Origin: Halosegnis marinus
GTDB taxonomy: Archaea > Halobacteriota > Halobacteria > Halobacteriales > Haloarculaceae
Direction of reading: 5' to 3'
Assembly (NCBI RefSeq): GCF_029338355.1
Contig: NZ_CP119802.1
Coordinates: 310,001-374,000 of the forward strand
Length of the DNA stretch: 64,000 nucleotides
The notes beneath the pieces are model-generated. The model did no database searches. It had not been told where the DNA came from and was given only the letters and a program-made list of their open reading frames with translations. The translations under genes and the position numbers were made by a program. Shown piece by piece: positions 1 to 64,000 of this stretch (position 1 is its first letter; each line of letters opens with the position of its first letter).

Positions 1-2
1 CG

Positions 3-77
3 CGCGACGAGCGGACCGCGGAGCGCGCGGGCGTGGAGTTCGCCTACGTCGAGGAGTGGCTCGACCGGGTGGGCTGA
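3..77 (+). CDS. 3' end of an unidentified gene (partial)
   Basis: The first 77 bases read as an open frame ending in TGA; only the last 24 residues are inside the window (ending in WLDRVG). The acidic composition and third-position GC fit a real haloarchaeal gene end. A T-run (CCTTTTT, about 83-89) follows shortly after the stop and could terminate the transcript. The product cannot be identified from so short a tail. Confidence 0.5.
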   Translation, partial: RDERTAERAGVEFAYVEEWLDRVG

Positions 78-150
78 CACCCCCTCCTTTTTCGCGGCGG
101 CCGGGCGAACCTGACGACCATGTCATCCGACGGGCGGACGAGAGGTGCCG

Positions 151-378
151 ATGAACGACGCCGGACGGACCCCGCGCGAGTGGGCCGCGCTGTTCCTGTT
201 GGTGGTCGGCGGGGCGGCGCTGGTCCTCGCCGTTCCGGGCCGGCACGAGTCGCTCGCGGTCGAGTTCGGCTACCGAGGGGCCGAGCCGTATCTCTACACG
301 ACGGCGGTCGCGGGCATCGTCGGGTCGCTCGCGGCACACCCCGAGCGGTCGGTACTCGGCGGATTCGGGGGCGACTAG
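151..378 (+). CDS. small membrane protein, unknown function
   Basis: A 75-residue protein with one clear hydrophobic helix (about residues 12-30) and a weaker one (about 48-62), so probably one or two membrane spans. I chose the ATG at 151 because a Shine-Dalgarno-like GAGGTG lies just before it; an in-frame GTG at 145 is the alternative. Its stop codon shares the tetranucleotide CTAG with the stop of the convergent gene on the other strand. I do not recognise the family. Confidence 0.55.
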   Translation: MNDAGRTPREWAALFLLVVGGAALVLAVPGRHESLAVEFGYRGAEPYLYTTAVAGIVGSLAAHPERSVLGGFGGD

Positions 379-623
379 TCGGCCTCGCGGTCGGCGGCGC
401 GGCGGCGCGCGAGGAGGTAGACGACGACGGCGGTGAGGAACCAGACGACGGCGCCGACGCGGACGGCGAACAGCGCCTTGTCGCCCCACGTCGGGAGCGC
501 GACGCCCGTCGAGGCGACGGCGACGACGGGGGCGCCGACGACGATGGTGGCGACGAAGGTGACCTGCATCACCCACGCGAAGTCCACCCCGTCGGGGTCG
601 CTCGTCTCGACGCGCTCGGGCAT
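375..623 (-). CDS. two-helix membrane protein (DUF5822-like)
   Basis: An 82-residue protein with two transmembrane segments (about residues 18-40 and 50-72) and a basic, then acidic, C-terminal tail (ARRRAADREAD), which suggests two helices with the tail in the cytoplasm. It resembles the haloarchaeal family I remember as DUF5822. The ATG at 623 has a TATA-like CGCTTACC on the minus strand about 26 bases upstream (645-653). A much longer frame extends upstream on this strand through panB, but that is a GC-driven artefact. Function unknown. Confidence 0.7.
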   Translation of the reverse strand: MPERVETSDPDGVDFAWVMQVTFVATIVVGAPVVAVASTGVALPTWGDKALFAVRVGAVVWFLTAVVVYLLARRRAADREAD

Positions 624-687
624 GGTCGGCCTCGGGACGCGCGGCGGTAAGCGGTTACGGTCCGGGGCCAGCGGGGGCGATGCCGGG

Positions 688-697
688 GCTTTATCGC
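688..697 (+). promoter_or_regulatory. TATA box of panB
   Basis: GGCTTTATCG lies about 28 bases before the panB ATG at 720, the spacing expected for a leaderless haloarchaeal transcript. No Shine-Dalgarno sequence is seen between them. Confidence 0.6.
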
Positions 698-719
698 GCC
701 GCGCGGCCGACCCGGGAGT

Positions 720-1526
720 ATGCGAGCGAAGGACATCCGCGCGAAGGCAGGCGTGGAGCCCGTCACGATGCTCACCGCCTACGACGCCCCCACCGCCGAG
801 GTGGTCGACGAGGCCGGGGTCGATATGATCCTCGTCGGCGACTCCGTCGGCAACACCCAGCTCGGCTACGACTCCACGCTCCCCGTGACGCTCGACGAGA
901 CGGCGAGCCACACGGCCGCCGTCGCCCGCGCGACGGAGAACGCGCTCGTCGTCGCGGACATGCCGTTCCTCTCGTACGGCGCGAGCCTCGAGACGGGCGT
1001 CGAGAACTGCGGCCGGATGCTGAAGGAGGCCGGCGCGGACGCTGTGAAACTGGAGTGCGGTCCCCACACGGTGGAACTCACCGACCGGCTGACGGACCTC
1101 GGCGTCCCCGTGCAGGCCCACCTCGGGCTCACGCCCCAGCACGAGAACGAGACGGGGCTGTTCCGCCAGGGGACCGACGGCGAGGCGGCCCGCGAGATAG
1201 CCGACCTCGCCGCGGCCCACGAGGAGGCGGGCGCGTTCTCGCTCGTCCTCGAACACGTGCCCGCGAACCTCGCCGCGGCCGTGACCGACGACCTCGAGAT
1301 ACCGACCATCGGCATCGGGGCCGGCCCGGACTGCGACGGGCAGGTGCTCGTCGTGGACGAGGTGCTCGGCCGGTCGACCGGCACGGCGCCGTTCTCGAAG
1401 TCGTGGGGCGACGTGCGCGGCGAGATGGAGCGGGCCGTCGCCGGCTACAAGGACGACGTGGAGTCGGGGGACTTCCCCGCCGCGGAGCACTCCCACTACG
1501 AGGAGCGGCTGGACGACGTTTACTGA
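720..1526 (+). CDS. panB: 3-methyl-2-oxobutanoate hydroxymethyltransferase
   Basis: PanB (268 residues, normal length) transfers a one-carbon unit from 5,10-methylene tetrahydropterin to 2-oxoisovalerate to give ketopantoate, the first committed step to pantothenate and coenzyme A. The protein begins in the family's usual way (DIRAKAG...VTMLTAYDAPTA), carries the metal-binding VGDSVGN segment near residues 39-45, the GAVKLE-like segment (DAVKLECG), and the catalytic glutamate in LEHVP (E178). The gene is cytosolic, monocistronic by appearance, and ends in a 7-base convergent overlap with the next gene. Archaea normally complete the pathway with pantoate kinase and phosphopantothenate synthetase; neither is nearby. 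Confidence 0.95.
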   Translation: MRAKDIRAKAGVEPVTMLTAYDAPTAEVVDEAGVDMILVGDSVGNTQLGYDSTLPVTLDETASHTAAVARATENALVVADMPFLSYGASLETGVENCGRMLKEAGADAVKLECGPHTVELTDRLTDLGVPVQAHLGLTPQHENETGLFRQGTDGEAAREIADLAAAHEEAGAFSLVLEHVPANLAAAVTDDLEIPTIGIGAGPDCDGQVLVVDEVLGRSTGTAPFSKSWGDVRGEMERAVAGYKDDVESGDFPAAEHSHYEERLDDVY

Positions 1527-2272
1527 GCGAGGAAGGCCGCGACGCGGTCGTTCCACGCGCCGGGCCGCTCCAGCATCGACAGGTGCGCGCAGTCGTCGAG
1601 CAGCGCGACCTCGCAGTCCGGCAGTTCCGCGCCGAGGTACTCCGTGAACGAGGGCGGCGTCATCCCGTCGTGTTCGCCCGTTATCGCGAGCGAGCGCGTC
1701 CCGACCTCGTCCAGTCGGTCGCGGGCGTCGAACGCGTCGCAGGTGCGGAAGTCCCGCTCCGTGACCGCCGCCCCCGCGTCGCGCATCGCGGCGGCCGCGC
1801 GCTCGACGGGCGCGCTCGCGGGGTCGTGAAAGAGCAGGTCGGGCGCCGACAGCGCCTCGACGGCCGCGTCGAAGTCGCTCCCGATGAGGCCGAGCAGGTC
1901 GTCGCCGACGCCGAGTTTCGCGCCCGTGCCACACAGCACGAGCGCGTCGGGGGAGAGGCCGTGTTCGAGGACGGCCCACAGCGCGACGGCCCCGCCCATC
2001 GAGTTCCCGACGACGGCCCGCGCCCCCGTCTCGTCGGCGACGGCGACGACGTCCCGGGCGTACGTATCGAGCGTCTCCTCGCCCGGCGCGAGGTCCGCGT
2101 CGTCGCTCTCCCCGTGCCCGGTCAGGTCCACCGCGACCGCGGGCGGCAGTCGCTCGTCCTCCTGTTCCACCCACAGGCGGCCGTCGCCGCCCGCGCCGTG
2201 GACGTAGAGGACGGGGTCGTCGCCGTTCCCTCGATACGCGAGCGTCCGCCCGTCGCGCGTCAGCGTCTCCAT
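1520..2272 (-). CDS. alpha/beta-fold hydrolase
   Basis: A 250-residue alpha/beta hydrolase. The oxyanion region HGAGG (about 25-29), nucleophile elbow GNSMGG (S91), an acid residue in GEHDG (D202) and the histidine in DCAHLSM (H230) give a complete Ser-Asp-His triad. DLTGHGES (about 49-56) is the usual loop after strand 4. Such proteins are esterases, lipases or C-C hydrolases; the substrate cannot be inferred here. No signal peptide, so cytosolic. I chose the METLT start at 2272; a longer frame to 2368 begins with an Arg-rich non-native segment. Confidence 0.85.
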   Translation of the reverse strand: METLTRDGRTLAYRGNGDDPVLYVHGAGGDGRLWVEQEDERLPPAVAVDLTGHGESDDADLAPGEETLDTYARDVVAVADETGARAVVGNSMGGAVALWAVLEHGLSPDALVLCGTGAKLGVGDDLLGLIGSDFDAAVEALSAPDLLFHDPASAPVERAAAAMRDAGAAVTERDFRTCDAFDARDRLDEVGTRSLAITGEHDGMTPPSFTEYLGAELPDCEVALLDDCAHLSMLERPGAWNDRVAAFLAQ

Positions 2273-2384
2273 GGCCGGGCGACGAACCGGCGGGGCTTGA
2301 AGCCGCCGACGCGCTCTTGTCCGCCGAACCGCAAACAAAGGACGAGCCCGCTGTTTATTACAAACCACCCATGGCTGGCAAAGG

Positions 2385-2392
2385 TTTATATA
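2385..2392 (+). promoter_or_regulatory. strong TATA box of the cdc48 operon
   Basis: TTTATATA, preceded by a purine-rich AAAGG that suits a BRE element, lies 26-33 bases before the ATG at 2418. This is one of the best archaeal promoter matches in the window and predicts a leaderless or nearly leaderless mRNA. Confidence 0.75.
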
Positions 2393-2401
2393 CTAAGACA
2401 A

Positions 2402-2416
2402 CTAACTTGGAGTTAG
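2402..2416 (+). promoter_or_regulatory. inverted repeat at the transcription start (possible operator)
   Basis: CTAACT-TGG-AGTTAG is a perfect 6-base inverted repeat with a 3-base centre, placed between the TATA box and the ATG of the next gene. A protein bound here would block RNA polymerase, so it is a candidate repressor site. It could also form a small hairpin in DNA or RNA if transcription starts upstream of it. Confidence 0.45.
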
Positions 2417-2417
2417 C

Positions 2418-2660
2418 ATGAACGAGTTTCAGGAGCGGTCCGCCCGCCGCGAGAACGTCGTCGGTACCCGCTACGAGGAGGACGGCAGCACCGTTCTCGT
2501 CGCCGACCTCGGCCCCGACGTCGAGGGGAGCGTGGACGTGGTCGACGGCACCGCGATGGTCGTCGTCGGGGACGACCAGTACGAGTTCGACGTGCCCGAC
2601 GGTCGCGCGACCGCGCGGCTCAACAACGGCGTCGTCACCGTGGAGGTGACCCGCGAATGA
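2418..2660 (+). CDS. small HSP20-like protein coupled to Cdc48 (DUF7127-like)
   Basis: An 80-residue acidic protein with alternating beta-strand pattern ([35 protein letters not shown]) that resembles the C-terminal part of an HSP20/alpha-crystallin sandwich; I remember it as the haloarchaeal DUF7127 family. It overlaps the start of the following AAA ATPase gene by four bases (ATGA), so the two are translationally coupled. The pairing suggests a substrate-recognition or holdase role for the unfoldase, but that is inference. The start is fixed by the TATA box about 28 bases upstream. Confidence 0.75.
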
Positions 2661-4933
2661 GCGCCGACCTCGTCGTCAAGCCGATGAAGCAGAGCGAGGC
2701 CGGCCGCGGCCTCGCCGCCGTCGACCGCGAGGCGATGGAGGAGCTCGGCCTGGAGAACGGCGACTACGTCGTCATCGCCGGCAAGGACGGGCGCGCCGTC
2801 GCGCGCGTCTGGCCCGGCTACCCCGAGGACACCGGCACGGGTATCGTCCGCATCGACGGGCGGCTCCGCTCGGAGGCCGGCGTCGGCATCGACGACCGCG
2901 TCGAGCTGGAGAAGGCCGACGTGAAGCCCGCGAAGGCCATCACCGTCGCGCTCCCCTCCAACCTCCGTATCCGCGGCAACATCGGCGGCCCCATCCGCGA
3001 CAAGCTCTCGGGGCAGGCCGTCACCCGCGGCCAGCAGGTGCCCTTCAGCTTCGGCTTCGGCGCCTTCTCGTCGATGGGCGGCCAGCAGATACCGATGCGC
3101 ATCGCCGACACCGACCCCGCCGGGACGGTCGTCGTGACCGACTCGACGGAGGTCGAGGTGTCGGAGAAGCCGGCCGAGCAGATCGTCGGCGAGAGCGGCG
3201 ACCGCTCCGGCGGCGACGGCGGCACGCCCTCCGTCACCTACGAGGACATCGGCGGGCTCGACGACGAGCTCGAACAGGTCCGCGAGATGATAGAGCTCCC
3301 GATGCGCCACCCCGAGCTGTTCCAGCAGCTCGGCATCGAGCCGCCGAAGGGCGTCCTCCTCCACGGCCCGCCGGGCACGGGGAAGACCCTCATCGCCAAG
3401 GCCGTCGCCAACGAGATAGACGCCTACTTCACCGACATCTCCGGGCCGGAGATCATGTCGAAGTACTACGGCGAGTCCGAGGAACAGCTCCGCGAGGTGT
3501 TCGAGGAGGCCGAGGAGAACCAGCCGGCCATCGTCTTCATCGACGAGCTCGACTCCATCGCGCCCAAGCGCGGCGAGACCTCCGGCGACGTGGAGCGTCG
3601 CGTCGTCGCCCAGCTACTCTCGATGATGGACGGGCTGGACGAGCGCGGGCAGGTCACCGTCATCGGCGCGACGAACCGCGTCGACGCCATCGACCCCGCC
3701 CTGCGCCGCGGCGGCCGGTTCGACCGCGAGATAGAGGTCGGCGTCCCGGACAAGCAGGGCCGCAAGGAGATCATGCAGGTCCACACGCGGGGGATGCCGC
3801 TGGCCGACGACGTGGACCTCGACCAGTACGCCGACTCCACGCACGGCTTCGTCGGCGCGGACCTCGAATCGCTGGCGAAGGAGGGCGCGATGAACGCGCT
3901 CCGGCGCGTCCGCCCGCAGCTCGACCTCGAATCCGACGAGATAGACGCCGAGGTGCTCGACGCCATCGAGGTGACCGAGGCGGACTTCAAGGACGCGATG
4001 AAGGGCATCACGCCCTCCGCGATGCGCGAGGTGTTCGTCGAGGTGCCCGACGTGACGTGGAACGACGTCGGCGGGCTCGACGACACGAAGGAACGGCTCC
4101 GCGAGACGGTCCAGTGGCCGCTCGACTACCCCGAGGTGTTCGAGCAGATGGACCTCGAAGCCGCCAAGGGCGTGCTGATGTACGGCCCGCCGGGCACGGG
4201 GAAGACCCTGCTCGCGAAGGCCGTCGCCAACGAGGCGGAGTCGAACTTCATCTCCATCAAGGGGCCGGAGCTGCTCAACAAGTACGTCGGCGAGTCCGAG
4301 AAGGGCGTCCGCGAGGTGTTCGAGAAGGCGCGGTCGAACGCCCCGACCGTCGTCTTCTTCGACGAGATAGACGCCATCGCGGGCCAGCGCGGCCGCAACA
4401 TGAGCGACTCGGGCGTCGGCGAGCGCGTCGTCTCCCAGCTGCTCACCGAGCTCGACGGGCTGGAGGAGCTGGAGGACGTGGTCGTCGTCGCGACGACGAA
4501 CCGCCCGGACCTCATCGACTCGGCGCTGCTGCGGCCGGGCCGGCTCGACCGCCACGTCCACGTCCCCGTCCCGGACGAGGACGGTCGCCGGAAGATATTC
4601 GAGGTCCACACGCGCTCGAAGCCGCTGGCCGACGACGTGGACCTCGACGCGCTCGCCCGGCGCACGGAGGGGTACGTCGGCGCGGACATCGAGGCCGTCT
4701 GCCGCGAGGCGTCGATGGCTGCGACCCGCGAGTTCATCAACTCCGTCGCGCCCGAGGACGCCGAGACCTCCGTCGGCAACGTCCGGGTCACGATGGACCA
4801 CTTCGAGCACGCGCTCGGCGAGGTGCGGGCCTCGGTGGACGAGGACATGCGTCGCCGCTACGACGAGATGGAGGAGGACTTCGGCAAGGACACCCGCGAG
4901 GCCGAAACCGAGGTCTCCCGGACGTTCCAGTAG
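2657..4933 (+). CDS. Cdc48/VAT-type AAA+ unfoldase
   Basis: A 758-residue AAA ATPase of the Cdc48/p97/VAT family, which unfolds proteins and is thought to feed the archaeal proteasome. Residues 1-180 form the N domain (double-psi barrel plus Cdc48 domain 2). D1 has Walker A GPPGTGKT at 237-244 and Walker B IVFIDE at 292-297; D2 has Walker A at 510-517 and Walker B VFFDEID with D569/E570. Both rings have the arginine-containing GRFDRE/GRLDRH region, so both look ATP-competent. The acidic C-terminus is typical. It is the second gene of an operon with the small HSP20-like gene. Haloarchaea often carry several Cdc48 paralogues, so this copy may be specialised. Confidence 0.95.
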
Positions 4934-5065
4934 CGCCGCCGACTTCCCGACCTTTTTCGCCGTCCGAACGCCCGCGACGGGCGAGCCGCCCGACGTAGCC
5001 GCGAACCGTTTCGCGCGCGCCCGTCCCGGCGTCACCGTTTTGGTCTCCCGGCCGAACGTACACTC

Positions 5066-5419
5066 ATGAGCTCAGCCGAGACCGCGCCGCCGGTCGACAT
5101 CACCGAACCCGCCGCCGAGCAGGCGCTCGACCTGCTCACCGGCGAGGGGATGGATACGGACGAGGCGGGACTGCGGCTGTTCGTCCAGCAGGGGGGCTGT
5201 GCGGGGCTTTCGTACGGGATGCGCTTCGACAACGAGCCGGAGGAGGACGACACCATCGTGGAGGGGAACGGCCTGCGCGTCTTCGTCGACCCCGCGAGCC
5301 TGAAGTACATCGGCGGCTCCGTCCTCGACTTCGAGGGCGGCCTCCAGGGGAAGGGGTTCTCCGTCGAGAACCCGAACGCCGAGAGCGAGTGCGGCTGCGG
5401 CGAGAGCTTCCGAACGTAA
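5066..5419 (+). CDS. HesB/IscA-type iron-sulfur protein
   Basis: A 117-residue A-type iron-sulfur carrier, which holds or delivers Fe-S clusters to target enzymes in the cytosol. The three conserved cysteines are present: C45 in GGCAGLSYG, and C109 and C111 in ECGCGESF. The family fold is short and this length is normal; the N-terminal 10 residues are a variable extension. A weak TATA-like CCGTTTTGG lies about 27 bases before the ATG. No suf genes are adjacent. Confidence 0.9.
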   Translation: MSSAETAPPVDITEPAAEQALDLLTGEGMDTDEAGLRLFVQQGGCAGLSYGMRFDNEPEEDDTIVEGNGLRVFVDPASLKYIGGSVLDFEGGLQGKGFSVENPNAESECGCGESFRT

Positions 5420-5451
5420 CGGCCGCTGGCGGGCTCTCGAAAGCGAAAGGA

Positions 5452-5472
5452 GGCGGTCCCGTCGGGACCGCC
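5452..5472. terminator. perfect hairpin between convergent genes
   Basis: GGCGGTCCC, a 3-base GTC loop and GGGACCGCC form a perfect 9-base stem. It sits between the stop codons of the HesB gene (plus) and the dodecin gene (minus). TTCTTCTCC follows on the plus strand and CCTTTCGCTTTC on the minus strand, so it may serve as a bidirectional terminator. Confidence 0.55.
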
Positions 5473-5507
5473 GGTCGTCGGCGCGGCGCGTTCTTCTCCT
5501 GAAGCGA

Positions 5508-5705
5508 CTACTCCAACTCGAACGCGACTTCCACTTCCGCCTGGTACTCGCGGCCCTCGACCGAGCCGACCTCGACGCCCATCTCCGCGACCTCGACCCA
5601 CTGGACGTTGTCCAGGGTCTCCTCCGCGCGGTCGACGGCGTCGTCCACCGCGTGGTCGAAGCTCTCGGTACTGCGTCCGACCAGCGTGATCTTCTTGAAC
5701 ACCAT
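5508..5705 (-). CDS. dodecin (flavin storage protein)
   Basis: A 65-residue dodecin. Twelve subunits form a hollow sphere that binds flavins in pairs; in haloarchaea the ligand is riboflavin or lumichrome, and the protein buffers free flavin and quenches its photochemistry. The flavin-stacking tryptophan (W36 in NVQWVEV) and the hydrogen-bonding glutamine (Q55) are both present. MVFKKI is the typical start. The gene stands alone; a riboflavin-pathway reductase occurs in this window at 37.9 kb but is not linked. Confidence 0.93.
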
Positions 5706-5739
5706 GGCGTCCGGACGGTCCCGGCGCTCGGTCGTAAAG

Positions 5740-6447
5740 CTATGCCCCGTCCTCGCGCCGCTCCAGCCGGTCGGCGAGCGCGCCGACCACGTCCGAGAGG
5801 TGGGCGGTGCCCCAGACGGCGACGACCACCGCGCCGACGGAGTCGAACACGAGGTCGAGCAGCGTGTCGTCGAGGCCGTACTGGGTGAGTATCGTCCCCT
5901 CGCTGCCGGCGAGCGCGGCGACCTCGCCGATGGTGAACTCAAGTACCTCCCAGAAGACGCCGAAGGCGAGCGTGACGAGCAGGATGAAGACGAACATGAA
6001 CTGCGGGGGCAGGCGCACGTCGGGGCTGTGGACGTCGACCGCGCGCGCGACGGAGTAGCCGGCGGCGGCGACGACGCTGGCCGACAGCGCGTGGGTCATG
6101 TGGTCCCACCACCACGTCTCCTTGTAGAAACTGCCGTCCGTGACCGGGATACCGACGGCGTTGAGTCCCCCGACGACGGGCGCGGGCAGGCCGACGGTGC
6201 CGAGCGCGTGGAGGAACACCGCAGCCGTTATCCACAGCGTCAGGCCGGCGTCCATCGGGATGCCGTAGTCGCGTTCGAGCAGGCCGGGCGCGCGGGTGAC
6301 GGCGATGCCGACGAGGCTGTTGACGACGATGCCGGTGTTGCCGCGGTCCAGCCCGATGAAGAACATCCCGAGCAGCCCGACCTCCATCGCGCGGACGAGC
6401 AGGCGCTGGTTCGACTCCGAGAGGCCGATGCGGTCGCGGACGTTCAC
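5740..6447 (-). CDS. polytopic membrane protein (YjdF/DUF2238-like)
   Basis: A 235-residue membrane protein with about six hydrophobic segments. The stretch [12 protein letters not shown] followed by GVFWEVLEF resembles the conserved W-D-x-x-x-H ... E-x-x-E/W pattern of YjdF/DUF2238 proteins, whose role is unknown. It overlaps the end of the upstream membrane-protein gene by four bases (6444-6447), so the two form a coupled pair. No catalytic function can be claimed. Confidence 0.6.
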
Positions 6448-7091
6448 GGCGCCACCTCCTCCATGGCGTCCATCACGGCTTCCCCGCGGTGTCGCCGCCG
6501 GAAGTAGAACTCGAACAGCGCGCCCGCGCCGACGCCGGCGAGGAAGGAGGCGACGAACTCAAGCATGAGGTCGCGCTCGGCCGCGGCGAGCGCCGCCTCG
6601 GACGCGCCGGCGCCGCCCGGCGGGAGCAACAGCGTCGTCCCGAGCAGGATGTCGGAGCCGTAGCGGAGGACGGCCCACAGCCCCGCGGCGGCCATCGTGG
6701 TGACGACGACGAAGCCGACGGCGAACCGCTCGTTCATCTCGACGGGGGTGAGTAGGTGGAGTTCGACGGCGACGACGAGCGCGACGGCCGCCACCGCGAC
6801 GTAGGTGACGACGTCGCCGCGCAGCGCCGCGAGTTCAACCATGACGCGCGCGACGAGCGGCAGCGTCGCGAGCGCCAACACCTCCCACGGCAACATCGCC
6901 GTCGGGTCGCGGTACTTCAGCGGCGGGACCAGCGCGAGCGCCACGACGGCGAGCGCGAAGCCGGCCCACAGCGGCGCGACGGCCAGCCCGTTGGCGACGG
7001 CCGCGACGAGGGCGATGCCCACGAGCGCCCACGCGACGGCCGCGTTGGAGCGCGCCTCCTCCAGCACGGTGCCGATTCCCGATTCGCTCAT
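6444..7091 (-). CDS. polytopic membrane protein, unknown family
   Basis: A 215-residue protein with about five to six transmembrane helices, ending in a cytoplasmic Arg-rich stretch (YFRRRHRGEA). It is the first gene of a two-gene unit with the YjdF-like gene; their ATG and stop overlap by four bases. The pairing suggests one membrane complex or pathway, but nothing in the sequence shows a substrate. I do not recognise the family. Confidence 0.6.
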   Translation of the reverse strand: MSESGIGTVLEEARSNAAVAWALVGIALVAAVANGLAVAPLWAGFALAVVALALVPPLKYRDPTAMLPWEVLALATLPLVARVMVELAALRGDVVTYVAVAAVALVVAVELHLLTPVEMNERFAVGFVVVTTMAAAGLWAVLRYGSDILLGTTLLLPPGGAGASEAALAAAERDLMLEFVASFLAGVGAGALFEFYFRRRHRGEAVMDAMEEVAP

Positions 7092-7128
7092 GCCCCCCGT
7101 AGCGGCGCCCCCGTCTTATCTCCGGTGG

Positions 7129-8067
7129 CTACAGCAGGAGGTACGTCCCGGTGTAGGCGACGGCGCCGAGCGTCACCGCGGCGAGGCCGGTCGCCACGAC
7201 GGCGAGCGGGCGCTCGCGCAGGTCGCCGAGCGACGTGGCCTCGACGAGGGGGAGCGGCGCGGCCGCGACGACGCCGACGCCGACGAGCGGGAACACGAAG
7301 TGGTAGGAGACGCCGAGCGTCGGCGGCGGCGCGACGACGGCGAGGCCCGCGAAGCCGAGGCCGAGCGCCGCCCGCCAGCGGAGGTGGGTCCCGAGCGCCG
7401 GCAGGCCGTCGGCGACCCACAGGTAGGCGACGAGGGCGAGCCAGAACGTCGCGAGTTCGAGGTACAGCGGCGCGAGGAGGTTCAGGGTCGCGTCGGCGAA
7501 CGGCTCCGGGCGCGCGCCCACGAGCGTCGCGTCGAGCGGGTAGAGGAAGGCGGGCGGCTCCCCGGTGAGGAGGTCGCCCGGCGGGTGGGTGAGCAGGCCG
7601 ACGGCGGCCGCGGCGGCGACGGCGCGCGGGCCGAAGCCGAGACGGACGCCGAGGGCGGCTATCGCGGCGACGGCGAGGACGAACAGCGCGGTCACGCCGA
7701 CGGCGAGCGCACCGGTGGCGAGGCCCGCGGCGGCGACGAGGCCGCAGAGCACGAGCGCGCCGGCGAGGCGGACGGGGCCGCGCGCGGCGAGCGCGCCGGC
7801 CGCGAGCGCGGCGACCCCCCCGACGAGGAAGGAGTGGGTGACCGCGCGGTGGACGCGCGTGCTGGCGCTCCAGAAGCCGGCCGCGGCGTCCATCGCGCCC
7901 TCGGCGCCGACGAGGCCGACGAGCGCGTAGGCCATGTCCACGTCGGGGGCGAGCCCGAACAGGCCGGCGACGACCCCGACGGAGAGCGACCGCTCGCGCG
8001 ACCACCCGAGCGAGCGGGCGGCCGCCGCGGCGAGCGCGAACGCGACGAGGCCGTGGCCGACGAACAC
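7129..8067 (-). CDS. YdjM/DUF457-like membrane-bound hydrolase family protein
   Basis: A 312-residue membrane protein. It starts VGHGLVAF, has FGLAPDVDMAY (about 30-41) and RVHRAVTHSFLVGG (about 65-78), then LLTHPPGDLLTG: the H, D-x-D and H-x-x-x-H residues are the metal-binding pattern of the YdjM/DUF457 family of membrane metal-dependent hydrolases. The rest is about eight Ala/Leu-rich helices. I set the start at the GTG at 8067, not the longer frame, because a good TATA box lies 25 bases upstream, which would make it leaderless. Substrate unknown. Confidence 0.75.
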   Translation of the reverse strand: MFVGHGLVAFALAAAAARSLGWSRERSLSVGVVAGLFGLAPDVDMAYALVGLVGAEGAMDAAAGFWSASTRVHRAVTHSFLVGGVAALAAGALAARGPVRLAGALVLCGLVAAAGLATGALAVGVTALFVLAVAAIAALGVRLGFGPRAVAAAAAVGLLTHPPGDLLTGEPPAFLYPLDATLVGARPEPFADATLNLLAPLYLELATFWLALVAYLWVADGLPALGTHLRWRAALGLGFAGLAVVAPPPTLGVSYHFVFPLVGVGVVAAAPLPLVEATSLGDLRERPLAVVATGLAAVTLGAVAYTGTYLLL

Positions 8068-8088
8068 GGCCGAGCTACCACTCGTGAG

Positions 8089-8096
8089 GATAAAAG
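8089..8096 (-). promoter_or_regulatory. TATA box deciding the GTG start at 8067
   Basis: On the minus strand CTTTTATC lies about 25 bases before the GTG at 8067. Its position argues against translation starting at the upstream in-frame ATG at 8175. Confidence 0.6.
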
Positions 8097-8122
8097 TCGC
8101 GCGGCGGCCGTGGTAGCCCGTC

Positions 8123-8698
8123 TCAGTCCGCGGCGTCCTTCTTCGTCCACTTCTTCTCGATCTCGGCGTTGGCACGGACGACGGTGTCGCCCTCGACGTC
8201 GAGGCGGGTCTTCCGGAGCTCGATGGCTTTCACCTCGCCGACGGTGCCGCCCACGTCCACGGTGTCGCCGGGCATGAAGTCCGGGTCACGGAGCAGATAG
8301 ACCCCGGCGACCGCGTCGGCTATCATCCCCGACAGCGCGTAGGAGACGCCGAGCGCGATGAAGCCGGTGGCGGTGCCGAGCGACGCCGCGATGCCGTCGA
8401 GGCCGACGAGCGAGAGGAACGACAGCCCCGCGCCGAACACGAGGAAGACGAACACGATGGTGGCGAGGAACTGCCGGTACACCTGGGACTCCTCGGGGAA
8501 CGCGCGCGCCAGCGCCGCGCGGACGAGGAGCATGACGACGCGAACGACGACGGCCGCGACGACGAGGAAGGCGACCCCGGCGACGAGGTCGGGGAGCGCG
8601 CGGACGAGGCCGGCGGCGAACTCCCGGAGCGCGTACTCCACGACGGCGACGAGGTCGCCGGTCGGCGGCGCCCCCGACGATGCCTGTGCGAGTGTCAT
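8123..8698 (-). CDS. small MscS-family mechanosensitive channel
   Basis: A 191-residue protein of the MscS superfamily: three N-terminal transmembrane helices (about 33-60, 78-100, 105-130), the pore-lining glycine/alanine-rich helix with GVSYALSGMIADAVAG, then the beta domain (DPDFMPGDTVDVGGTVGEV). It lacks most of the C-terminal cytoplasmic cage, so it is shorter than E. coli MscS (286). These channels release solutes when membrane tension rises, which matters to a salt-in halophile. Two further MscS-type genes occur in the window. Confidence 0.85.
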   Translation of the reverse strand: MTLAQASSGAPPTGDLVAVVEYALREFAAGLVRALPDLVAGVAFLVVAAVVVRVVMLLVRAALARAFPEESQVYRQFLATIVFVFLVFGAGLSFLSLVGLDGIAASLGTATGFIALGVSYALSGMIADAVAGVYLLRDPDFMPGDTVDVGGTVGEVKAIELRKTRLDVEGDTVVRANAEIEKKWTKKDAAD

Positions 8699-8739
8699 AC
8701 CGTCGCTGGGACCGCCGGCCCCGAAAAGCTACCTGCCCG

Positions 8740-9054
8740 CTACGGCGCGCGGAGCGTCCCCGCGTCGGGGTGGAGCACGTCGTAGCCGTCCTCGCCCACG
8801 GCGACGACGGCCCAGTCGTAGGGGTGGTCGGCGCGACACAGTTCGTCGCGCACGTCGGTCGCGCGGTCGGCGCGCGCGACGAAACACCGGAACTCCCCGT
8901 GGTCGGGGGCCTCGTCGGGCGCGGCGGTCGTCACGTACACGGTTCGCCACCTGCGCGTGGCCCGGAGTTCGCCCCCGTGGTGCTCGACGTCATAGCCGAG
9001 GTCACGGAATATCGATTCCGCCTCCGTCCCGAGCGGGGTCGTAACGGCACCCAT
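8740..9054 (-). CDS. haloarchaeal hypothetical protein (possibly DUF7116)
   Basis: A 104-residue soluble acidic protein with no signal or membrane segment. It begins MGAVTTPLG and has a mixed alpha/beta pattern ending in GYDVLHPDAGTLRAP. I set the start at 9054; the frame continues upstream to 9150 but that part is intergenic in character. I have a weak memory of this as the DUF7116 family. Function unknown. Confidence 0.6.
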   Translation of the reverse strand: MGAVTTPLGTEAESIFRDLGYDVEHHGGELRATRRWRTVYVTTAAPDEAPDHGEFRCFVARADRATDVRDELCRADHPYDWAVVAVGEDGYDVLHPDAGTLRAP

Positions 9055-9128
9055 TCGTCCGACGTTTAGTGCGGGGTGTGTTAACGGTTTGCACTTGCTA
9101 GCTCGCCGATAGGAGCCGCGAGGCGCCG

Positions 9129-9386
9129 TTACTCGTGGGCCGCGTCCCACTCGTCGGGTCGCTTGAAGTTCTCACACTCGTTGCACTGCACCCGGCCCAT
9201 CGCGTCCATCGCGTTCGAGAAGGACTCGCAGTTGCCGCAGAAGTACCCCCAGCGGCGCTCGCGCTCCGGGTCGCGGAAGGCGGCGAAGAACGGGGCCTTC
9301 GACCCCTTCTCGGCGTCGTCGCGGGCCACGTAGAGGACCTCCCCGTCCGCCCGCTCGCGGCGTTCCAGCGCGCTCGTGTCGCTCAT
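9129..9386 (-). CDS. small zinc-ribbon protein (DUF5816-like)
   Basis: An 85-residue protein with two CxxC knuckles, CGNC and CNEC, spaced to bind one zinc. The pattern RWGYFCGNC ... NAMDAMGRVQCNEC ... PDEWDAAHE matches the haloarchaeal family I remember as DUF5816. No DNA- or RNA-binding role is shown. It is divergent from the nucleotidase gene on the plus strand, with about 90 bases between. Confidence 0.75.
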   Translation of the reverse strand: MSDTSALERRERADGEVLYVARDDAEKGSKAPFFAAFRDPERERRWGYFCGNCESFSNAMDAMGRVQCNECENFKRPDEWDAAHE

Positions 9387-9476
9387 ACCGGGTGTCGGAG
9401 GCGCGCGGCCAAAACCCTGTGGGCGCGCCGGCGGCGAGTCGGTGTGGTTTTGCCCCCGTCACTCCTCCCCCCGACA

Positions 9477-10829
9477 GTGACCGTCCGGTTCCTCCACTAC
9501 TCCGACATCGAGAACGCCTACGACGACCCCGAACGCCTCGGTCGCCTCGCGGGCACCATCGCCGCGCGGCGCGACGACGACACGCTCGTCTTCGGCACCG
9601 GCGACAACACCTCACCCGGCATCCTCCCGCTCGTCACGAAGGGCGAGCAGGCGCTCGACTTCTTCGACGCCGTGCGGCCGGACGCCGACACCTTCGGCAA
9701 CCACGACTTCGACTACGGGCCCGACCGCGCGCTCGAACTGATAGCGCGCGCGCCCCAGCCGTGGATCTGCGCCAACGTCGAGCGCGGCGGCGAGCCGTTC
9801 GGCCGCGACGCGGGCGTGCGGCCGTGGCGGGTCTTCGAGGTCGCCGGGACGCGGGTCGGCGTCTTCGGCCTCGTCACCCCGCGCACCGCGAGCATCAACC
9901 CCGCCACCGAGGACGTCGAGTTCACGGACCCGTACGCCGCCGCCGAGGAGGCCGTCGCGGCCCTCCGCGCCGAGGGCGTCGACTACGTCGTCGCGCTCTC
10001 GCACCTGGGCACGGGCGACGAGACGCTGGCCGCGGAGGTCGACGTGGACGTGGTGCTCGGCGGCCACAACCACGCGGAGCGCGTCGAACGGCTGAACGGC
10101 ACGCTGCTCACCCGGCCCGGCGTGAACGGCGAGGTGCTGCTGGAAGTGACCCTGCCCGACCGCGAGGTGACGAGACACGTCGTCGCGGACGGCCCGCTCG
10201 ACGAGTCGGTGCGGGACGCGATGGCCGGCCGAATGGCCGACGCCGGCGTGGACGAGGTGGTCGCGACCGTCGCCGACCCCGTCGAGCGCACCGAGGTGGA
10301 CTGCTTCCACGGGGAGTCGCGGGTCGGGAACTTCGTCGCGGACGCCTACCTGTGGTACACGGACGCCGACGTCGCACTCCAGAACTCCGGCGGCATCCGC
10401 TCGGGGCCGCCGCTGTCGGGCGAGGTGACCGTCGGCGACCTCATCTCGCTCATCCCGTTCGACGAGCCGCTGGTGGTCGCGAAACTCACGGGCGCGGAAC
10501 TCGCCGCGGTGTTCGAGGAGGGCGAGGGCGCCCGGCTGGGGTTCGGCGAGCCCGACTGGTGGCACGCGCACGTCGCCGGCGCGGAGATCGTCGTGGACCG
10601 GAGTTCGGGCGACCTGGTGGAGGCGACCGTCGCCGGCGAGCCGCTCGACCCCGAGCGCACCTACCGGCTGGCGGTCGCGGACTACCTCGTCCACTCGGAC
10701 GACGAGTTCCCGACGCTGGGCGAGCGCCACCGCGTCGAGACGGTCGAGGTACAGTACCGTGTCCTCGAGGCGTACGCCCGCGAGGTCGGCATCGACCCGC
10801 GCGTCGAGGGGCGGGTGCGCCACGTCTGA
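9477..10829 (+). CDS. 5'-nucleotidase / UshA-type metallophosphatase
   Basis: A 450-residue two-domain enzyme. The N-terminal metallophosphatase domain has the dimetal motifs GTGDN (about 42-46), GNHDFDYG (about 72-79), LSHLG and GGHNHAE; the C-terminal 5'-nucleotidase domain has QNSGGIRSG and FDEPLVV. Such enzymes dephosphorylate nucleotides, nucleotide sugars or 2',3'-cyclic phosphates. Relatives are usually exported, but I see no signal peptide after the GTG start, so this copy is probably cytosolic. The first aspartate motif reads YSDIEN where most relatives have D-x-H, so the metal site differs at that position. I chose the GTG at 9477 because the homology starts there. Confidence 0.85.
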   Translation: MTVRFLHYSDIENAYDDPERLGRLAGTIAARRDDDTLVFGTGDNTSPGILPLVTKGEQALDFFDAVRPDADTFGNHDFDYGPDRALELIARAPQPWICANVERGGEPFGRDAGVRPWRVFEVAGTRVGVFGLVTPRTASINPATEDVEFTDPYAAAEEAVAALRAEGVDYVVALSHLGTGDETLAAEVDVDVVLGGHNHAERVERLNGTLLTRPGVNGEVLLEVTLPDREVTRHVVADGPLDESVRDAMAGRMADAGVDEVVATVADPVERTEVDCFHGESRVGNFVADAYLWYTDADVALQNSGGIRSGPPLSGEVTVGDLISLIPFDEPLVVAKLTGAELAAVFEEGEGARLGFGEPDWWHAHVAGAEIVVDRSSGDLVEATVAGEPLDPERTYRLAVADYLVHSDDEFPTLGERHRVETVEVQYRVLEAYAREVGIDPRVEGRVRHV

Positions 10830-10872
10830 CGGAAGGGAAAGACACACCACCGGCGACCGCGACGTCCCTCCA

Positions 10873-11271
10873 ATGACGCTGGTGATCGTGCCCGTCCGCT
10901 ACCCCCTCTCGGAGCACTCCCGGAACACCCTCGCGGAGGCGCTCGACATCGCCCGCGAGCACGACGCGGACCTCACCGTCCTCCACGTGAACCTCTATCA
11001 GAACGACGGGCGCGTCAGCCGCCGGGAACTGCGCCGCGCCGTCGAGGGCGAGTTCGGCGCGCTCGAACGCGCCCGCTACGTCGTCAGGCAGGGGTTCCTC
11101 GTCGAGGAGACCATCCTCGACGAGGTGGTCGGCGAGGGGGCCGACTTCGTCGTCATCGGGCGCAAGCAGGCCAGCCGCTGGCGGCGGATGGTCCGCTCCC
11201 TCGTGGACGACCCCGACGTGGAGTCGTTCCTCCGCGGCGAACTCGACGCGAAGGTCGTCACGGTCGGCTAG
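10873..11271 (+). CDS. universal stress protein (UspA family)
   Basis: A 132-residue single UspA domain: strand-1 VIVPVRYPLSE, then DADLTVLHVNLY and the C-terminal GADFVVIGRK. The glycine-rich ATP-binding loop (G-x2-G-x9-G-S/T) is not conserved after IGRK, so this member probably does not bind ATP in the classical way. It faces an MscS channel gene and the two share the stop tetranucleotide CTAG. A link to osmotic stress is plausible but only by context. Confidence 0.85.
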   Translation: MTLVIVPVRYPLSEHSRNTLAEALDIAREHDADLTVLHVNLYQNDGRVSRRELRRAVEGEFGALERARYVVRQGFLVEETILDEVVGEGADFVVIGRKQASRWRRMVRSLVDDPDVESFLRGELDAKVVTVG

Positions 11272-12296
11272 TCGCGCTCCGGCCCGGCGTCGCCCTCCCG
11301 GCCCTCGCGGCCCCGCTTCGTGGCGCGCCCGAGGTCCTCGTCGACGTCGCGCTCGCGCATCCCGACCTGCAACTCGCCGCTCGTCTCGTCGAAGACGAGG
11401 TGCGAGTGCGGGTAGGCTATCTCCACGTCCGCGTCGCCGAACAGTTCCCAGATGTTCGTCTGGACGTTCGAGCGGAGCGTGAGCAGTTTGTACGGCTCCG
11501 TCGCCCAGTAGCGCAGGCGGAGGTTCACGCCGTGGTCGGCGTAGTTCTCGATGTAGCAGGTCGGCGCGGCGGGATAGCGCGCGCCGCCGATGCGGATGGC
11601 CGGGCCGCCCTCGATGACGTTCTCCGTCCGGCGGGCGGCCTCCTCGATGAGGTCGCGCGCCGCCTGGATGTCGGACTCGTAGGTGACCATCACGTCGAGT
11701 TTGAGGCGGGTCCGGGCGTCCTCGGCGGAGAAGTTGATGACGTCGCGGTCGCGCATCGACCCGTTCGGGACGATGAGGAAGGTGTTGTCGAGGGTGAATA
11801 TCTTCGTGTACCGCAGGGTGATGTCCTCGACGAAGCCGTACACGTCGCGGTCGGAGAGGTGTATCATGTCGCCGATCTCGTACGGCTGTTCGGAGAGGAC
11901 GAACAGCCCGTTGACGACGCTCCCGATGATGGGCGCGAGGACGAAGCCGACCACCGCCGAGAACACCGACAGCGAGATGGCGAGGTCGCCGATACCGACC
12001 CCGAGGACGGCGAGCGCGGCGAAGGCCGTGACGAGCAGCACCGCGCCCTGTATCGTCCGGAGGACGGTGCGGGTGACGCTCGGGCGGCGGAACCGCCGCG
12101 CGACCCGGCGGCCGAGGAACTGCCGGGTGAGCTTCGCCGCGTAGTAGCCGACCACGAGGATGGCGAGCGAGACCGCCACCTGGAACAGCCACTCCGGGAC
12201 GAACGTCGGGAGCCACGCGGGCGTCTCCAACCCCGTGTCGGTGGGGGTCGGCGAGGCCGTCGGCGTGGCCGTCGCGGTTCCCCCGTCCTGTGCCAT
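11268..12296 (-). CDS. MscS-family mechanosensitive channel
   Basis: A 342-residue MscS homologue. Residues 1-30 are a Thr/Pro-rich exposed N-terminus, followed by three transmembrane helices (about 35-58, 85-105, 112-135), a pore region GFVLAPIIGSVVNG, the beta domain (YEIGDMIHLSDRDVYGFVED) with IVPNGSMRDRDVIN, and the alpha/beta cage with EIAYPHSHL. The charged C-terminal tail (RGREGREGDAGPERD) is haloarchaeal in style. The start is the ATG at 12296; the longer frame adds an Arg/Pro segment that does not look like protein. Confidence 0.9.
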   Translation of the reverse strand: MAQDGGTATATPTASPTPTDTGLETPAWLPTFVPEWLFQVAVSLAILVVGYYAAKLTRQFLGRRVARRFRRPSVTRTVLRTIQGAVLLVTAFAALAVLGVGIGDLAISLSVFSAVVGFVLAPIIGSVVNGLFVLSEQPYEIGDMIHLSDRDVYGFVEDITLRYTKIFTLDNTFLIVPNGSMRDRDVINFSAEDARTRLKLDVMVTYESDIQAARDLIEEAARRTENVIEGGPAIRIGGARYPAAPTCYIENYADHGVNLRLRYWATEPYKLLTLRSNVQTNIWELFGDADVEIAYPHSHLVFDETSGELQVGMRERDVDEDLGRATKRGREGREGDAGPERD

Positions 12297-12453
12297 ACCG
12301 GGCGGTCGCCGGGGCCTCGAAAAAGCGTTGCCCTCCCCGTCCGACACGGAGCGCGGCGACGGCCCGCGGCTCCGGCGACTGGCCCCGTGTCCTAGCCGCG
12401 TGTTGACACGCCTGCGACCAACGCTTTATCCGTCGAGCACGTACGTCTCGCCA

Positions 12454-12663
12454 ATGAGCCCCGCCGGTCCCCCTCTCCCCGACTCGGACGACGAACCCCC
12501 CTCGACGGCCGCGAAGATGTCGCTGTTCTGTGCGGAGTGCGGTCACCGGAGCGAACTCGGGGGCGACTGGCTGGTCCGGGAGGGCGAGGCGGGCTACCGC
12601 ATCGTCTGTCCGGAGTGTGCGACGGTCATCGTCGCCCAGCCGGTGTTCGGGATGCTCGCCTGA
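12454..12663 (+). CDS. small zinc-ribbon protein
   Basis: A 69-residue protein with CAEC and CPEC knuckles about 28 residues apart, a one-zinc ribbon (SLFCAECGH...RIVCPECAT), after a disordered Pro/Asp-rich N-terminus. A TATA-like CTTTATCC at 12424-12431 lies 26 bases before the ATG, so it is probably leaderless. Many such CPxCG micro-proteins exist in haloarchaea and most are unstudied. I cannot assign a role. Confidence 0.7.
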   Translation: MSPAGPPLPDSDDEPPSTAAKMSLFCAECGHRSELGGDWLVREGEAGYRIVCPECATVIVAQPVFGMLA

Positions 12664-12670
12664 GGCTCGC

Positions 12671-13525
12671 TCAGGGGGTCCGCACGCCGGCGTCCGTTAT
12701 CACCGTGTCCACGAGGTGGAGCGGCGTCTCGTCGTAGGCCGGGTTCACGACGGTGAACCCCTCCGCCGGCTCGCGCATCACCTCGATTGGCGAGCGCGTC
12801 TCGTTCTCGAAGGAGAACCCGCCGGACTCGATTATCTTCGACGAGGAGCCGACGACCCACACCGGGACGGCGAGTTCGTTCGCCGTCGCCGAGATGGGGA
12901 AGGTGCCGATGCGGTTGTAGTAGCGCTCGCCGACGATACAGGTCATCCCGAACGCGGCCACGTCGCAGTCGTCGAGGACGTGGCCCGCCGCCGAGTCCAC
13001 GAGCAGGTGCGGGTCCACGCGGTCAATGCCCGCGAGCGTCCGCGCCGTCTTCCGCCCGAGGTAGCGCGGCCGTCCCTCGGTGACGTACACGTCGAGGTGG
13101 GCGCCGTCGCGGGCGGCCATCTCGATGGCCTCCAGCAGCGTCGAGGAGTAGTCGTGGGTGAGGACCGTCATGCCGTCCTCCAGTCGCTCGGCGGCGGCCG
13201 CCGCGGCGCGTTCCTTCCCGGTCTCGACCTCCGCGACGACGGCCGCGATGACCTCCTCGGTGCGCTCCTTCGCCGCCGCGACGTCCGTGCCGCCCGTCTC
13301 GCCGACGGCCTCGACGATCTCGCGCTGGGTCGTGTGGAGGGTCGCGTGGGAGGGGTTCGCCCGCCGGAGGGCGTTGGAGTTCCGTTCGAGGTCGCGGACG
13401 TACTCCTCGACGGTCGGGTAGTCGCGGTCGAACAGTTCGCGGAGCGCCTCGGCGGCCTTCACGGCAACCACCGAGGAGGAGTGGGTCTGCATCCCCTCTA
13501 TCTCCGCGACGGTCTCGTCTATCAT
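12671..13525 (-). CDS. eIF2B/MtnA/R15P-isomerase family protein, catalytic residues replaced
   Basis: A 284-residue member of the family that contains eIF2B alpha/beta/delta, methylthioribose-1-phosphate isomerase and ribose-1,5-bisphosphate isomerase. The helical N domain spans about 1-110, the Rossmann-like domain 115-284 (VTEGRPRYLGRK, HLLVDSAAGHVL, NRIGTFPIS). The isomerases use a cysteine in a THC motif and an aspartate in a GAD motif. Here these read THD (D125) and GMT (T195), so ordinary isomerase chemistry is unlikely. It may be a regulatory or substrate-binding relative; names such as R15P isomerase should be used with caution. The gene ends 8 bases from a convergent zinc-ribbon gene. 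Confidence 0.8.
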   Translation of the reverse strand: MIDETVAEIEGMQTHSSSVVAVKAAEALRELFDRDYPTVEEYVRDLERNSNALRRANPSHATLHTTQREIVEAVGETGGTDVAAAKERTEEVIAAVVAEVETGKERAAAAAAERLEDGMTVLTHDYSSTLLEAIEMAARDGAHLDVYVTEGRPRYLGRKTARTLAGIDRVDPHLLVDSAAGHVLDDCDVAAFGMTCIVGERYYNRIGTFPISATANELAVPVWVVGSSSKIIESGGFSFENETRSPIEVMREPAEGFTVVNPAYDETPLHLVDTVITDAGVRTP

Positions 13526-13600
13526 ACCGGGCGGTCGCCCGGGCCGGGCAAAGTCCTTCCGGGCCGGTCCGCTCAAGCGTCCGCGCCCCGTACCGGGGGT

Positions 13601-13915
13601 ATGGTCGGTGTCACCTACTACTGCCCGCGGTGTGAGACCGTCGCGGAACTCGAACGCGACGCCTACCTCGCGGACAAGTGCGTCACCCCCCACCCGCTGG
13701 AGGGGTGGGAGTACGTCCCCGCCTACGAACTCGACGGCGAGACGGACCCGGGCGACCTCGCCGACGGCGTCGAACTCGTCTGCGGCGCGGCCGAGACTGA
13801 CGGCGAAGGGTGTGGCGAACCGTACTACCTCTCGTTCGTGAAGTTCGCCGACGGCGAGGAACTCGACCCCCGAACGCCGACGGCGGACGCGAACTTCGAT
13901 TTCCTCCGGCGGTAA
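13601..13915 (+). CDS. cysteine-rich haloarchaeal protein, unknown
   Basis: A 104-residue acidic protein. YYCPRCE (C8, C11) and later CGAAETDGEGCGEPYY give cysteines that could bind zinc, with an additional C28. The N-terminal half looks like a zinc ribbon, the C-terminal half ends DANFDFLRR. No membrane segment or signal is seen. I do not recognise the family and give no function. Confidence 0.6.
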   Translation: MVGVTYYCPRCETVAELERDAYLADKCVTPHPLEGWEYVPAYELDGETDPGDLADGVELVCGAAETDGEGCGEPYYLSFVKFADGEELDPRTPTADANFDFLRR

Positions 13916-13998
13916 CCCTCACGGTTCTGCCCTGAAACCGCATCACGCGGCCGGGGCGAGTGAGAAGCTACTTAAGCGGCAAGGAGAACGCCACGGAC

Positions 13999-14157
13999 AT
14001 GGCTAACTGTCTCAACTGCGACTCCTACGTCTCCGAACAGTACGTGAAGGTGTTCGCCCCCGACGGCTTCGACAGCGTGCGCGTCTGCCCCCACTGCGAG
14101 GACAAGATGCGCGACGGCAACGACGTGCGCGAGGCGCGCGCCCCCCGCCAGCAGTAA
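13999..14157 (+). CDS. small zinc-finger protein (DUF7563-like)
   Basis: A 52-residue protein with two CxxC knuckles, CLNC at the N-terminus and CPHC about 25 residues later, then a basic tail (DVREARAPRQQ). It matches the haloarchaeal DUF7563 family as I remember it. CTACTTAAG about 27 bases before the ATG is a plausible TATA box, so the earlier in-frame start is unlikely. The role is unknown. Confidence 0.75.
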   Translation: MANCLNCDSYVSEQYVKVFAPDGFDSVRVCPHCEDKMRDGNDVREARAPRQQ

Positions 14158-14183
14158 CCCCTCTCAGTTCCGCCCGCGGCCGA

Positions 14184-15647
14184 CTACCCCTTGATGTTGC
14201 AGACGGGGAAGGTGCGCGCCACCTTGTCCCCGATGCCGAGCGCGTCCGAGACGCGAACCACCTCGTCCACGTCCTTGTAGACGCCGGGCGCCTCCTCCGC
14301 GATGGTCGCGCCCGAGGAGGCCTTCACGTACACCTTCTGACCCTCGCGCAGGCCGTCCTGCACGTCGCCGCCCCAGAACTCCTGTTTCGCCTGCGTCCGG
14401 GACATGAGCCGCCCCGCGCCGTGGGCCGTCGAGCCGAACGTCTCGGAGAGCGACGCCTCGCCGCCCGACAGCACGTACGACCCCGCGCCCATCGAGCCGG
14501 GGATGATGACCGGCTGGCCCGTGTCGCGGTACGCGGCCGGCACCTCGGGGTGGCCCGCCGGGAACGCCCGCGTCGCGCCCTTCCGGTGGACGTACAGCTC
14601 ACGCTCGCCCGCGCTCGTCTCGTGGACCTCCTTCTTGGCGATGTTGTGCGCCACGTCGTACAACAGCTCCATCCCCATCTCCTCCCACGGGCGGTCGAAC
14701 ACGTCGGCGAACACCTCCCGCGTCCGGTGCATGATGAGCTGGCGGTTCACCCACGCGAAGTTGATGCAGGCGCACATCGCGCCGTAGTACCGCTCGGCGA
14801 GTTCGGAGCCGGCGGGGGCCGCGGCGAGTTCGCGGTCGGGGAGGTCCGCGAGCAGGTCAGCGTGCTCCTGCTCGATACGCCGGAGGTAGTCGTTACACGT
14901 CTGGTGGCCGAGCCCGCGCGACCCGCAGTGGATGAGGACGACCACCTGGTCTTCCGCGAGGCCGTACGCCTCGGCCGTCGCCGCGTCGAAGGTGTCCGTC
15001 ACGCGCTGGACTTCGAGGAAGTGGTTCCCGGAGCCGAGGCTGCCGAGCTGGTTCCGCCCGCGGTCCTTCGCCTTCTGCGAGACGGCGTCGGGGTCGGCGT
15101 CGGGCCGGCGCCCCTCGTCCTCGCAGTGCGTGAGGTCGTCCTCGACGGCCCACCCCTCCTCCAGCGCCCACTCGACGCCGCGTTCGAGGACGGCCTCGAC
15201 GGTCGGCGCGTCCCCCTGCACGACGCCGCCGCCGCCCAAGCCGGTCGGCACGGCGTCGAACAGCGCCTCCACGAGTTCCTCCTCGCGGCCGCGCACGTCG
15301 TCGTAGGTGAGGTCCGTCCGCATCATCCGGACGCCGCAGTTGATGTCGTACCCCACCGCGCCGGGCGAGATACAGCCGTTCTCCGCGTCGATGCCGGCGA
15401 CGCCGCCGACGGGGAAGCCGTACCCCTGGTGGCCGTCGGGCATGCACAGCGCGTAGTCGGTCACGCCGGGGAGGTGGGTCGTGTTGCGGAGCTGTTCGAG
15501 CGTGCGGTCGTCGGCGATCTGCTCGAGCAGGGGGCGGGAGGCGAGGACGCGCGCCGGGACGCGCATGTCGCCCTCGGGGGGTATCTCCCAGACGAACTCG
15601 CGGACGCGCCGGAGCGTGACGTCGCCCGCCTCGAAGGTCTCGGTCAT
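14184..15647 (-). CDS. rtcB: RNA-splicing ligase RtcB
   Basis: RtcB (487 residues) joins 2',3'-cyclic-phosphate or 3'-phosphate RNA ends to 5'-OH ends using GTP and Mn2+; in archaea it ligates tRNA exons after intron removal. Metal ligands and active-site motifs are intact: GYDINCGVRM (C104), GSLGSGNHFLEV, HCGSRGLGHQ, YDVAHNIAKKE, GSMGAGSY and the guanylylated histidine in STAHGAGR (H409). No intein is present, although archaeal rtcB genes sometimes carry one. Its activator archease is two genes upstream on the same strand. A TATA-like GCTATTCC about 27 bases before the ATG may give it its own promoter. Confidence 0.96.
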   Translation of the reverse strand: MTETFEAGDVTLRRVREFVWEIPPEGDMRVPARVLASRPLLEQIADDRTLEQLRNTTHLPGVTDYALCMPDGHQGYGFPVGGVAGIDAENGCISPGAVGYDINCGVRMMRTDLTYDDVRGREEELVEALFDAVPTGLGGGGVVQGDAPTVEAVLERGVEWALEEGWAVEDDLTHCEDEGRRPDADPDAVSQKAKDRGRNQLGSLGSGNHFLEVQRVTDTFDAATAEAYGLAEDQVVVLIHCGSRGLGHQTCNDYLRRIEQEHADLLADLPDRELAAAPAGSELAERYYGAMCACINFAWVNRQLIMHRTREVFADVFDRPWEEMGMELLYDVAHNIAKKEVHETSAGERELYVHRKGATRAFPAGHPEVPAAYRDTGQPVIIPGSMGAGSYVLSGGEASLSETFGSTAHGAGRLMSRTQAKQEFWGGDVQDGLREGQKVYVKASSGATIAEEAPGVYKDVDEVVRVSDALGIGDKVARTFPVCNIKG

Positions 15648-15694
15648 GCCTCGGAGTCCGCCGGCGCCGCCGGAATAGCTTTCGCTCGCTCCCG

Positions 15695-16804
15695 TCAGTC
15701 CCCGGTCGCGGCGGGGTCGCCTTCCGCGCGCCCCGCGTCCCCGCGGCTCGCGAGGCGGTCGGCGAGCAGGCGGTCCAGCGAGAGCGGGCCGGCCCCGAGG
15801 GTGAACACCGCGGAGGCGAGCCCGAACACGGAGACGTGGGCCAACACGGGGTCGTCGGGCAAGCCGAACAGCGTCGTCGTGAGGACGACGAAGGCGAGCG
15901 CCGCGCCGCCGCGGGTGAACAGCCCCGCGAGCAACAGCAGGCCGAGGCCGGCCTCCGTCAGCCCCGCCCCGACGACCCACATGCCCGGCTCGACGGGGAC
16001 GACACCCGTCAGGCCGTACTTCTCGACCACGAGCGCGGCCCGCGCCGGGTCGAGCAGTTTCTGGGTGACGCCGAGGAAGACGAACGCCCCGCCGAGGCCA
16101 ACGCGGAGCAGCGTCGGCAGGTAGCGGCGGGCAGGTATCAGCGCCGTCCGCACCCGGCGGGGCCACTCGCCGAGCGGGTCGATGCGGCGGTAGTAGGTCC
16201 CCTCCGCCTGCGCGACGCGGGCGAACATCTCGTCGGCGCTCGGGCGGCCGCCGCCGGTGAGGACGAGCGCCCCGAACAGCACGGGGTACTCCATCGCGAG
16301 CAGGAGGTCCGGCGCGACCGGGACGACCGTGAGCCACAACAGCGCCCCGACCGCGGCCGTCGCGCGGGTGAGAAAGCCCGTGAGGAGGGCGAACCCGACG
16401 CCGATGAGCAGGAGCCTGACGACCGGCGGGGCGACGAGCGGGGCGAGAACGTCGGGATAGGCGGCGGTCAGCGCCTCGCTGACGCTCCCAGTCGGGACCG
16501 CGGGCGAGAGGTAGTAGCCGGCGAAGCCGGCCCCGAGGGTGGGGAGTCCCACCGAGAGCCGGAGCATCCACGGCACGAGGTCGCGGTAGCCGTCGAGGGT
16601 GTCGGCGAGCACCGCGAGGTCCGGCACGCGGCCGCGGGCGTACGTCGCCCCGGCGAGCGCGAGCAGGGCCGCGAGCGTCCCCCCCGCGAGCAGCAGGGCG
16701 TTCGCCGGGTCGGACACGACCCCGAGGACGTACTCCAGGGCGTCGGCGGCCTCGGACGGCGGCGGCACGACGTAGTCGACGTGTGCCGGCTCGAAGGCGG
16801 ACAT
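15695..16804 (-). CDS. DoxX-family membrane protein
   Basis: A 369-residue protein with about nine transmembrane segments in two DoxX-like repeats (RLSVGLPTLGAGFAGYY near 80-100 and RVGLGGAFVFLGVTQKLLDP near 230-250). DoxX proteins are four-helix membrane proteins linked to thiol or quinone redox chemistry. It lies between the archease and RtcB genes, all on the same strand with gaps of about 40-50 bases, so it may be co-transcribed with them. Whether it has anything to do with RNA ligation is unknown. Confidence 0.75.
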   Translation of the reverse strand: MSAFEPAHVDYVVPPPSEAADALEYVLGVVSDPANALLLAGGTLAALLALAGATYARGRVPDLAVLADTLDGYRDLVPWMLRLSVGLPTLGAGFAGYYLSPAVPTGSVSEALTAAYPDVLAPLVAPPVVRLLLIGVGFALLTGFLTRATAAVGALLWLTVVPVAPDLLLAMEYPVLFGALVLTGGGRPSADEMFARVAQAEGTYYRRIDPLGEWPRRVRTALIPARRYLPTLLRVGLGGAFVFLGVTQKLLDPARAALVVEKYGLTGVVPVEPGMWVVGAGLTEAGLGLLLLAGLFTRGGAALAFVVLTTTLFGLPDDPVLAHVSVFGLASAVFTLGAGPLSLDRLLADRLASRGDAGRAEGDPAATGD

Positions 16805-16844
16805 ACACGGGGCTACACCGCCCCGATTGGAAAACCCAGCGGCG

Positions 16845-17267
16845 CTACACGTCGAGAACGACGTAGGCGCGCCACCCCGACCCGACCCGCTCGACGGCCA
16901 TCTCGGAGTAGGTGACGGCCTTCACCTCGCGGGCCGCGACGGCGTCGAGCGGGAGGCCGCGCGCGCTCGCCTCGACGACCCAGCGGTCGCCCGTCCCGGT
17001 CACCGCGGCCTCGTTGTCGCAGGGGAGGACGCCGCGCACGTCCCGCTCGTAGATCAGTTCGTCGAGGTACTCGAACAGCGCGGCCTCGCGGGACTCCGCC
17101 GCGACCCGGAGGTCGAAACGGTCGCCGCCGGCCGGGAGGTCGTCGGTCTGGGCGGCGGTCAGGCCGTCCGCGACCGCGGCGAACAGCGCCCCGAGGTCGG
17201 GGCCGGTCGCCTCGACGGCCACGTCGGCGGTGTGCTCGCGCAGGGCGAACGTCGTGTCACTCGTCAT
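16845..17267 (-). CDS. archease, activator of RtcB
   Basis: Archease (140 residues) speeds RtcB guanylylation and allows multiple turnovers. Conserved features are the N-terminal HTADVAVEA with its acidic metal residue, LFEYLDELIYERD, EVKAVTYSEM and the C-terminal VVLDV with the second acidic residue. The loop that usually reads YHDM is YSEM here, so one histidine is replaced. Its start lies inside the end of the DUF502 gene (11-base overlap), which implies translational coupling. Confidence 0.92.
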   Translation of the reverse strand: MTSDTTFALREHTADVAVEATGPDLGALFAAVADGLTAAQTDDLPAGGDRFDLRVAAESREAALFEYLDELIYERDVRGVLPCDNEAAVTGTGDRWVVEASARGLPLDAVAAREVKAVTYSEMAVERVGSGWRAYVVLDV

Positions 17268-18321
17268 CGCGGCCCGACCGTTCGGCGGGGGTCCCGTCGG
17301 TCGGTTCGCGGGTCGCCTCGTCGCGGCCCGACGCCTCCGCTGGCGTCTCCTCGGTCGTCTCGCGCCGCTCGGAGTCGCGCCCGGCCTGTTCGGCGGGCAC
17401 CGTCTCCGTCGCGTCGCGCCCGCCGTCGCGCTCGCGCTCGGCTATCTTCCCCGGCGTGTCGGAGTGCTCGGGCGAGACGGAGGCGTCGTACTCCTCGGTG
17501 TGGTCCTCGAAGCCGCTGTCGTCGTGGCGCACGTCGGGGGACTCCCGCTCGGGGGTCGTCTGCTGGTCGATGCGCTCGATGTGGCCGAGTTCGCGCATCT
17601 CCGACTCGCTGAGGCCGCGGAGTTCGGGAGTCTCCTCGCCGCCGATGGCGACCCCCGAGGTGACGATGGAACGGATACCCTGTTCGACGGTGAGGTCCAC
17701 GTCGACGACGCGGTCCGTCGAGACGTGGATGACGAACCCGCCCATCACGGGGTTCGGAGCCATCGGCATGAACAGCGTCACCATGTCCTCGTGGCCGGTG
17801 TCGGTCTCGATGACGCCGGGCGTGTCCGCCGTCTTGAACGCGACCGTGTACGACCCCTTGCCCGGGTACTCGACCAGCTTCACCTCCTGGAAGCTGTCCG
17901 TGTCGGAGTCGAGCATTATCTCGGACATCTCGTTGAAGGAGGTGTAGACGGAGCCGATACCGGGGATGGCGGCCATCAGGTCGTCGAAGACGTCGCCCAG
18001 CTGTTCGCCGCGCTGGGAGTACTCGACGGCGAAGCCGATGACGAGGATGACGACGAGCAGCGCCGCCACCGTGACGGCCTCGATGAGCAGCGCCTGCGTG
18101 TCGGGGGCGACGAACGTGCTGTCCTGGATGGCGTTCGTCAGAGGGTTGAGCTGGTCGGAGATGGAGCCGAGAACGAAGTTGAGGATGAGCAGCGTCACCG
18201 CGAGCGGGAGGACGATGGCCGTGCCGGTGATGAGCGACCGGCGCACCGCCTGCCGCGGGCTGACGTCGGGGACCGGCCGCTCCTCGCCGTTCGACCCCTC
18301 GTCGGGCGAAGCGGGTGGCAT
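17257..18321 (-). CDS. DUF502 membrane protein with acidic repeat tail
   Basis: A 354-residue protein with two transmembrane helices (about 28-52 and 80-102) and a soluble DUF502 domain (GIGSVYTSFNE, VKLVEYPGKGSYTVAFKT, FMPMAPNPVMGGFVIHV). After residue 225 it becomes a disordered acidic tail with three copies of a T-x-PAE-x2-GRD pattern. The last 11 bases overlap the archease gene. DUF502 proteins are widespread and uncharacterised; the conserved loop resembles regulators of membrane homeostasis only loosely. It is probably the first gene of the archease-DoxX-RtcB unit. Confidence 0.85.
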   Translation of the reverse strand: MPPASPDEGSNGEERPVPDVSPRQAVRRSLITGTAIVLPLAVTLLILNFVLGSISDQLNPLTNAIQDSTFVAPDTQALLIEAVTVAALLVVILVIGFAVEYSQRGEQLGDVFDDLMAAIPGIGSVYTSFNEMSEIMLDSDTDSFQEVKLVEYPGKGSYTVAFKTADTPGVIETDTGHEDMVTLFMPMAPNPVMGGFVIHVSTDRVVDVDLTVEQGIRSIVTSGVAIGGEETPELRGLSESEMRELGHIERIDQQTTPERESPDVRHDDSGFEDHTEEYDASVSPEHSDTPGKIAERERDGGRDATETVPAEQAGRDSERRETTEETPAEASGRDEATREPTDGTPAERSGRDDE

Positions 18322-18402
18322 GGTCGTCCCACTCCGCGCCGCGCCGAAAGCGTTCCGGCCGTGGCGTTGGAGTTATACTCGCCGGCCGAGTACCGCCCGT
18401 CA

Positions 18403-18888
18403 GTGAGTGCCACGATAGAACTGCGCGTCTTCGAGCGGGGGGACGACTCGCTCGTCGAGGACGCGTGGGCACTGAAGGAGCGCATCCGCCGCGAGGAGGG
18501 CGTGTTGCGCCAGCGCCGCGGCTTCTTCACCGACGCCTACCGGCGCTCGACCACCTACGCGCTCGTGGAGCGCGACCTGGACGGCGAGAACCTCGTCGGC
18601 TTCGCCTCGGTCCGCCGGGACGGGTACATCCTCTTTCTCGCCGTCGCCCCCGAACACCGCGGCGAGGGGTACGGCAAACACCTCGTCGCGGAGGTCGCGG
18701 ACGACTACGGCGCCGTCACCTGCCACGCCCGGACGACGAACCGCAGCGCCGTCGCCTTCTACGAGGGCATCGGCTTCGAGATAGTCCGGCGCGTGGACGA
18801 CTACTACGAGGACCGCGGCGACGCCTACTACCTGAAGCTGGGCGAGGAGTCGCTGTCGGAGAAGCTCTCCCGGTTCATCCGTCGGTGA
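18403..18888 (+). CDS. GNAT-family N-acetyltransferase
   Basis: A 161-residue GNAT fold protein. The acetyl-CoA pyrophosphate loop is RGEGYGKHLV (about 85-94) after the beta-4 strand ILFLAVAPE, and YEGIGFEIVRR is the RimI-like C-terminal signature. Substrate unknown; many haloarchaeal RimI-like enzymes acetylate protein N-termini. The GTG at 18403 is the likely start, with a TATA-like AGTTATAC at 18371-18378 about 28 bases upstream. The much longer open frame upstream is antisense to the DUF502 gene. Confidence 0.85.
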   Translation: MSATIELRVFERGDDSLVEDAWALKERIRREEGVLRQRRGFFTDAYRRSTTYALVERDLDGENLVGFASVRRDGYILFLAVAPEHRGEGYGKHLVAEVADDYGAVTCHARTTNRSAVAFYEGIGFEIVRRVDDYYEDRGDAYYLKLGEESLSEKLSRFIRR

Positions 18889-18928
18889 GACCGAAGCGTT
18901 TTCGCCCGGGGGCGACCCCCGACTAGGC

Positions 18929-19348
18929 ATGCAAGGCGGTTCCGCGGACATGACGCTCGCGTTCGAGCTGGAGGCGCTCAAACGGCTCGCGGACCCCGAG
19001 GCCGTCTTCGCCGACGCCCGGACGTGGAGCGAGTACGTCGGCGTGGTGAGCGACAAGCCCACCTACGTCGTGACCAACTTCACCCGGAAGAACCGCATCC
19101 GGCAGGACTTCTTCTCCGGCCCCCGCGGCAAGGCGGAGTCGCTGGAGAACGTCAAGCGCCAGTTCGAGACGGACCGCCACGTCCTCATCGGGACGACGGA
19201 CGGCGACGACGAGGCCGTCGCCGAGGAGGTCGGCTGGGAGTTCCTCCCCGTCGAGCGAGCCGCCGAGGCCGCCGAGTGGGACCTCGGCGACCCGGAGACG
19301 ACGCGCGCCGAGCGCGAGGGCGACGACGAACGCGACGACTGGCCGTAG
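18929..19348 (+). CDS. haloarchaeal hypothetical protein (DUF7124-like)
   Basis: A 139-residue soluble protein with TWSEYVGVVSDKPTYVV and NFTRKNRIRQDFF motifs, which resemble the haloarchaeal family I remember as DUF7124. The C-terminal 30 residues are acidic and probably disordered. The stop codon is followed immediately by the ATG of the next membrane protein, so the two are likely co-transcribed. The conserved basic segment (FTRKNRIRQDF) could contact nucleic acid, but that is a guess. Confidence 0.7.
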   Translation: MQGGSADMTLAFELEALKRLADPEAVFADARTWSEYVGVVSDKPTYVVTNFTRKNRIRQDFFSGPRGKAESLENVKRQFETDRHVLIGTTDGDDEAVAEEVGWEFLPVERAAEAAEWDLGDPETTRAEREGDDERDDWP

Positions 19349-20179
19349 ATGGACGGCGCGACCGCCCTCGTCGAGGCCCTGCGCGAGCTCCGCGGCCGGG
19401 TCGGCGCGGCGCTCGCCGCGCTGTTCCTCGCCGTCGGCGTCGCCACGGTGGTCGCCCGCGAGACGCTGCTCGCGGCCGCCGTCGGGGACGCGACCCTCCG
19501 GCCCGCCCTCGTCGAGCAGTACCGCGCGCTCGGCGTCGACCCGGCGACCATCGAGGCGAACCTCGCGACGATGGGCGACACGCCGCTGGCGCTCGGGCTC
19601 TCGTACGGCGGCTCGCTCCTCCTCTTCCTCGCCGTCGCGCTCGTCGCCGAGTACGCCGCCGTCGTCGCGCTCCGGGCCGTGACCGGGGACGGTCTCCGCG
19701 CGGCCGCGACCCGGCGGGTCGGGCGGGCCGTCGCGGTCGGCTTCCTCGTCGGAGTCCTCGTGCGCGGGCTGGTCGCCGTCGGCCTCGCCGCGTTCGTCCT
19801 CCCCGGCGTGTTCCTCGCCGTCTCGCTGCTGTTCGCGCACGCGGCGATCGCGGTGGACGACGCCGGTCCCGTCGAGGCGCTCTCGACGGCGTGGGGGCTC
19901 GCCGCCGGTCGGCGGTTCGAGGTGCTCGGCGTCGTCTCGCTGCTGCTCGCGCTGTACCTCTCGCCGCGGCTGCTCGCCGCCACGGTCCCCGGCACGCCGG
20001 GGCTCCTGCTCGGCGGCGTCGCCATCGGCCTCGGGAACCTCCTGTCCGCCGGCGTCGTCGGCCGCGCCTACGTCGCCGCCCGCGACGGCATCGAGGGGGA
20101 GGGGAACGAGGACGGGGCCGACGACGCGGACCCCTACGACGCGCCGCTGGGGGCCGACGACCTGCCGGAGCCGGAGTGA
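19349..20179 (+). CDS. polytopic membrane protein
   Basis: A 276-residue protein with about six transmembrane helices (near 18-38, 82-105, 125-165, 190-210, 220-245) and an acidic C-terminal tail. The layout, including a VDDAGPVEALSTAWGL segment, resembles membrane proteins of the glycerophosphoryl-diester phosphodiesterase membrane domain/DUF7847 type. It directly follows the DUF7124-like gene without any gap. Function unknown. Confidence 0.65.
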   Translation: MDGATALVEALRELRGRVGAALAALFLAVGVATVVARETLLAAAVGDATLRPALVEQYRALGVDPATIEANLATMGDTPLALGLSYGGSLLLFLAVALVAEYAAVVALRAVTGDGLRAAATRRVGRAVAVGFLVGVLVRGLVAVGLAAFVLPGVFLAVSLLFAHAAIAVDDAGPVEALSTAWGLAAGRRFEVLGVVSLLLALYLSPRLLAATVPGTPGLLLGGVAIGLGNLLSAGVVGRAYVAARDGIEGEGNEDGADDADPYDAPLGADDLPEPE

Positions 20180-20200
20180 GGTCCGAGAGCGGGTAGACGA

Positions 20201-20208
20201 CCTTTTAC
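20201..20208 (+). promoter_or_regulatory. TATA box deciding the ATG at 20231
   Basis: CCTTTTAC lies about 26 bases before the ATG at 20231 and 17 before the in-frame ATG at 20222. The spacing favours the second ATG and a leaderless transcript. Confidence 0.55.
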
Positions 20209-20230
20209 GTCGCGCGCGACGATGGCGGGT

Positions 20231-20761
20231 ATGGCGGAGCCACGCGTGCCGGGCGGCCGCGGCGAGGTCCTCGACCTGCCCTGCGGCGAGGAGAAGCGGG
20301 TCTACGACCTCGACATGGGACTGCGGGAGTTCGGCTGCGACTGCGGCGAGGACCACGCCGTCGTCGTCGACGTCCATCCCCTGTCGCGGTTCGTCCCCGA
20401 GTTCCTCGTCGATACCCTCCGGGCGACGGTGGAGACGACCGGCGAGCGGGAGTTCTCCATGACCCACCTCATGGGCATCGTGCTGGAGGAGTTCCCCGAG
20501 GCCGTCGTCTCCGCGGACGTGAGCGACGACGGCGAGGTCGGGTACGCGATGGTGTGGGTGACGGACTTCGACTCCCGGCGGCTCCACGAGATAGCGGTCG
20601 AACTGCTCGTCGAGCTGATGGAACACGCGGTGAGCCACGCCGAGGACGACGGGGCGGTCTCGGAGTTCGAGGAGCAGATGCTCCAGTTCGACGTGGCCGA
20701 GTTCGTCGAGCAGTACCGCCGCGAGCGCGACTTCGCGAGCGAGCACGACACGCCCGCGTGA
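20231..20761 (+). CDS. haloarchaeal hypothetical protein (DUF5815-like)
   Basis: A 176-residue acidic protein beginning MAEPRVPGG. It has a CDCGEDH segment near residue 37-43 and the conserved VDVHPLSRFVPEFLV and VWVTDFDSRRLHEI segments, which match the DUF5815 family as I remember it. It has no membrane helix or signal, so it is cytosolic. The cysteines and histidine could bind a metal. Conserved across Halobacteria but unstudied. Confidence 0.75.
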   Translation: MAEPRVPGGRGEVLDLPCGEEKRVYDLDMGLREFGCDCGEDHAVVVDVHPLSRFVPEFLVDTLRATVETTGEREFSMTHLMGIVLEEFPEAVVSADVSDDGEVGYAMVWVTDFDSRRLHEIAVELLVELMEHAVSHAEDDGAVSEFEEQMLQFDVAEFVEQYRRERDFASEHDTPA

Positions 20762-20889
20762 GCGAACGCGTGTGACACGTTCTGTCGGACGGACGGCACG
20801 GGGCACGGCCGCGCGCCGCCCCCCGTTTTCGCCCGCCCGAGCGTCCGACGCCTGTCTGACGGGTAGCTAAGGGTTCGGGGGTGGTGTGT

Positions 20890-21123
20890 ATGCACATGCG
20901 CATACGCCGTGGCGAGTTCGAGCGCATCCGCTCCGTCCTCACGGAGGCCGAGCCGGAGGAGCCGATGACGGCCCGCGAGATACTCGCGCTGCTCGACGAG
21001 CACGGCGAGGAGTTCGACAGCGCCCACCGGGTCGCGACCGTCCTCGGCCGGCGCGCCGAGCGCGGCGACGTGGAGATCATCCGCGAACAGCCGTACCGCT
21101 ACCGCATCGGCGGCACCGTCTGA
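20890..21123 (+). CDS. small winged-helix-like protein
   Basis: A 77-residue protein with helix-turn-helix character: EPMTAREILALLDEHG followed by AHRVATVLGRRAERGDVEII and a short beta hairpin PYRYRIGG, which fits a compact winged helix. It could be a DNA-binding regulator. It lies just upstream of the peptide-transporter operon in the same direction, so it could regulate it, but nothing shows this directly. A start at the internal ATG 20896 is also possible. Confidence 0.6.
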   Translation: MHMRIRRGEFERIRSVLTEAEPEEPMTAREILALLDEHGEEFDSAHRVATVLGRRAERGDVEIIREQPYRYRIGGTV

Positions 21124-21185
21124 GCCGTCGCGCCGTGGTCGCCGGCGACCGCCACAACCGTTCGCTGGCGGACATCTCCCACGAC

Positions 21186-21193
21186 TCTTAAGT
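21186..21193 (+). promoter_or_regulatory. TATA box of the peptide-transporter operon
   Basis: TCTTAAGT lies about 28 bases before the ATG at 21218. The in-frame ATG at 21194 falls directly beside this box and cannot be transcribed from it, so 21218 is the better start. Confidence 0.55.
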
Positions 21194-21217
21194 ATGTCCC
21201 CATTCTCGTGCGAATAT

Positions 21218-22849
21218 ATGTCACGAGATATCGAGCGGCGGAAGTTCCTGACGCTGGCCGGCAGCGCGGCGGGCGCGGCGGCGCTCGCGGGCTGTTCGGG
21301 CGGCGATTCGACGCCGACCGACGGCGACGACGACGGCGGCGCGACCGCCACGAGCACCGACGGGGAGACGGCCACGGACCGGCCGGAGCCGACGACCCGC
21401 GAGGGGTACCTCCAGCGGGCCGGCCGCGTGCTCAACGAGGACGCGCCGTGGATCTTCCTGAACCAGCAGTACAGCGTCTACGGGCTGTCGAGCGAGATCG
21501 AGTGGACGCCGCGCAACGACGAGCGCATCGACGGCTACGCAATCGAGCCGCAGGGGTCGAAGTCGTCGATCACCATCTCCCAGTCCTCGATGGACTCGGG
21601 GCTGGACCCCCACGACCACCGCGAGACGCCGACGGACAACATCGTCCTGCAGGCGTACGAGGGGCTGCTCACCCGCGACGCGGAGGGCGCCATCGAGGAC
21701 CAGCTCGCCACGGGCTACGAGCGGCTCGAACCCGGCCGGGTCCGGTTCGAACTGCGCTCCGGCGTCTCGTTCCACAGCGGCGACTCGATGACGAAGCAGG
21801 ACGTCGCCTTCTCCGTCAACCGCATCGTCCAGTCGGACGTCGGCGGTCTGGAGAGCCCCCAGCGCAGTCAGCTCACGGGCGTTCAGAGCGCGGAGCCGGC
21901 CGACGGCGACAACGCCGTCATCGTCAACTCCGACGGCATCAACCCCATCGTCTTCGCCGAGTTCGCGAGCTACTGTGACATCATGAACCGCTCGTGGGTC
22001 GAGAGCAACGACAGCGCCTACATCAACTCCAACATGAACGGGACCGGGCCGTACATGCTGGAGACGTACGAGCAGGACGTTCAGGTCGTCTACTCCAGCT
22101 ACGACGACTACTACGGCGACGCGCCGCCGGCCGACTCGCTCACGATCCAGGGCGTCCCGGAGTCGAGCACCCGCGTCAATCAGCTGCTCTCGGGCGAGAC
22201 GGACCTCATCGTCAACGTCCCGCCCCAGGACGCCTCCCGCGTCCAGAACTCCGACGACGCGTCGGTTAGCTCGGTGGCGAGCACGCGTATCATCTACAAC
22301 GCGATGGTGTACAACGCCGAGCCGTTCGACTCGGTCGAGTTCCGCCGCGCGATGAACTACGCCATCGACCTGGAGAGCATCATCGACAACGTCCTCTCCG
22401 GGTTCGCGAACCGGACGGCACAGCCGGGGCTTGAGGGCCACTTCGGCTACAACCCCGACCTCGACCCGTTCCCGTACGACGTCGAGGAGGCCGAGCGCCT
22501 GGTCGAGGAGAGCGGCTACGCCGGCGCGGAGATAACCCTCCACACGCCGGTCGGGCGCTACCTGAAGGACCTCGAGATCGCGCAGTCCGTCGTCGGCTAC
22601 CTCGACGAACTGGACAACGTCTCCGCCGAGGTGCAGCAGCGCGACTTCGGCGCGCTCGCCAGCGAGCTGGTGGACGGCGACATCACCACCGGCCCGGACT
22701 TCTACCTCATCGGCTGGGGGAACTCCACGTTCGACACGAGCCAGACCATCCTGCCGCTGCTCACCGACGAGGGGGAGCTGTACTCGTACGTGAGCGAGGA
22801 GGTCAACGAGCTGATGAGCCAGGCGCAGAGCATGGCGAACGAGAACTGA
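21218..22849 (+). CDS. peptide-type ABC transporter substrate-binding lipoprotein
   Basis: A 543-residue family-5 solute-binding protein that captures oligopeptides or similar ligands outside the cell. The N-terminus has a Tat motif (ERRKFL, R7-R8) and a lipobox LAGC with C26, then an acidic Ser/Thr/Asp spacer of about 30 residues, so it is exported folded and lipid-anchored. The SBP core follows (YEGLLTRDAEG, VSFHSGDSMTKQDVAFS, FRRAMNYAIDLE). It heads a five-gene operon with two permeases and two ATPases. The ligand cannot be told; heme, nickel and sugar transporters share this family. Confidence 0.92.
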   Translation: MSRDIERRKFLTLAGSAAGAAALAGCSGGDSTPTDGDDDGGATATSTDGETATDRPEPTTREGYLQRAGRVLNEDAPWIFLNQQYSVYGLSSEIEWTPRNDERIDGYAIEPQGSKSSITISQSSMDSGLDPHDHRETPTDNIVLQAYEGLLTRDAEGAIEDQLATGYERLEPGRVRFELRSGVSFHSGDSMTKQDVAFSVNRIVQSDVGGLESPQRSQLTGVQSAEPADGDNAVIVNSDGINPIVFAEFASYCDIMNRSWVESNDSAYINSNMNGTGPYMLETYEQDVQVVYSSYDDYYGDAPPADSLTIQGVPESSTRVNQLLSGETDLIVNVPPQDASRVQNSDDASVSSVASTRIIYNAMVYNAEPFDSVEFRRAMNYAIDLESIIDNVLSGFANRTAQPGLEGHFGYNPDLDPFPYDVEEAERLVEESGYAGAEITLHTPVGRYLKDLEIAQSVVGYLDELDNVSAEVQQRDFGALASELVDGDITTGPDFYLIGWGNSTFDTSQTILPLLTDEGELYSYVSEEVNELMSQAQSMANEN

Positions 22850-22882
22850 CTCGGTATGTTCGATACCGAGGTATCGGCGTAA

Positions 22883-23914
22883 ATGGCCTCCTTCGGCCGT
22901 TTTCTGACGAAGCGCGTCCTGCAGGGGCTCGGTGTCGTCCTCGGGGTCATCACCGTGCTGTTCGTGTTGCGCTACATCACGCCCGGCAACCCCGTGGACG
23001 TCATCGCGCCGCTGGACGCGGGCCCGGAGACGCGGAGACGCATCGCGGAGAACCTCGGGCTCGACCAGCCGCTGTACGTCCAGTACTTCGACTACATCGT
23101 TTCGCTGTTGCAGGGGGACATGGGCTACTCGTACCGGTCGCGCACGGCCGTCGCGCCGCGCGTGTTCGCGAAGCTCCCGGCGACGCTCGAACTCGCGGTC
23201 GCCTCGACGCTCGTCGCCGTGGTCATCTCGATTCCCCTCGGCGTCGTGAGCGCGACGCGCCGCCACGAGTTCCCAGACTACGTCGCGACGCTGTTCTCGC
23301 TGCTGGGCATCTCGACGCCGAACTTCTGGCTCGGCGTGATGCTCGTCGTCCTGCTCGCGGTGCAGTTCCAGGTGTTCCCGACCAGCTCCCGGCCGGTCGG
23401 GTTCCTCGAAACGGTCGGGAACCTCGTCGTGGTGAGCGGGCCGGAGCAGGGGTGGGCCCTGCCGCTGAACGTCGACGGCTTCGTCGCCGACGCGCGGAAC
23501 TGGCTGTTCCACCTGTTCCTGCCGGCGGTGACCCTCGGGACGTACTTCACGGCGCTCATCACCCGCCTCACCCGCTCCGGGATGCTCGACCAGCTGGGAC
23601 AGGGGTACGTGCAGGCGGCCCGCGCGAAGGGCCTGCCGGAGACGCTGGTGCGCTACCGCCACGCGCTCCGGAACACGCTCATCCCCGTCATCACCGTCGT
23701 GGGGCTCCAACTGGGGACGCTCATCGGCGGCGCGGTCATCACGGAGGCCGTCTTCGACTGGCCGGGGCTCGGCTCGCTGGTCATCGACGCCATCAACAAC
23801 CGCGACTGGCCGCTCATCCAGGGCAGCCTCGTCGTCATCGGCAGCGGCTTCGTGTTCGTGAACATCGTCGTCGACGCGCTGTACGCGCGGCTCAATCCGC
23901 AGGTGATGGAGTAG
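22883..23914 (+). CDS. dppB: ABC transporter permease, DppB type
   Basis: A 343-residue inner permease subunit with six transmembrane helices. The N-terminal helix FLTKRVLQGLGVVLGVITVLF and the following periplasmic-type loop (GNPVD...ENLGLDQPLYVQYFDY) are typical of DppB/OppB. The EAA loop that docks on the ATPase is ARAKGLPETLVRYRHALRN. It lies 33 bases after the binding-protein gene and abuts dppC with no gap. Confidence 0.93.
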   Translation: MASFGRFLTKRVLQGLGVVLGVITVLFVLRYITPGNPVDVIAPLDAGPETRRRIAENLGLDQPLYVQYFDYIVSLLQGDMGYSYRSRTAVAPRVFAKLPATLELAVASTLVAVVISIPLGVVSATRRHEFPDYVATLFSLLGISTPNFWLGVMLVVLLAVQFQVFPTSSRPVGFLETVGNLVVVSGPEQGWALPLNVDGFVADARNWLFHLFLPAVTLGTYFTALITRLTRSGMLDQLGQGYVQAARAKGLPETLVRYRHALRNTLIPVITVVGLQLGTLIGGAVITEAVFDWPGLGSLVIDAINNRDWPLIQGSLVVIGSGFVFVNIVVDALYARLNPQVME

Positions 23915-25021
23915 ATGCCCCTGCTCGACGACCTGTTCGGGGCCGTGTGGAACGCGGTGAAGGGGAGCGTCTCCCCCCGGACGGTACGGAACCTCAAGTC
24001 GGAACTGCGCTCCAGCGCGCTGGCGAAGGTCGGTATCGTCCTGCTCGTCGTCGTCATCCTGACGGCGACGTTCGCGCCGCTGGTCGCGCCGTGGAACCCG
24101 ACGGACCAGAACAGTTCGAACGCGCGACAGCCGCCGCTGGGCTTCTCGCGCGCCGAGACGGAGGTCCGGCCCGGGCCGGACGGCGGTATCGTCAACGAGA
24201 CGGTGTTCGTGAACGCCACCGTCGCGCACCCGCTCGGCACCGACGGGCTGGGCCGCGACATGCTCTCGCGGGTCGTTTACGGGGCGCGCACGTCCCTGCT
24301 CGTCGGCCTGCTCGGCACCCTGCTGGCGATGGCTATCGGCGTCCCCGTCGGGATGGTGTCCGGCTACTACAAGGGCCGGGTGGACGACGCGCTGATGCGG
24401 GTCGCGGACGTGAGTCTCGCGTTCCCGTCGCTCGTCCTCGCCATCGCGCTGGTCGGCCTGTTCGGCCAGGCCGCGGTGTCGATACCGGACCCGTTCGTCG
24501 CGCTCGGTATCTCGGAGGCGTTCCGGAGCCTGCTCTCCCTCCCGGGGGGACTCACCTACCCGACCGGGATGCCAGATACGTTCACCCTGCCGGGGACGGT
24601 CATCGTCGTCGTCGGCATCGTGAACTGGGTGTGGTTCGCCCGCGTCGCGCGCGGCGAGGCGCTCGGCGTCCGCGAGCAGGAGTACGTGAAGGCCGCCCGC
24701 TCGCTCGGCGGGTCGGACCCCTTCATCATCCGGAAACACGTCCTCCCGAACAGCCTCACGCCCATCCTCGTGCTCGGGACGATACAGGTGGCAGCCATCG
24801 TCCTGCTGGAGAGCGCGCTGTCGTTCCTCGGCTTCTCGGGCACCACGCTGTCGTGGGGCTTCGACATCTCGCAGGGGCGGCAGTACCAGACGACGGCGTG
24901 GTGGATCGCCGCCATGCCGGGGCTGGCCATCGTCTTCACCGTCATCGGCATCAACCTCGTCGGGGACTGGCTCCGTGACGCGCTCGACCCCGGTATCGAG
25001 GGCGAGGGGGGTGGCGTATGA
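23915..25021 (+). CDS. dppC: ABC transporter permease, DppC type
   Basis: A 368-residue permease with six transmembrane helices and the DppC signature HPLGTDGLGRDMLSRVVYGAR (first part, about residues 108-125). The coupling loop is AARSLGGSDPFIIRKHVLPN. Relative to bacterial DppC (about 300 residues) it has a longer loop between the first two helices and a further insertion around 195-225. It starts right after the dppB stop and overlaps the dppD start by four bases. Confidence 0.93.
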   Translation: MPLLDDLFGAVWNAVKGSVSPRTVRNLKSELRSSALAKVGIVLLVVVILTATFAPLVAPWNPTDQNSSNARQPPLGFSRAETEVRPGPDGGIVNETVFVNATVAHPLGTDGLGRDMLSRVVYGARTSLLVGLLGTLLAMAIGVPVGMVSGYYKGRVDDALMRVADVSLAFPSLVLAIALVGLFGQAAVSIPDPFVALGISEAFRSLLSLPGGLTYPTGMPDTFTLPGTVIVVVGIVNWVWFARVARGEALGVREQEYVKAARSLGGSDPFIIRKHVLPNSLTPILVLGTIQVAAIVLLESALSFLGFSGTTLSWGFDISQGRQYQTTAWWIAAMPGLAIVFTVIGINLVGDWLRDALDPGIEGEGGGV

Positions 25022-26241
25022 GCCGTGACACCCTCCGCGTCGAGGACCTCTCGACGCGCTTCTTCACCGGCGAGGGGCAGGTCAACGCCGTCGAGTCCGT
25101 CTCCTTCGACGTGCGGGAGGGGGAGATACTCGGCATCGTCGGCGAGTCCGGTTCCGGCAAGTCGGTGACGGCACTGTCGCTCATCGACCTCGTCGAGTCG
25201 CCCGGTCGGATCACGTCCGGGCAGGTGTGGCTCCGCAAGCCGGAGCTCGCCGAGGAGTACCCCGAGGCCGCGGGTGTCCCGGAAAGCGATGCGACCGGGG
25301 ACTCTGCGGGCGAGCGGAGCGGGTCCGCCGGCGAGTTCGTGGACCTTCGGGAGCTGCCGAAATCCGTGCGCGCCTCGCTGCGCGGCCCGACGTTCAGCAT
25401 GATATTCCAGGACCCGATGAGCAGTTTCAACCCCTCGCTCACGGTCGGCGAGCAGATCGCCGAGGCCGTCGAGGTCCAGCGGCGGGCGACCGCGAACCCG
25501 CGCTCGACCCGCTCGCGGACGCAGGGGTACGGGCTGGCCTCGTATCTCGTGGACGGGCTGGTGCCCGGCCGCGACTACACGAACGAGGAGAGCCACGAGC
25601 GCGCCGTCGAACTGCTCGAACAGGTCGGAATCCCCGACCCCGAGGAGCGCGCCGACGAGTACCCCCACGAGTTCTCCGGCGGGATGCTCCAGCGCGCGAT
25701 GATCGCACAGGCGCTCGCCGGCGAGCCGGACGTACTCGTCGCTGACGAGCCGACTACGGCGCTCGACGTGACCATCCAGGCGCAGATACTCGAACTGCTG
25801 CGCGAGATACAGGCCGAGCGCGACATGTCCATCGTGCTCATCACCCACGATCTCGGCGTCATCGCGCGGATGTGCGACCGCGTCGCCGTGATGTACGCCG
25901 GCGAGATCGTCGAGCGGGGCACGCTCGCGGACGTGTTCGACGACCCGATCCACCCGTACACGCAGGGGCTCATCGGGTCGATACCGGACCTCGACGACCC
26001 GGCGCCGCGGCTCCAGCCAATCGAGGGGAACGTCCCCAGCCTGCTGGACGAGGAGATGGGGCCGGGGTGTTACTTCGCGCCCCGCTGTCCGAAGGCGATG
26101 GAGTCGTGTCTCGACCCGCAGCCCGAGCGCAAGGCCGGCGGCGAGGAACACGCCGCCCGGTGTGTCCTCGTGGACGGGGAGTACGACGAGTCCGAGGCGG
26201 TCGGGGAGGCCCGCGCCGCGGAGGTGACCGACGATGACTGA
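25018..26241 (+). CDS. dppD: ABC transporter ATPase, DppD type
   Basis: A 407-residue ATPase. Walker A is GESGSGKS (42-49), Q-loop Q131, signature FSGGM (219-223), Walker B VLVADEP (239-245) and the H-loop is in ITHDLG. An acidic Ser/Glu-rich insertion at about 76-112 and an extension near 158-185 lengthen the helical part. The C-terminal oligopeptide-transporter domain has cysteines C351, C357, C364 and C382, the pattern seen in Dpp/Opp ATPases that bind an Fe-S cluster. Overlaps both neighbours. Confidence 0.93.
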
Positions 26242-27625
26242 CCCGATACTCGAAGTGGAGGGACTGCGCAAGTACTACGTCGAGAACGACACGCTCGTGG
26301 ACCGCCTGTTCAGGCGCGAGCCGGAGAGCGTGAAGGCCGTGGACGGGGTCAGCTTCGCCGTCGAGGAGGGCGAGACGCTCGGACTCGTCGGCGAGTCCGG
26401 CTGCGGGAAGTCGACCACCGGCGAGACCCTGCTCGCCCTCGAGGAGGCGACCGACGGCGAGGTCCGCTTCGACGGACAGCGCGTCTTCGAGATGAGCGAC
26501 GCCGAGCGCGACGCGTTCCGCCGGCGCGCGCAGGTCGTCTTCCAGGACCCCTTCTCCAGTCTCGACCCCCGGCTCACCGCGGGCGAGGTGGTCGCGGAGC
26601 CGCTGCTCATCCACGACCGCCCGGCGAGCGACCCCGCGGTCGAGTGCCGGACCGACGTGACGCTCGACGGGCTGGCGCCCGAGGCGGTGACGGTCGCGGC
26701 CGCGGACGACATCGACCGCGTCGTCGAGGCGACCGGCACGGGCGACGACCGCGAGGCCGTCGCGCACGTGACGGTCGCGGCCGTCCGGGGACCGGACGCG
26801 CGCGCCGACGGCGACGAACTGGACGACCCGACCGTCGAGTTCGTCGAGCGCGACGACGGCACCGCGCTCCGCGTCTCGGTCGAGGAGGACCTCCGGCTCC
26901 GGGTCGAGGACGGCGACACGCTCTCGGTGCGCGTCGTCGTCGGCCGGTCCGCGCGACAGCTCCGCCGCGAGCGCGCGATGGAGCTGTTGGAGCGGGTCGG
27001 CCTCTCCGCCGGCCAGGTGGACCGCTACCCCCACGAGTTCTCCGGGGGCCAGCGCCAGCGCATCGGCATCGCGCGGGCGCTCGCGCTCGAACCCGAGTTC
27101 GTCGTGCTCGACGAGCCGGTGAGCGCGCTCGACGTGTCCGTCCAGGCGCAGATACTCAATCTGCTCGACGACCTCCAGGAGGAGTTCGGGCTGACCTACC
27201 TCTTCATCGCCCACGACCTCTCCGTCGTCCGGCACATCTCCGACCGCGTCGCCGTGATGTACCTCGGGGAGATCGTCGAGTCCGGCCCGGTCGACGCCAT
27301 CTTCGAGAACCCCCAGCACCCCTACACCGAGAAGCTCCTGGAGAGCGTCCCGCGCGCGGACACGAGCGAACGGGGGCGCCGCGTCGAGGCGCTCCAGGGC
27401 GACGTGCCCTCGCCGCGCAATCCGCCCGCCGGCTGTCGGTTCCACACGCGGTGTCCGTACGCCCGCGAGGCGTGCCGCGAGGAGGCGCCCGCGGGCTACG
27501 ACGCCGGCGTCGAGGGGCAGTCCGCCGCCTGCTTCCGCGCGGTCGAGGGCCACCGGTACTGGGACTCCGAGCCCATCGAGGTGGCCGCGGGCCGCGACGA
27601 CGCGTCCGCGTCGGCCGACGACTGA
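26234..27625 (+). CDS. dppF: ABC transporter ATPase, DppF type, with inserted domain
   Basis: A 463-residue ATPase, over 100 residues longer than usual. Walker [10 protein letters not shown] (53-61), Q-loop Q104, signature FSGGQ (269-273), Walker B VVLDEP (290-295), H-loop H327; the C-terminal Cys motif is [14 protein letters not shown]. Between the Q-loop and the signature, about residues 132-238, there is a segment rich in Val, Asp, Glu and Ala with a beta-strand pattern that has no counterpart in the classical DppF. It is in frame and has the codon use of its surroundings, so it is a real domain and not a sequencing fault. Confidence 0.92.
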
Positions 27626-27669
27626 GCGCGACGGGAAGCGTTTTCCCGCGCGCCCGACTCCGAGTGCCC

Positions 27670-28185
27670 ATGAGCGACGAGCACGCCGAGGACATCGACG
27701 CCGAGGCCACGGGCGCCCCCGCGTTCGCGGCCGGCGGCACGGCCGACGCGATACGCGAACACTGGGACGACCTGCTCGACGACATGGCCGCCACCGCGGC
27801 GGAGTTCCGCGAGGCCGGGTGGGACGTGCTCGAACTCCACCCCGGCGACGTGACGGTCGTCACGGAGCGCCAGCGCGGCTTCGACGTGCTCCTCCCGGAC
27901 GACGAGTTCGAACGCCTCCACAAGTGGGTCGAGGCCGACGAGTTCCCCGACCACGACGTGTACCGCGCGGAGTCGGGAATCGCCTTCCTGCTCGTCGTCC
28001 TGAAGGATTCCGACGCCGAGCGCGCGGTGTGTTGTCCGCTCTACTACGGCGACGACGGCGCGGAGACGCTCCGCACCCTCGCCGCCGAGGACGGGGAACT
28101 GTGGACGCACCTGCGACGGCTCTCGAACGAGTACGTCCACGTGCGCCACGAGTACCCGGCGCCGTTCTTCGGCGCGGCCGAGTAA
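27670..28185 (+). CDS. haloarchaeal hypothetical protein
   Basis: A 171-residue acidic soluble protein starting MSDEHAED. It has EHWDDLLDDMAATAAEF followed by GWDVLELHPGDVTVV and a mixed alpha/beta C-terminal half with VCCPLYYG. It resembles a family I remember as DUF7529 in haloarchaeal annotation. It is 45 bases after dppF and could read through from that operon, but a T-run (GTTTTCC) lies between. No function is visible. Confidence 0.65.
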   Translation: MSDEHAEDIDAEATGAPAFAAGGTADAIREHWDDLLDDMAATAAEFREAGWDVLELHPGDVTVVTERQRGFDVLLPDDEFERLHKWVEADEFPDHDVYRAESGIAFLLVVLKDSDAERAVCCPLYYGDDGAETLRTLAAEDGELWTHLRRLSNEYVHVRHEYPAPFFGAAE

Positions 28186-28226
28186 CCCAGACAAGACTTA
28201 TCACGCGCGTCGGACAGGGCCGCCGT

Positions 28227-29651
28227 ATGCGCCCTCCCCTCGCGCTCGTCGCCCTCCTGACACTCGCGGCCGTCGCTCCATCGGTCGCCGTCGCCGGTCC
28301 CGCGGCACCGGCCGACGACGCCGCGATCGACACCGACGCCCCGAACGCGACCGTCTCTGACCTCTGGCGCGCACGTCCCGCGCTGTGGGACGACCTCGAC
28401 AGCGTCGGGGCCGTCGAGCGCGCCCGCGCGGACGGCGCGGTCGCGGACGCGGACCCGGTCGTTCCCGGCGAGGTGCTCGTGGTCGCGCTCGACTCGCGCG
28501 CGCTGGTCGAGCGCCTCCGGAACCGCTCCGAGGCGACGACGACCGCGCGCTTCCTCGGCCTGCTGAACGACACCGACGCGGCCCTCTCGGTGGTGCAGCA
28601 GAACCCGCCGACGATGCGCCCGCCGAAGGCGTTCGTGCTCGACGCGAACGCGACGCGCGTGGTCGCGGGGAACGCGACGACGTACGTCGTGATACACACC
28701 GAGCGGGCGCAACTCCGGTGGAGCGGCGGCGACGGCGTTCCGACGCCGGAACTGCAACCCGGCGAGGTGTACGCGGCGCGCTTCCACACCGACGCCGAGG
28801 ACCGGTACGTCTCCTTCGAGGGCGCGCCGACGGCCGCCTTCGTCGAGGCCGACGCGACGCTGGCGCGCTCGACCCCGGAGGACGCCGACTTCGGGTACAC
28901 CGGGGAGGACTCGGTGCGCCTCGGCGCGTCCGGCGACTCGCTGGTCGTCCGGGCGACGACGGCCCCCGGAACGCGGGTGACGCTCCGGGTCGTCGGCGAC
29001 CGGAACGGGTCGGCCCTGTTCGAGCGGACGGTCGAGGTCGGGAGTGACGGCCGAACCCGGGTACCCCTCCCGGCGGGCAGTGTGGCCGCGGGCAGGAACG
29101 TCACCGTGACGCTTCGTCCCCGCGGCTACGGGGCCGAGACCCGGGAGCTGCCCGGACGAACGGTCGAGGCGGCCGCGAGCATCGGCCCGGTCACGGTTCG
29201 CGACGGGGCCGTCCGCCTGCGCGAGACGCGCCTCGCCGCCGGCGGCTTCCTCGTGTTGACCGACGACTCGGGCGCGGTCGTCGCCGTCGAGCGCCACCGG
29301 CCCGGCGACCGGCTGGCGAGCCTGACGTTCCCCGAGGACGAGGTGGCCCCCGGGAGCGTCCTGACGCTCGTCGCGTACCGCGACACGGACGGGAACGGGA
29401 CCTTCGACGCGGCCGACGGTCCGTACCGCGCGGACGGCGACACCGTGTCGACGACCGTCCGATACGGCACGGCGACACCGACCGCGACGCCCACCGCGAC
29501 ACCAACCGCAACGGCTACGCCGACGGCCACGACCACGACCACGGGGACGCGGACGGCGACGAACACCCCCGGCCAGCCGGGACTGGGCGCGACGGCCGCG
29601 GCGGCCGCGTTCGCGGCCGTGGCGCTGCTCGCCGGGCGGGAGCGCCGCTGA
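28227..29651 (+). CDS. secreted surface protein with PGF-CTERM-like anchor
   Basis: A 474-residue exported protein: Sec signal peptide (about 1-25, ending AVAG), an extracellular part with many N-x-S/T sites, a DUF7282-like beta domain near 330-415, a long Thr/Pro-rich linker likely to be O-glycosylated, and a C-terminal PGQPGLG, hydrophobic helix and GRERR. That end resembles the PGF-CTERM signal processed by archaeosortase A, but with PGLG in place of PGFG. A TATA-like ACTTATC about 27 bases before the ATG suggests a leaderless mRNA. Confidence 0.85.
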   Translation: MRPPLALVALLTLAAVAPSVAVAGPAAPADDAAIDTDAPNATVSDLWRARPALWDDLDSVGAVERARADGAVADADPVVPGEVLVVALDSRALVERLRNRSEATTTARFLGLLNDTDAALSVVQQNPPTMRPPKAFVLDANATRVVAGNATTYVVIHTERAQLRWSGGDGVPTPELQPGEVYAARFHTDAEDRYVSFEGAPTAAFVEADATLARSTPEDADFGYTGEDSVRLGASGDSLVVRATTAPGTRVTLRVVGDRNGSALFERTVEVGSDGRTRVPLPAGSVAAGRNVTVTLRPRGYGAETRELPGRTVEAAASIGPVTVRDGAVRLRETRLAAGGFLVLTDDSGAVVAVERHRPGDRLASLTFPEDEVAPGSVLTLVAYRDTDGNGTFDAADGPYRADGDTVSTTVRYGTATPTATPTATPTATATPTATTTTTGTRTATNTPGQPGLGATAAAAAFAAVALLAGRERR

Positions 29652-29672
29652 GTACGGAACTCGAAAGTCCGT

Positions 29673-29685
29673 TGCGAATATCGTA
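29673..29685. promoter_or_regulatory. palindrome upstream of carB (shared motif)
   Basis: TGCGAATATCGTA matches TACGANNNTCGTA with one change. The same 13-base palindrome occurs twice between carA and lrp. It lies just upstream of the carB TATA box. Two more TACGA half-sites are at 29704-29708 and 29711-29715, between TATA and ATG. Confidence 0.5.
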
Positions 29686-29698
29686 ACACTTCGCCGCG

Positions 29699-29706
29699 CT
29701 TATTAC
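29699..29706 (+). promoter_or_regulatory. TATA box of carB
   Basis: CTTATTAC lies 24-31 bases before the carB ATG at 29730. A leaderless start is likely. Confidence 0.6.
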
Positions 29707-29729
29707 GATGTACGAACTCGACTGGAGTA

Positions 29730-32700
29730 ATGAGCGACGAGGCCACGGACGACCGCACCATCCTGCTCATCGGCTCCGGTCCCATCCAGATAGGCCAGGC
29801 GGCCGAGTTCGACTACTCCGGCGCACAGGCGTGCCGGGCGCTCCAGGAGGAGGGTGCCCGAGTCGTCCTCGTCAACTCCAACCCCGCGACCATCATGACC
29901 GACTCGGAGATGGCCGACAAGGTGTACGTCGAGCCCATCACCGTCGAGGCCATCTCGGAGATAATCGCGGCCGAGGAGCCGGACGGCGTCATCGCCGGGC
30001 TGGGCGGCCAGACGGGGCTGAACGTCACCGCCGAACTCGCGGAGGAGGGCGTGCTCGACGAGTACGACGTGGACATCATGGGCACCCCCCTCGACACCAT
30101 CTACGCGACGGAGGACCGCGACCTGTTCCGCCAGCGGATGGAGAGCATCGGCGAGCCGGTGCCGGCCTCCACGACAATCACGCTCGACGAGGGCGAGGAG
30201 ACGACGGACCTCACCGCGGAGGACCTCCGCGAGCGCGTGGACGAGGCCGTCGAGGCCGTCGGCGGGCTTCCCGTCATCTCGCGGACGACCTACACCCTCG
30301 GCGGGAGCGGGTCGGGCGTCGTCGACGACATCGACGAACTGTACGAGCGCGTCCGCAAGGGGCTGCGCCTCTCGCGCAACTCGGAGGTGCTCATCACCGA
30401 GTCCATCGAGGGCTGGGTGGAGCTGGAGTACGAGGTGATGCGCGACGCCGACGACTCGTGTATCATCATCTGCAACATGGAGAACATCGACCCGATGGGC
30501 ATCCACACGGGCGAGTCCACGGTCGTCACGCCCTCGCAGGTCATCCCGGACGAGGGCCACCAGGCGATGCGCGACTCCGCGCTGAAGGTCATCCGTGAAC
30601 TCGGCATCCAGGGCGGCTGTAACATCCAGCACGCGTGGCGCGACGACGGCACCCCCGGCGGCGAGTACCGCGTCGTCGAGGTGAACCCCCGCGTGTCGCG
30701 CTCCTCGGCGCTGGCCTCGAAGGCGACCGGCTACCCCATCGCCCGCGTCACGGCGAAGGTCGCGCTCGGCAAGCGCCTCCACGAGATAGACAACGAGATA
30801 ACGGGCGAGACGACGGCGGCGTTCGAGCCGGCCATCGACTACGTGGTGACGAAGGTGCCGCGCTGGCCCGCCGACAAGTTCGGCGACGTGGACTTCGAAC
30901 TCTCGACGGCGATGAAGTCCACCGGGGAGGCGATGGCCATCGGGCGCACCTTCGAGGAGTCGCTCCTCAAGGCGTTGCGCTCCTCAGAGTACGACCCCGC
31001 CGTGGACTTCACGACGGTCGACGACGAGGTGCTCGACGCGGAGTACCTCGAACGCCCGTCCCCGGACCGCCCGTACGCGATGTTCGAGGCGTTCGCGCGG
31101 GGCTACACCACCGAGGAGGTGGTCGAACTGACCGACATCCACGAGTGGTACGTCGAGCGGTTCGGCCGCGTCGCCGAGGCCGCCGAGGCCGCGATGGCCG
31201 GCGACACGGAGCCGGCGACCGAGGTCGGCTTCACGAACCAGGAGGTCACGGCGATGGCGGGCGGGGAGTTCAACGACACCCACGCCTCGTGGCTCCCGGC
31301 GACGCTCGACGTGGAAACGGGCGACGAGCCGGACGACGAGGTGGCCGTCGACGGCGGGGAAGTGGCCGTCGAGAACGTCGAGGAGACGGCCGTGGACCGC
31401 CGGTTCAAGCAGGTGGACACCTGCGCGGGCGAGTTCGCCGCCTCGACGCCGTACTACTACTCGGCGCGCGAACCGCTCTCGGACATCTCCCGCGACGAGG
31501 TGCAGGTGGACCGCGACGCCGAGAGCGTCGTCGTGGTCGGCGGCGGGCCCATCCGCATCGGGCAGGGCGTCGAGTTCGACTACTGTGCGGTCCACGCGGT
31601 GCGCGCGCTCCGCGAGGAGGGCATCGACGCCCACGTCGTCAACAACAACCCCGAGACGGTGTCGACGGACTACGACACCTCCGACGGGCTGTTCTTCGAG
31701 CCGGTCACCGCGGAGGAGGTCGCGGACGTGGTCGAGGCCGCGGACGCGGACGGCGTGATGGTGCAGTTCGGCGGGCAGACCTCCGTCAACGTCGGCGAGC
31801 CGCTCGAACGCGAACTCGACCGCCGCGGGCTCGACTGCGAGGTGATGGGCACCAGCGTCGAGGCGATGGACCTCGCGGAGGACCGCGACCGCTTCAACGT
31901 CCTGATGGACGAACTCGGCATCGCCCAGCCGGAGGGCGGCACCGCGACCTCGGAGGCCGAGGCGCTCGATCTCGCCGAGGAACTGGGCTATCCGGTGCTC
32001 GTGCGCCCGTCGTACGTGCTCGGCGGCCGCGCGATGGACGTGGTCTACTCCGACGAGGAGCTGAAGGAGTACATCGAGGAGGCGGTGCGTGTCTCGCCGG
32101 ACAAGCCCATCCTCGTCGACGAGTTCCTCGCGGACGCGGTGGAGCTCGACGTGGACGCCGTGAGCGACGGCGATGACGTGCTCATCGGCGGCGTGATGGA
32201 ACACGTCGAGAGCGCGGGCGTCCACTCCGGCGACTCCGCGTGTCTGATTCCGCCGCGCTCGCTCTCGACCGACACCCTCGAACGGGTCCGGGAGGTGACG
32301 GAGGAGATCGCGACCGCGCTCGACACCGTCGGCCTGCTGAACGTCCAGCTCGCCGTCCGCGAGGGCGAGGTGTACGTGCTGGAGGCGAACCCGCGCTCCT
32401 CGCGCACCGTCCCGTTCGTCTCGAAGGCGACCGGCGTCCCCATCGCGAAGCTCGCGGCGAAGGTGATGGCCGGCGCGTCGCTCTCGGAGCTACGGGTCCA
32501 CGAGCAGGTGCCCGAGCACGTCTCCGTGAAGGAGGTCGTCCTCCCGTTCGACCGCCTGCCGGGCTCGGACCCGCGGCTCGGCCCGGAGATGAAGTCCACC
32601 GGCGAGGTGATGGGCACCGCACGCTCGTTCGGCAAGGCGTACCTCAAGGCGCAGGACGCGACGGGCAAGCCCATCCCGACCGGGGGTACGGCGGTCGTCG

Positions 32701-33020
32701 ACCTCGAAACCCTGCGCGGGCTCTCCCAGAAGAACGAGGACCTCTCGGACATCGAGGAGGGCGTCGCACGCAACTTCGAGCTGACGGCCCCCGACGAGTA
32801 CGACGACCTCACCGCGGCGGTCCGCGCGGGCGAGGTGGACCTCATTCTCTCGCGGGACCGCGACCTGCTCGAAGTCGCCGTCGAGGAGGAGATCACGTAC
32901 TTCTCGACGGTGCCGAGCGCGCGCGCCGCGCTGGAGGCAATCGAGACGGCCGACGAGCCGCTCGACGTGCTCGCGCTCTCCGAGCGGCCGACCGAGCGGC
33001 GCGACTGGGGCGAATACTGA
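29730..33020 (+). CDS. carB: carbamoyl-phosphate synthase large subunit
   Basis: CarB (1096 residues) makes carbamoyl phosphate from bicarbonate, ammonia and two ATP for arginine and pyrimidine synthesis. It has the two homologous ATP-grasp halves: the first starts LLIGSGPIQIGQAAEFDYSG, the second VVVVGGGPIRIGQGVEFDYC near residue 590; each is followed by its ATP-grasp domain with NPR residues (VEVNPRVSRSSALASKATG, LEANPRSSRTVPFVSKATG). The C-terminal allosteric MGS-like domain is at about 970-1096. An acidic insertion of about 25 residues near 525-555 is haloarchaeal. Unusually for many bacteria, carA is not next to it but is 1 kb downstream on the opposite strand. Confidence 0.97.
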   Translation: MSDEATDDRTILLIGSGPIQIGQAAEFDYSGAQACRALQEEGARVVLVNSNPATIMTDSEMADKVYVEPITVEAISEIIAAEEPDGVIAGLGGQTGLNVTAELAEEGVLDEYDVDIMGTPLDTIYATEDRDLFRQRMESIGEPVPASTTITLDEGEETTDLTAEDLRERVDEAVEAVGGLPVISRTTYTLGGSGSGVVDDIDELYERVRKGLRLSRNSEVLITESIEGWVELEYEVMRDADDSCIIICNMENIDPMGIHTGESTVVTPSQVIPDEGHQAMRDSALKVIRELGIQGGCNIQHAWRDDGTPGGEYRVVEVNPRVSRSSALASKATGYPIARVTAKVALGKRLHEIDNEITGETTAAFEPAIDYVVTKVPRWPADKFGDVDFELSTAMKSTGEAMAIGRTFEESLLKALRSSEYDPAVDFTTVDDEVLDAEYLERPSPDRPYAMFEAFARGYTTEEVVELTDIHEWYVERFGRVAEAAEAAMAGDTEPATEVGFTNQEVTAMAGGEFNDTHASWLPATLDVETGDEPDDEVAVDGGEVAVENVEETAVDRRFKQVDTCAGEFAASTPYYYSAREPLSDISRDEVQVDRDAESVVVVGGGPIRIGQGVEFDYCAVHAVRALREEGIDAHVVNNNPETVSTDYDTSDGLFFEPVTAEEVADVVEAADADGVMVQFGGQTSVNVGEPLERELDRRGLDCEVMGTSVEAMDLAEDRDRFNVLMDELGIAQPEGGTATSEAEALDLAEELGYPVLVRPSYVLGGRAMDVVYSDEELKEYIEEAVRVSPDKPILVDEFLADAVELDVDAVSDGDDVLIGGVMEHVESAGVHSGDSACLIPPRSLSTDTLERVREVTEEIATALDTVGLLNVQLAVREGEVYVLEANPRSSRTVPFVSKATGVPIAKLAAKVMAGASLSELRVHEQVPEHVSVKEVVLPFDRLPGSDPRLGPEMKSTGEVMGTARSFGKAYLKAQDATGKPIPTGGTAVVDLETLRGLSQKNEDLSDIEEGVARNFELTAPDEYDDLTAAVRAGEVDLILSRDRDLLEVAVEEEITYFSTVPSARAALEAIETADEPLDVLALSERPTERRDWGEY

Positions 33021-33045
33021 AGGCCGGTCCGGGCGCACCCGCCCC

Positions 33046-33591
33046 ATGACCGACGTGCTCGACTGTTTTCCGGAGGTGGCCGACATCGACGACCCCGACC
33101 TGCGCGGGCGGGTCCGCGACTGCTGGGCGCTCGCGTGCGACGGGAGCGGCGTCTCGAACCTCGCGGCGGTCCCGTGGCTCCCGCCCGTCCAGCGCGACCT
33201 CGGTATCGACGACGAGACGCTCGTCGGCCACGTCCGGGACGTGGTCGCCGGCGCGCGCGGGCTGGCGGACGCGCTGGAAGCCTCGCGCGGCGCGGCCGTG
33301 GACCGCGACCTGCTCGTCGCGGGCGCGCTCGTCCACGACGTCTCGAAGCTCGCCGAGTTCGACGGGATGGGAGCGACGGACACCTACGACCTGCTCGGCC
33401 ACCCCTACTACGGGGTTCACTACACCGCCGCCGCGGGGCTGCCGGTCGAGTACGCGCACATCGTCCTCTCGCACACGTCGCGCACGCGGGTCGAGCCGGC
33501 GTTCCTGGAGGCGGAGCTGATACGCCGCGCGGACGAGGTCGCCGCGGCGGCGATACGGCTCACCGCGGTCGACGACTTACGCGACGCCTGA
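33046..33591 (+). CDS. HD-domain phosphohydrolase
   Basis: A 181-residue HD-superfamily protein. The metal ligands are a histidine in GHVRDV, the HD pair in GALVHDVSK, and later histidines in HYTAAAG and IVLSHTSR. Such proteins hydrolyse phosphate esters of nucleotides or other metabolites; the substrate is unknown. It starts 25 bases after the carB stop, so it may be co-transcribed with carB. No signal peptide. Confidence 0.8.
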   Translation: MTDVLDCFPEVADIDDPDLRGRVRDCWALACDGSGVSNLAAVPWLPPVQRDLGIDDETLVGHVRDVVAGARGLADALEASRGAAVDRDLLVAGALVHDVSKLAEFDGMGATDTYDLLGHPYYGVHYTAAAGLPVEYAHIVLSHTSRTRVEPAFLEAELIRRADEVAAAAIRLTAVDDLRDA

Positions 33592-33628
33592 CGACAACGG
33601 GATACGTGGGGCGGTCCATCCCCCGGCA

Positions 33629-34024
33629 ATGAGCGACACGGACGGGGAGGCGGCGGACGACGGCGCGGGCTACGGCAAGCGACAGCTCAGGCTGCTCGGT
33701 ATCGGCTTCGCGCTGGCCGGGGTCGTCACCTTCGGGCTGGCGAACGCCGCGGAGCCGCAGGCGACGCTCGTGCCGCTGCTCGGCTTCGCGGGCATCGCGA
33801 CGTTCGTGCTCGAACGCACGCAGGGGTACGTCTCCGGCGTCTCCTTCGGCCTGCTGGCGGGCAGCGTCGGCGTCGGCCTGTGGCCGGTCATCGGGGACCC
33901 GTCGCTCGGCTACGGCTACCTCGGGAGCGTGCTGGTCGGCGCGGGCGTCGTGAACGTGCTGTTCGCGCCGGTCGGCGAGTACTTCAGGAAACTGGGCCAG
34001 CGCGCGGCGGGCGGGAAGGACTAG
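33629..34024 (+). CDS. four-helix membrane protein
   Basis: A 131-residue protein with four hydrophobic helices (about 20-40, 45-62, 68-90, 97-115), an acidic N-terminus of about 15 residues and a basic C-terminus, so both ends probably face the cytoplasm. No known family recognised. Its TAG stop overlaps the stop of carA in a shared CTAG (34021-34024). Confidence 0.65.
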   Translation: MSDTDGEAADDGAGYGKRQLRLLGIGFALAGVVTFGLANAAEPQATLVPLLGFAGIATFVLERTQGYVSGVSFGLLAGSVGVGLWPVIGDPSLGYGYLGSVLVGAGVVNVLFAPVGEYFRKLGQRAAGGKD

Positions 34025-35082
34025 TCGGCGGCGACCGGGTCCTCCTCGGCGAGCGCGACCACGTCGTCGAAGAAGTCGAGCGAGTCGTGCGGGCCGGGGT
34101 TCGCCTCGGGGTGGTACTGGCGGGTGATGATGCCGAGGTCGTCGCTCTCGAGCCCCTCGGGGGTGTCGTCGTTGACGTTCACCTGCGTCACGTCGAGCGG
34201 GCCGGGGTCGGAGACGGTGTAGCCGTGGTTCTGGGTCGTCATCACGACGCGCCCGGAGCGCAGGTCGCGGACCGGCTGATTGACGCCGCGGTGGCCGAAC
34301 GCCATCTTCTCCGTCTCGCCGCCGAGCGCGCCCGCGATGACCTGCTGACCGAGGCAGATGCCGGCCATCGGCACCTCGCCCGCGAACTCCGCGGCGAGCG
34401 CGTTCGCGGCGACGAAGTTCTCCGGGTCGCCGGGGCCGTTCGAGACGAACAGCACGTCCGGGTCGAGCGCGCGCACCTCGTCGGCCGTGGCGTCGTACGG
34501 GAGCACGTCCACGACGGCGTCGCGCTCGACGAGCGACTCCACGATGGAGCCCTTCGCGCCGCAGTCGACGAGCGCGACGTGGACGCCGTCGCCGTCGGCG
34601 TTGTGTGTGTGGGCCGCGTCCACGGACACCTGCGCGCCGATGTCGGTGTGTTCGCTCATCCCCTTACAGCCCGACAGCTCCTCCTTCGCGGCCTCGGGGG
34701 TGGCCTCCGGGCCGGCGGCGATGCCGCACTTCATCGCGCCGCGCTCGCGGATGCCGGTGACGAGGTCGCGGGTGTCGAGGTGGTCGACCGCGGGCACGCC
34801 CTCCTCGGTGAGCCACTCGGCCACGTCCTCCGTGAGTTCGCGCGCGACGGCGGCCCGGGGGTGGACCCGGTCGGACTCGAAGCGTTCCTCGCGGACGCCG
34901 TAGTTGCCGATGAGCGGGTACGAGAACGTGAGCACCTGCTCCTCGTAGCTCGGGTCGGTGAGCGACTCCTCGTAGCCCGTGTACGCCGTCGTGAAGACGA
35001 GTTCCCCGCGTGCGCGACCGGGGGCACGGGTGCGCGCCTCCACGACGCGGCCGGTTTCGAGCGCGACGTAGGCCGGTGTCAT
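34021..35082 (-). CDS. carA: carbamoyl-phosphate synthase small (glutaminase) subunit
   Basis: CarA (353 residues) hydrolyses glutamine and passes ammonia to CarB. The N-terminal CPSase domain (AYTGYEESLTDPSYEEQ) is followed by a class I glutamine amidotransferase domain with catalytic C243 in GICLGQQ, H324 and E326 in HPEA, and the oxyanion motif NGPGDPEN. It faces carB convergently, with a membrane-protein gene and the HD gene between, so the two subunits are separate transcripts. A 13-base palindrome begins immediately upstream of the start codon. Confidence 0.96.
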   Translation of the reverse strand: MTPAYVALETGRVVEARTRAPGRARGELVFTTAYTGYEESLTDPSYEEQVLTFSYPLIGNYGVREERFESDRVHPRAAVARELTEDVAEWLTEEGVPAVDHLDTRDLVTGIRERGAMKCGIAAGPEATPEAAKEELSGCKGMSEHTDIGAQVSVDAAHTHNADGDGVHVALVDCGAKGSIVESLVERDAVVDVLPYDATADEVRALDPDVLFVSNGPGDPENFVAANALAAEFAGEVPMAGICLGQQVIAGALGGETEKMAFGHRGVNQPVRDLRSGRVVMTTQNHGYTVSDPGPLDVTQVNVNDDTPEGLESDDLGIITRQYHPEANPGPHDSLDFFDDVVALAEEDPVAAD

Positions 35083-35095
35083 TACGAGTCTCGTA
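35083..35095. promoter_or_regulatory. palindrome TACGAG-T-CTCGTA at the carA start
   Basis: A perfect 6-base inverted repeat with a single central base, ending right against the carA start codon and downstream of a TATA-like CGTTAAGG (about 35107-35115, minus strand). A regulator here would cover the transcription start. The spacing and sequence match the second palindrome at 35135 and the site before carB. Confidence 0.6.
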
Positions 35096-35134
35096 TTCGT
35101 GGACGCTCCTTAACGGTTCGGTTCGAAGTCAGGC

Positions 35135-35147
35135 TACGAAATTCGTA
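35135..35147. promoter_or_regulatory. palindrome TACGAA-A-TTCGTA between carA and lrp
   Basis: A second perfect 6-base inverted repeat, 52 bases centre-to-centre from the first (five DNA turns). It lies 38-50 bases before the lrp ATG, so it could serve autoregulation as well as carA control. Confidence 0.6.
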
Positions 35148-35184
35148 ATCGTCAAGTGTTGCCGCTCGGTACCCACGCATCTCG

Positions 35185-35598
35185 ATGGACGACCTCGACC
35201 GGCGCATCCTGAACATCCTCCGACGGGACGCGCGCACCCCGTACACGGAGATAGCCGAGTCCGTCGGCACCTCCGAGGGGACCGTCCGCAACCGCGTCGA
35301 GCGGATGCTCGACGACGGCGCGATAGAGCGGTTCACCGTCGCCACCCGGACGGGCAACGTGAAGGCGATGGTCGAGGTGGGCGTCGCCGTCGACGTGGAC
35401 ACCCGCGCCGTCTCCGACGCGATGGCCGACTGGGACGCCGTCGACTACGTCTGGCAGGTCTCCGGCGAGGAGGACATCGTCCTCGTCGTGGACGCCGCCG
35501 ACACGAACGCGCTGAACGACCTCATCACGAAGGCGCGCGAACTGGACGAGGTCGTCTCCACCAAGACGCGGCTCATCCTCAACGAGACGCTCGGCTAG
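35185..35598 (+). CDS. Lrp/AsnC-family transcriptional regulator
   Basis: A 137-residue regulator with an N-terminal winged helix-turn-helix (about 5-50; TPYTEIAESVGTSEGTVRNR) and a C-terminal RAM/AsnC ligand-binding and oligomerisation domain (60-137). Lrp proteins often sense amino acids, and this one is divergent from carA with two palindromes in the shared 102-base promoter region. I infer that it controls carA, probably carB, and itself. Its stop overlaps the convergent PHP gene in a shared CTAG. Confidence 0.92.
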   Translation: MDDLDRRILNILRRDARTPYTEIAESVGTSEGTVRNRVERMLDDGAIERFTVATRTGNVKAMVEVGVAVDVDTRAVSDAMADWDAVDYVWQVSGEEDIVLVVDAADTNALNDLITKARELDEVVSTKTRLILNETLG

Positions 35599-36245
35599 CG
35601 GGTCCCCCGCGTCCGGTGTATCGCCCGGTAGAGCGGCCCGAGCGCGCGGTCGGTCCGCCGCTCGTGGACGGCCGCGTCCACGCGACCCTCGCGTATCGCC
35701 GCGACGACGGCCTCGGGGGTCGCCTCGTCGCCTTCCACCTCCGTGTAGCCGCGCCCGACCTCGAACGGGTAGTGGGCGTCCGAGCCGCCGACGACCGGGA
35801 CGCCCCGGCGCTCGGCCACCGCCCGGGCCTTCGCGTGAGTGTCGGCGTGCTTGCCGTTACACTCCACGGCGTCGAAGGCGGCCGCCGAGCGTCGCGCCGT
35901 CGAGCCCCGGAACGGGTGGGCGAGGACGGCGACACAGCCGCGGTCGTGCGCGAGTGCGACCGTCTCCTCGGGCGTGAGGGTCCCCGGCACGGTGCGCTCG
36001 GGCGGGTCCGGGCCGACGACGGTGACGTGGCCCATCGTCGTCGAGACCTCGATACCCGGCAGGAAGGTCACGCCGTCGGCGACCGCGTCGTACCGGTAGT
36101 CGTGGTTCGTGACGGCGACGGCGTCGAGCCCCCGGCGGCGGGCGTACCACGCGAGCAGGCGCGCGCCGACCGGGTCGAACGCCGTCGGGGCGCCCGGCCG
36201 AGCGTGGAAGAATCGCGTGTGGGCGTGGAGGTCGACGCGGAGCAC
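35595..36245 (-). CDS. PHP-domain phosphoesterase
   Basis: A 216-residue PHP-superfamily hydrolase. Metal-binding residues are in DLHAHTRF near the N-terminus, TNHDYR, GIEVST, LAHPFRG and GGSDAHYPFE, so the trinuclear site looks complete. Relatives act as phosphoesterases on nucleotides or as histidinol-phosphatase-like enzymes; the substrate is unknown. The homology begins at the GTG at 36245, which I took as the start. The longer frame upstream is antisense to the lipid-kinase gene. Confidence 0.82.
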   Translation of the reverse strand: MLRVDLHAHTRFFHARPGAPTAFDPVGARLLAWYARRRGLDAVAVTNHDYRYDAVADGVTFLPGIEVSTTMGHVTVVGPDPPERTVPGTLTPEETVALAHDRGCVAVLAHPFRGSTARRSAAAFDAVECNGKHADTHAKARAVAERRGVPVVGGSDAHYPFEVGRGYTEVEGDEATPEAVVAAIREGRVDAAVHERRTDRALGPLYRAIHRTRGTR

Positions 36246-36296
36246 AGGTGGGGTCAGCGGCGACAGCCCTTTGCGCTTTCCCCCCGCCGACGTGAT

Positions 36297-37259
36297 ATGC
36301 GCGTCCTCGTGCGGAACCCCAACAGCGGCGACCGGGCGACCTCGAAGCGCGCCGCGACCCTCGCCGAGAAGCGCGGCTTCGACGTGCGTGACTCGACCGC
36401 GCGCGGCGAGACGCGGACCCTCGCGGCCGAGGCCGCTCGCGAACCCGACGTGACCCAGATAGCCGCCTGCGGCGGCGACGGCACCCTCAACGAGGTGGTC
36501 CGGGGCGTCGCCGACGCCGACGCCCTCGACGACGTGGAGCTGGGCGTCGTCCCCGCGGGCACGGGCAACGACTTCGCGGACAACCTCGGCGTCCGGGGCG
36601 TCGAGCACGCCTTCGAGGTGCTGGCGCGCGGCGAACGCCGTCGCCTCGACCTCGGCTGGGTCGCCGGCGACGAGCGACCCTTCGTCAACTCCTGTGTCGG
36701 CGGGCTCACCGCCGAGTCCTCCCGGAAGACCTCGCCCGCGGCGAAGAAGCGGCTCGGCGTCCTCGCGTACGTCCTGCGGACACTCGCCGAGACGCGGACG
36801 TTCGAGGGGCTGGAACTCGACGTGCGCGCCGGGGCCGACGACGACGCGAGCAGCGGGAGCGACCCGTCGCGCGAGCGGGGCGACAGACTGTGGACCGGCA
36901 CCGCGCTGATGGTGCTGGTCGGCAACGGCCGGCGCTTCCCGGGCGAGCGGATGCGGCAGGCGAACATGGAGGACGGCCTGTTGAACGTCGTCGTCATCGA
37001 GCGGGCGCCGACCATCGACTACCTCGCGCGGGGCGCGGCCGACCGCCTGCTCCGGCGCGGGGCGAGCCACCTCACCCGGCTGAAGGTGCCGCGCCTCGAC
37101 GTTCGCCACGCGGGCGACCCGGCGACGTTCTCGCTGGACGGCGAGACGCTCTCGCGGACGGACATCACGCTCCGGTCGCGGCCCGGCGCGATGCGGTTCC
37201 GCGTCGGCGAGGGGTACGACCCCGCGCCGGAGGAGTGGGGAAAGTCGAAGGGTAATTAA
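36297..37259 (+). CDS. diacylglycerol-kinase-family lipid kinase
   Basis: A 320-residue protein of the YegS/DagK family. VRNPNSG near the start, the nucleotide-binding GGDGTLNEVV (59-68), GTGNDFA (about 88-94) and the C-terminal FSLDGE lid are all present. These enzymes phosphorylate lipids such as diacylglycerol or, in archaea, possibly archaeol or its precursors. An insertion rich in Asp/Ser around residues 183-200 is a surface loop. The membrane-lipid role fits the neighbouring isopentenyl diphosphate isomerase, but that is only context. Confidence 0.85.
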   Translation: MRVLVRNPNSGDRATSKRAATLAEKRGFDVRDSTARGETRTLAAEAAREPDVTQIAACGGDGTLNEVVRGVADADALDDVELGVVPAGTGNDFADNLGVRGVEHAFEVLARGERRRLDLGWVAGDERPFVNSCVGGLTAESSRKTSPAAKKRLGVLAYVLRTLAETRTFEGLELDVRAGADDDASSGSDPSRERGDRLWTGTALMVLVGNGRRFPGERMRQANMEDGLLNVVVIERAPTIDYLARGAADRLLRRGASHLTRLKVPRLDVRHAGDPATFSLDGETLSRTDITLRSRPGAMRFRVGEGYDPAPEEWGKSKGN

Positions 37260-37282
37260 CGCGTCTCGCCGTCTCGGCGCGT

Positions 37283-37861
37283 ATGAGCACGGATTCGGAC
37301 CCGAGCGGCGCGGTCGGGGAGGGGACCGACCACGAGAACGCCCGACAGAACGTCGTCGCGGTCGACGGCGACGACAACGAGGAGGGCGTCGTCAACCGCC
37401 TCGACGCCCACACGGGCGACGGCATCCGCCACCGCGCGTTCACCTGTCTGGTCTTCGACGGCGAGGGCCACGTCCTGCTGGGCCAGCGCGCCCCCTCGAA
37501 GCGCCTCTGGGACACCTTCTGGGACGGCACCGTCGCCTCCCACCCGGTGCAGGGACAGACCCAGAAGGAGGCCACCCGCCAGCGGCTGGAGGAGGAACTC
37601 GGCGTCACGCCCGACCAGTACTCGGACCTGCGCGTCACGGACAAGTTCGAGTACAAGCGCTACTACCTGGAGGAGGGCCTCGAATGGGAGGTGTGTGCCG
37701 TCCTGAAGTGCACGCTCGACGACCGCAGCCTCGACCCCGAACCGGAGGAGATAGCCGGCACGATGTGGGTCCCCTACGAGCGCCTCCACGAGAACCCCCG
37801 GTGGTACCGCCAACTGCGGCTGTGCCCGTGGTTCGAGATCGCGATGCGCCGCGACTTCTGA
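37283..37861 (+). CDS. idi: isopentenyl-diphosphate delta-isomerase, type 1
   Basis: A 192-residue Nudix-fold enzyme that interconverts isopentenyl and dimethylallyl diphosphate, feeding archaeal isoprenoid lipids and carotenoids. Family features: RHRAFTCLVFD, GQRAPSKRLWDTFW, the Nudix-type TRQRLEEELG, and EVCAVL with the catalytic glutamate E136. The catalytic cysteine of E. coli Idi (C67, in VCGHP) is alanine here (A85 in VASHP), while the following metal-binding His (H87) is kept. The N-terminal 25 residues are an acidic extension. Either another residue substitutes or the activity differs. Confidence 0.88.
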   Translation: MSTDSDPSGAVGEGTDHENARQNVVAVDGDDNEEGVVNRLDAHTGDGIRHRAFTCLVFDGEGHVLLGQRAPSKRLWDTFWDGTVASHPVQGQTQKEATRQRLEEELGVTPDQYSDLRVTDKFEYKRYYLEEGLEWEVCAVLKCTLDDRSLDPEPEEIAGTMWVPYERLHENPRWYRQLRLCPWFEIAMRRDF

Positions 37862-37862
37862 C

Positions 37863-38513
37863 TCAGACCTCGTACGACAGCACCACGCCGTCGTCCATTC
37901 GTTCGACGCCGACCAGCGACGGCCGCGGGAACTCCCCGACGAACCCCTCGCCGTCGGCGAGCGTGGGCGCGTCCCGCCCCCCGAGTATCAGCGAGCCGAC
38001 GTACAGCGTCAGTTCGTCGACCAGCCCTTCGGCGAACAGCGAGAAGATGAGTTCGCCGCCCCCCTCGACCATCAGGTACTCGACGCCCGCGTCGGCGAGC
38101 GCCGACAGCGCCGCGGGGAGGGCGACCCGCTCCCCGCCCGCCCCGATGACCGTCGCGCCCGCGTCCTCCAGCGCCCGCACGCGGTCGGCCGGCGCGGCCT
38201 CGGAGACGAGCAGGTAGGTCGCCGCCGGGCCGTCGAGTATCGCCGCGTCGGCGGGCGTTCGCGCCCGCGAGTCCGCGACGACGCGCGCGGGCCGACCCGC
38301 CTTCCCGAGTTCCGCGCGGCGGGCCTCGTCGTGGCGCAGGAGCGAGGGGTCGTCCGCGAGCACGGTCCCGACGCCGACCAGCACGGCGTCGGATTCGGCG
38401 CGGATACGCTCCATCCGGGCGAAGTCCGCCTCGCCGGAGATGCGCACCTGCTCGCGCCGACGGGTGGAGAGCTTCCCGTCGGCGGAGGCGGCGGCGTTCA
38501 CGTGGACGTGCAT
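37863..38513 (-). CDS. RibD-like pyrimidine reductase (riboflavin/F420 pathway)
   Basis: A 216-residue reductase-only RibD homologue, in archaea the 2,5-diamino-6-(ribosylamino)-pyrimidinone 5'-phosphate reductase that makes the ribitylamino intermediate for riboflavin and F420. Key segments are MHVHVNAAASADGKLSTR at the start, SDAVLVGVGTVLADDPSL, and VEGGGELIFSLFAEGLVDEL near 145-165, the NADPH and substrate sites. No deaminase domain is fused, as is normal for archaea. It ends right beside the idi stop, convergently. A TATA-like CGTTACCC lies about 26 bases before the ATG. Confidence 0.9.
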   Translation of the reverse strand: MHVHVNAAASADGKLSTRRREQVRISGEADFARMERIRAESDAVLVGVGTVLADDPSLLRHDEARRAELGKAGRPARVVADSRARTPADAAILDGPAATYLLVSEAAPADRVRALEDAGATVIGAGGERVALPAALSALADAGVEYLMVEGGGELIFSLFAEGLVDELTLYVGSLILGGRDAPTLADGEGFVGEFPRPSLVGVERMDDGVVLSYEV

Positions 38514-38560
38514 GTGCCCCCTGCTCGGGGGCGGCGGGTAACGGTTTCGTCGCGAAACTC

Positions 38561-38585
38561 GTGAACGATATATTCAAACGTTCAC
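38561..38585. promoter_or_regulatory. GTGAACG ... CGTTCAC inverted repeat around the ABC/TetR promoter
   Basis: GTGAACG (38561-38567) and CGTTCAC (38579-38585) form a perfect 7-base inverted repeat whose 11-base centre is AT-rich and includes the TATA element (ATATATTC). Two more GTGAAC copies follow at 38603 and 38614, the last being the GTG start. This is a typical layout for a TetR operator, and a TetR gene ends the operon. Confidence 0.6.
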
Positions 38586-38613
38586 GAAGCGTACCACGAG
38601 CAGTGAACACGCC

Positions 38614-39513
38614 GTGAACGCCATCGAGACGCGCGACCTGACGAAGTACTACGGCGACGTGCGCGGCGTCGAGGACCTCTCCGTGACGGTGGAGACCGGC
38701 GAGGCGTTCGGCTTCCTCGGCCCGAACGGCGCCGGGAAGACGACGACCATCCGCACGCTTCTGGGCCTGCTGTCCCCGACGAGCGGCACCGCGACGGTGC
38801 TCGGCGCGGACGTCCGCGACGCCGACGCGCTCCGCGAGGCGCGCGCACGGATCGGCTATCTCGCGGCGGAGCCGGGACTCGACGAGTCGGCCACCGGGCG
38901 GGAACTGGTCCGGCTGTACGGCCGGCTCCGGGGGGATACGCGCTCGGCGGAGCTGATAGAGCTGTTCGACGTGCCGGTCGAGCGGACGGTCGGCGACTAC
39001 TCGCGCGGCAACCGCCAGAAGCTCGCCATCGTGCTCTCGTTCATGCACGAACCCGACCTCGTGGTGATGGACGAGCCGACCTCCGGGCTGGACCCGCTGA
39101 TGCAGGAGCGGTTCTACGCGTTCCTCGACGAGGAGCGCGAGCGCGGCGTGACGCTGTTCCTCTCCTCGCACGTGCTGGGGGAGGTGCGGCGCGTCTGCGA
39201 CCGCGTCGGCGTCATCCGCGACGGGCGGTTCGTCACCGTCGAGTCCGTCGCGGACCTGCTCGACCGGGCGGGCAAGCGCGTCAGCCTGCGCGTCGCGGGT
39301 GCGGTCGAGCCGGACGACTTCGCGTTCCCGGGCGTCCACGACCTCTCGGTCGGCGAGACTACGACGTTCACGCTCGCCGGGAGCTACGACGACCTCGTGG
39401 ACGCGCTCGACCGCTACGACATCGAGGACCTCGAGATCGAGGAGGCGCCGCTCGAAGAGGTATTCATGCGCTTCTACGACGACGAGGCCCCGGCCGCGGA
39501 GGTGGCGGCGTGA
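38614..39513 (+). CDS. ABC transporter ATPase (drug/ABC-2 type)
   Basis: A 299-residue ATPase starting at GTG. Walker A GPNGAGKT (about 36-43), Q-loop after GYLAAEPG, signature YSRGNRQK (about 129-136), which is an unusual form of LSGGQ, and Walker B LVVMDEPT. The C-terminal 80 residues are an ABC-2-type dimer extension. With the following permease it probably exports a drug, antibiotic or lipid-like compound. It heads an operon that ends in a TetR regulator. Confidence 0.9.
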   Translation: MNAIETRDLTKYYGDVRGVEDLSVTVETGEAFGFLGPNGAGKTTTIRTLLGLLSPTSGTATVLGADVRDADALREARARIGYLAAEPGLDESATGRELVRLYGRLRGDTRSAELIELFDVPVERTVGDYSRGNRQKLAIVLSFMHEPDLVVMDEPTSGLDPLMQERFYAFLDEERERGVTLFLSSHVLGEVRRVCDRVGVIRDGRFVTVESVADLLDRAGKRVSLRVAGAVEPDDFAFPGVHDLSVGETTTFTLAGSYDDLVDALDRYDIEDLEIEEAPLEEVFMRFYDDEAPAAEVAA

Positions 39514-40322
39514 GCCTCGTCCGCTCGCCCGCGGGGGCGCTGCTCGCCTACGAGTCGCGCCGCCGCCTGCGGGAGTCGCTCGTCGTCGCCGCGGGGATGG
39601 CCGTCCTCGCCGTCATGATGGTCGCCTTCTTCCCATCGGTGCAGGACTCGGGCGCGGACCTGCAGGCGTACGTGGACAGCCTCCCGCCGGCGTTCTCGGA
39701 GGCGTTCGGCATCGAGGCGTTCACCACGATGGGCGGCTTCCTCGCGGCCGAACTGTACGCCTTCGGCTGGGTCATCCTGCTCGGCCTCTATCTCGCCTAC
39801 CGCGGGGGCGGGCTGGTGGCCGCCGACGTGGAGACCGGCCGGATGGACTCGCTGCTCGCCGCGCCCGTCTCCCGGGGCCGCGTCGTCGTCGAGGCGTACG
39901 CCAGCCTGCTCGTCCCCGTCGTCGTCGTGAACGTCGTCGGGTTCGTCGTCGTGTACGCGGGCGTCCTCGCCGTCGGCGAGAGCATCGACCTCGCGCGGCT
40001 GGCGATGGTCCACCTCCTCTCGGTACCCTACCTGCTTGCCTGCGGCGCCATCGGCCTCCTGCTGTCGGTGACGCTCCAGCGCCGCGGCGCGGCCGAGAAG
40101 GGCGGGCTGGGGCTCGCGTTCGGCCTCTTCCTCGCGGAGACGGTCGCCTCGACCGCCGGCTACGACTGGGTGTCGTGGCTCGCTCCCTCGGGCTACTACG
40201 ACCCGACCGCGATACTCGTTCGCGGGGAGTTCGCCGTCGCGGAGTCGGCGCTGTTGCTCGGCGTCACGGCCGTCCTCGTCGCGCTCGCCGTCCTGCGCTT
40301 CCGCCGGGCGGATATCCGATGA
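39510..40322 (+). CDS. ABC-2-type permease
   Basis: A 270-residue membrane protein with six helices (about 20-40, 70-95, 115-140, 145-170, 175-200, 240-262) and the ABC-2 pattern of an amphipathic segment before the second helix. It overlaps the ATPase gene by four bases and the TetR gene by four bases (ATGA). It is the membrane partner of the ATPase. Confidence 0.85.
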   Translation: MSLVRSPAGALLAYESRRRLRESLVVAAGMAVLAVMMVAFFPSVQDSGADLQAYVDSLPPAFSEAFGIEAFTTMGGFLAAELYAFGWVILLGLYLAYRGGGLVAADVETGRMDSLLAAPVSRGRVVVEAYASLLVPVVVVNVVGFVVVYAGVLAVGESIDLARLAMVHLLSVPYLLACGAIGLLLSVTLQRRGAAEKGGLGLAFGLFLAETVASTAGYDWVSWLAPSGYYDPTAILVRGEFAVAESALLLGVTAVLVALAVLRFRRADIR

Positions 40323-40906
40323 GCTTCTCCGAGGCGGAACGCGAGCGCATCGCCGAACGGTTGCTCGCGGCCGGCCGCGAGCGGTTCTCGCGATACGGCC
40401 TCTCGAAGACGACCGTCGCCGAACTCGCCGACGACGCCGGCATCGCGACGGGGACGTTCTACCGCTTCTTCGACTCGAAGGCCGGCCTCTATCGCGCCGT
40501 CCTCGACGCCGAGGGCGAGCGCGTCGCGAGCGAGGTGCTCCCGCCGCTGTCGAACGACGACCCCGAGGCCGGCCTGCGGGAGTTCCTCGACCGCGTCTGT
40601 ACCGAGATCGAGACGAACCCGCTCACGCGGACGCTGCTCGTCGGCGACGGCTACGACGACCTGCTCGCCGCGACGGACGCGGCGGAGCGCGAGGCGGCCC
40701 GCGAGGCCGACCTCGCCTTCCTCACCCCGTTCGTGGAGCGACACGCCGACCGCCTCCCCGACGCCGACGCGGAGACGGTCGCGGGCGCCATCCGGGCGGC
40801 CACCTTCGTCACCCTCCACCGCGAGGAGGTCGGCGACCGCTACCCGGCCGTGCGCGACCTGCTCCTCGACAGCGTCGCCCGCGGGCTGGTGCGCGAGGCG
40901 TCGTAA
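40319..40906 (+). CDS. TetR/AcrR-family transcriptional regulator
   Basis: A 195-residue regulator. Residues about 10-55 form the TetR helix-turn-helix (FSRYGLSKTTVAELA, GIATGTFYRFFDSKAGL), and the all-helical remainder is the ligand and dimer domain. It is co-transcribed with the ABC pair and probably represses their promoter at the GTGAAC repeats until a substrate of the exporter binds. The ligand is unknown. Confidence 0.92.
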   Translation: MSFSEAERERIAERLLAAGRERFSRYGLSKTTVAELADDAGIATGTFYRFFDSKAGLYRAVLDAEGERVASEVLPPLSNDDPEAGLREFLDRVCTEIETNPLTRTLLVGDGYDDLLAATDAAEREAAREADLAFLTPFVERHADRLPDADAETVAGAIRAATFVTLHREEVGDRYPAVRDLLLDSVARGLVREAS

Positions 40907-40937
40907 CCGACTTGTACGCTCAGTGCTACCCTGAGTC

Positions 40938-41225
40938 GTGAACTACAATCGGGCCTACTTCGCCGTCGTCGGGGGATTGGGGCTGCTGCTTCTGGTGCGC
41001 CACGGCCCGGCGCTCCTGGGGTTCGCGTCGCGGGGGGGCAACATGCCGCCCGCCATCGGCGTCCTGCTCGGCCTCGTCGTCGGGGCGATGGGCGCCTACG
41101 GGCTCTACCTCCCGGAGGACGCCGGCGGCCCTGACGGGCCGACGTTCACCTTCGGCGTGATGGCGCTCGCGCTCCTCCTGCAGGCGGTCGCCGTCGTCGC
41201 GTGGCTCGCCGGCCTGGCGTGGTAA
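40938..41225 (+). CDS. three-helix membrane protein
   Basis: A 95-residue protein that starts at GTG (VNYNRAYFAVVGG) and has three hydrophobic helices (about 7-24, 38-57, 72-94) with short loops. It follows the TetR gene by 31 bases. Its stop is directly beside the stop of the convergent phosphoesterase gene. No family recognised. Confidence 0.6.
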   Translation: MNYNRAYFAVVGGLGLLLLVRHGPALLGFASRGGNMPPAIGVLLGLVVGAMGAYGLYLPEDAGGPDGPTFTFGVMALALLLQAVAVVAWLAGLAW

Positions 41226-41975
41226 TCACAGCCGGTCGTAGCGACCCAGCCGCGTCCCGTCGAGCAGGTACGCCTCCGCGTCCGTCATTCCCTCGGGCAG
41301 GAACGGCGAGAGGAAGCCGTCGTTCTCGTTCACCCATGTCCCGCCCACGCGGTCGTTGAACGCCGGGAAGACGACGAGCGCGCCGTCCGCGCGGGCGTCG
41401 GGGGCGCGCTCGCGGAACGGCCCGGGCGAGAGCCGCCCGCGGAGCCACGCGCGCTCGGTGCGCGCGCCGCCCACCTCGTCCTCCAGCCGCACCTGCGGGT
41501 GTTCGTGGGCGACGCAGACGGTGCCCGCGTCGAGCACCTCGCGCGACGGCCACGTGTGGCCGTGCGCGAAGCCCACGGTTCCGATTCGGAGGCCGTCCCC
41601 TTCGGATACCGTCACGTCGTCGTGGCCGAGGTCCGCGACCACCTCGGCGAGGTCCCCGTCGTGGTTCCCTTTCGCTATCGACACGGGCGCGTGCTCGGTC
41701 AGCGCGCCGAACAGCGCGTCCAGTTCCGCGCGCTCCTCGTCGCCCGGCGAGCCGATGGCGTTCGCCACGTCGCCGAGCAGGACGACCCGGTCCGGCCGCT
41801 CGTCGCGTACCAGGTCGAGCAGGGCCTCGCGGCGGTCCTCCGCGGCCGAGCGCAGTTCCACGCCCTCGCGCCGGAGGGCGACTTCGAGGCCGGCGTGGTA
41901 GTCGGCCGCGACGAGCAGGCGCTTCCCGCCCGTCGTGACCGTCGCCGCGGGCCGGTCCGGCACCGGCTGGACCAT
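41226..41975 (-). CDS. calcineurin-like phosphoesterase of the RPA operon (Rpe)
   Basis: A 249-residue metallophosphoesterase with intact motifs VAADYHAG, VLLGDVANA, AKGNHDGD and FAHGHTW. It is the third gene of the RPA1 - RPA-associated protein - phosphoesterase unit known from Haloferax (rpa1-rpap1-rpe), and overlaps the second gene by one base (TGATG). The substrate is not known; the operon suggests a role in DNA replication or repair. I start at 41975 because the frame upstream lies inside the neighbour. Confidence 0.88.
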   Translation of the reverse strand: MVQPVPDRPAATVTTGGKRLLVAADYHAGLEVALRREGVELRSAAEDRREALLDLVRDERPDRVVLLGDVANAIGSPGDEERAELDALFGALTEHAPVSIAKGNHDGDLAEVVADLGHDDVTVSEGDGLRIGTVGFAHGHTWPSREVLDAGTVCVAHEHPQVRLEDEVGGARTERAWLRGRLSPGPFRERAPDARADGALVVFPAFNDRVGGTWVNENDGFLSPFLPEGMTDAEAYLLDGTRLGRYDRL

Positions 41976-43552
41976 CAGATGGGCTTGAGGACGCCGTCCT
42001 CCGGCTCGTAACACCGGCCGCTCATCAGCGCGTCGTCGATGGCGGCCTCCACCTCGTCGGCGCTCGCGCCCGTGCGGTCGGTCACCGCGGCCACGACCGC
42101 GTCGTGGGCCGCGCCGTCGCCGTCGTCGAGGTCGGCCATCGCCTCGGTGACGGCCTCGTCGAGGGAGACGTCGGCGGCGTCACCGTCGTCGGAGTCGAGT
42201 TCGGGGTCGGTCTCCGGTTCCGGCTCGGCCTCCACCTCTTCGGTGCCTTCAGCCTCCGGTTCCGGCTCTCCCTCCGGCTCCAACTCCGGCTCGGACTCCA
42301 CCTCGTTGCCGGTCGAGAACCCCGTGTCGAACTCCTCCTCGACCTCGCGGCGCTCCTCGTCGGTGAGCGCGTCGTCCTCCTCCGGGTCGAAGTCGCCGAC
42401 CTCCTCGTCGGCCTCGAAGTCGCCCAGTTCGTCGTCCGCCTCGAAGTCGCCTATCTCGTCGTCCTCGACGCCGCCGAGTTCCGTGGACGGGACCTCCTCG
42501 GGCGCGGACTCGGTCGATGCGGCGGCGGGTTCGGAGTCGGACGCCGGTTCGGGCTCGGGGTCGGACGTCGGCTCCGGGTCGGCCTCGGGGTCGGACGTCG
42601 GCTCCGGGTCGGCCTCGGGCTCGGATTCCGCTTCGGGCTCCGGCTCCGGCTCCGGCTCCGGCTCGGGGTCGGACGCCCCGTCCGTTCCAACGGCTTCCGG
42701 CTCCGCGCCGGCCTCGGGCTCCGGCTCCGCGCCGGCCTCCGCTTCGGCCTCGGCGCTCGTTCCCTCCTCGACCGGCTCGAACTCCGCGCCGGTCGCCCCG
42801 CCGGCGTCCGCGTCGATGCCGTCGCCGGCCAGCGCGCTCGCGTCGCCGCTCCCCTCGTCGGGGGCGACGTCGAGCGGTCGCACCTCGTCGCGCTCGCCCG
42901 CCACGGTCTCCAACACGTCCTCCGCGAGCGTGCGGAGCGCCTGCAAGTATGCGGGCGTCGTGCCGTAGTGGTCGAGCGCGAGCGCGATGCCCGACGCGAG
43001 GGTCGGGTCCACGCCGTCGGCTTCGAGGGCGGCGACGAGTTCCTCGCCCGCGAGGCCCGTCTCGATGGCGGCGGCCATCGTCTCGACGCGCTCGACGGTT
43101 CGCCGCGCGGCCTCGACGGCCCAGCGGTCGCGCGTGTCGGCGTCCACCTCGCTGATGGACTCCGGCCGGACGCTCGTGAACACGCGGTCGCCGTCCTCCG
43201 GCTCGAAGGTGCGCGCCTTCCCGGTCACGGCGAGGAAGGCGGGCGGCTCCGTCCGTTCGAGGAACGCGAGCGCGTCGGGCTGGTACTGCCCGGCGTAGCT
43301 CACGAACGGGCCGGTCGGGTCCACGACCCGGGCGCGGAGCATGTCGTCGTTGACCCACTCCGTCTCGGTGAGGACGCCGACGAGGAAGAGGCGGTTCACC
43401 CGCGCGCCCGAGGGCGTGACGACGTAGTTGGGCGCGCGCTCCTCGTCGCTCTCCGAGTAGGAGAAGTCGGCGTCGTCGAACTCCGCGGCGAACAGCCGGT
43501 GGGCTATCTCGCGGCGGCCCGGCCCGGAGTCGTTCGACTCGCTCGAACTCAT
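41975..43552 (-). CDS. RPA-associated protein (COG3390)
   Basis: A 525-residue protein. The N-terminal about 215 residues contain an OB-fold-like region (NYVVTPSGARVNRLFLVGVLTETEW, FLAVTGKARTF) that is typical of the RPA-associated COG3390 family. Residues about 215-450 are a disordered Glu/Asp/Pro/Ser linker with repeats, and 455-525 a winged-helix-like domain (AAVTDRTGASADEVEAAIDDALMSG). It works with RPA in single-stranded-DNA binding, as shown genetically in Haloferax for the rpap genes. Overlaps the RPA gene by four bases. Confidence 0.88.
   Translation of the reverse strand: MSSSESNDSGPGRREIAHRLFAAEFDDADFSYSESDEERAPNYVVTPSGARVNRLFLVGVLTETEWVNDDMLRARVVDPTGPFVSYAGQYQPDALAFLERTEPPAFLAVTGKARTFEPEDGDRVFTSVRPESISEVDADTRDRWAVEAARRTVERVETMAAAIETGLAGEELVAALEADGVDPTLASGIALALDHYGTTPAYLQALRTLAEDVLETVAGERDEVRPLDVAPDEGSGDASALAGDGIDADAGGATGAEFEPVEEGTSAEAEAEAGAEPEPEAGAEPEAVGTDGASDPEPEPEPEPEPEAESEPEADPEPTSDPEADPEPTSDPEPEPASDSEPAAASTESAPEEVPSTELGGVEDDEIGDFEADDELGDFEADEEVGDFDPEEDDALTDEERREVEEEFDTGFSTGNEVESEPELEPEGEPEPEAEGTEEVEAEPEPETDPELDSDDGDAADVSLDEAVTEAMADLDDGDGAAHDAVVAAVTDRTGASADEVEAAIDDALMSGRCYEPEDGVLKPI
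42561..42620 (-). repeat. two tandem copies of a 30-base unit in the acidic linker
   Basis: TCGGACGTCGGCTCCGGGTC and the following 10 bases occur twice head to tail (42561-42590 and 42591-42620, one mismatch at the end). On the coding strand this gives two PEADPEPTSD units. The repeats sit inside a longer stretch of Glu-Pro and Asp-Pro codons and look like slippage expansion of the linker. Confidence 0.75.
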
Positions 43553-44823
43553 CCGCGCACCTCCGAGAGCGCGGCGGCGGCGCGTTCCGCGGGGTCGTCG
43601 TCGCTCTCCGCGAACTCCGTCGCGTCGAGGTTCGCGCCGTACTCGTCCACCGAGAGCTGGCCACGGACGCGGTACTCCTTGCCCACCAGTTTCTCGCGGA
43701 TGTCGTCGGCGACGACCTCCTTGTCCATCGCGTCGCGGGCGTGGTCCTTCGCGTCCTCGATGCCGCCGCCGTATATCTCGGCCGTGAGGTCATGGCCGAG
43801 GATGGCCGTGACGGTCCCCGTGCCGTCGTCGAGGATGGCCTTCACGCGCAGGTCGTCCTCGCCCTCGACCGCGCCGTGCGAGCGACACTGGCCGTTCTGG
43901 ACGACGCGGCCGCACTCCGGACACCGTTCGATGAGTCCGGAGCCGTCGCGCACCTCGATGAGGTTGCCGACGAGGGTCACGTCGTACGCGCCGCCGTCGC
44001 CGACGGCCTCGCCGATGGCCATCTCCGGGGCCTCGTCGCTCACCGACACGTCCTCGTTGAGGGCGATGACCGTCGAGAACTCCGAGACGTTCACCGAGGG
44101 GACGCCGCGGAACTCGCGGATGGAGACGTCCTCGATGCGGACGCTCGCGCCCGCCGTTATCTCGTCGTGCGGGTCCCAGTCGGTGAACGGGAGTCGTCCC
44201 GTCCCGTCGCCGAGGACGCCGGAGAGTATCTCCGTCTCGCCGTCGCGGCCGTCGATGGTCTTCTCCTCGCACTCCAGCACGCGGACGACGACGTTGCGCC
44301 CGCGGTCGCCCGGTTCGAGGTCGCCGAGCGTCCGGTCGCCGCCGACCTCGTAGGGCACGTCGAGGTCGTCGTCCTCGAAGACGAGCGTCGTGGACTGCCC
44401 GAGGTTGAGTTCGGGCGACCCCTCCCACTCGCGGACGCCGGCGTTGCCCGCGGTGACGGTGTCGCCGGGCGAGAGGCCGAAGTCCTCCCACGCGGTGTAG
44501 GAGATGACCCCGGTCGCGTCGGCGAGTTCGCCCTCGTGGATGACCTGCTCGTCGCCCTGATAGCGGATGGAGCGTTTCCCCACCGTCAGGACGCGGCCGG
44601 TGACGGTGACGTTGCCGTCCGCCGTCGTCACCTCGGCGATGTCCTTGGTCGTCGGTTCGTCGCCGCCCGAGGCGGAGCCGTCGCCGTACTTCCGGCGCAG
44701 CGACCCCTTCGCCTCGTCGAGCGGCACGGAGTAGCTGACGAGCTTCTCCAAGTCCTCTAGGACCTCCTCTTTGTCCACGCCGAGGTCGGAGGCGAGCTCC
44801 TCGGCATCGTCTTCGAGACTCAT
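43549..44823 (-). CDS. replication protein A, RPA1-type single-stranded-DNA-binding protein
   Basis: A 424-residue ssDNA-binding protein with several OB folds (about 68-160, 170-260, 290-390) and a C4-like zinc finger CPECGRVVQNGQCRSHG (about 314-330). The N-terminal 60 residues are a helical COG1599-type region. RPA coats ssDNA in replication, repair and recombination. The gene leads the three-gene operon with the RPA-associated protein and the phosphoesterase, which matches the Haloferax rpa1 operon. A TATA-like GATACATC lies about 27 bases before the ATG. Confidence 0.9.
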   Translation of the reverse strand: MSLEDDAEELASDLGVDKEEVLEDLEKLVSYSVPLDEAKGSLRRKYGDGSASGGDEPTTKDIAEVTTADGNVTVTGRVLTVGKRSIRYQGDEQVIHEGELADATGVISYTAWEDFGLSPGDTVTAGNAGVREWEGSPELNLGQSTTLVFEDDDLDVPYEVGGDRTLGDLEPGDRGRNVVVRVLECEEKTIDGRDGETEILSGVLGDGTGRLPFTDWDPHDEITAGASVRIEDVSIREFRGVPSVNVSEFSTVIALNEDVSVSDEAPEMAIGEAVGDGGAYDVTLVGNLIEVRDGSGLIERCPECGRVVQNGQCRSHGAVEGEDDLRVKAILDDGTGTVTAILGHDLTAEIYGGGIEDAKDHARDAMDKEVVADDIREKLVGKEYRVRGQLSVDEYGANLDATEFAESDDDPAERAAAALSEVRG

Positions 44824-44925
44824 CGCCCCGACGTTCGCCCGGCCCCGTCAAGGATGTATCGCCCGGGCGAGCGGGAGGCGCCGCGAGTCCACACGATTCA
44901 AGCCCGGAGGGGCGGAAGTGCGGCC

Positions 44926-45399
44926 GTGAAACACCTCCCGAAGCACCTCCGACAACGGTGGCGCTACCTCGCCGTCTCGCTGGAGTCGTGGCCCGACGCC
45001 GACCTCACGCGGGGCGACTTCCAGCGCGAGGTGTGGTACGCGGCTCAGAACCTCGTCGGGGACACGGGCAGCGCCGACGCCGACCTGACGGTGTTCGGCT
45101 TTCGCTTCGAGGACGGGGAGGGCCACGCCGTCGTCCGGGTGCGCCGCGACGAGGTGGAACGGGGCCGGGCCGTCGTCGCCTGCGTTGACGGGGTGAACGG
45201 CCACCCGCTCGGGGTTCGTGTGACGGGCGTCTCGGGTACCGTGCGGGCCTGTGAAGAAAAATATATACGACGCCCGCAGGTATCCGCACGGGAGAGACAC
45301 GTCGCCCTCGCGGGAAGCGACCGGCGCGCCCTCGTGCGGAACCGCCGCATCGACGCGCGCGTCGGGGACGGCTACCTCGGGGCGACCGACCTCGACTGA
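44926..45399 (+). CDS. rnp2: ribonuclease P protein component 2 (Pop5/Rnp2)
   Basis: A 157-residue RNase P subunit homologous to Pop5. It pairs with Rnp3 (Rpp30) to support tRNA 5'-end maturation. The start VKHLPKHLRQRWRYLAVSLE and the segment QREVWYAAQNLVGDTGSADA are typical; VSGTVRACEEKYIRR closes the conserved core, followed by a haloarchaeal C-terminal extension. The GTG at 44926 has a TATA-like GATTCAAG about 28 bases upstream. psmA follows after four bases. Confidence 0.9.
   Translation: MKHLPKHLRQRWRYLAVSLESWPDADLTRGDFQREVWYAAQNLVGDTGSADADLTVFGFRFEDGEGHAVVRVRRDEVERGRAVVACVDGVNGHPLGVRVTGVSGTVRACEEKYIRRPQVSARERHVALAGSDRRALVRNRRIDARVGDGYLGATDLD
45253..45267 (+). promoter_or_regulatory. 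AT-rich TATA-like element inside rnp2
   Basis: A GAAAAATATATACG run lies in the rnp2 coding region, where the codons are otherwise GC-rich. It reads as a good TATA box about 140 bases before the psmA ATG and could give an internal start. The rare ATA codon is used here. Confidence 0.3.
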
Positions 45400-45403
45400 C
45401 ACT

Positions 45404-46162
45404 ATGCAGGGACAATCCCAACAGCAGGCCTACGACCGGGGTATCACCATCTTCTCCCCGGACGGTCGCCTCTACCAGGTCGAGTACGCGCGAGAGGCCG
45501 TCAAGCGCGGCTCCGCGAGTATCGGCGTACGAACGGCGGACGGCGTGGTCCTCGTCGTGGACAAGCGCTCCCGCTCCCCGCTCATGGAGCCCTCCTCCGT
45601 CGAGAAGCTCCACAAGGCCGACGACCACGTCGGCATCGCCTCCGCGGGCCACGTCGCCGACGCCCGACAGCTCATCGACTTCGCGCGCCGGCAGGCGCAG
45701 GTCGAACAGCTCCGGTACGGCGAGCCGGTGGGCGTCGAACAGCTGACGAAGAACATCACGGACCACATCCAACAGTACACGCAGGTCGGCGGGGCGCGCC
45801 CGTTCGGCGTCGCGCTCATCGTCGGCGGCATCGAGGACGGCGAGCCGCGGCTGTTCGAGACGGACCCCTCCGGCACCCCCTACGAGTGGCAGGCGCTCGC
45901 CGTCGGCGCGGACCGCGGCGAGATAGACGACTACCTCGAGGAGCACTACGACCCCGAGGCGACGCTCGACGAGGGCGTCGAACTCGCGCTCGCGGCGCTG
46001 GCCTCCGTCAACGACGGCGCGCTCGACCCCGAGGGCGTCGGCGTCGCCACCATCGACGCGGAAACGGAACGCTACGCGGACCTCTCGGACGACGAGATCG
46101 CGGAGCACCTCTCGGCGCACGGCCTCCTCGCCGCCGAGGAGGACGACGAGGACGAGGAGTAG
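45404..46162 (+). CDS. psmA: proteasome alpha subunit
   Basis: The alpha subunit (252 residues) forms the outer rings and gate of the archaeal 20S proteasome. The proteasome alpha N-terminal signature YDRGITIFSPDGRLYQVEYA is present, with EYAREAVKRG after it; the acidic C-terminus ends EEDDEDEE. A Cdc48/VAT unfoldase that could feed it is encoded at 2.7 kb in this window. The gene is tightly packed behind rnp2, an arrangement common in archaea. Confidence 0.97.
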   Translation: MQGQSQQQAYDRGITIFSPDGRLYQVEYAREAVKRGSASIGVRTADGVVLVVDKRSRSPLMEPSSVEKLHKADDHVGIASAGHVADARQLIDFARRQAQVEQLRYGEPVGVEQLTKNITDHIQQYTQVGGARPFGVALIVGGIEDGEPRLFETDPSGTPYEWQALAVGADRGEIDDYLEEHYDPEATLDEGVELALAALASVNDGALDPEGVGVATIDAETERYADLSDDEIAEHLSAHGLLAAEEDDEDEE

Positions 46163-46172
46163 CCCGAACACA

Positions 46173-46180
46173 CCTTTTAG
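46173..46180 (+). promoter_or_regulatory. TATA box of the SBDS gene
   Basis: CCTTTTAG lies about 28 bases before the ATG at 46205, so SBDS has its own leaderless promoter although it follows psmA. Confidence 0.6.
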
Positions 46181-46204
46181 GTACCCGGCGGCGTAGCCGC
46201 GGGT

Positions 46205-46930
46205 ATGATTTCGCTCGACGAGGCCGTGACGGCGCGGCTGGAATCGCACGGCGAACGCTTCGAGGTGCTCGTGGACCCGGACGCCGCGCTGGCCATCAAG
46301 CGCGGCGAGTTCGACGGCGAGCTGGAGGACGTCATCGCCGCCGAGGACGTCTTCGAGGACGCCTCCTCGGGCGACCGTCCGCCGGAGACGGCGCTTGAGG
46401 AGGTGTTCGGCACCACCGACCCCCTGGAGATAATCCCGGAGGTCATCACGCGCGGCGAGATACAGATAACCGCCGACCAGCGCCGGGAGATGCAGGAGCA
46501 GAAGCGCCGGCGGCTCATCAACATCATCGCGCGCAACGGCATCAACCCCCAGCAGAACGACACCCCCCACCCGCCGGAGCGCATCGAGCGCGCGCTGGAG
46601 GAAGCCGGCTTCACCGTCGACCCGATGGAGCCGGCCCAGTCGCAGGTGGACGACGCGCTGGAGGCGCTGCGACCCGTCATCCCCATCCGGTTCGAGGAGA
46701 TGACGATAGCCGTCCAGCTTCCCGCGGAGTACGCGGGCTCGGGACAGGCGAAGGTACGCGAGTTCGGCGACCTCGAACGCGAGGAGTGGCAGTCGGACGG
46801 CTCGTGGGTCGGCGTGGTGACGTTCCCCGCGGGGATGCAGAACGACTTCTACGAGCTGGCGAACGAGGTGTCCTCGGGCGAGGCGGACACGCGCGTCGTG
46901 AAGGACAAGGGCGACCTCGACACGCGGTAG
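46205..46930 (+). CDS. SBDS/Sdo1 ribosome assembly factor
   Basis: A 241-residue SBDS homologue. In eukaryotes SBDS helps to remove the anti-association factor from 60S; the archaeal protein is thought to act in ribosome maturation with the exosome. Three domains: N-terminal FYSH domain (about 1-90, VLVDPDAALAIKRGE), helical middle (QIT..QRREMQEQKRRRLINIIARNGINPQ) and C-terminal ferredoxin-like domain (150-241). The cluster with RNase P and proteasome genes is ancient. Confidence 0.94.
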   Translation: MISLDEAVTARLESHGERFEVLVDPDAALAIKRGEFDGELEDVIAAEDVFEDASSGDRPPETALEEVFGTTDPLEIIPEVITRGEIQITADQRREMQEQKRRRLINIIARNGINPQQNDTPHPPERIERALEEAGFTVDPMEPAQSQVDDALEALRPVIPIRFEEMTIAVQLPAEYAGSGQAKVREFGDLEREEWQSDGSWVGVVTFPAGMQNDFYELANEVSSGEADTRVVKDKGDLDTR

Positions 46931-46964
46931 GGTCGGTTTCGGGCGGTTCGAGCGGGTCGGACGA

Positions 46965-47282
46965 CTATCCCCGCCGGAAGCCGAGCAGGAAGCCGCCGGT
47001 GAAGCCGGCGGAGACGGACAGCGTCGAGAGGATGGTCTGGACCCACGACGGCGGGGCGCCGGCGGCGGCGTCCTGACTCGCCTGCACGAAGCCGGCGGTC
47101 AGCCGCTCCCAGTCCACCGTGATTATCTCGCGGGACTCGAGGAACTTGAACAGCGCCAGCTCCAGCCCGACGAGGATCGCGATGAGCTTCGCGACCTTCT
47201 TCGCCGCGAAGCCGATGACGCCGCCGATGACGGCCCCGGACCCGAGTTCGAGACCGAGCTGCTGGAAGTTTATATCGACCAT
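46965..47282 (-). CDS. FUN14-family membrane protein
   Basis: A 105-residue FUN14-domain protein with two to three helices: SGAVIGGVIGFAAKKVAKLIAILVGLELALF and a C-terminal SVSAGFTGGFLLGFRRG. The glycine-rich helices and the final basic residues match the family. FUN14 proteins in mitochondria act in mitophagy; the archaeal role is unknown. It diverges from hflX with about 80 bases between. Confidence 0.85.
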   Translation of the reverse strand: MVDINFQQLGLELGSGAVIGGVIGFAAKKVAKLIAILVGLELALFKFLESREIITVDWERLTAGFVQASQDAAAGAPPSWVQTILSTLSVSAGFTGGFLLGFRRG

Positions 47283-47329
47283 ACCAATCCGGGCGCAACG
47301 AACGGGTATGACTCTTGTGGCGTCCGGAC

Positions 47330-47337
47330 GCTTATGG
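47330..47337 (+). promoter_or_regulatory. TATA box of hflX
   Basis: GCTTATGG lies about 28 bases before the GTG at 47363, which supports that start over the earlier in-frame ATG. Confidence 0.55.
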
Positions 47338-47362
47338 TTCCGTACGACCAACCCCGTGGCGA

Positions 47363-48670
47363 GTGACGGCAGAGCCACACAACGGCGTCGCGGTCGTCGC
47401 CAAGCGGGGCGACGGGCCCGACCCGGACACGGCGGAGATACGCGAACTCGCCGGCGCGGCCGGCTACGGCGTCGTCGGCGAGGTGACCCAACAGCGCAAG
47501 GAGGACCCCGCCTTCTGTCTGGGCGAGGGGAAGGTCGAGGAGCTGGCGGCGCTGGTCCGCGAGACGGACGCGACGACCGTCGTCTTCGACAACCGCCTCG
47601 GCCCCTACCAGACGTACAACATCGGGAACACGCTCCCGGAGGGCGTCGAGGTGCTCGACCGCTTCCGGCTCATCCTCGAGATCTTCGGCCAGCGCGCCCG
47701 GACGAAGAAGGCCCAGCTCCAGGTCGAGCTCGCACAGCTCCGCTACGAGCTGCCGCGCGCGGAGGCGAAGACCTCGCTCGCGAAGCGCGACGAGCGACCC
47801 GGCTTCATGGGGCTGGGCGAGTACGACGAGTCGCGCGAGCGCGACATCAAGTCGCGTATCGCCCGCATCAGCGACGAACTCGAAACCATCGAGGAGACGG
47901 AGGAGCACCGGCGCGAACAGCGCCGCGAGTCCGGCTTCGACCTCGTGGCGCTGGCCGGCTACACGAACGCCGGGAAGTCGACGCTCCTCCGGCGGCTCGC
48001 GGACGACCTCGACGTCGAGGAGAACGAGGGGCTGCATCCGGACCTCGACACCACCGCGGAGAGCGAGAACCGCCTGTTCACCACGCTCGGAACGACCACG
48101 CGCCGGGCGGAGATGGGGAAGCGCGACGTGCTCGTCACGGACACGGTCGGGTTCATCTCCGACCTCCCCCACTGGCTCGTCGAGTCGTTCAAGTCCACGC
48201 TCTCGGAGGTGTACCGCGCGGACCTCGTCCTGCTCGTCGTGGACGTCTCCGACCCCGTCGAGGAGATACGCCAGAAGCTCGTCACCTGCCACGACACGCT
48301 GTACGAGCGCAACGAGGCGCCCATCGTCACCGTGCTCAACAAGACGGACACGGTGTCGGACGAGAAACTCCGCCGCAAGCGCGAGGCGCTGTCGGCGCTC
48401 GCGCCCAACCCCGTCGCCGTCTCGGGGAAGGAGGGGCTGGAGATCGACGCGCTGCGCGAGCGCGTGGACCGCGAACTCCCCGCCTTCCAGCGCGAGCGGC
48501 TCGTGTTGCCCATGTCGGACGACGCGATGAGCCTCGTCTCGTGGGTCCACGACCACGCCGCCGTCGAGGAGGTCGACTACGGCGACGAGGTCGTCATCGA
48601 GTTCGAGGCCCGGCCGGCCGTCGTCGAGCGGACGCGCGCGAAGGCGTCGGAACTCGCCGTCGCCGAGTAG
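47363..48670 (+). CDS. hflX: ribosome-associated GTPase HflX
   Basis: A 435-residue GTPase that binds the large ribosomal subunit and can split stalled or hibernating ribosomes. The N-terminal HflX domain (about 1-190) is Rossmann-like with a helical hairpin rich in Arg/Lys/Gln. The G domain has G1 GYTNAGKS (199-206), G2 TTLGTTTR, G3 DTVGF and G4 NKTD; C-terminal residues 375-435 form a small subdomain. The GTG start is favoured by the TATA position. Ends directly against the stop of moaC. Confidence 0.94.
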   Translation: MTAEPHNGVAVVAKRGDGPDPDTAEIRELAGAAGYGVVGEVTQQRKEDPAFCLGEGKVEELAALVRETDATTVVFDNRLGPYQTYNIGNTLPEGVEVLDRFRLILEIFGQRARTKKAQLQVELAQLRYELPRAEAKTSLAKRDERPGFMGLGEYDESRERDIKSRIARISDELETIEETEEHRREQRRESGFDLVALAGYTNAGKSTLLRRLADDLDVEENEGLHPDLDTTAESENRLFTTLGTTTRRAEMGKRDVLVTDTVGFISDLPHWLVESFKSTLSEVYRADLVLLVVDVSDPVEEIRQKLVTCHDTLYERNEAPIVTVLNKTDTVSDEKLRRKREALSALAPNPVAVSGKEGLEIDALRERVDRELPAFQRERLVLPMSDDAMSLVSWVHDHAAVEEVDYGDEVVIEFEARPAVVERTRAKASELAVAE

Positions 48671-49144
48671 TCACGACTTCTCCTTCCGCTCCACCTCGAC
48701 GTCCGTGATTCGCGTCCCCGGATACTGGCCCTCGGCGTCCTTCTCCGCGGCCTTGCACATATCCCAGACGACGTTGAGGCCCGTCGTCACCCCTTCGAGC
48801 GCCTCCATCTCGCAGCCGGTCTTGCCGGTGGTCTCCACCGCGACCCGGAGGTCGATGCGGTCGTCGCGCACCGTGAACTCGGTGTCCACGTTCGAGACGG
48901 GAATCTGGTGACACATCGGAATCGTCTCCCAGGTGTGCTTGACTGCCTGTATCGCCCCGACGCGCGCCACGGCCAGCACGTCGCCCTTCTTCACGTCGTT
49001 GTCGCGCACGGACTCGACCGTCGAGGGCGCGAGGTGGATGCTCCCCCGCGCGACGGCGCGGCGGTCGCTGTCGGGCTTGTTCCCGACGTTCACCATCTCG
49101 GCGTTCCCCTCCGCGTCGGTGTGCGTGAGGTCCTCGTCGCTCAT
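48671..49144 (-). CDS. moaC: cyclic pyranopterin monophosphate synthase
   Basis: MoaC (157 residues) makes the cyclic pyranopterin precursor of molybdenum cofactor from the MoaA product. Signature residues are MCHQIP (about 75-80) and KTGCEMEALEGV near 108-120, which include the catalytic lysine and the histidine. No other moa gene is adjacent. It overlaps nothing but abuts hflX convergently. Confidence 0.95.
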   Translation of the reverse strand: MSDEDLTHTDAEGNAEMVNVGNKPDSDRRAVARGSIHLAPSTVESVRDNDVKKGDVLAVARVGAIQAVKHTWETIPMCHQIPVSNVDTEFTVRDDRIDLRVAVETTGKTGCEMEALEGVTTGLNVVWDMCKAAEKDAEGQYPGTRITDVEVERKEKS

Positions 49145-49458
49145 GTGACGGTTGGGGGCACGGCCGGCCAAGTGTGTTCCTACCGGTCGACGTTCGTGTT
49201 CGTCGGTCGGCGGTGTGGCGTCGCAAGCCCCCCCGACTACCGGGCCATCGCGAACACCTCGAAAGCCCCGGCGCGCTCCGCAGGAGCGGTCTGTCCCGAC
49301 CGTTCGGCCGCTATCGGACCCGGAGCAGTGGCTGTCGTCCGAGCGGGGCGAGGCTCGTCGCGCGAGCGCAGCGGGGGCTTCGGAGGTGCACACACCACAG
49401 TTGGAGGAACCGAACGGCACGGAGACGCCGGAGGGGAGTAACATCTGTCCGGGCACGC
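49145..49458. other. non-coding stretch upstream of ilvD, possible degenerate repeat
   Basis: No supported gene. The stretch holds a short hairpin GCTCC-GCA-GGAGC (49275-49287) and many CGAGCG-like words around 49345-49395 (GCGAGCGCAGCG). The words TCGAAAGCCCCGGCGCGCTC resemble interspersed sequences that I have seen between haloarchaeal genes, but I cannot confirm this. I looked for RNase P RNA or SRP RNA motifs and found none. Confidence 0.4.
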
Positions 49459-49468
49459 ACCCTTATGC
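49459..49468 (+). promoter_or_regulatory. TATA box of ilvD
   Basis: ACCCTTATGC lies about 27 bases before the ATG at 49491 and supports a leaderless mRNA. Confidence 0.55.
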
Positions 49469-49490
49469 CGGGCGAACACAACCCCGGAGT

Positions 49491-51245
49491 ATGAGCCGAC
49501 AGGAGCCGCCGGAGCGCGACCCCGAGCCCCCGGAGAAGGCCGAGGGGCTGCGGTCGCGGGAAGTGACGGAAGGAGCCGAGCGCGCGCCACACCGCGCGAT
49601 GTTCCGGGCGATGGGGTTCGACGACGAGGACCTCGCGAGCCCGATGGTCGGGGTGGCGAACCCCGCCGCCGACATCACGCCGTGTAACGTCCACCTCGAC
49701 GACGTGGCCGACGCGGCCATCGACGGCATCGACGCGAACGGCGGGATGCCCATCGAGTTCGGGACGGTCACCATCTCGGACGCCATCTCGATGGGGACGG
49801 AGGGGATGAAGGCCTCGCTCATCTCGCGGGAGGTCATCGCCGACTCCGTCGAACTCGTCGCGTTCGGCGAGCGGATGGACGCGCTCGTCACGGTCGCCGG
49901 GTGCGACAAGAACCTCCCCGGCATGATGATGGCGGCCATCCGAACCGACCTCCCCTCCGTGTTCCTCTACGGCGGGTCCATCATGCCCGGGAACCACGAG
50001 GGCCGGGAGGTGACGGTCCAGAACGTCTTCGAGGGCGTCGGCGCCGTCTCGTCGGGCGAGATGACCGAGGACGAACTCGTCGCGCTCGAACACGACGCCT
50101 GCCCCGGCGCGGGCTCGTGTGGCGGGATGTTCACGGCGAACACGATGGCGTCGCTGTCGGAGGCGCTCGGCCTCGCGCCGCTCGGCTCCGCCTCGCCGCC
50201 CGCGGAGGACCCGTCCCGGTACGACACCGCGGAGCGGGCGGGCGAACTCGTCCTCGAATGCGTCCGCGAGGACCGGAGGCCCTCGGACGTCCTCACGAAG
50301 GAGAGCTTCGAGAACGCTATCGCGGTGCAGGTGGCGCTGGGCGGCTCGACGAACGCCGTCCTCCACCTGCTCGCGCTCGCGGCGGAGGCCGGCATCGACC
50401 TCGGCATCGAGGAGTTCGACGAGATATCGCGCCGGACGCCGAAGATAGCGAACCTCCAGCCCGGCGGCACACGCGTGATGAACGACCTCCACGAACTCGG
50501 CGGCGTCCCGGTCGTCGTCCGGCGGCTCGTCGAGGGCGGCTACGTCCACGGGGACGCGATGACCGTCACCGGGCGCACGGTGGCGGAGGAGCTCGCGGAA
50601 CTCGAACGGCGCGGGGACCTGCCCCCGGACGAGGAGATCGAGGCGGACTTCCTCCGGCCCGTCTCCGACCCGTTCCACGAGGAGGGCGCCATCAAGATAC
50701 TCACCGGGAACCTCGCGCCCGACGGCGCGGTGCTGAAGGTGACGGGCGAGGACAAGTGGCACCACGAGGGGCCGGTGCGCGTCTTCGAGGACGAGGAGGC
50801 CGCGATGGCGTACGTCCAGGAGGGCGGCATCGAGTCGGGCGACGTCATCGCCATCCGCAACGAGGGACCGCAGGGCGGGCCCGGGATGCGCGAGATGCTC
50901 GGCGTCACGGCGGCAGTCGTCGGCGCGGGCCACGAGGACGACGTGGCGCTGCTCACCGACGGCCGTTTCTCGGGGGCGACGCGCGGGCCGATGATCGGCC
51001 ACGTCGCGCCGGAGGCGTACGTCGGCGGCCCCATCGGCGCGCTGGAGGACGGCGACACCGTCACCATCGACGTGGACGCGCGGACGATGGACGTGGACCT
51101 CACCGACGAGGAGCTAGCCGACCGGCTGGCGGCGCGCGAGGAGCCCGAGCCGAACTACACGACCGGCGTGCTGGCGAAGTACGGCACCGCGTTCGGCTCG
51201 GCGGCGAACGGCGCGGTGACGAACCCGGGCGCGAAGCGGGAGTAA
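49491..51245 (+). CDS. ilvD: dihydroxy-acid dehydratase
   Basis: IlvD (584 residues) dehydrates 2,3-dihydroxy-isovalerate and -methylvalerate in valine and isoleucine synthesis. Fe-S ligands are C65 (TPCNVH), C138 (AGCDKNLPG) and C210 (GSCGGM), consistent with the family cluster; C204 lies close by. [11 protein letters not shown] and [12 protein letters not shown] are further signatures. Its keto-acid product also feeds PanB (at 0.7 kb), but the genes are far apart. The first 20 residues are an acidic extension. Confidence 0.95.
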
Positions 51246-51293
51246 CGCCGAGCCGGCGGCTGTTCTTCGGCGGAAACGGAAAGGTGGAGAGCG

Positions 51294-53252
51294 CTACTCG
51301 CGACGCGCGAGCAGGGCCGCGCCGGCGAGCGCGACGACCGCCGCCGCGACGCCGAAGCCGGGCTGACCGGGCGTCTGGGTCGTCTCGCTCCCGTTCGAGC
51401 GGTTCAGACCGAGGTACTCGTAGGCCCCGACCACGTCGGCCTCGGGGAACGTGCGGTTGTACGTCCCCGCGAGGTGGACCGTCGTGTTCTCCGTGACGGG
51501 GTCGAGCGCGCGCACGTCCTCCTCGGTGGCGTTCCCGGGGACGGCACCGACGACCCGGACGTAGCTCGTGACCGAGCCGTTGTCCGTCCGGCCGACGGCG
51601 CTCGCGACGTTCAGGTCCGTCCCGGTGGTCTCGCGGAACGCAGTGCGGAACTCGGACATGTTCTCGAAGGCCGCGCCGGCCTCGATGCGGACGCGGTCGC
51701 CCTCGAAGGAGGCGTCCATCCGGGCGCGCCGCAGGTCGGCGTCGCGGAACGCCTCGACGAAGCGCCGGGCGTCGGCGCTCTCCGTCTCGTTGGTGGAGTT
51801 GTACAGCGAATCGAGCGCGGTGTCGAGCAGGGCGTCCTGTTCGACGGTGTAGCTCCCCTCGACGGCGAGTTCGCCGTCGCCGGTCGTCTCGGCGTGCAGC
51901 GACATCTCGGCGTCGGCCGTCGAGACGTTCCGGGCCGCGAGCGCGTCGCGGTAGGCGGCCCAGTTCTCGGTGCGGTACTCGCCGGTCACGTCGACGGTCG
52001 TGCCGTCGTCGCCGGTCGCCACGCTCGCGTCGAGCGCGTACGTCTCGACCAAGCCGGCCTCCTGGCGCGCGTCGAGCGTGTCGCGCACGCGGTCGAAGTC
52101 CGTCGTGCCGAGGCTGCTCGTCCCCTCGACGCCCGTCTCGGGCGGCTGGACCGACTCGGCGAGCGTCAGGCCGGCGCGGAGCGCGCCGGCGTAGTTCGAC
52201 AGCCGGACGGTGTACTCGCCCGCGTAGGACGACTCGCCCGCGTCGAGGGAGGCGCTGATCTCGTCCACGCGGAGGTCGGTGACGCCGCGCGCGACCTCCT
52301 CGGCCTCGGCGTCGGTGAGGTTCACGTCCTCCGAGTCGGCGAGCGAGGTGACGATGCGGTCGCGCAGGCCGGCGTCGATGCCGGTGTACTCGACGGTGAA
52401 GGCGATGTCGAGCCGGCCGGCGTCGCCGTACCCGCCGGTGACGTTCTCGAAGCTGTACGACTCGAGCGTGACGGTCGCCTCGCCGTCGAGCGAGGTCGCG
52501 AGGGAGGCGTACTGCGATTCGAGCGTGTCGCGGGCCGCCTCGCGCGTCTCCCAGCCGTCGCGGCTGTAGCCGCTCACGGTGTAGTTCTGCTCGGCGTCGA
52601 GCGTGTAGCCCGACTCGGACTCGACGAGCCGGAAGGACTGCTCCTGCGGGCTCCCGAGCGGCGTCGTCAGGTTCGCGTCGAAGCTCCCGTTCGCCGAGAG
52701 CGTGTCCGGTCCGTAGCGCGCGTCCGTCGAGAAGTCCACCGTCTCGACGAGCCCGCCGACCTGCTGGCCCGGCTCGGACTCGCCGGCGGCGAGCGTCGCG
52801 GACAGCGACAGGTCGGCCTCGGCGGTCTCGTCGGACTGCACCGACGAGGCGTCGAACGTCAGCGACTCCAGGCTCTCGGGGCTCGGCGCCGCGAGCGACC
52901 CGTTCGCGGAGAGCCGGTCCGGCGACAGCACGGCCGTCGCGTCACCGGTGACGTTCGAGTCCGTGGTGTTCGTCGTCACGACGAGCGCGTGGAGGACGCT
53001 CTCGCCCACGTCGAGGCCGTACTCGACCTGCGTGCCGGCGTCGGTCTCCGTGGCGTCGGTGTCGTACACCAGCACCACGTCGCCGTTCTCGGCCACGTAC
53101 GCGTCGTCGGCCTCGCCGAGGTCGGTGGCGTTCTCCGGGAGCGGGTCGGCCGGGTCGGCCTCCTGCGCGCCGGCGACGCCGGCCGCGCCGCCGACGGTCA
53201 CCGACGCGACCATCAGCGCCGCGAGCGCGACCGCGAGCAGTCGCTCACGCAC
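51294..53252 (-). CDS. large secreted PGF-CTERM surface protein
   Basis: A 652-residue exported protein. Sec signal peptide ending GVAGAQ (about 1-30), long Ser/Thr/Asp-rich beta-sheet ectodomain with many N-x-S/T sites and repeated ANGS and LSANGSL/F words, and a C-terminal GQPGFG, hydrophobic helix and LARRE, the PGF-CTERM signal for archaeosortase A and lipid attachment. Ligand or function unknown. The GTG at 53252 has an AGGTGA Shine-Dalgarno 6 bases upstream, so this transcript has a 5' leader, unlike most here. Confidence 0.85.
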   Translation of the reverse strand: MRERLLAVALAALMVASVTVGGAAGVAGAQEADPADPLPENATDLGEADDAYVAENGDVVLVYDTDATETDAGTQVEYGLDVGESVLHALVVTTNTTDSNVTGDATAVLSPDRLSANGSLAAPSPESLESLTFDASSVQSDETAEADLSLSATLAAGESEPGQQVGGLVETVDFSTDARYGPDTLSANGSFDANLTTPLGSPQEQSFRLVESESGYTLDAEQNYTVSGYSRDGWETREAARDTLESQYASLATSLDGEATVTLESYSFENVTGGYGDAGRLDIAFTVEYTGIDAGLRDRIVTSLADSEDVNLTDAEAEEVARGVTDLRVDEISASLDAGESSYAGEYTVRLSNYAGALRAGLTLAESVQPPETGVEGTSSLGTTDFDRVRDTLDARQEAGLVETYALDASVATGDDGTTVDVTGEYRTENWAAYRDALAARNVSTADAEMSLHAETTGDGELAVEGSYTVEQDALLDTALDSLYNSTNETESADARRFVEAFRDADLRRARMDASFEGDRVRIEAGAAFENMSEFRTAFRETTGTDLNVASAVGRTDNGSVTSYVRVVGAVPGNATEEDVRALDPVTENTTVHLAGTYNRTFPEADVVGAYEYLGLNRSNGSETTQTPGQPGFGVAAAVVALAGAALLARRE

Positions 53253-53310
53253 GCCGTCTCACCTGTGGAGGGCGGTACTGTTCGGGGGTCAGGGGGGCAG
53301 TCGTGCCCAT
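53245..53310 (-). CDS. possible leader ORF overlapping the surface-protein start
   Basis: ATG at 53310 opens a 21-codon frame that ends TGA at 53245, overlapping the GTG start of the surface protein by 8 bases in another frame. A TATA-like GTTTATGTG on the minus strand (53332-53340) lies about 26 bases before this ATG, so the transcript would begin at the small ORF. It may be a leader peptide that couples translation, or merely part of the 5' leader. Confidence 0.35.
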   Translation of the reverse strand: MGTTAPLTPEQYRPPQVRRRA

Positions 53311-53354
53311 GTCTCGCCTTTCAAACTCATTACACATAAACCCGGCAATCCGTG

Positions 53355-53447
53355 CTACGCCGCGCGCGCCGCACACGCCGGACAGTCGCGCCCGACCGCC
53401 GTGTCGTACCGCCGGCCGCAATCGTCGCAGGTGGTCAGTCGGGCCAT
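53355..53447 (-). CDS. 30-residue CxxC micro-protein
   Basis: A complete 30-codon ORF from ATG (53447) to TAG. It begins MARLTTCDDC, then a GRRYDTAVGRDCPACAARAA end, so it has two CxxC knuckles (CDDC, CPAC) 12 residues apart and can bind one zinc. A TATA-like ACAAATAC (53469-53476, minus) lies about 26 bases upstream, which fits a leaderless mRNA. It is shorter than most annotation cut-offs. I do not know its function; small zinc-finger proteins are common in haloarchaea. Confidence 0.55.
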   Translation of the reverse strand: MARLTTCDDCGRRYDTAVGRDCPACAARAA

Positions 53448-53468
53448 TGGTCGTCGGACTCGGGGGTC

Positions 53469-53476
53469 GTATTTGT
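53469..53476 (-). promoter_or_regulatory. TATA-like box of the micro-protein
   Basis: Minus-strand ACAAATAC about 26 bases before the ATG at 53447. The sequence is weaker than the window's best TATA boxes. Confidence 0.4.
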
Positions 53477-53511
53477 AGCTAGCGGGTGGCGGTCGCTGGT
53501 CGGGGAGTATG

Positions 53512-53543
53512 CGAAAGAAGGGTGGCTGACTGTGGGGAGTCAG
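53512..53543 (-). terminator. stem-loop and T-rich tract at the end of pilin A
   Basis: Directly after the pilin stop codon, CTGACT and AGTCAG form a 6-base stem with a 6-base loop (53526-53543), followed on the minus strand by CCACCCTTCTTTC. It looks like an intrinsic terminator. The same design follows pilin B. Confidence 0.55.
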
Positions 53544-54002
53544 TTAGTTCGGAATCGTCGAGGAACCGATGGTGTTCGAGGAGCCGCCGTTGGGGGCCGA
53601 CCAGATCACCAGCACGTCGGACCCGCTCCCCGAACTGAATGCCGACGGAACGCCGGTACTGTTGCCGTTGTACCCGAAAGCCGTACTTGAACCGGTCGAA
53701 ATCGTACCACTGCTTCCTGAACCATCCGCCCAAGCCTGGGCGTCGTCGCCGTTGACCTGCACTTCTACGTTCGAAGCCTCGACATCCTGCCCACCATTGT
53801 GTGTGATGGTGAAGCTCTCGGCGCTCGAATCGTAGCTAAACTGGAAGTTCGCGTTCGGCGCGCTGCTCTGGACTTGGTCACCGAGGCCGAGCACGAACGT
53901 GCCGATGACGGCCGCCAGAATCACCGTGATGGCGACCATCAGAATCACACCGATGACGGGGGAGACCGCACCCTCGTCGCCGAATAGGTTCTTGATGTTC
54001 AT
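53544..54002 (-). CDS. type IV pilin-like protein (copy A)
   Basis: A 152-residue archaeal pilin. A short charged start MNIKNLFGDEG is followed by the hydrophobic AVSPVIGVILMVAITV helix that packs the pilus core; prepilin peptidase PibD should cut before AVSP. The N-terminal 44 residues after the cut match the other two copies exactly. The C-terminal half is Ser/Gly/Asn-rich and ends GGSSNTIGSSTIPN. It has its own upstream region, with a T-rich CTTTTTGTATC (about 54088-54098, minus) that may be its TATA box. GC content is lower than in the neighbouring genes. Confidence 0.88.
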   Translation of the reverse strand: MNIKNLFGDEGAVSPVIGVILMVAITVILAAVIGTFVLGLGDQVQSSAPNANFQFSYDSSAESFTITHNGGQDVEASNVEVQVNGDDAQAWADGSGSSGTISTGSSTAFGYNGNSTGVPSAFSSGSGSDVLVIWSAPNGGSSNTIGSSTIPN

Positions 54003-54127
54003 CGTATTAGGGGACGACCGCACGGACGGAATCTGCAATCTTCGGGGGGTCCGTCGTACTGGTCGCGTGTCCCTACAAACACGAGGTAGATACAAAAAGC
54101 GACGGGGGTAGCCGTGGCTGGTCGGTG

Positions 54128-54161
54128 TTGAAAGAAGGAAAGCTGACGCGCGGAGCGTCAG
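54128..54161 (-). terminator. stem-loop and T-rich tract at the end of pilin B
   Basis: CTGACGC and GCGTCAG form a perfect 7-base stem with a 5-base loop (54143-54161), starting right after the stop codon, followed on the minus strand by CTTTCCTTCTTTC. It probably separates the B-C transcript from pilin A. Confidence 0.6.
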
Positions 54162-54698
54162 TTAGTTGGGAACGGTCGAGGAGCCGATGGTGTTGGAGCT
54201 GCCGCCATTCGGCGAGGTCCAGATGACGCGGACGGTGTCGCCGCCGGAGATGGCGGTGAAACCGTTCGTGAAGGTCCCAGCGCTGTCGACAACCTTCGCA
54301 TTGGCTGCCGGGCTACCAGCGTTGGTAGCGTTGAACGAGGCGGTTGAACCAGTCGAGAGTGTGCCAGTAAATCCGTCCGTCGTCTGAATCTCATTACTGG
54401 CTACTTGCGTCGCGTACGCTGTCTCACCACCGATTTGAACCTCAACAGCCGACGAGTCAACGTCCTGGCCACCATTATGAGTCACCGTCGTCTCAATAGT
54501 AGCCGTTCCGTTAAGGTTCGTGTCTTCGTACTGGAACTGGAAGTTCGCGTTCGGTGCGCTCGACTGCACCTGGTCGCCCAGCCCCAGCACGAACGTCCCG
54601 ATGACGGCCGCGAGGATGACGGTAATCGCGACCATCAGGATGACCCCGATGACCGGCGACACCGCGTCTTCCTCACTAAACAGTTGCTTGAGGTCCAT
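54162..54698 (-). CDS. type IV pilin-like protein (copy B)
   Basis: A 178-residue pilin, start MDLKQLFSEEDAVSPVIG. The helix is identical to copies A and C; the middle (about 60-160) is different and holds N-x-T sites (NLNGT, FNATN) that could be glycosylated. The end GGSSNTIGSSTVPN is shared. The residue before the expected PibD cut is Asp, where copy A has Gly. Its ATG overlaps the stop of copy C by one base, so B is coupled to C. Confidence 0.88.
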   Translation of the reverse strand: MDLKQLFSEEDAVSPVIGVILMVAITVILAAVIGTFVLGLGDQVQSSAPNANFQFQYEDTNLNGTATIETTVTHNGGQDVDSSAVEVQIGGETAYATQVASNEIQTTDGFTGTLSTGSTASFNATNAGSPAANAKVVDSAGTFTNGFTAISGGDTVRVIWTSPNGGSSNTIGSSTVPN

Positions 54699-55204
54699 TA
54701 GTTCGGGACCGTGGAGCTACCGATTGTGTTCGACGAGCCACCCGAGGGCGATGTCCACACGACGCGGACGGTGAAGCCACCCTCAAACTGGTCGCCAGCG
54801 GTCGCGTTCGGTTCCACGAGCGTAAGCGTGCTACCGGTGGAAACCGTACTGGACCAAGCCGACGAAGCATTCGGGATGTAGCCCGACGAGGTGTCGTCGC
54901 CCGGTGAATCGATTACAATCGCGCTCCCAACCTGGACGTCCAGGTTGGAGGCAGAAACGTCCTGCCCACCGTTGTGAGTGATCTCTATCACGTCACCCGC
55001 TTCGAGCGAACTGGATTCGTAGTCTGCCGAAGGGTACTGGAATTGGAAGTTCGCGTTCGGTGCACTACTCTGGACCTGATCGCCGAGTCCCAGGACGAAT
55101 GTCCCGATGACGGCGGCCAGAATGACCGTAATCGCGACCATCAGGATGACCCCGATGACCGGCGAAACGGCATCTTCGTCGTCGAACAGATTCTTGATGT
55201 TCAT
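54698..55204 (-). CDS. type IV pilin-like protein (copy C), first of the operon
   Basis: A 168-residue pilin, start MNIKNLFDDEDAVSPVIG. It has the shared helix, a central THNGGQDV segment common to all copies, a variable middle and the shared end. It is the first gene of the C-B unit, preceded by a TATA-like element and a perfect 8-base inverted repeat. Pilins like these form adhesion pili and can also affect motility in Haloferax; no pilus-assembly ATPase or platform gene is in the window. Confidence 0.88.
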   Translation of the reverse strand: MNIKNLFDDEDAVSPVIGVILMVAITVILAAVIGTFVLGLGDQVQSSAPNANFQFQYPSADYESSSLEAGDVIEITHNGGQDVSASNLDVQVGSAIVIDSPGDDTSSGYIPNASSAWSSTVSTGSTLTLVEPNATAGDQFEGGFTVRVVWTSPSGGSSNTIGSSTVPN

Positions 55205-55244
55205 CGTTGATTTCCAGCGACGGCCGGGAACAGAAGCGTCGGAA

Positions 55245-55252
55245 GCTATTTC
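55245..55252 (-). promoter_or_regulatory. probable TATA box of the pilin C-B operon
   Basis: Minus-strand GAAATAGC lies about 45 bases before the ATG at 55204, which would leave a leader of about 15-20 bases. Confidence 0.4.
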
Positions 55253-55272
55253 CCGCCTATCGTCATAGGCGG
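55253..55272. promoter_or_regulatory. perfect 8-base inverted repeat upstream of the pilins
   Basis: CCGCCTAT and ATAGGCGG flank a 4-base centre CGTC. It sits beside the probable TATA box where BRE and activators bind, so it is a candidate regulatory site for the pilin operon. Confidence 0.5.
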
Positions 55273-55785
55273 AATCGTACCGCGGACGGGGGCAAACCGT
55301 CCTCGGCGTCCTATCTTCCTTTGGCTTCGTCCGAGAGCCGATCGCTTAGAGGATTAGACTCGGCTTACCCTCATAAAGGGTCGGGCCGTTCTCGCGTCGT
55401 GAGAATGACATACAGCGGACGCATGTCTGACAATGGTTACCAGAATCATGCGTTTTAGCTCGCCTACTGCAAGCTCATCGAATCAAGCACAAGTATGATT
55501 ACTCGGAACTGGCCACGAATGCCCCGGCGGTCCGCGTCGGGAGTCGTCAGGGATTTCCAGTCACCGCCGAGTCCCGAGTCGAGGGTCGGGTCACACCGAC
55601 GCGCGAACCGGCGGAGCCGACACGACGACAGTCGCGGCTATCAGTCCTGCAGCCGGATAGCACCACCCCGAAAGCTCCGACGAGCGCGTCGTCGAGGACC
55701 ACCGAAACCGACCCGCTTCCGAGCAGCGAAACGGCCGGTGCGCGGCGCGTACGGCCTACGCGTCGCTCGTTGTGGGTTTCGAGAG
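55273..55785. other. 513 bases without a convincing gene, next to tRNA-Pro
   Basis: No good protein gene. Base composition is mixed: AT-rich words at 55360-55500 (CATAAAGGG, TTTTAG, AGTATGATTACTCG) then GC-rich sequence to the tRNA. A TATA-like CATAAAGG at 55371-55378 lies about 25 bases before a 19-codon frame (GTG 55399, TAG 55458), which is only a possibility. The longer open frame that runs into the tRNA is not real. Confidence 0.45.
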
Positions 55786-55856
55786 TGGGACCGCCGAGAA
55801 TTGAACTCGGGTCCTACGGACCCCATCCGCAGAGGATACCACTACCCCACGGTCCC
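55786..55856 (-). tRNA. tRNA-Pro (anticodon GGG)
   Basis: Minus-strand sequence folds as a tRNA: 7-base acceptor stem GGGACCG/CGGTCCC, short D-arm, anticodon stem TGCGG/CCGTA with loop ATGGGGT giving anticodon GGG, T-arm CCGAG-TTCAATT-CTCGG, discriminator A. It reads CCC and CCU proline codons. No CCA is encoded and no intron is present. It lies at one edge of the pilin region; I found no duplicated 3' end that would mark an integrated element. Confidence 0.95.
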
Positions 55857-55881
55857 GGTACACTGAGGGAGTACGGTTCGA

Positions 55882-55890
55882 CTGTTAAGC
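55882..55890 (-). promoter_or_regulatory. TATA-like box of tRNA-Pro
   Basis: Minus-strand CGCTTAACA lies about 26-34 bases before the tRNA 5' end. Confidence 0.5.
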
Positions 55891-55962
55891 GTGTCGTTTC
55901 GCCGGGCCGCGGGGCGTGTCGCGCGGGCCCTCGCGCCCCCCGTTCGTGACCGATTCCCCCGG

Positions 55963-55970
55963 AATTATAC
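55963..55970 (+). promoter_or_regulatory. TATA box of the MscS gene at 56 kb
   Basis: AATTATAC lies about 28-35 bases before the ATG at 55998; the transcript is probably leaderless. Confidence 0.6.
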
Positions 55971-55997
55971 TGTCGCCGCGAGTCCCCGTCGGTAGAG

Positions 55998-56894
55998 ATG
56001 TTACCGCTACAGGCGGGACTCGGGGCGCGTATCGCCGACTACGTCGATAACCAGCTGATACCGCAGGGCATCGACTTCGCGACCGACGCGGTGACGTTCG
56101 TCCTCGTGTTGGCGGTGGTGTACGTCGTCGGGAAGGCCGTCGCGGTGCCGGCCGTCGAACGGGTGCTCCGGGCGCGCGGCGTGGGCGACACGCTCGTCAA
56201 GCCCGCGCGGAAACTGACGCTCGCGGGCGTCGCGTTCGTCGGCCTCGCGGTCGCGTTCGCCATCGCGGGCTTCGGGAACCTGCTCGCCTCCGTGGCGACC
56301 ATCGCCGCGGCGCTGACGCTCGCCGTCGGCTTCGCCTCGCAGGACCTCATCGGCAACCTCGTCGCCGGCGTGTTCCTCATCGCGGACCCGAAGGTCCAGA
56401 TCGGCGACTGGGTGGAGTGGGACGGCAACGTCGGCGTCGTGGAGGACATCTCCTTCCGCGTCTCGCGCGTCCGCACGTTCGACAACGAACTCATCACCGT
56501 GCCGAACTCCGAACTCGCGAACACGGCCATCACGAACCCCGTCGCGAAGGACAAGCTCCGTATCCAGTTCCTCTTCGGCGTCGGCTACGACGACGACATC
56601 GACCACGCGAAGGAGGTCATCGTCGAGGAGGCGGAGAAGCACGAGGAGATACTCGACGAGCCGCCGGTCTCCGTCCGCCTGACCGAACTCGCCGACTCCT
56701 ACGTCGGCCTGAAGTCCCGCTTCTGGATCGACGAGCCGGACCGCTCGGACTTCGTCCGCGTCCGCTCGGAGTACGTCCAGGCCGTCAAGGAGCGGTGTGA
56801 CGCGGAGCGCATCGACATGCCGTACCCGCACCAGCAACTCACGGGCGGCATCGAGATCGAGCGGGTCGAGTCGGGCGAACCCGCCGCCGACTGA
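55998..56894 (+). CDS. MscS-family mechanosensitive channel
   Basis: A 298-residue channel close to E. coli MscS in length. Three transmembrane helices (about 28-50, 70-92, 96-120), the pore helix with ASQDLIGNLVAGVFLIADP, beta domain (VQIGDWVEWDGNVGVVEDI, ITVPNSELANTAI) and the C-terminal cage ending in MPYPHQQL. It is the third MscS paralogue in the window. Stop abuts the convergent deacylase gene. Confidence 0.93.
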   Translation: MLPLQAGLGARIADYVDNQLIPQGIDFATDAVTFVLVLAVVYVVGKAVAVPAVERVLRARGVGDTLVKPARKLTLAGVAFVGLAVAFAIAGFGNLLASVATIAAALTLAVGFASQDLIGNLVAGVFLIADPKVQIGDWVEWDGNVGVVEDISFRVSRVRTFDNELITVPNSELANTAITNPVAKDKLRIQFLFGVGYDDDIDHAKEVIVEEAEKHEEILDEPPVSVRLTELADSYVGLKSRFWIDEPDRSDFVRVRSEYVQAVKERCDAERIDMPYPHQQLTGGIEIERVESGEPAAD

Positions 56895-57977
56895 CTACTC
56901 CTCTCCCTCGCGCGGCGCGACGAGGTCGCCGTCGTCGCGCACCGCCGCGCTGCACACGGGGTCGTTCTCGTAGGCGAGCGCGCCCTCCGCGTGCCCCAGC
57001 ACGTAGCCGTCGCGCTCGGCCGTCACCGTCTCCGTCACCTCCCCGTGGACCGTCCGCACCTCCGCGACGGCGTCGCCCTCGGCGAACGCCGCCCCCGGTT
57101 CGACCAGATGCCGGACGACGCCCGCGCGCTCCGCGCGCGGCCCGCGGAACCGCCGCACCGGGTACTCGACGGGGGCCTCGACGCCGGGGTCGGCCTCGGC
57201 TACCTCGGCCGGCACCGCGTCGAGGACGCCCGCGTGGACCAGCCCCCGATAGACCGCCGCGAGCCCCGCGGCGCGGTGGTCGGGCCGGACGTGCCGGTGT
57301 TCGCCGAGTTCGAGCGTCAGCGCCGGGACGCCCGCGCCGTTGAGCGCCGCGCCCGCGACCGACCGCTGGAGCGACTTCCCCGTGTACTCCTCGGGCGGGT
57401 ACTCCGTGACGACGGGCAGGCCGACGGCCTCGGCGAGCGCGGCCACGTCGCCCGCGAGCAGGCGCGCGTCGTCCTCGGTTCGCGCCGCGCCGTACAGCAC
57501 CCGGTCGCGGATGGTGAAGGGAATCGCCCCCGCGCCGGCCGTGTGCAGGTCGAGCAGGTAGTCGGCCGGCACCGTCTCCGTGAACGCCTCGTAGAGCCGC
57601 TCGCCGACGAGTTCCTGCACCGACGGTGGCTCCGTCGCCTCGTCGTGCGGGTCGGGGAGCTTCCGGTTCGGGTCCTCGTCGCCGTAGTAGGAGCGGCGCG
57701 CCTTCCGGCGGAGGCCGGCGGGGTTCGCCGTCGGGACGACGACCACCCGTCCCGACACGTCGGCCGGGTCGAGGGCCGCCGCGAGGTCCTGTGCCACGGC
57801 GAGCCCAACCACCTCGTTGCCGTGGACGTTCGCCGTCACCCAGACCGTCGGGCCGTCGGCCGCGCCGTCCACGAGGACGACGGGAAGCCGTTCGGTCCCG
57901 CCGGTCGGCATCTCCGTGACGGGGAGCCAGCCGGTCGCGCGCTCGCCGGGCGTCGTCGTCGCGGTGCCGAGTTCCAT
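56895..57977 (-). CDS. succinylglutamate desuccinylase/aspartoacylase family protein
   Basis: A 360-residue M14-like zinc enzyme. HGNEVVG supplies the first His and Glu zinc ligands, LLDLHTAG the second His, and LTLELGEH the catalytic glutamate. The C-terminal 90 residues are an extra beta-rich domain (VVRHLVEPGAAFAEGDAVAEV), a biotinyl-lipoyl-like hybrid motif seen in this family. It removes an acyl group from an N-acyl amino acid or related compound; the substrate is unknown. Start at 57977. Confidence 0.85.
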   Translation of the reverse strand: MELGTATTTPGERATGWLPVTEMPTGGTERLPVVLVDGAADGPTVWVTANVHGNEVVGLAVAQDLAAALDPADVSGRVVVVPTANPAGLRRKARRSYYGDEDPNRKLPDPHDEATEPPSVQELVGERLYEAFTETVPADYLLDLHTAGAGAIPFTIRDRVLYGAARTEDDARLLAGDVAALAEAVGLPVVTEYPPEEYTGKSLQRSVAGAALNGAGVPALTLELGEHRHVRPDHRAAGLAAVYRGLVHAGVLDAVPAEVAEADPGVEAPVEYPVRRFRGPRAERAGVVRHLVEPGAAFAEGDAVAEVRTVHGEVTETVTAERDGYVLGHAEGALAYENDPVCSAAVRDDGDLVAPREGEE

Positions 57978-58006
57978 ACCCGGGCGTCGGCCGCCCGCGG
58001 GAAAAA

Positions 58007-58873
58007 TCAGACGAGGACGCGTTCGAGTTCGACGACCGTTCCCGAGTCGGCCCCGGGGTCGCCGACGAGCGTGCCGAGACAGACGGCCGCGCCGTCGGGC
58101 GTGTAGCAGGCCACGAACGTCCCCGGCTCGTCCGTCTCCGCGTCGAGGACGCCCGGCGCGTAGACGGGCGCGCCCTCCGCGATTTCGGGGGCCGCGCTCG
58201 CCGCGACCGTCACGCGCGGGATTCCCGCGAGCGCGCGTTCCGCCGGGAGAACGACCTCGCGGAGCGGCGCCTCGTCGTCCCGCTCGCGCCACTCGACGAG
58301 GGCGTCGTGGAGGTCGTGCATCGTGTGCAGGGTCGTGTCGTCGAACGGGCCGGTCCCCGTGCGCCGGAGCGCGCCCATGTGCGCGCCCGTCCCGAGCGCG
58401 AGGCCGATGTCGTGACACAGCTTCCGGACGTAGGTCCCCGAGGCACACCGCACCCGCAACAGCGCCTTCCGGTCCGCGACTTCGAGCACGTCGAGGTCGT
58501 GTATCGTCCGCGTGCGCAGCCGGCGCGAGACGGCGCTCTTGCGCGGCGGTTTCTGGTATATCTCCCCCTCGAACTCCGCGACGGTGGATTCGAGCGCCGC
58601 GGGTGCGGGCTTGTGGAGTTCGAGCACCGCGACGTACTCCTTCACGCTGTCGTCGAACACCTGTGCGGCCCGCACCGCGTCGCCGAGCAGGGTCGGCAGA
58701 CAGCCCGTCACCTTCGGGTCGAGCGTCCCCGAGTGGGCCGCCCGCTCCTGCCCGGCGAGGTCGCGCACCCAGCCGGCCACCTGGTGGGCGGAGGGGCCGG
58801 GCGGCTTGTCGAGGTTGACCACCCCGAAGCCGAGCAGCTGTTCCGGCGTCCGGTCGTCGGGGGCGCCGCGCAT
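58007..58873 (-). CDS. cbf5: tRNA/rRNA pseudouridine synthase Cbf5 (TruB family)
   Basis: A 288-residue catalytic subunit of the H/ACA guide RNP, which converts uridine to pseudouridine in rRNA and can also act on tRNA U55. The catalytic aspartate is in SGTLDPKVTG (about 48-57), KPPRKSAV and RVRCASGTYVRKLCHDIG are the other TruB motifs, and a PUA domain spans about 205-288. It follows cmk by one base in the same direction. Confidence 0.94.
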   Translation of the reverse strand: MRGAPDDRTPEQLLGFGVVNLDKPPGPSAHQVAGWVRDLAGQERAAHSGTLDPKVTGCLPTLLGDAVRAAQVFDDSVKEYVAVLELHKPAPAALESTVAEFEGEIYQKPPRKSAVSRRLRTRTIHDLDVLEVADRKALLRVRCASGTYVRKLCHDIGLALGTGAHMGALRRTGTGPFDDTTLHTMHDLHDALVEWRERDDEAPLREVVLPAERALAGIPRVTVAASAAPEIAEGAPVYAPGVLDAETDEPGTFVACYTPDGAAVCLGTLVGDPGADSGTVVELERVLV

Positions 58874-58874
58874 C

Positions 58875-59450
58875 TCAGAACTCGTAGTCGACGGCGACGG
58901 GCGTCTTCCCCTCGTCGCCCGCGGGGCTGTACGCGTTCACGACCGTCTCGATGGCCTCCACGACGCCGTCGGGGTCGAGCCGCGCGGTGTTGAGCACGAG
59001 GTCGTAGATGGCGAGGTCGTGGATGTCGATGCCGTAGTACTCGTCGTACCGCTTCGCCTCGCTCGTGGCGCGCGCCTCCGTCTCCGTGCGTGCGAGGTCG
59101 ACGTCCTTGTTCTCGCGGTCGGCGATGCGGTCGGCGCGCACTTCGAGCGGCGCGTCGAGCCAGATGCGGAAGTCGGCGTGCTCGCCGGCCATCCACCCGG
59201 CGAGGCGGGATTCGAGAACGAGCTCGTCGGCCTCGGCGGCGAGCGCGCGGAGCCGGCGGTCGAGGTCGCGGTCGATGGCGTCGTCCTCCTCGGCCAGTTT
59301 GTTGAGTTCGAGCGGCGTGAGGCCCTTCTCGGCGGCGAGGTCGCGGAAGATGTCGCCCCCGGACGTGTGGTCGTAACCGAGGCGGTCGGCGAGCGCGGCC
59401 GCCGCGGTTGATTTGCCACTCCCGGCGGGGCCCGAGATGGTAATCAGCAT
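58875..59450 (-). CDS. cmk: cytidylate kinase
   Basis: A 191-residue CMP/dCMP kinase. The P-loop is GPAGSGKS (7-14), SGGDIFR the CMP-binding part, and LESRLAG near 78-84 and [17 protein letters not shown] the LID region. The archaeal type is shorter than the bacterial one. It is upstream of cbf5 and downstream of an EMC3-like insertase gene, an order that recurs in haloarchaea. Confidence 0.94.
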
Positions 59451-59520
59451 GTAACCACTCCGTCGGTGGGGGCCAAATGGGTTGCCCTTCGGCGCGGGCG
59501 CGTGGGGCCGCGAGGCGGCC

Positions 59521-60402
59521 CTACGAGGCCGACGGCGTCGTCTGGATGTTCAGCGACTTGCGGAGCAGCTGATTGAAGCTCATCGAGCAGAGGAAGTACC
59601 ACAGGATCCACGCCTGCAGCGGCCCCAGCACGCCCGCGGTCCACTCGCGCGTGCCGATGAGCGGGAGCGTCACCGTCTGCGGGGTGACCGCCTGCTCGGG
59701 CGAGAGGATCATCCAGTACATCCACAGGAACACCGGGATGGTGAGCAGCATGATCCACACCATCGGCCGGAACTGCTCTTTGAACATGCCGAGGTTGTCG
59801 CCCATCGCCTCCATCTGCTCCTCCTGGATGCGGTCGAGCTCCTCGTCGTCGCCACGCTCCTGTGCGGCCTTGCGCCGCTCCTGCATGTCCTTCATCCGCT
59901 GTTGGTACTTCCCCATCTTCTCGGTGTCCATGAGGTTCGCCTGCAGGAGCGTGCTGTACAACCCCGTCACGGTCGCGAGCACGAGGATAACGCCGTAGAA
60001 GGGGAGCGCGGCGTCGATGGGACCGAGCACCACGTCGAGCGTCCCGCCGATGGCGTTGCGCACCGGGCCGATGGAGTAGCCCGCGAACATCCCGAGCGCT
60101 CCGAGTCCCGCCAGCTTGTCGTAGGTGGACCACGAGGAGTCGTCGTCTATCTCCTCGACGTCGGCGTCGCCGTCCGAGGAGAGCCCCTCGCGGACCCCCT
60201 CGGGGTCGGCGAGTTCGAACCCCTCGCCGGCGTCGGCGAGGATACCCTTCTCGATGAGCCGGCCCCACTGCCCGCTCGACAGCTCCCCGGAGGCCTCGCC
60301 CCACGTCACCGCGCCGTCGCGCTCCAGGAGGAACTCCAGGGAGTCGCGCAGCGACGGGTCCTCGCGGACGAGGTCCTCGACCTTCTCGGCCGTTCGTGCC
60401 AT
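59521..60402 (-). CDS. EMC3/TMCO1-like membrane protein insertase (DUF106)
   Basis: A 293-residue protein of the Oxa1/YidC/EMC3 superfamily. A soluble N-terminal domain (1-95, winged-helix-like and acidic) precedes four helices (about 98-115, 128-150, 210-235, 262-285) with the conserved positively charged coiled-coil hairpin between them ([19 protein letters not shown]). It is expected to help insert short membrane proteins. The N-terminal domain is a haloarchaeal addition. Confidence 0.87.
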
Positions 60403-60483
60403 TGCCCCTCCCTTGCCAGCGGGAGGGTTTGACTCCTGCGGTCGCCCCCAAGACACTCAACGGGCCGTCACACAGCTGTACGT

Positions 60484-61338
60484 ATGCCCCTCCGCCGCCG
60501 CACCTTCCTCGCGACCGTCGCCGCCGCCGGCGCCGGCACCCTCGCGGGCTGTGCCCACCCGAACGCCGTCCTGACGATGACGGACGTGAGCGACGACGCC
60601 GACCTCGCCGACCGCTACGCCCGCGACCCCCCCGAGAGCGACCTGTTCGACGAGCTCATAGCGAACGGCACCGCGACCGAGACCGGGACGGCGCGACAGA
60701 TAGACACGGACCGTCCGTACGCGACCGCCGACGGCTACTACTCGGTGTCCATCGAGCGCGACCCGGCCCCGGACGGGACGCGCGTCTCCGTCGAGACGGA
60801 GTACGAGACGGTCGGCTCCGGAACCCCGCTCGCCGACTTCCCCGAGCGGGACCGCGCTCTGCTGAACGGCCTGTTCCCGAAGCCCGACGACCTCCCGGAG
60901 GACACGGGCTACGGGGTCGGGGAAGTGTACGCACCCGAGGTCGCCACGGAGTCGCGGCTCGTGAACGGCGACGTGACCGCCGTCGAGTACGAGGGGACGG
61001 CCTACGCCGTCACCGTCGAGACGCGCCCGGCCTCGCGCTACGAGTTCACCTACACGGCCGAGCGGGTCGCGCCGGACGCCGCGACGCTCGCCGCCGACCT
61101 CCGCGAGCGCTACCGCTTCACCCTCGACGGGCTCTCGGAGGCCGAACGGGAGGTGGTCGCGACGGCGACGGGCGACGGCTACTACGAGGGGAGCGCCTCG
61201 GACGCCTTCGAGTCGCTCGCCCGGCGGTTCCGCGAACACGACCCCGTCGTCGGCGAGGCCGGCGAGAACGGGCAGTACCTCGCCCGCTACGAGGGGACCG
61301 ACTACTGGGCCGACCTCTACGCGCCGTTCGTGGACTAG
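60484..61338 (+). CDS. Tat lipoprotein, unknown function
   Basis: A 284-residue lipoprotein. The N-terminus has the Tat motif RRRTFLA and lipobox LAGC with C23, so it is anchored outside the membrane. The rest is soluble, with no known motif. It is divergent from the EMC3-like gene and convergent with a small gene at 61355. The family looks haloarchaea-specific. Confidence 0.8.
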   Translation: MPLRRRTFLATVAAAGAGTLAGCAHPNAVLTMTDVSDDADLADRYARDPPESDLFDELIANGTATETGTARQIDTDRPYATADGYYSVSIERDPAPDGTRVSVETEYETVGSGTPLADFPERDRALLNGLFPKPDDLPEDTGYGVGEVYAPEVATESRLVNGDVTAVEYEGTAYAVTVETRPASRYEFTYTAERVAPDAATLAADLRERYRFTLDGLSEAEREVVATATGDGYYEGSASDAFESLARRFREHDPVVGEAGENGQYLARYEGTDYWADLYAPFVD

Positions 61339-61354
61339 CCGTCGACGACCGCGG

Positions 61355-61597
61355 TCAGAACACGTAGGGGTCGTCCGCGCCCGCCTGCATCGGCACGATC
61401 CACGTCCCGTCGGCGGCCTCCTCCACCTCGCCGTTCGCCCGCAGGTCGCGCAGGCGCTCCTTCGCCTCCTCGGTGCCGATGCCGAGCGCGCCCGCGACGC
61501 CGCGCGCGGTGACGCCGTCGCTCCGCTCGACCACCTGCAGGACGTCGTCGCCGGGTGCCTCCTCGCCGAACTCGTCGAAGCCGTCGTCGTCGTACAT
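61355..61597 (-). CDS. small winged-helix protein
   Basis: An 80-residue acidic protein. GVTARGVAGALGIGTEEAKERLRDL followed by GEVEEAADGTWIVP forms a winged helix-turn-helix, preceded by a disordered acidic N-terminus. It may bind DNA or a protein partner. It lies between the lipoprotein gene and adk. Confidence 0.7.
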   Translation of the reverse strand: MYDDDGFDEFGEEAPGDDVLQVVERSDGVTARGVAGALGIGTEEAKERLRDLRANGEVEEAADGTWIVPMQAGADDPYVF

Positions 61598-61640
61598 ACA
61601 CCCCCGAGCCGACGGGGGGAGAAGAGCTTGCGGGTCCGCG

Positions 61641-62288
61641 TCAGGCGCGCGACTCGATGGCGTCCGCGACCGCGTCCCACACCTCGTCGGGCGTCCCCTC
61701 GCCGTCTATCTCGGCGAAGGCGTCGGTCCCGCGGTAGTGCTCGATGACCGGCTCGGTGTTCTCGCGGAAGACGCGGAGGCGCTCGCGGACGGTCTCCTCC
61801 GTGTCGTCCTCGCGCTGGACGAGCGCCGCGCCGCACTCGTCACAGACGCCGGCCTCCTCCGGCGTGTCGAACTCGACGTGGTAGTTCGCGCCGCAGTCGG
61901 GACACACCCGGCGGCCGGTGAGGCGGTCCACCAGTTCGTCGTCCGGCACGGAGAGCAGGAGCACGGCGTCGAGGTCCGTCCGCTCGTCGAGGAACTCCGC
62001 CTGCTCGATGTTGCGCGGGTAGCCGTCGAGGACGAAGCCGTCCGCGTCGGCGAGCGCCGTGACGACGATCTCGTTGACGACCTCGTCGGGGACGAGTTCG
62101 CCGGCGTCCATGAAGCCGCCCGGCGTGTCGTGCTCGAAGCCCAGCTCGGAGATGTCCATCCCCTTGTTGGCCCGGAGCGCGTCGCCGGTCGTGATGTGGT
62201 CGACGCCGAACCGCTCGGCGATGCGCTTGCTCTGCGTTCCCTTCCCGGCGCCGGGCGCGCCCAACAGCAGCACGTGTGGCTCCGTCAT
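61641..62288 (-). CDS. adk: adenylate kinase
   Basis: A 215-residue adenylate kinase of the bacterial long type. P-loop GAPGAGKGT (about 10-18), the NMP domain ITTGDALR, and the LID with four cysteines in CPDCG and CDECG, which bind zinc. AMP + ATP to 2 ADP. The frame continues upstream to 62363 but a TATA box at 62310-62318 fixes the start at 62288. Confidence 0.95.
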
Positions 62289-62309
62289 ACCCGCGCTTCT
62301 CGCGGCGGG

Positions 62310-62318
62310 GGTAAAACG
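62310..62318 (-). promoter_or_regulatory. TATA box of adk
   Basis: Minus-strand CGTTTTACC lies about 26 bases before the ATG at 62288, so the transcript is leaderless. Confidence 0.6.
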
Positions 62319-62387
62319 TTGAAGAAAGGCGCCGATGTCGCGGGCCGGTTCCCGGACGTTCATGTCCCCCGGCGGCGACCCTCGGGT

Positions 62388-62735
62388 ATGGACCCCGCGA
62401 CGGACCCGACCGGCCGCCGACGGACGCTCGTCCGTTCACTGATGGCGCGGCGCGGCCAGGGGGACACGACCACCGTCCTCGCGGGCGAGCGCACCCTCCG
62501 GTACGCCGACCGCGTCCTCGAACTGTTCGTCGAGGACGACGAGCGGGACGCGCTCGACGAGCTACTCTCGGAGTACCCCGTGTTCAAGCTCGAGCAGCCG
62601 GAGACGCGGAAGGCTCGCGACGGGACGGTGTACGTCTCCGCGGTCGCGGACCCGAAACACCTCGCGGACTTCGTGGAGGACTGCTGTCGCCGGGTGTACG
62701 GCCTCCCCGAGGCGTACCCGCTCCGCGTCGAGTGA
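62388..62735 (+). CDS. haloarchaeal hypothetical protein
   Basis: A 115-residue protein with an N-terminal basic part ([16 protein letters not shown]) and an alpha/beta C-terminal part ([16 protein letters not shown]). No signal or membrane helix. It precedes the aldo/keto reductase gene by about 35 bases. I do not recognise it. Confidence 0.6.
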
Positions 62736-62769
62736 AACGCCTATTCGGGCCGGCCCCGTAGTCGGGGAC

Positions 62770-63594
62770 ATGACACGCGAGTACGTCACGGTGCAGGGGA
62801 CGGAGGTGCCGGCCGTCGGGCTGGGGACGTGGCGACTGACCGGCGAGGACTGCTACGACGCGGTGCGGACCGCCCTCGACCTCGGCTACCGCCACATCGA
62901 CACCGCGCAGGCGTACGGCAACGAGCGACAGGTCGGCGCGGCCATCCGCGACAGCGACGTGGCCCGCGAGGACGTGTTCCTCGCGACGAAGCTGAACGTC
63001 GGCAACCGCGGGCGCGACGCCGTCCTCCGGAGCACGGAGGAGTCGCTGGCGAAACTCGACACCGCGTACGCGGACCTCCTCCTGATTCACAACACGGCCC
63101 AGCGGACCCCGCTCGGGGAGACGCTGGACGCGATGAACGACCTCCGCGACCGCGACAAGGTGCGCCACCTCGGGGTCTCGAACTTCGACGTGGAGAAGCT
63201 CCACCGCGCTCGGGAGCTGTCGGACGCGCCGATACTCACGAACCAGGTGCAGTACAACCCCTACTGGCTCCAGACGGGGCTGCTCGACTACTGTTCGATT
63301 CACGACGTGCTGCTGACGGCGTACTCGCCGCTGGCCCACGGCGCGGTGCTCGACGACCCCGTGCTCGACGACATCGGCGCGCGCTACGACAAGTCCGCGG
63401 CGCAGGTCGCCATCCGGTGGCTCGTCCAGCAGGACGGCGTCGCGACGGTCCCCAAAGCCACCTCGACGGGGCACCTGCGCGCGAACCTCGACGTGTTCGA
63501 CTTCGAACTCACGGACGCGGAGATGGAGGCCGTCCGCCGGCCGTCGAAGCGGCGCGCCCTGTCGGGGTTCGTCCGCGGTCGCCTCCCGGTCTGA
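62770..63594 (+). CDS. aldo/keto reductase
   Basis: A 274-residue NADPH-dependent reductase. The catalytic tetrad is D44, Y49, K74 and H107 (HIDTAQAYGN, LATKLN, LLIHNT). SNFDVEKL, QVQYNPYW and VPKATSTGHLRANL follow the family order. It reduces aldehydes or ketones; the substrate is not known. Upstream it is close to a hypothetical gene, downstream to a metallo-beta-lactamase gene in the same direction. Confidence 0.92.
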   Translation: MTREYVTVQGTEVPAVGLGTWRLTGEDCYDAVRTALDLGYRHIDTAQAYGNERQVGAAIRDSDVAREDVFLATKLNVGNRGRDAVLRSTEESLAKLDTAYADLLLIHNTAQRTPLGETLDAMNDLRDRDKVRHLGVSNFDVEKLHRARELSDAPILTNQVQYNPYWLQTGLLDYCSIHDVLLTAYSPLAHGAVLDDPVLDDIGARYDKSAAQVAIRWLVQQDGVATVPKATSTGHLRANLDVFDFELTDAEMEAVRRPSKRRALSGFVRGRLPV

Positions 63595-63614
63595 GCCGGC
63601 GCGAGCCGGCGGTG

Positions 63615-63622
63615 TCATTAAC
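63615..63622 (+). promoter_or_regulatory. TATA box of the MBL-fold gene
   Basis: TCATTAAC lies 24-31 bases before the ATG at 63646. Confidence 0.55.
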
Positions 63623-63645
63623 CCGTCGGGCGTTGTACAGGTATC

Positions 63646-64000
63646 ATGGTCACACAGCTCCGGGACGGAGTGTGGCGTATCGAGTGTCGGGGCGTGAACG
63701 CGTACCTCGCCGACGACCGCGACCACGACGAGGGCGCGCTCACGCTCGTCGACACCGGGACGCCGATGGACGCGGCGCGGATACGCGACGGCGTCCGCGA
63801 CGCCGGCTTCTCGCTCGACGACGTGGGACGGGTGCTCATCACCCACTTCGACGTGGACCACGTCGGCGGGTTGGCGGAACTCGACCTCGACGCCGAGGTG
63901 TACATGGGCGCGGGTGACACGGGCTTCTTCGTCGGCGACGAGAAGCCGCCGGCCGGCAACCGGAAGGGGGCGTTCCAGCGGCTCGCCGGCCTGTTCGTAG
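63646..64000 (+). CDS. metallo-beta-lactamase-fold hydrolase (5' part)
   Basis: The first 118 residues of an MBL-fold protein; the gene runs off the window. VDTGTP and the metal motif THFDVDHVGG are visible. The usual motif is THxHxDH, so the second histidine is aspartate here (HFDVDH); several haloarchaeal glyoxalase II-like proteins share this. The function cannot be told from the part seen. Confidence 0.85.
   Translation, partial: MVTQLRDGVWRIECRGVNAYLADDRDHDEGALTLVDTGTPMDAARIRDGVRDAGFSLDDVGRVLITHFDVDHVGGLAELDLDAEVYMGAGDTGFFVGDEKPPAGNRKGAFQRLAGLFV

Follow-up and report, generated by a model that had tools for sequence, protein, structure and literature searches.

A probable gene for a 30-residue four-cysteine micro-protein between surface-protein and pilin genes of Halosegnis marinus

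Known micro-proteins and the open reading frame

The closest described systems to this locus are the zinc-finger micro-proteins of haloarchaea. Tarasov et al. (2008, PMC2253796) defined the CPxCG-related motif, reported that many unannotated short frames carry it, and described Brz of Halobacterium salinarum as a regulator of the adjacent bop gene. In Haloferax, 12 of 16 deletion mutants of such proteins had phenotypes, and five mutants formed more biofilm and swarmed less (Nagel et al. 2019, PMC6562870); deletion of HVO_0758 lowered the expression of motility genes and raised that of two pilin genes (Uresin et al. 2023, PMC10716476). Zinc was bound by nine of 14 produced proteins and not by the other five (Uresin et al. 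2024, PMC11241148). The same study states that these motifs may be metal-free or bind a metal other than zinc and that AlphaFold2 is unable to predict correctly whether a metal is bound; its passages on length give no annotated C(P)XCG protein under 30 amino acids and regard about 30 as probably too small for a stand-alone protein of this type.

We analyzed a stretch of 64,000 nucleotides from the genome of Halosegnis marinus, hereafter the window. The features around the micro-gene are as follows.

53355..53447, minus strand: ORF of 30 codons encoding a micro-protein with four cysteines (CDDCG ... CPACA), identified by ORF reading and homologues
53470..53476, minus strand: A/T-rich TATA-like box ACAAATA, at -29 to -23 of the ATG
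53526..53543, minus strand: perfect 6-bp hairpin CTGACT-CCCCAC-AGTCAG followed by a pyrimidine-rich tail (z -4.1)
51294..53252, minus strand: downstream neighbour, gene for a large surface protein of 652 amino acids with a PGF-CTERM sorting signal and orthologues in congeners G002, G003, and G004
53544..55204, minus strand: upstream neighbours, three tandem archaeal type IV pilin genes (Pilin_N)

Running from the ATG at 53447 to the TAG at 53355 on the minus strand, the frame encodes MARLTTCDDCGRRYDTAVGRDCPACAARAA. The sequence-only reading had proposed a full ORF with two CxxC knuckles, and this was borne out: C7-x2-C10 and C22-x2-C25 are separated by a spacer of 11 residues between C10 and C22. 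The plus-strand frame over the same bases is unrelated to the micro-gene.

By the sequence definition of Tarasov et al. (2008), the protein belongs to the CPxCG-related class: CDDCG occupies residues 7-11 and CPACA residues 22-26, the second Cys/His pair lies 11 residues away (7-40 allowed), and the length is 30 amino acids (limit <100), whereas the length maximum given there for the class is 50-70 amino acids. It falls outside the stricter rule of two C(P)XCG motifs (PMC11241148) because CPACA lacks the glycine, and its length places it at the lower edge of the range that this source reports for C(P)XCG proteins. Brz differs in having a C3H site (as given in PMC6562870) rather than C4. Haloferax volcanii HVO_0758 and HVO_2753 resemble the window protein as single-domain proteins of micro-protein size with four cysteines and a predicted metal site, but their second knuckle is C(P)XCG and not CPACA.

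Supplied with three sequences, AlphaFold predicted strands at residues 4-6 and 13-15 and a helix from the second knuckle onward (residues 23-29). Mean pLDDT was 86, two of the five models being poor (pLDDT near 53), and the arrangement is such as would be expected of a minimal treble clef. A fold search with the 30-residue model against the PDB gave no match at E<=0.001, and the matches listed include many zinc-binding domains; the top one, the FmdE-like 3d00 (184 residues against 30), was insignificant (E 1.0, TMq 0.62), as was the HVO_2753 structure 6ydh (E 3.0). Nothing convincing emerged when solved structures were searched by sequence (the best match, over 7 residues, had E 0.0067), and the sequence match to the FmdE-type treble-clef zinc finger PF23475 was weak and insignificant (E 0.03). 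In Pfam, the window protein stayed below curated cut-offs, with HypA as the best match (15 bits vs 28.9), and its sole NCBIfam match scored 11.4 against a cut-off of 326. A CxxCGRxYxxxVxxxCPxC stretch is similar in the N-terminal zinc-ribbon of YvyF (TIGR03826), a Firmicutes flagellar-region protein; the match, the best among four family members tested (E 0.0058), is far below the cut-off of this 137-position model (16.6 vs 124 bits).

Homologues and coding evidence

Conservation of the frame in relatives was looked for in haloarchaeal genomes. Among 97 related genomes, independent homologues with an intact frame were found in congeners G004 (E 3e-7) and G003 (E 6e-7, on a contig of MAG QH_7_65_31) and in Salinibaculum litoreum (HD8-45; E 2e-5), and the genome of the window has a second copy (E 2e-5, G000:C1:2425755) of 37 amino acids with the VN pair intact. 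The homologues in two of the five congeners, in S. litoreum, and at the second same-genome locus are ORFs of 32-37 residues; other, weaker matches were mainly zinc sites of longer proteins. Ten residues are invariant across the five rows (M1, C7, C10, R12, Y14, V18, C22, P23, C25, and A26). Within the genus, the distribution is patchy, with the family in three of six genomes (two copies in the genome of the window, one each in G003 and G004). No member was found in G002, G005, or G001 (67% complete), where a 65-66-aa protein was the only match; we take it to be Spt4 and excluded it from the family count as a different protein.

A 16-row profile was searched against 392 genomes of the order, which include those from which it was built. 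Matches at E<=0.001 occurred in at least 80 of the 392 genomes; at E<=1e-6 there were at least 44 matches, of which at least 34 lay in open frames of <=75 amino acids, in at least 29 genomes. The subfamily can be described by the motif CxxCxR-x-Y/L/F-N-x2-V-N-x2-CPxC, a length of about 30-50 amino acids, and a leaderless-type promoter. A literature search, which was not aimed at the exact motif, returned no description of the subfamily. Other haloarchaeal families carry a second flavour, LWECPxCGRxVNrfVNGxxCPsC (L104, L111, L112, L113, and L114, around base 1501), for which the upstream A/T-rich stretches are less clear. A strict pattern scan of named genomes, which is no census, matched five contigs, of which three are from haloarchaea and two, with longer frames, look Firmicutes-like; the Firmicutes MAG frame presumably resembles YvyF. 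A mobile-element origin was considered and dropped: with the G004 homologue as query, none of 50,697 phage records matched, and the 40 plasmid records that matched, mostly IS91-type transposases among those listed and annotated, were read as sharing the zinc-ribbon shape only.

The window has a single ORF of 25-70 amino acids with C..CG-x(7-14)-CP.C, and 60 first-order Markov windows of equal size had none, so the motif is more than composition alone would yield by chance. When four members were compared pairwise over 26 codons, pN was lower than pS in each of the six pairs (0.22-0.41 vs 0.34-0.61), with 19-35 differences at 78 nucleotide sites; the pN/pS ratio of about 0.5-0.7 on these near-saturated codons is a modest contrast. 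The small ratio contrast and a length of 30 codons are what a chance ORF without a product would offer, but the simulated windows and the significant homologues, with their frame and promoter spacing, make that reading hardly credible. The sequence evidence indicates that 53447..53355 on the minus strand is probably a genuine, overlooked gene whose product is a zinc-finger-like protein of 30 residues with four cysteines. Of the proposal that this is a zinc-finger micro-protein gene, the gene itself is upheld by homology, frame conservation, and promoter spacing, and zinc is the presumed ligand of the protein.

The main rival, still live given the divergence of the window copy (VN to VG, no C-terminal tail), is a decaying or sub-functional duplicate, in which the function lies with the 37-residue copy and the one in the window is a truncated, drifting relic. 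The asparagine of VN, present in 14 of the 16 rows, is missing here, the window copy is shorter than the others of its close group and has no C-terminal tail like theirs, two copies stand in one genome, and the window copy is not at the site of either congener copy. Yet the cysteines are all present, as are P23, R12, and Y14, the start codon, stop codon, and A/T box are intact, and another family ORF, L116, is just as short at 30 amino acids. We consider decay unlikely, though deserving of serious attention.

Promoter and transcript boundaries

The ATG is preceded by ...CTAGCTACAAATACGACCCCCGAGTCCGACGACCA-ATG, in which ACAAATA lies at -29 to -23. This is the spacing expected of a leaderless haloarchaeal transcript, and the TATA-like box that had been proposed for the micro-gene is indeed present. 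The best hexamer of the window ORF at -36 to -26 has five A/T, a value reached by 2.2% of window positions. The family was represented by 26 ORFs from 34 loci, eight having been removed as duplicates or for an open frame of >75 amino acids. Their AT fraction at -36 to -26, a range picked after the profile had been seen and relative to start codons set by rule rather than evidence, was 0.706, with a mean of 0.441 on resampling (p ~5e-5, the lowest value attainable with 20,000 draws), and 0.712 against 0.446 without two near-identical rows. SD-like motifs were rare, preceding three of the 26 ORFs.

The hairpin at 53526..53543 lies directly 3′ of the stop of the last pilin gene (pilin 1), and pilin 2 has a similar one after it at 54161-54143, CTGACG..CGTCAG, whose tail is T-rich. 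Because both genes are followed by such hairpins, the pilin transcripts are suggested to end before the micro-gene, and the first hairpin may separate the two units. A scan for consensus terminators did not list the pilin 1 hairpin and found 2 sites against 2.2 expected by chance, and the hairpin is therefore weak evidence against an operon with the pilins. Such an operon is disfavoured by this hairpin together with the micro-gene's own A/T box.

Genomic neighbourhood and probable function

The micro-gene lies, as the sequence-only reading had placed it, between the large surface-protein gene (51294..53252) and the pilin genes (53544..55204), and all of these genes share one orientation. In G002, G003, and G004, whose flanks were covered in part, the surface gene and the genes around it, presumably ilvD-, mscS-, truB-, and cmk-like, are syntenic, and the micro-gene is absent from the surface locus of all three. 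In G004, other genes sit between one pilin and the surface gene; G002 has a similar insert without a pilin; and G003 has no pilin in the stretch examined, with masked bases upstream of the surface gene. No pilins were found near eight other family loci within about 4.6 kb or more on each side (L031, L032, L033, L034, and L080-L083).

The copies in G004 (L031 3792-5574) and G003 (L032 5673-6291) share an acetyltransferase gene as a neighbour. Its orthologue in the genome of the window (77% identity) has no adjoining micro-gene within the flanks examined. The 3′ end of the G004 copy overlaps convergently with the end of a histidine kinase gene, and the second same-genome copy (L034 4756-4869) is transcribed away from a 2Fe-2S ferredoxin-like gene.

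Around the micro-gene itself, a short frame, MGTTAPLTPEQYRPPQVRRRA (53245-53310, minus strand), overlaps the start of the surface-protein gene and has a counterpart with a similar start in G004 but none in G002, and a tRNA-Pro (GGG) gene (55785-55856, minus strand) lies upstream of the pilin cluster. An ORF ahead of the surface gene (MGTTA...), shared by the window and G004, was considered as a conserved upstream element and dropped, being absent from G002.

From its position, a role in surface regulation had been suggested for the micro-gene, and in principle it could control the adjoining pilin and surface-protein genes locally, much as brz does beside bop. Besides the position itself, this reading draws on the action of Brz on its adjacent gene (PMC2253796), on the biofilm and swarming effects of zinc-finger micro-proteins (PMC6562870), and on the two pilin transcripts raised by deletion of HVO_0758 (PMC10716476). 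However, adjacency to these candidate targets is not conserved in G002, G003, or G004, the nearest congener copies lie elsewhere, none of the eight other loci is near pilins, and in G004 one pilin and the surface gene remain together in a stretch that lacks the micro-gene. We regard local regulation as improbable, though the HVO_0758 result leaves some room for a pilin link; as relatives do not share the pilin position, there is no support for a special role in regulating the surface. The genome of the window has 11 pilin-like matches at E<=1e-8 against 1-8 in the five congeners, which suggests a lineage-specific pilin expansion, and with so many, a pilin neighbour by chance is not surprising. 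The three paralogues at 53544-55204 have near-identical N-termini. A bolder version, to which we give slightly less credence still, would make the product a minimal treble clef with hardly any residues flanking it, among the smallest stand-alone C4 zinc fingers known in archaea, recruited beside an expanded tandem pilin array in this lineage and now tuning pilin expression.

A small metal-handling protein, a buffer or chaperone for nickel, cobalt, or zinc rather than a nucleic-acid binder, would agree with weak matches to the HypA zinc site by 12 of 16 family members (best E 0.0033), with the finding in PMC11241148 that the metal of some C(P)XCG proteins is not zinc, and with the CobB/CobQ-like gene beside the G003 copy and the periplasmic binding protein gene beside the G004 copy. 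Such weak matches are nevertheless common to many unrelated zinc ribbons and the neighbours vary between genomes, and we think this very improbable.

The reading that we favour, with fair though not firm confidence, is a real C4 zinc-finger micro-protein gene of the CPxCG-related kind that has its own, probably leaderless, transcript and acts in trans. In this model, the gene would be transcribed independently, the four cysteines would most likely coordinate a single metal ion within a minimal treble-clef/zinc-ribbon fold, and the product would serve as a small regulator or adaptor that binds nucleic acid or protein. By analogy with Brz, HVO_0758, and HVO_2753, it is probably a trans-acting regulator or adaptor, as opposed to a local regulator of the flanking pilins.

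The protein is probably a short member of an already known and common haloarchaeal kind, and it is one more example from a class of haloarchaeal micro-proteins that is under-annotated. Folding and metal binding by the 30-residue copy, if they occur, would put to the test the view, expressed in the length discussion of PMC11241148, that about 30 amino acids is probably too small for a stand-alone C(P)XCG protein. The subfamily motif can be used to find further members, and the locus illustrates how the function of a micro-protein may be poorly reflected in the genes beside it.
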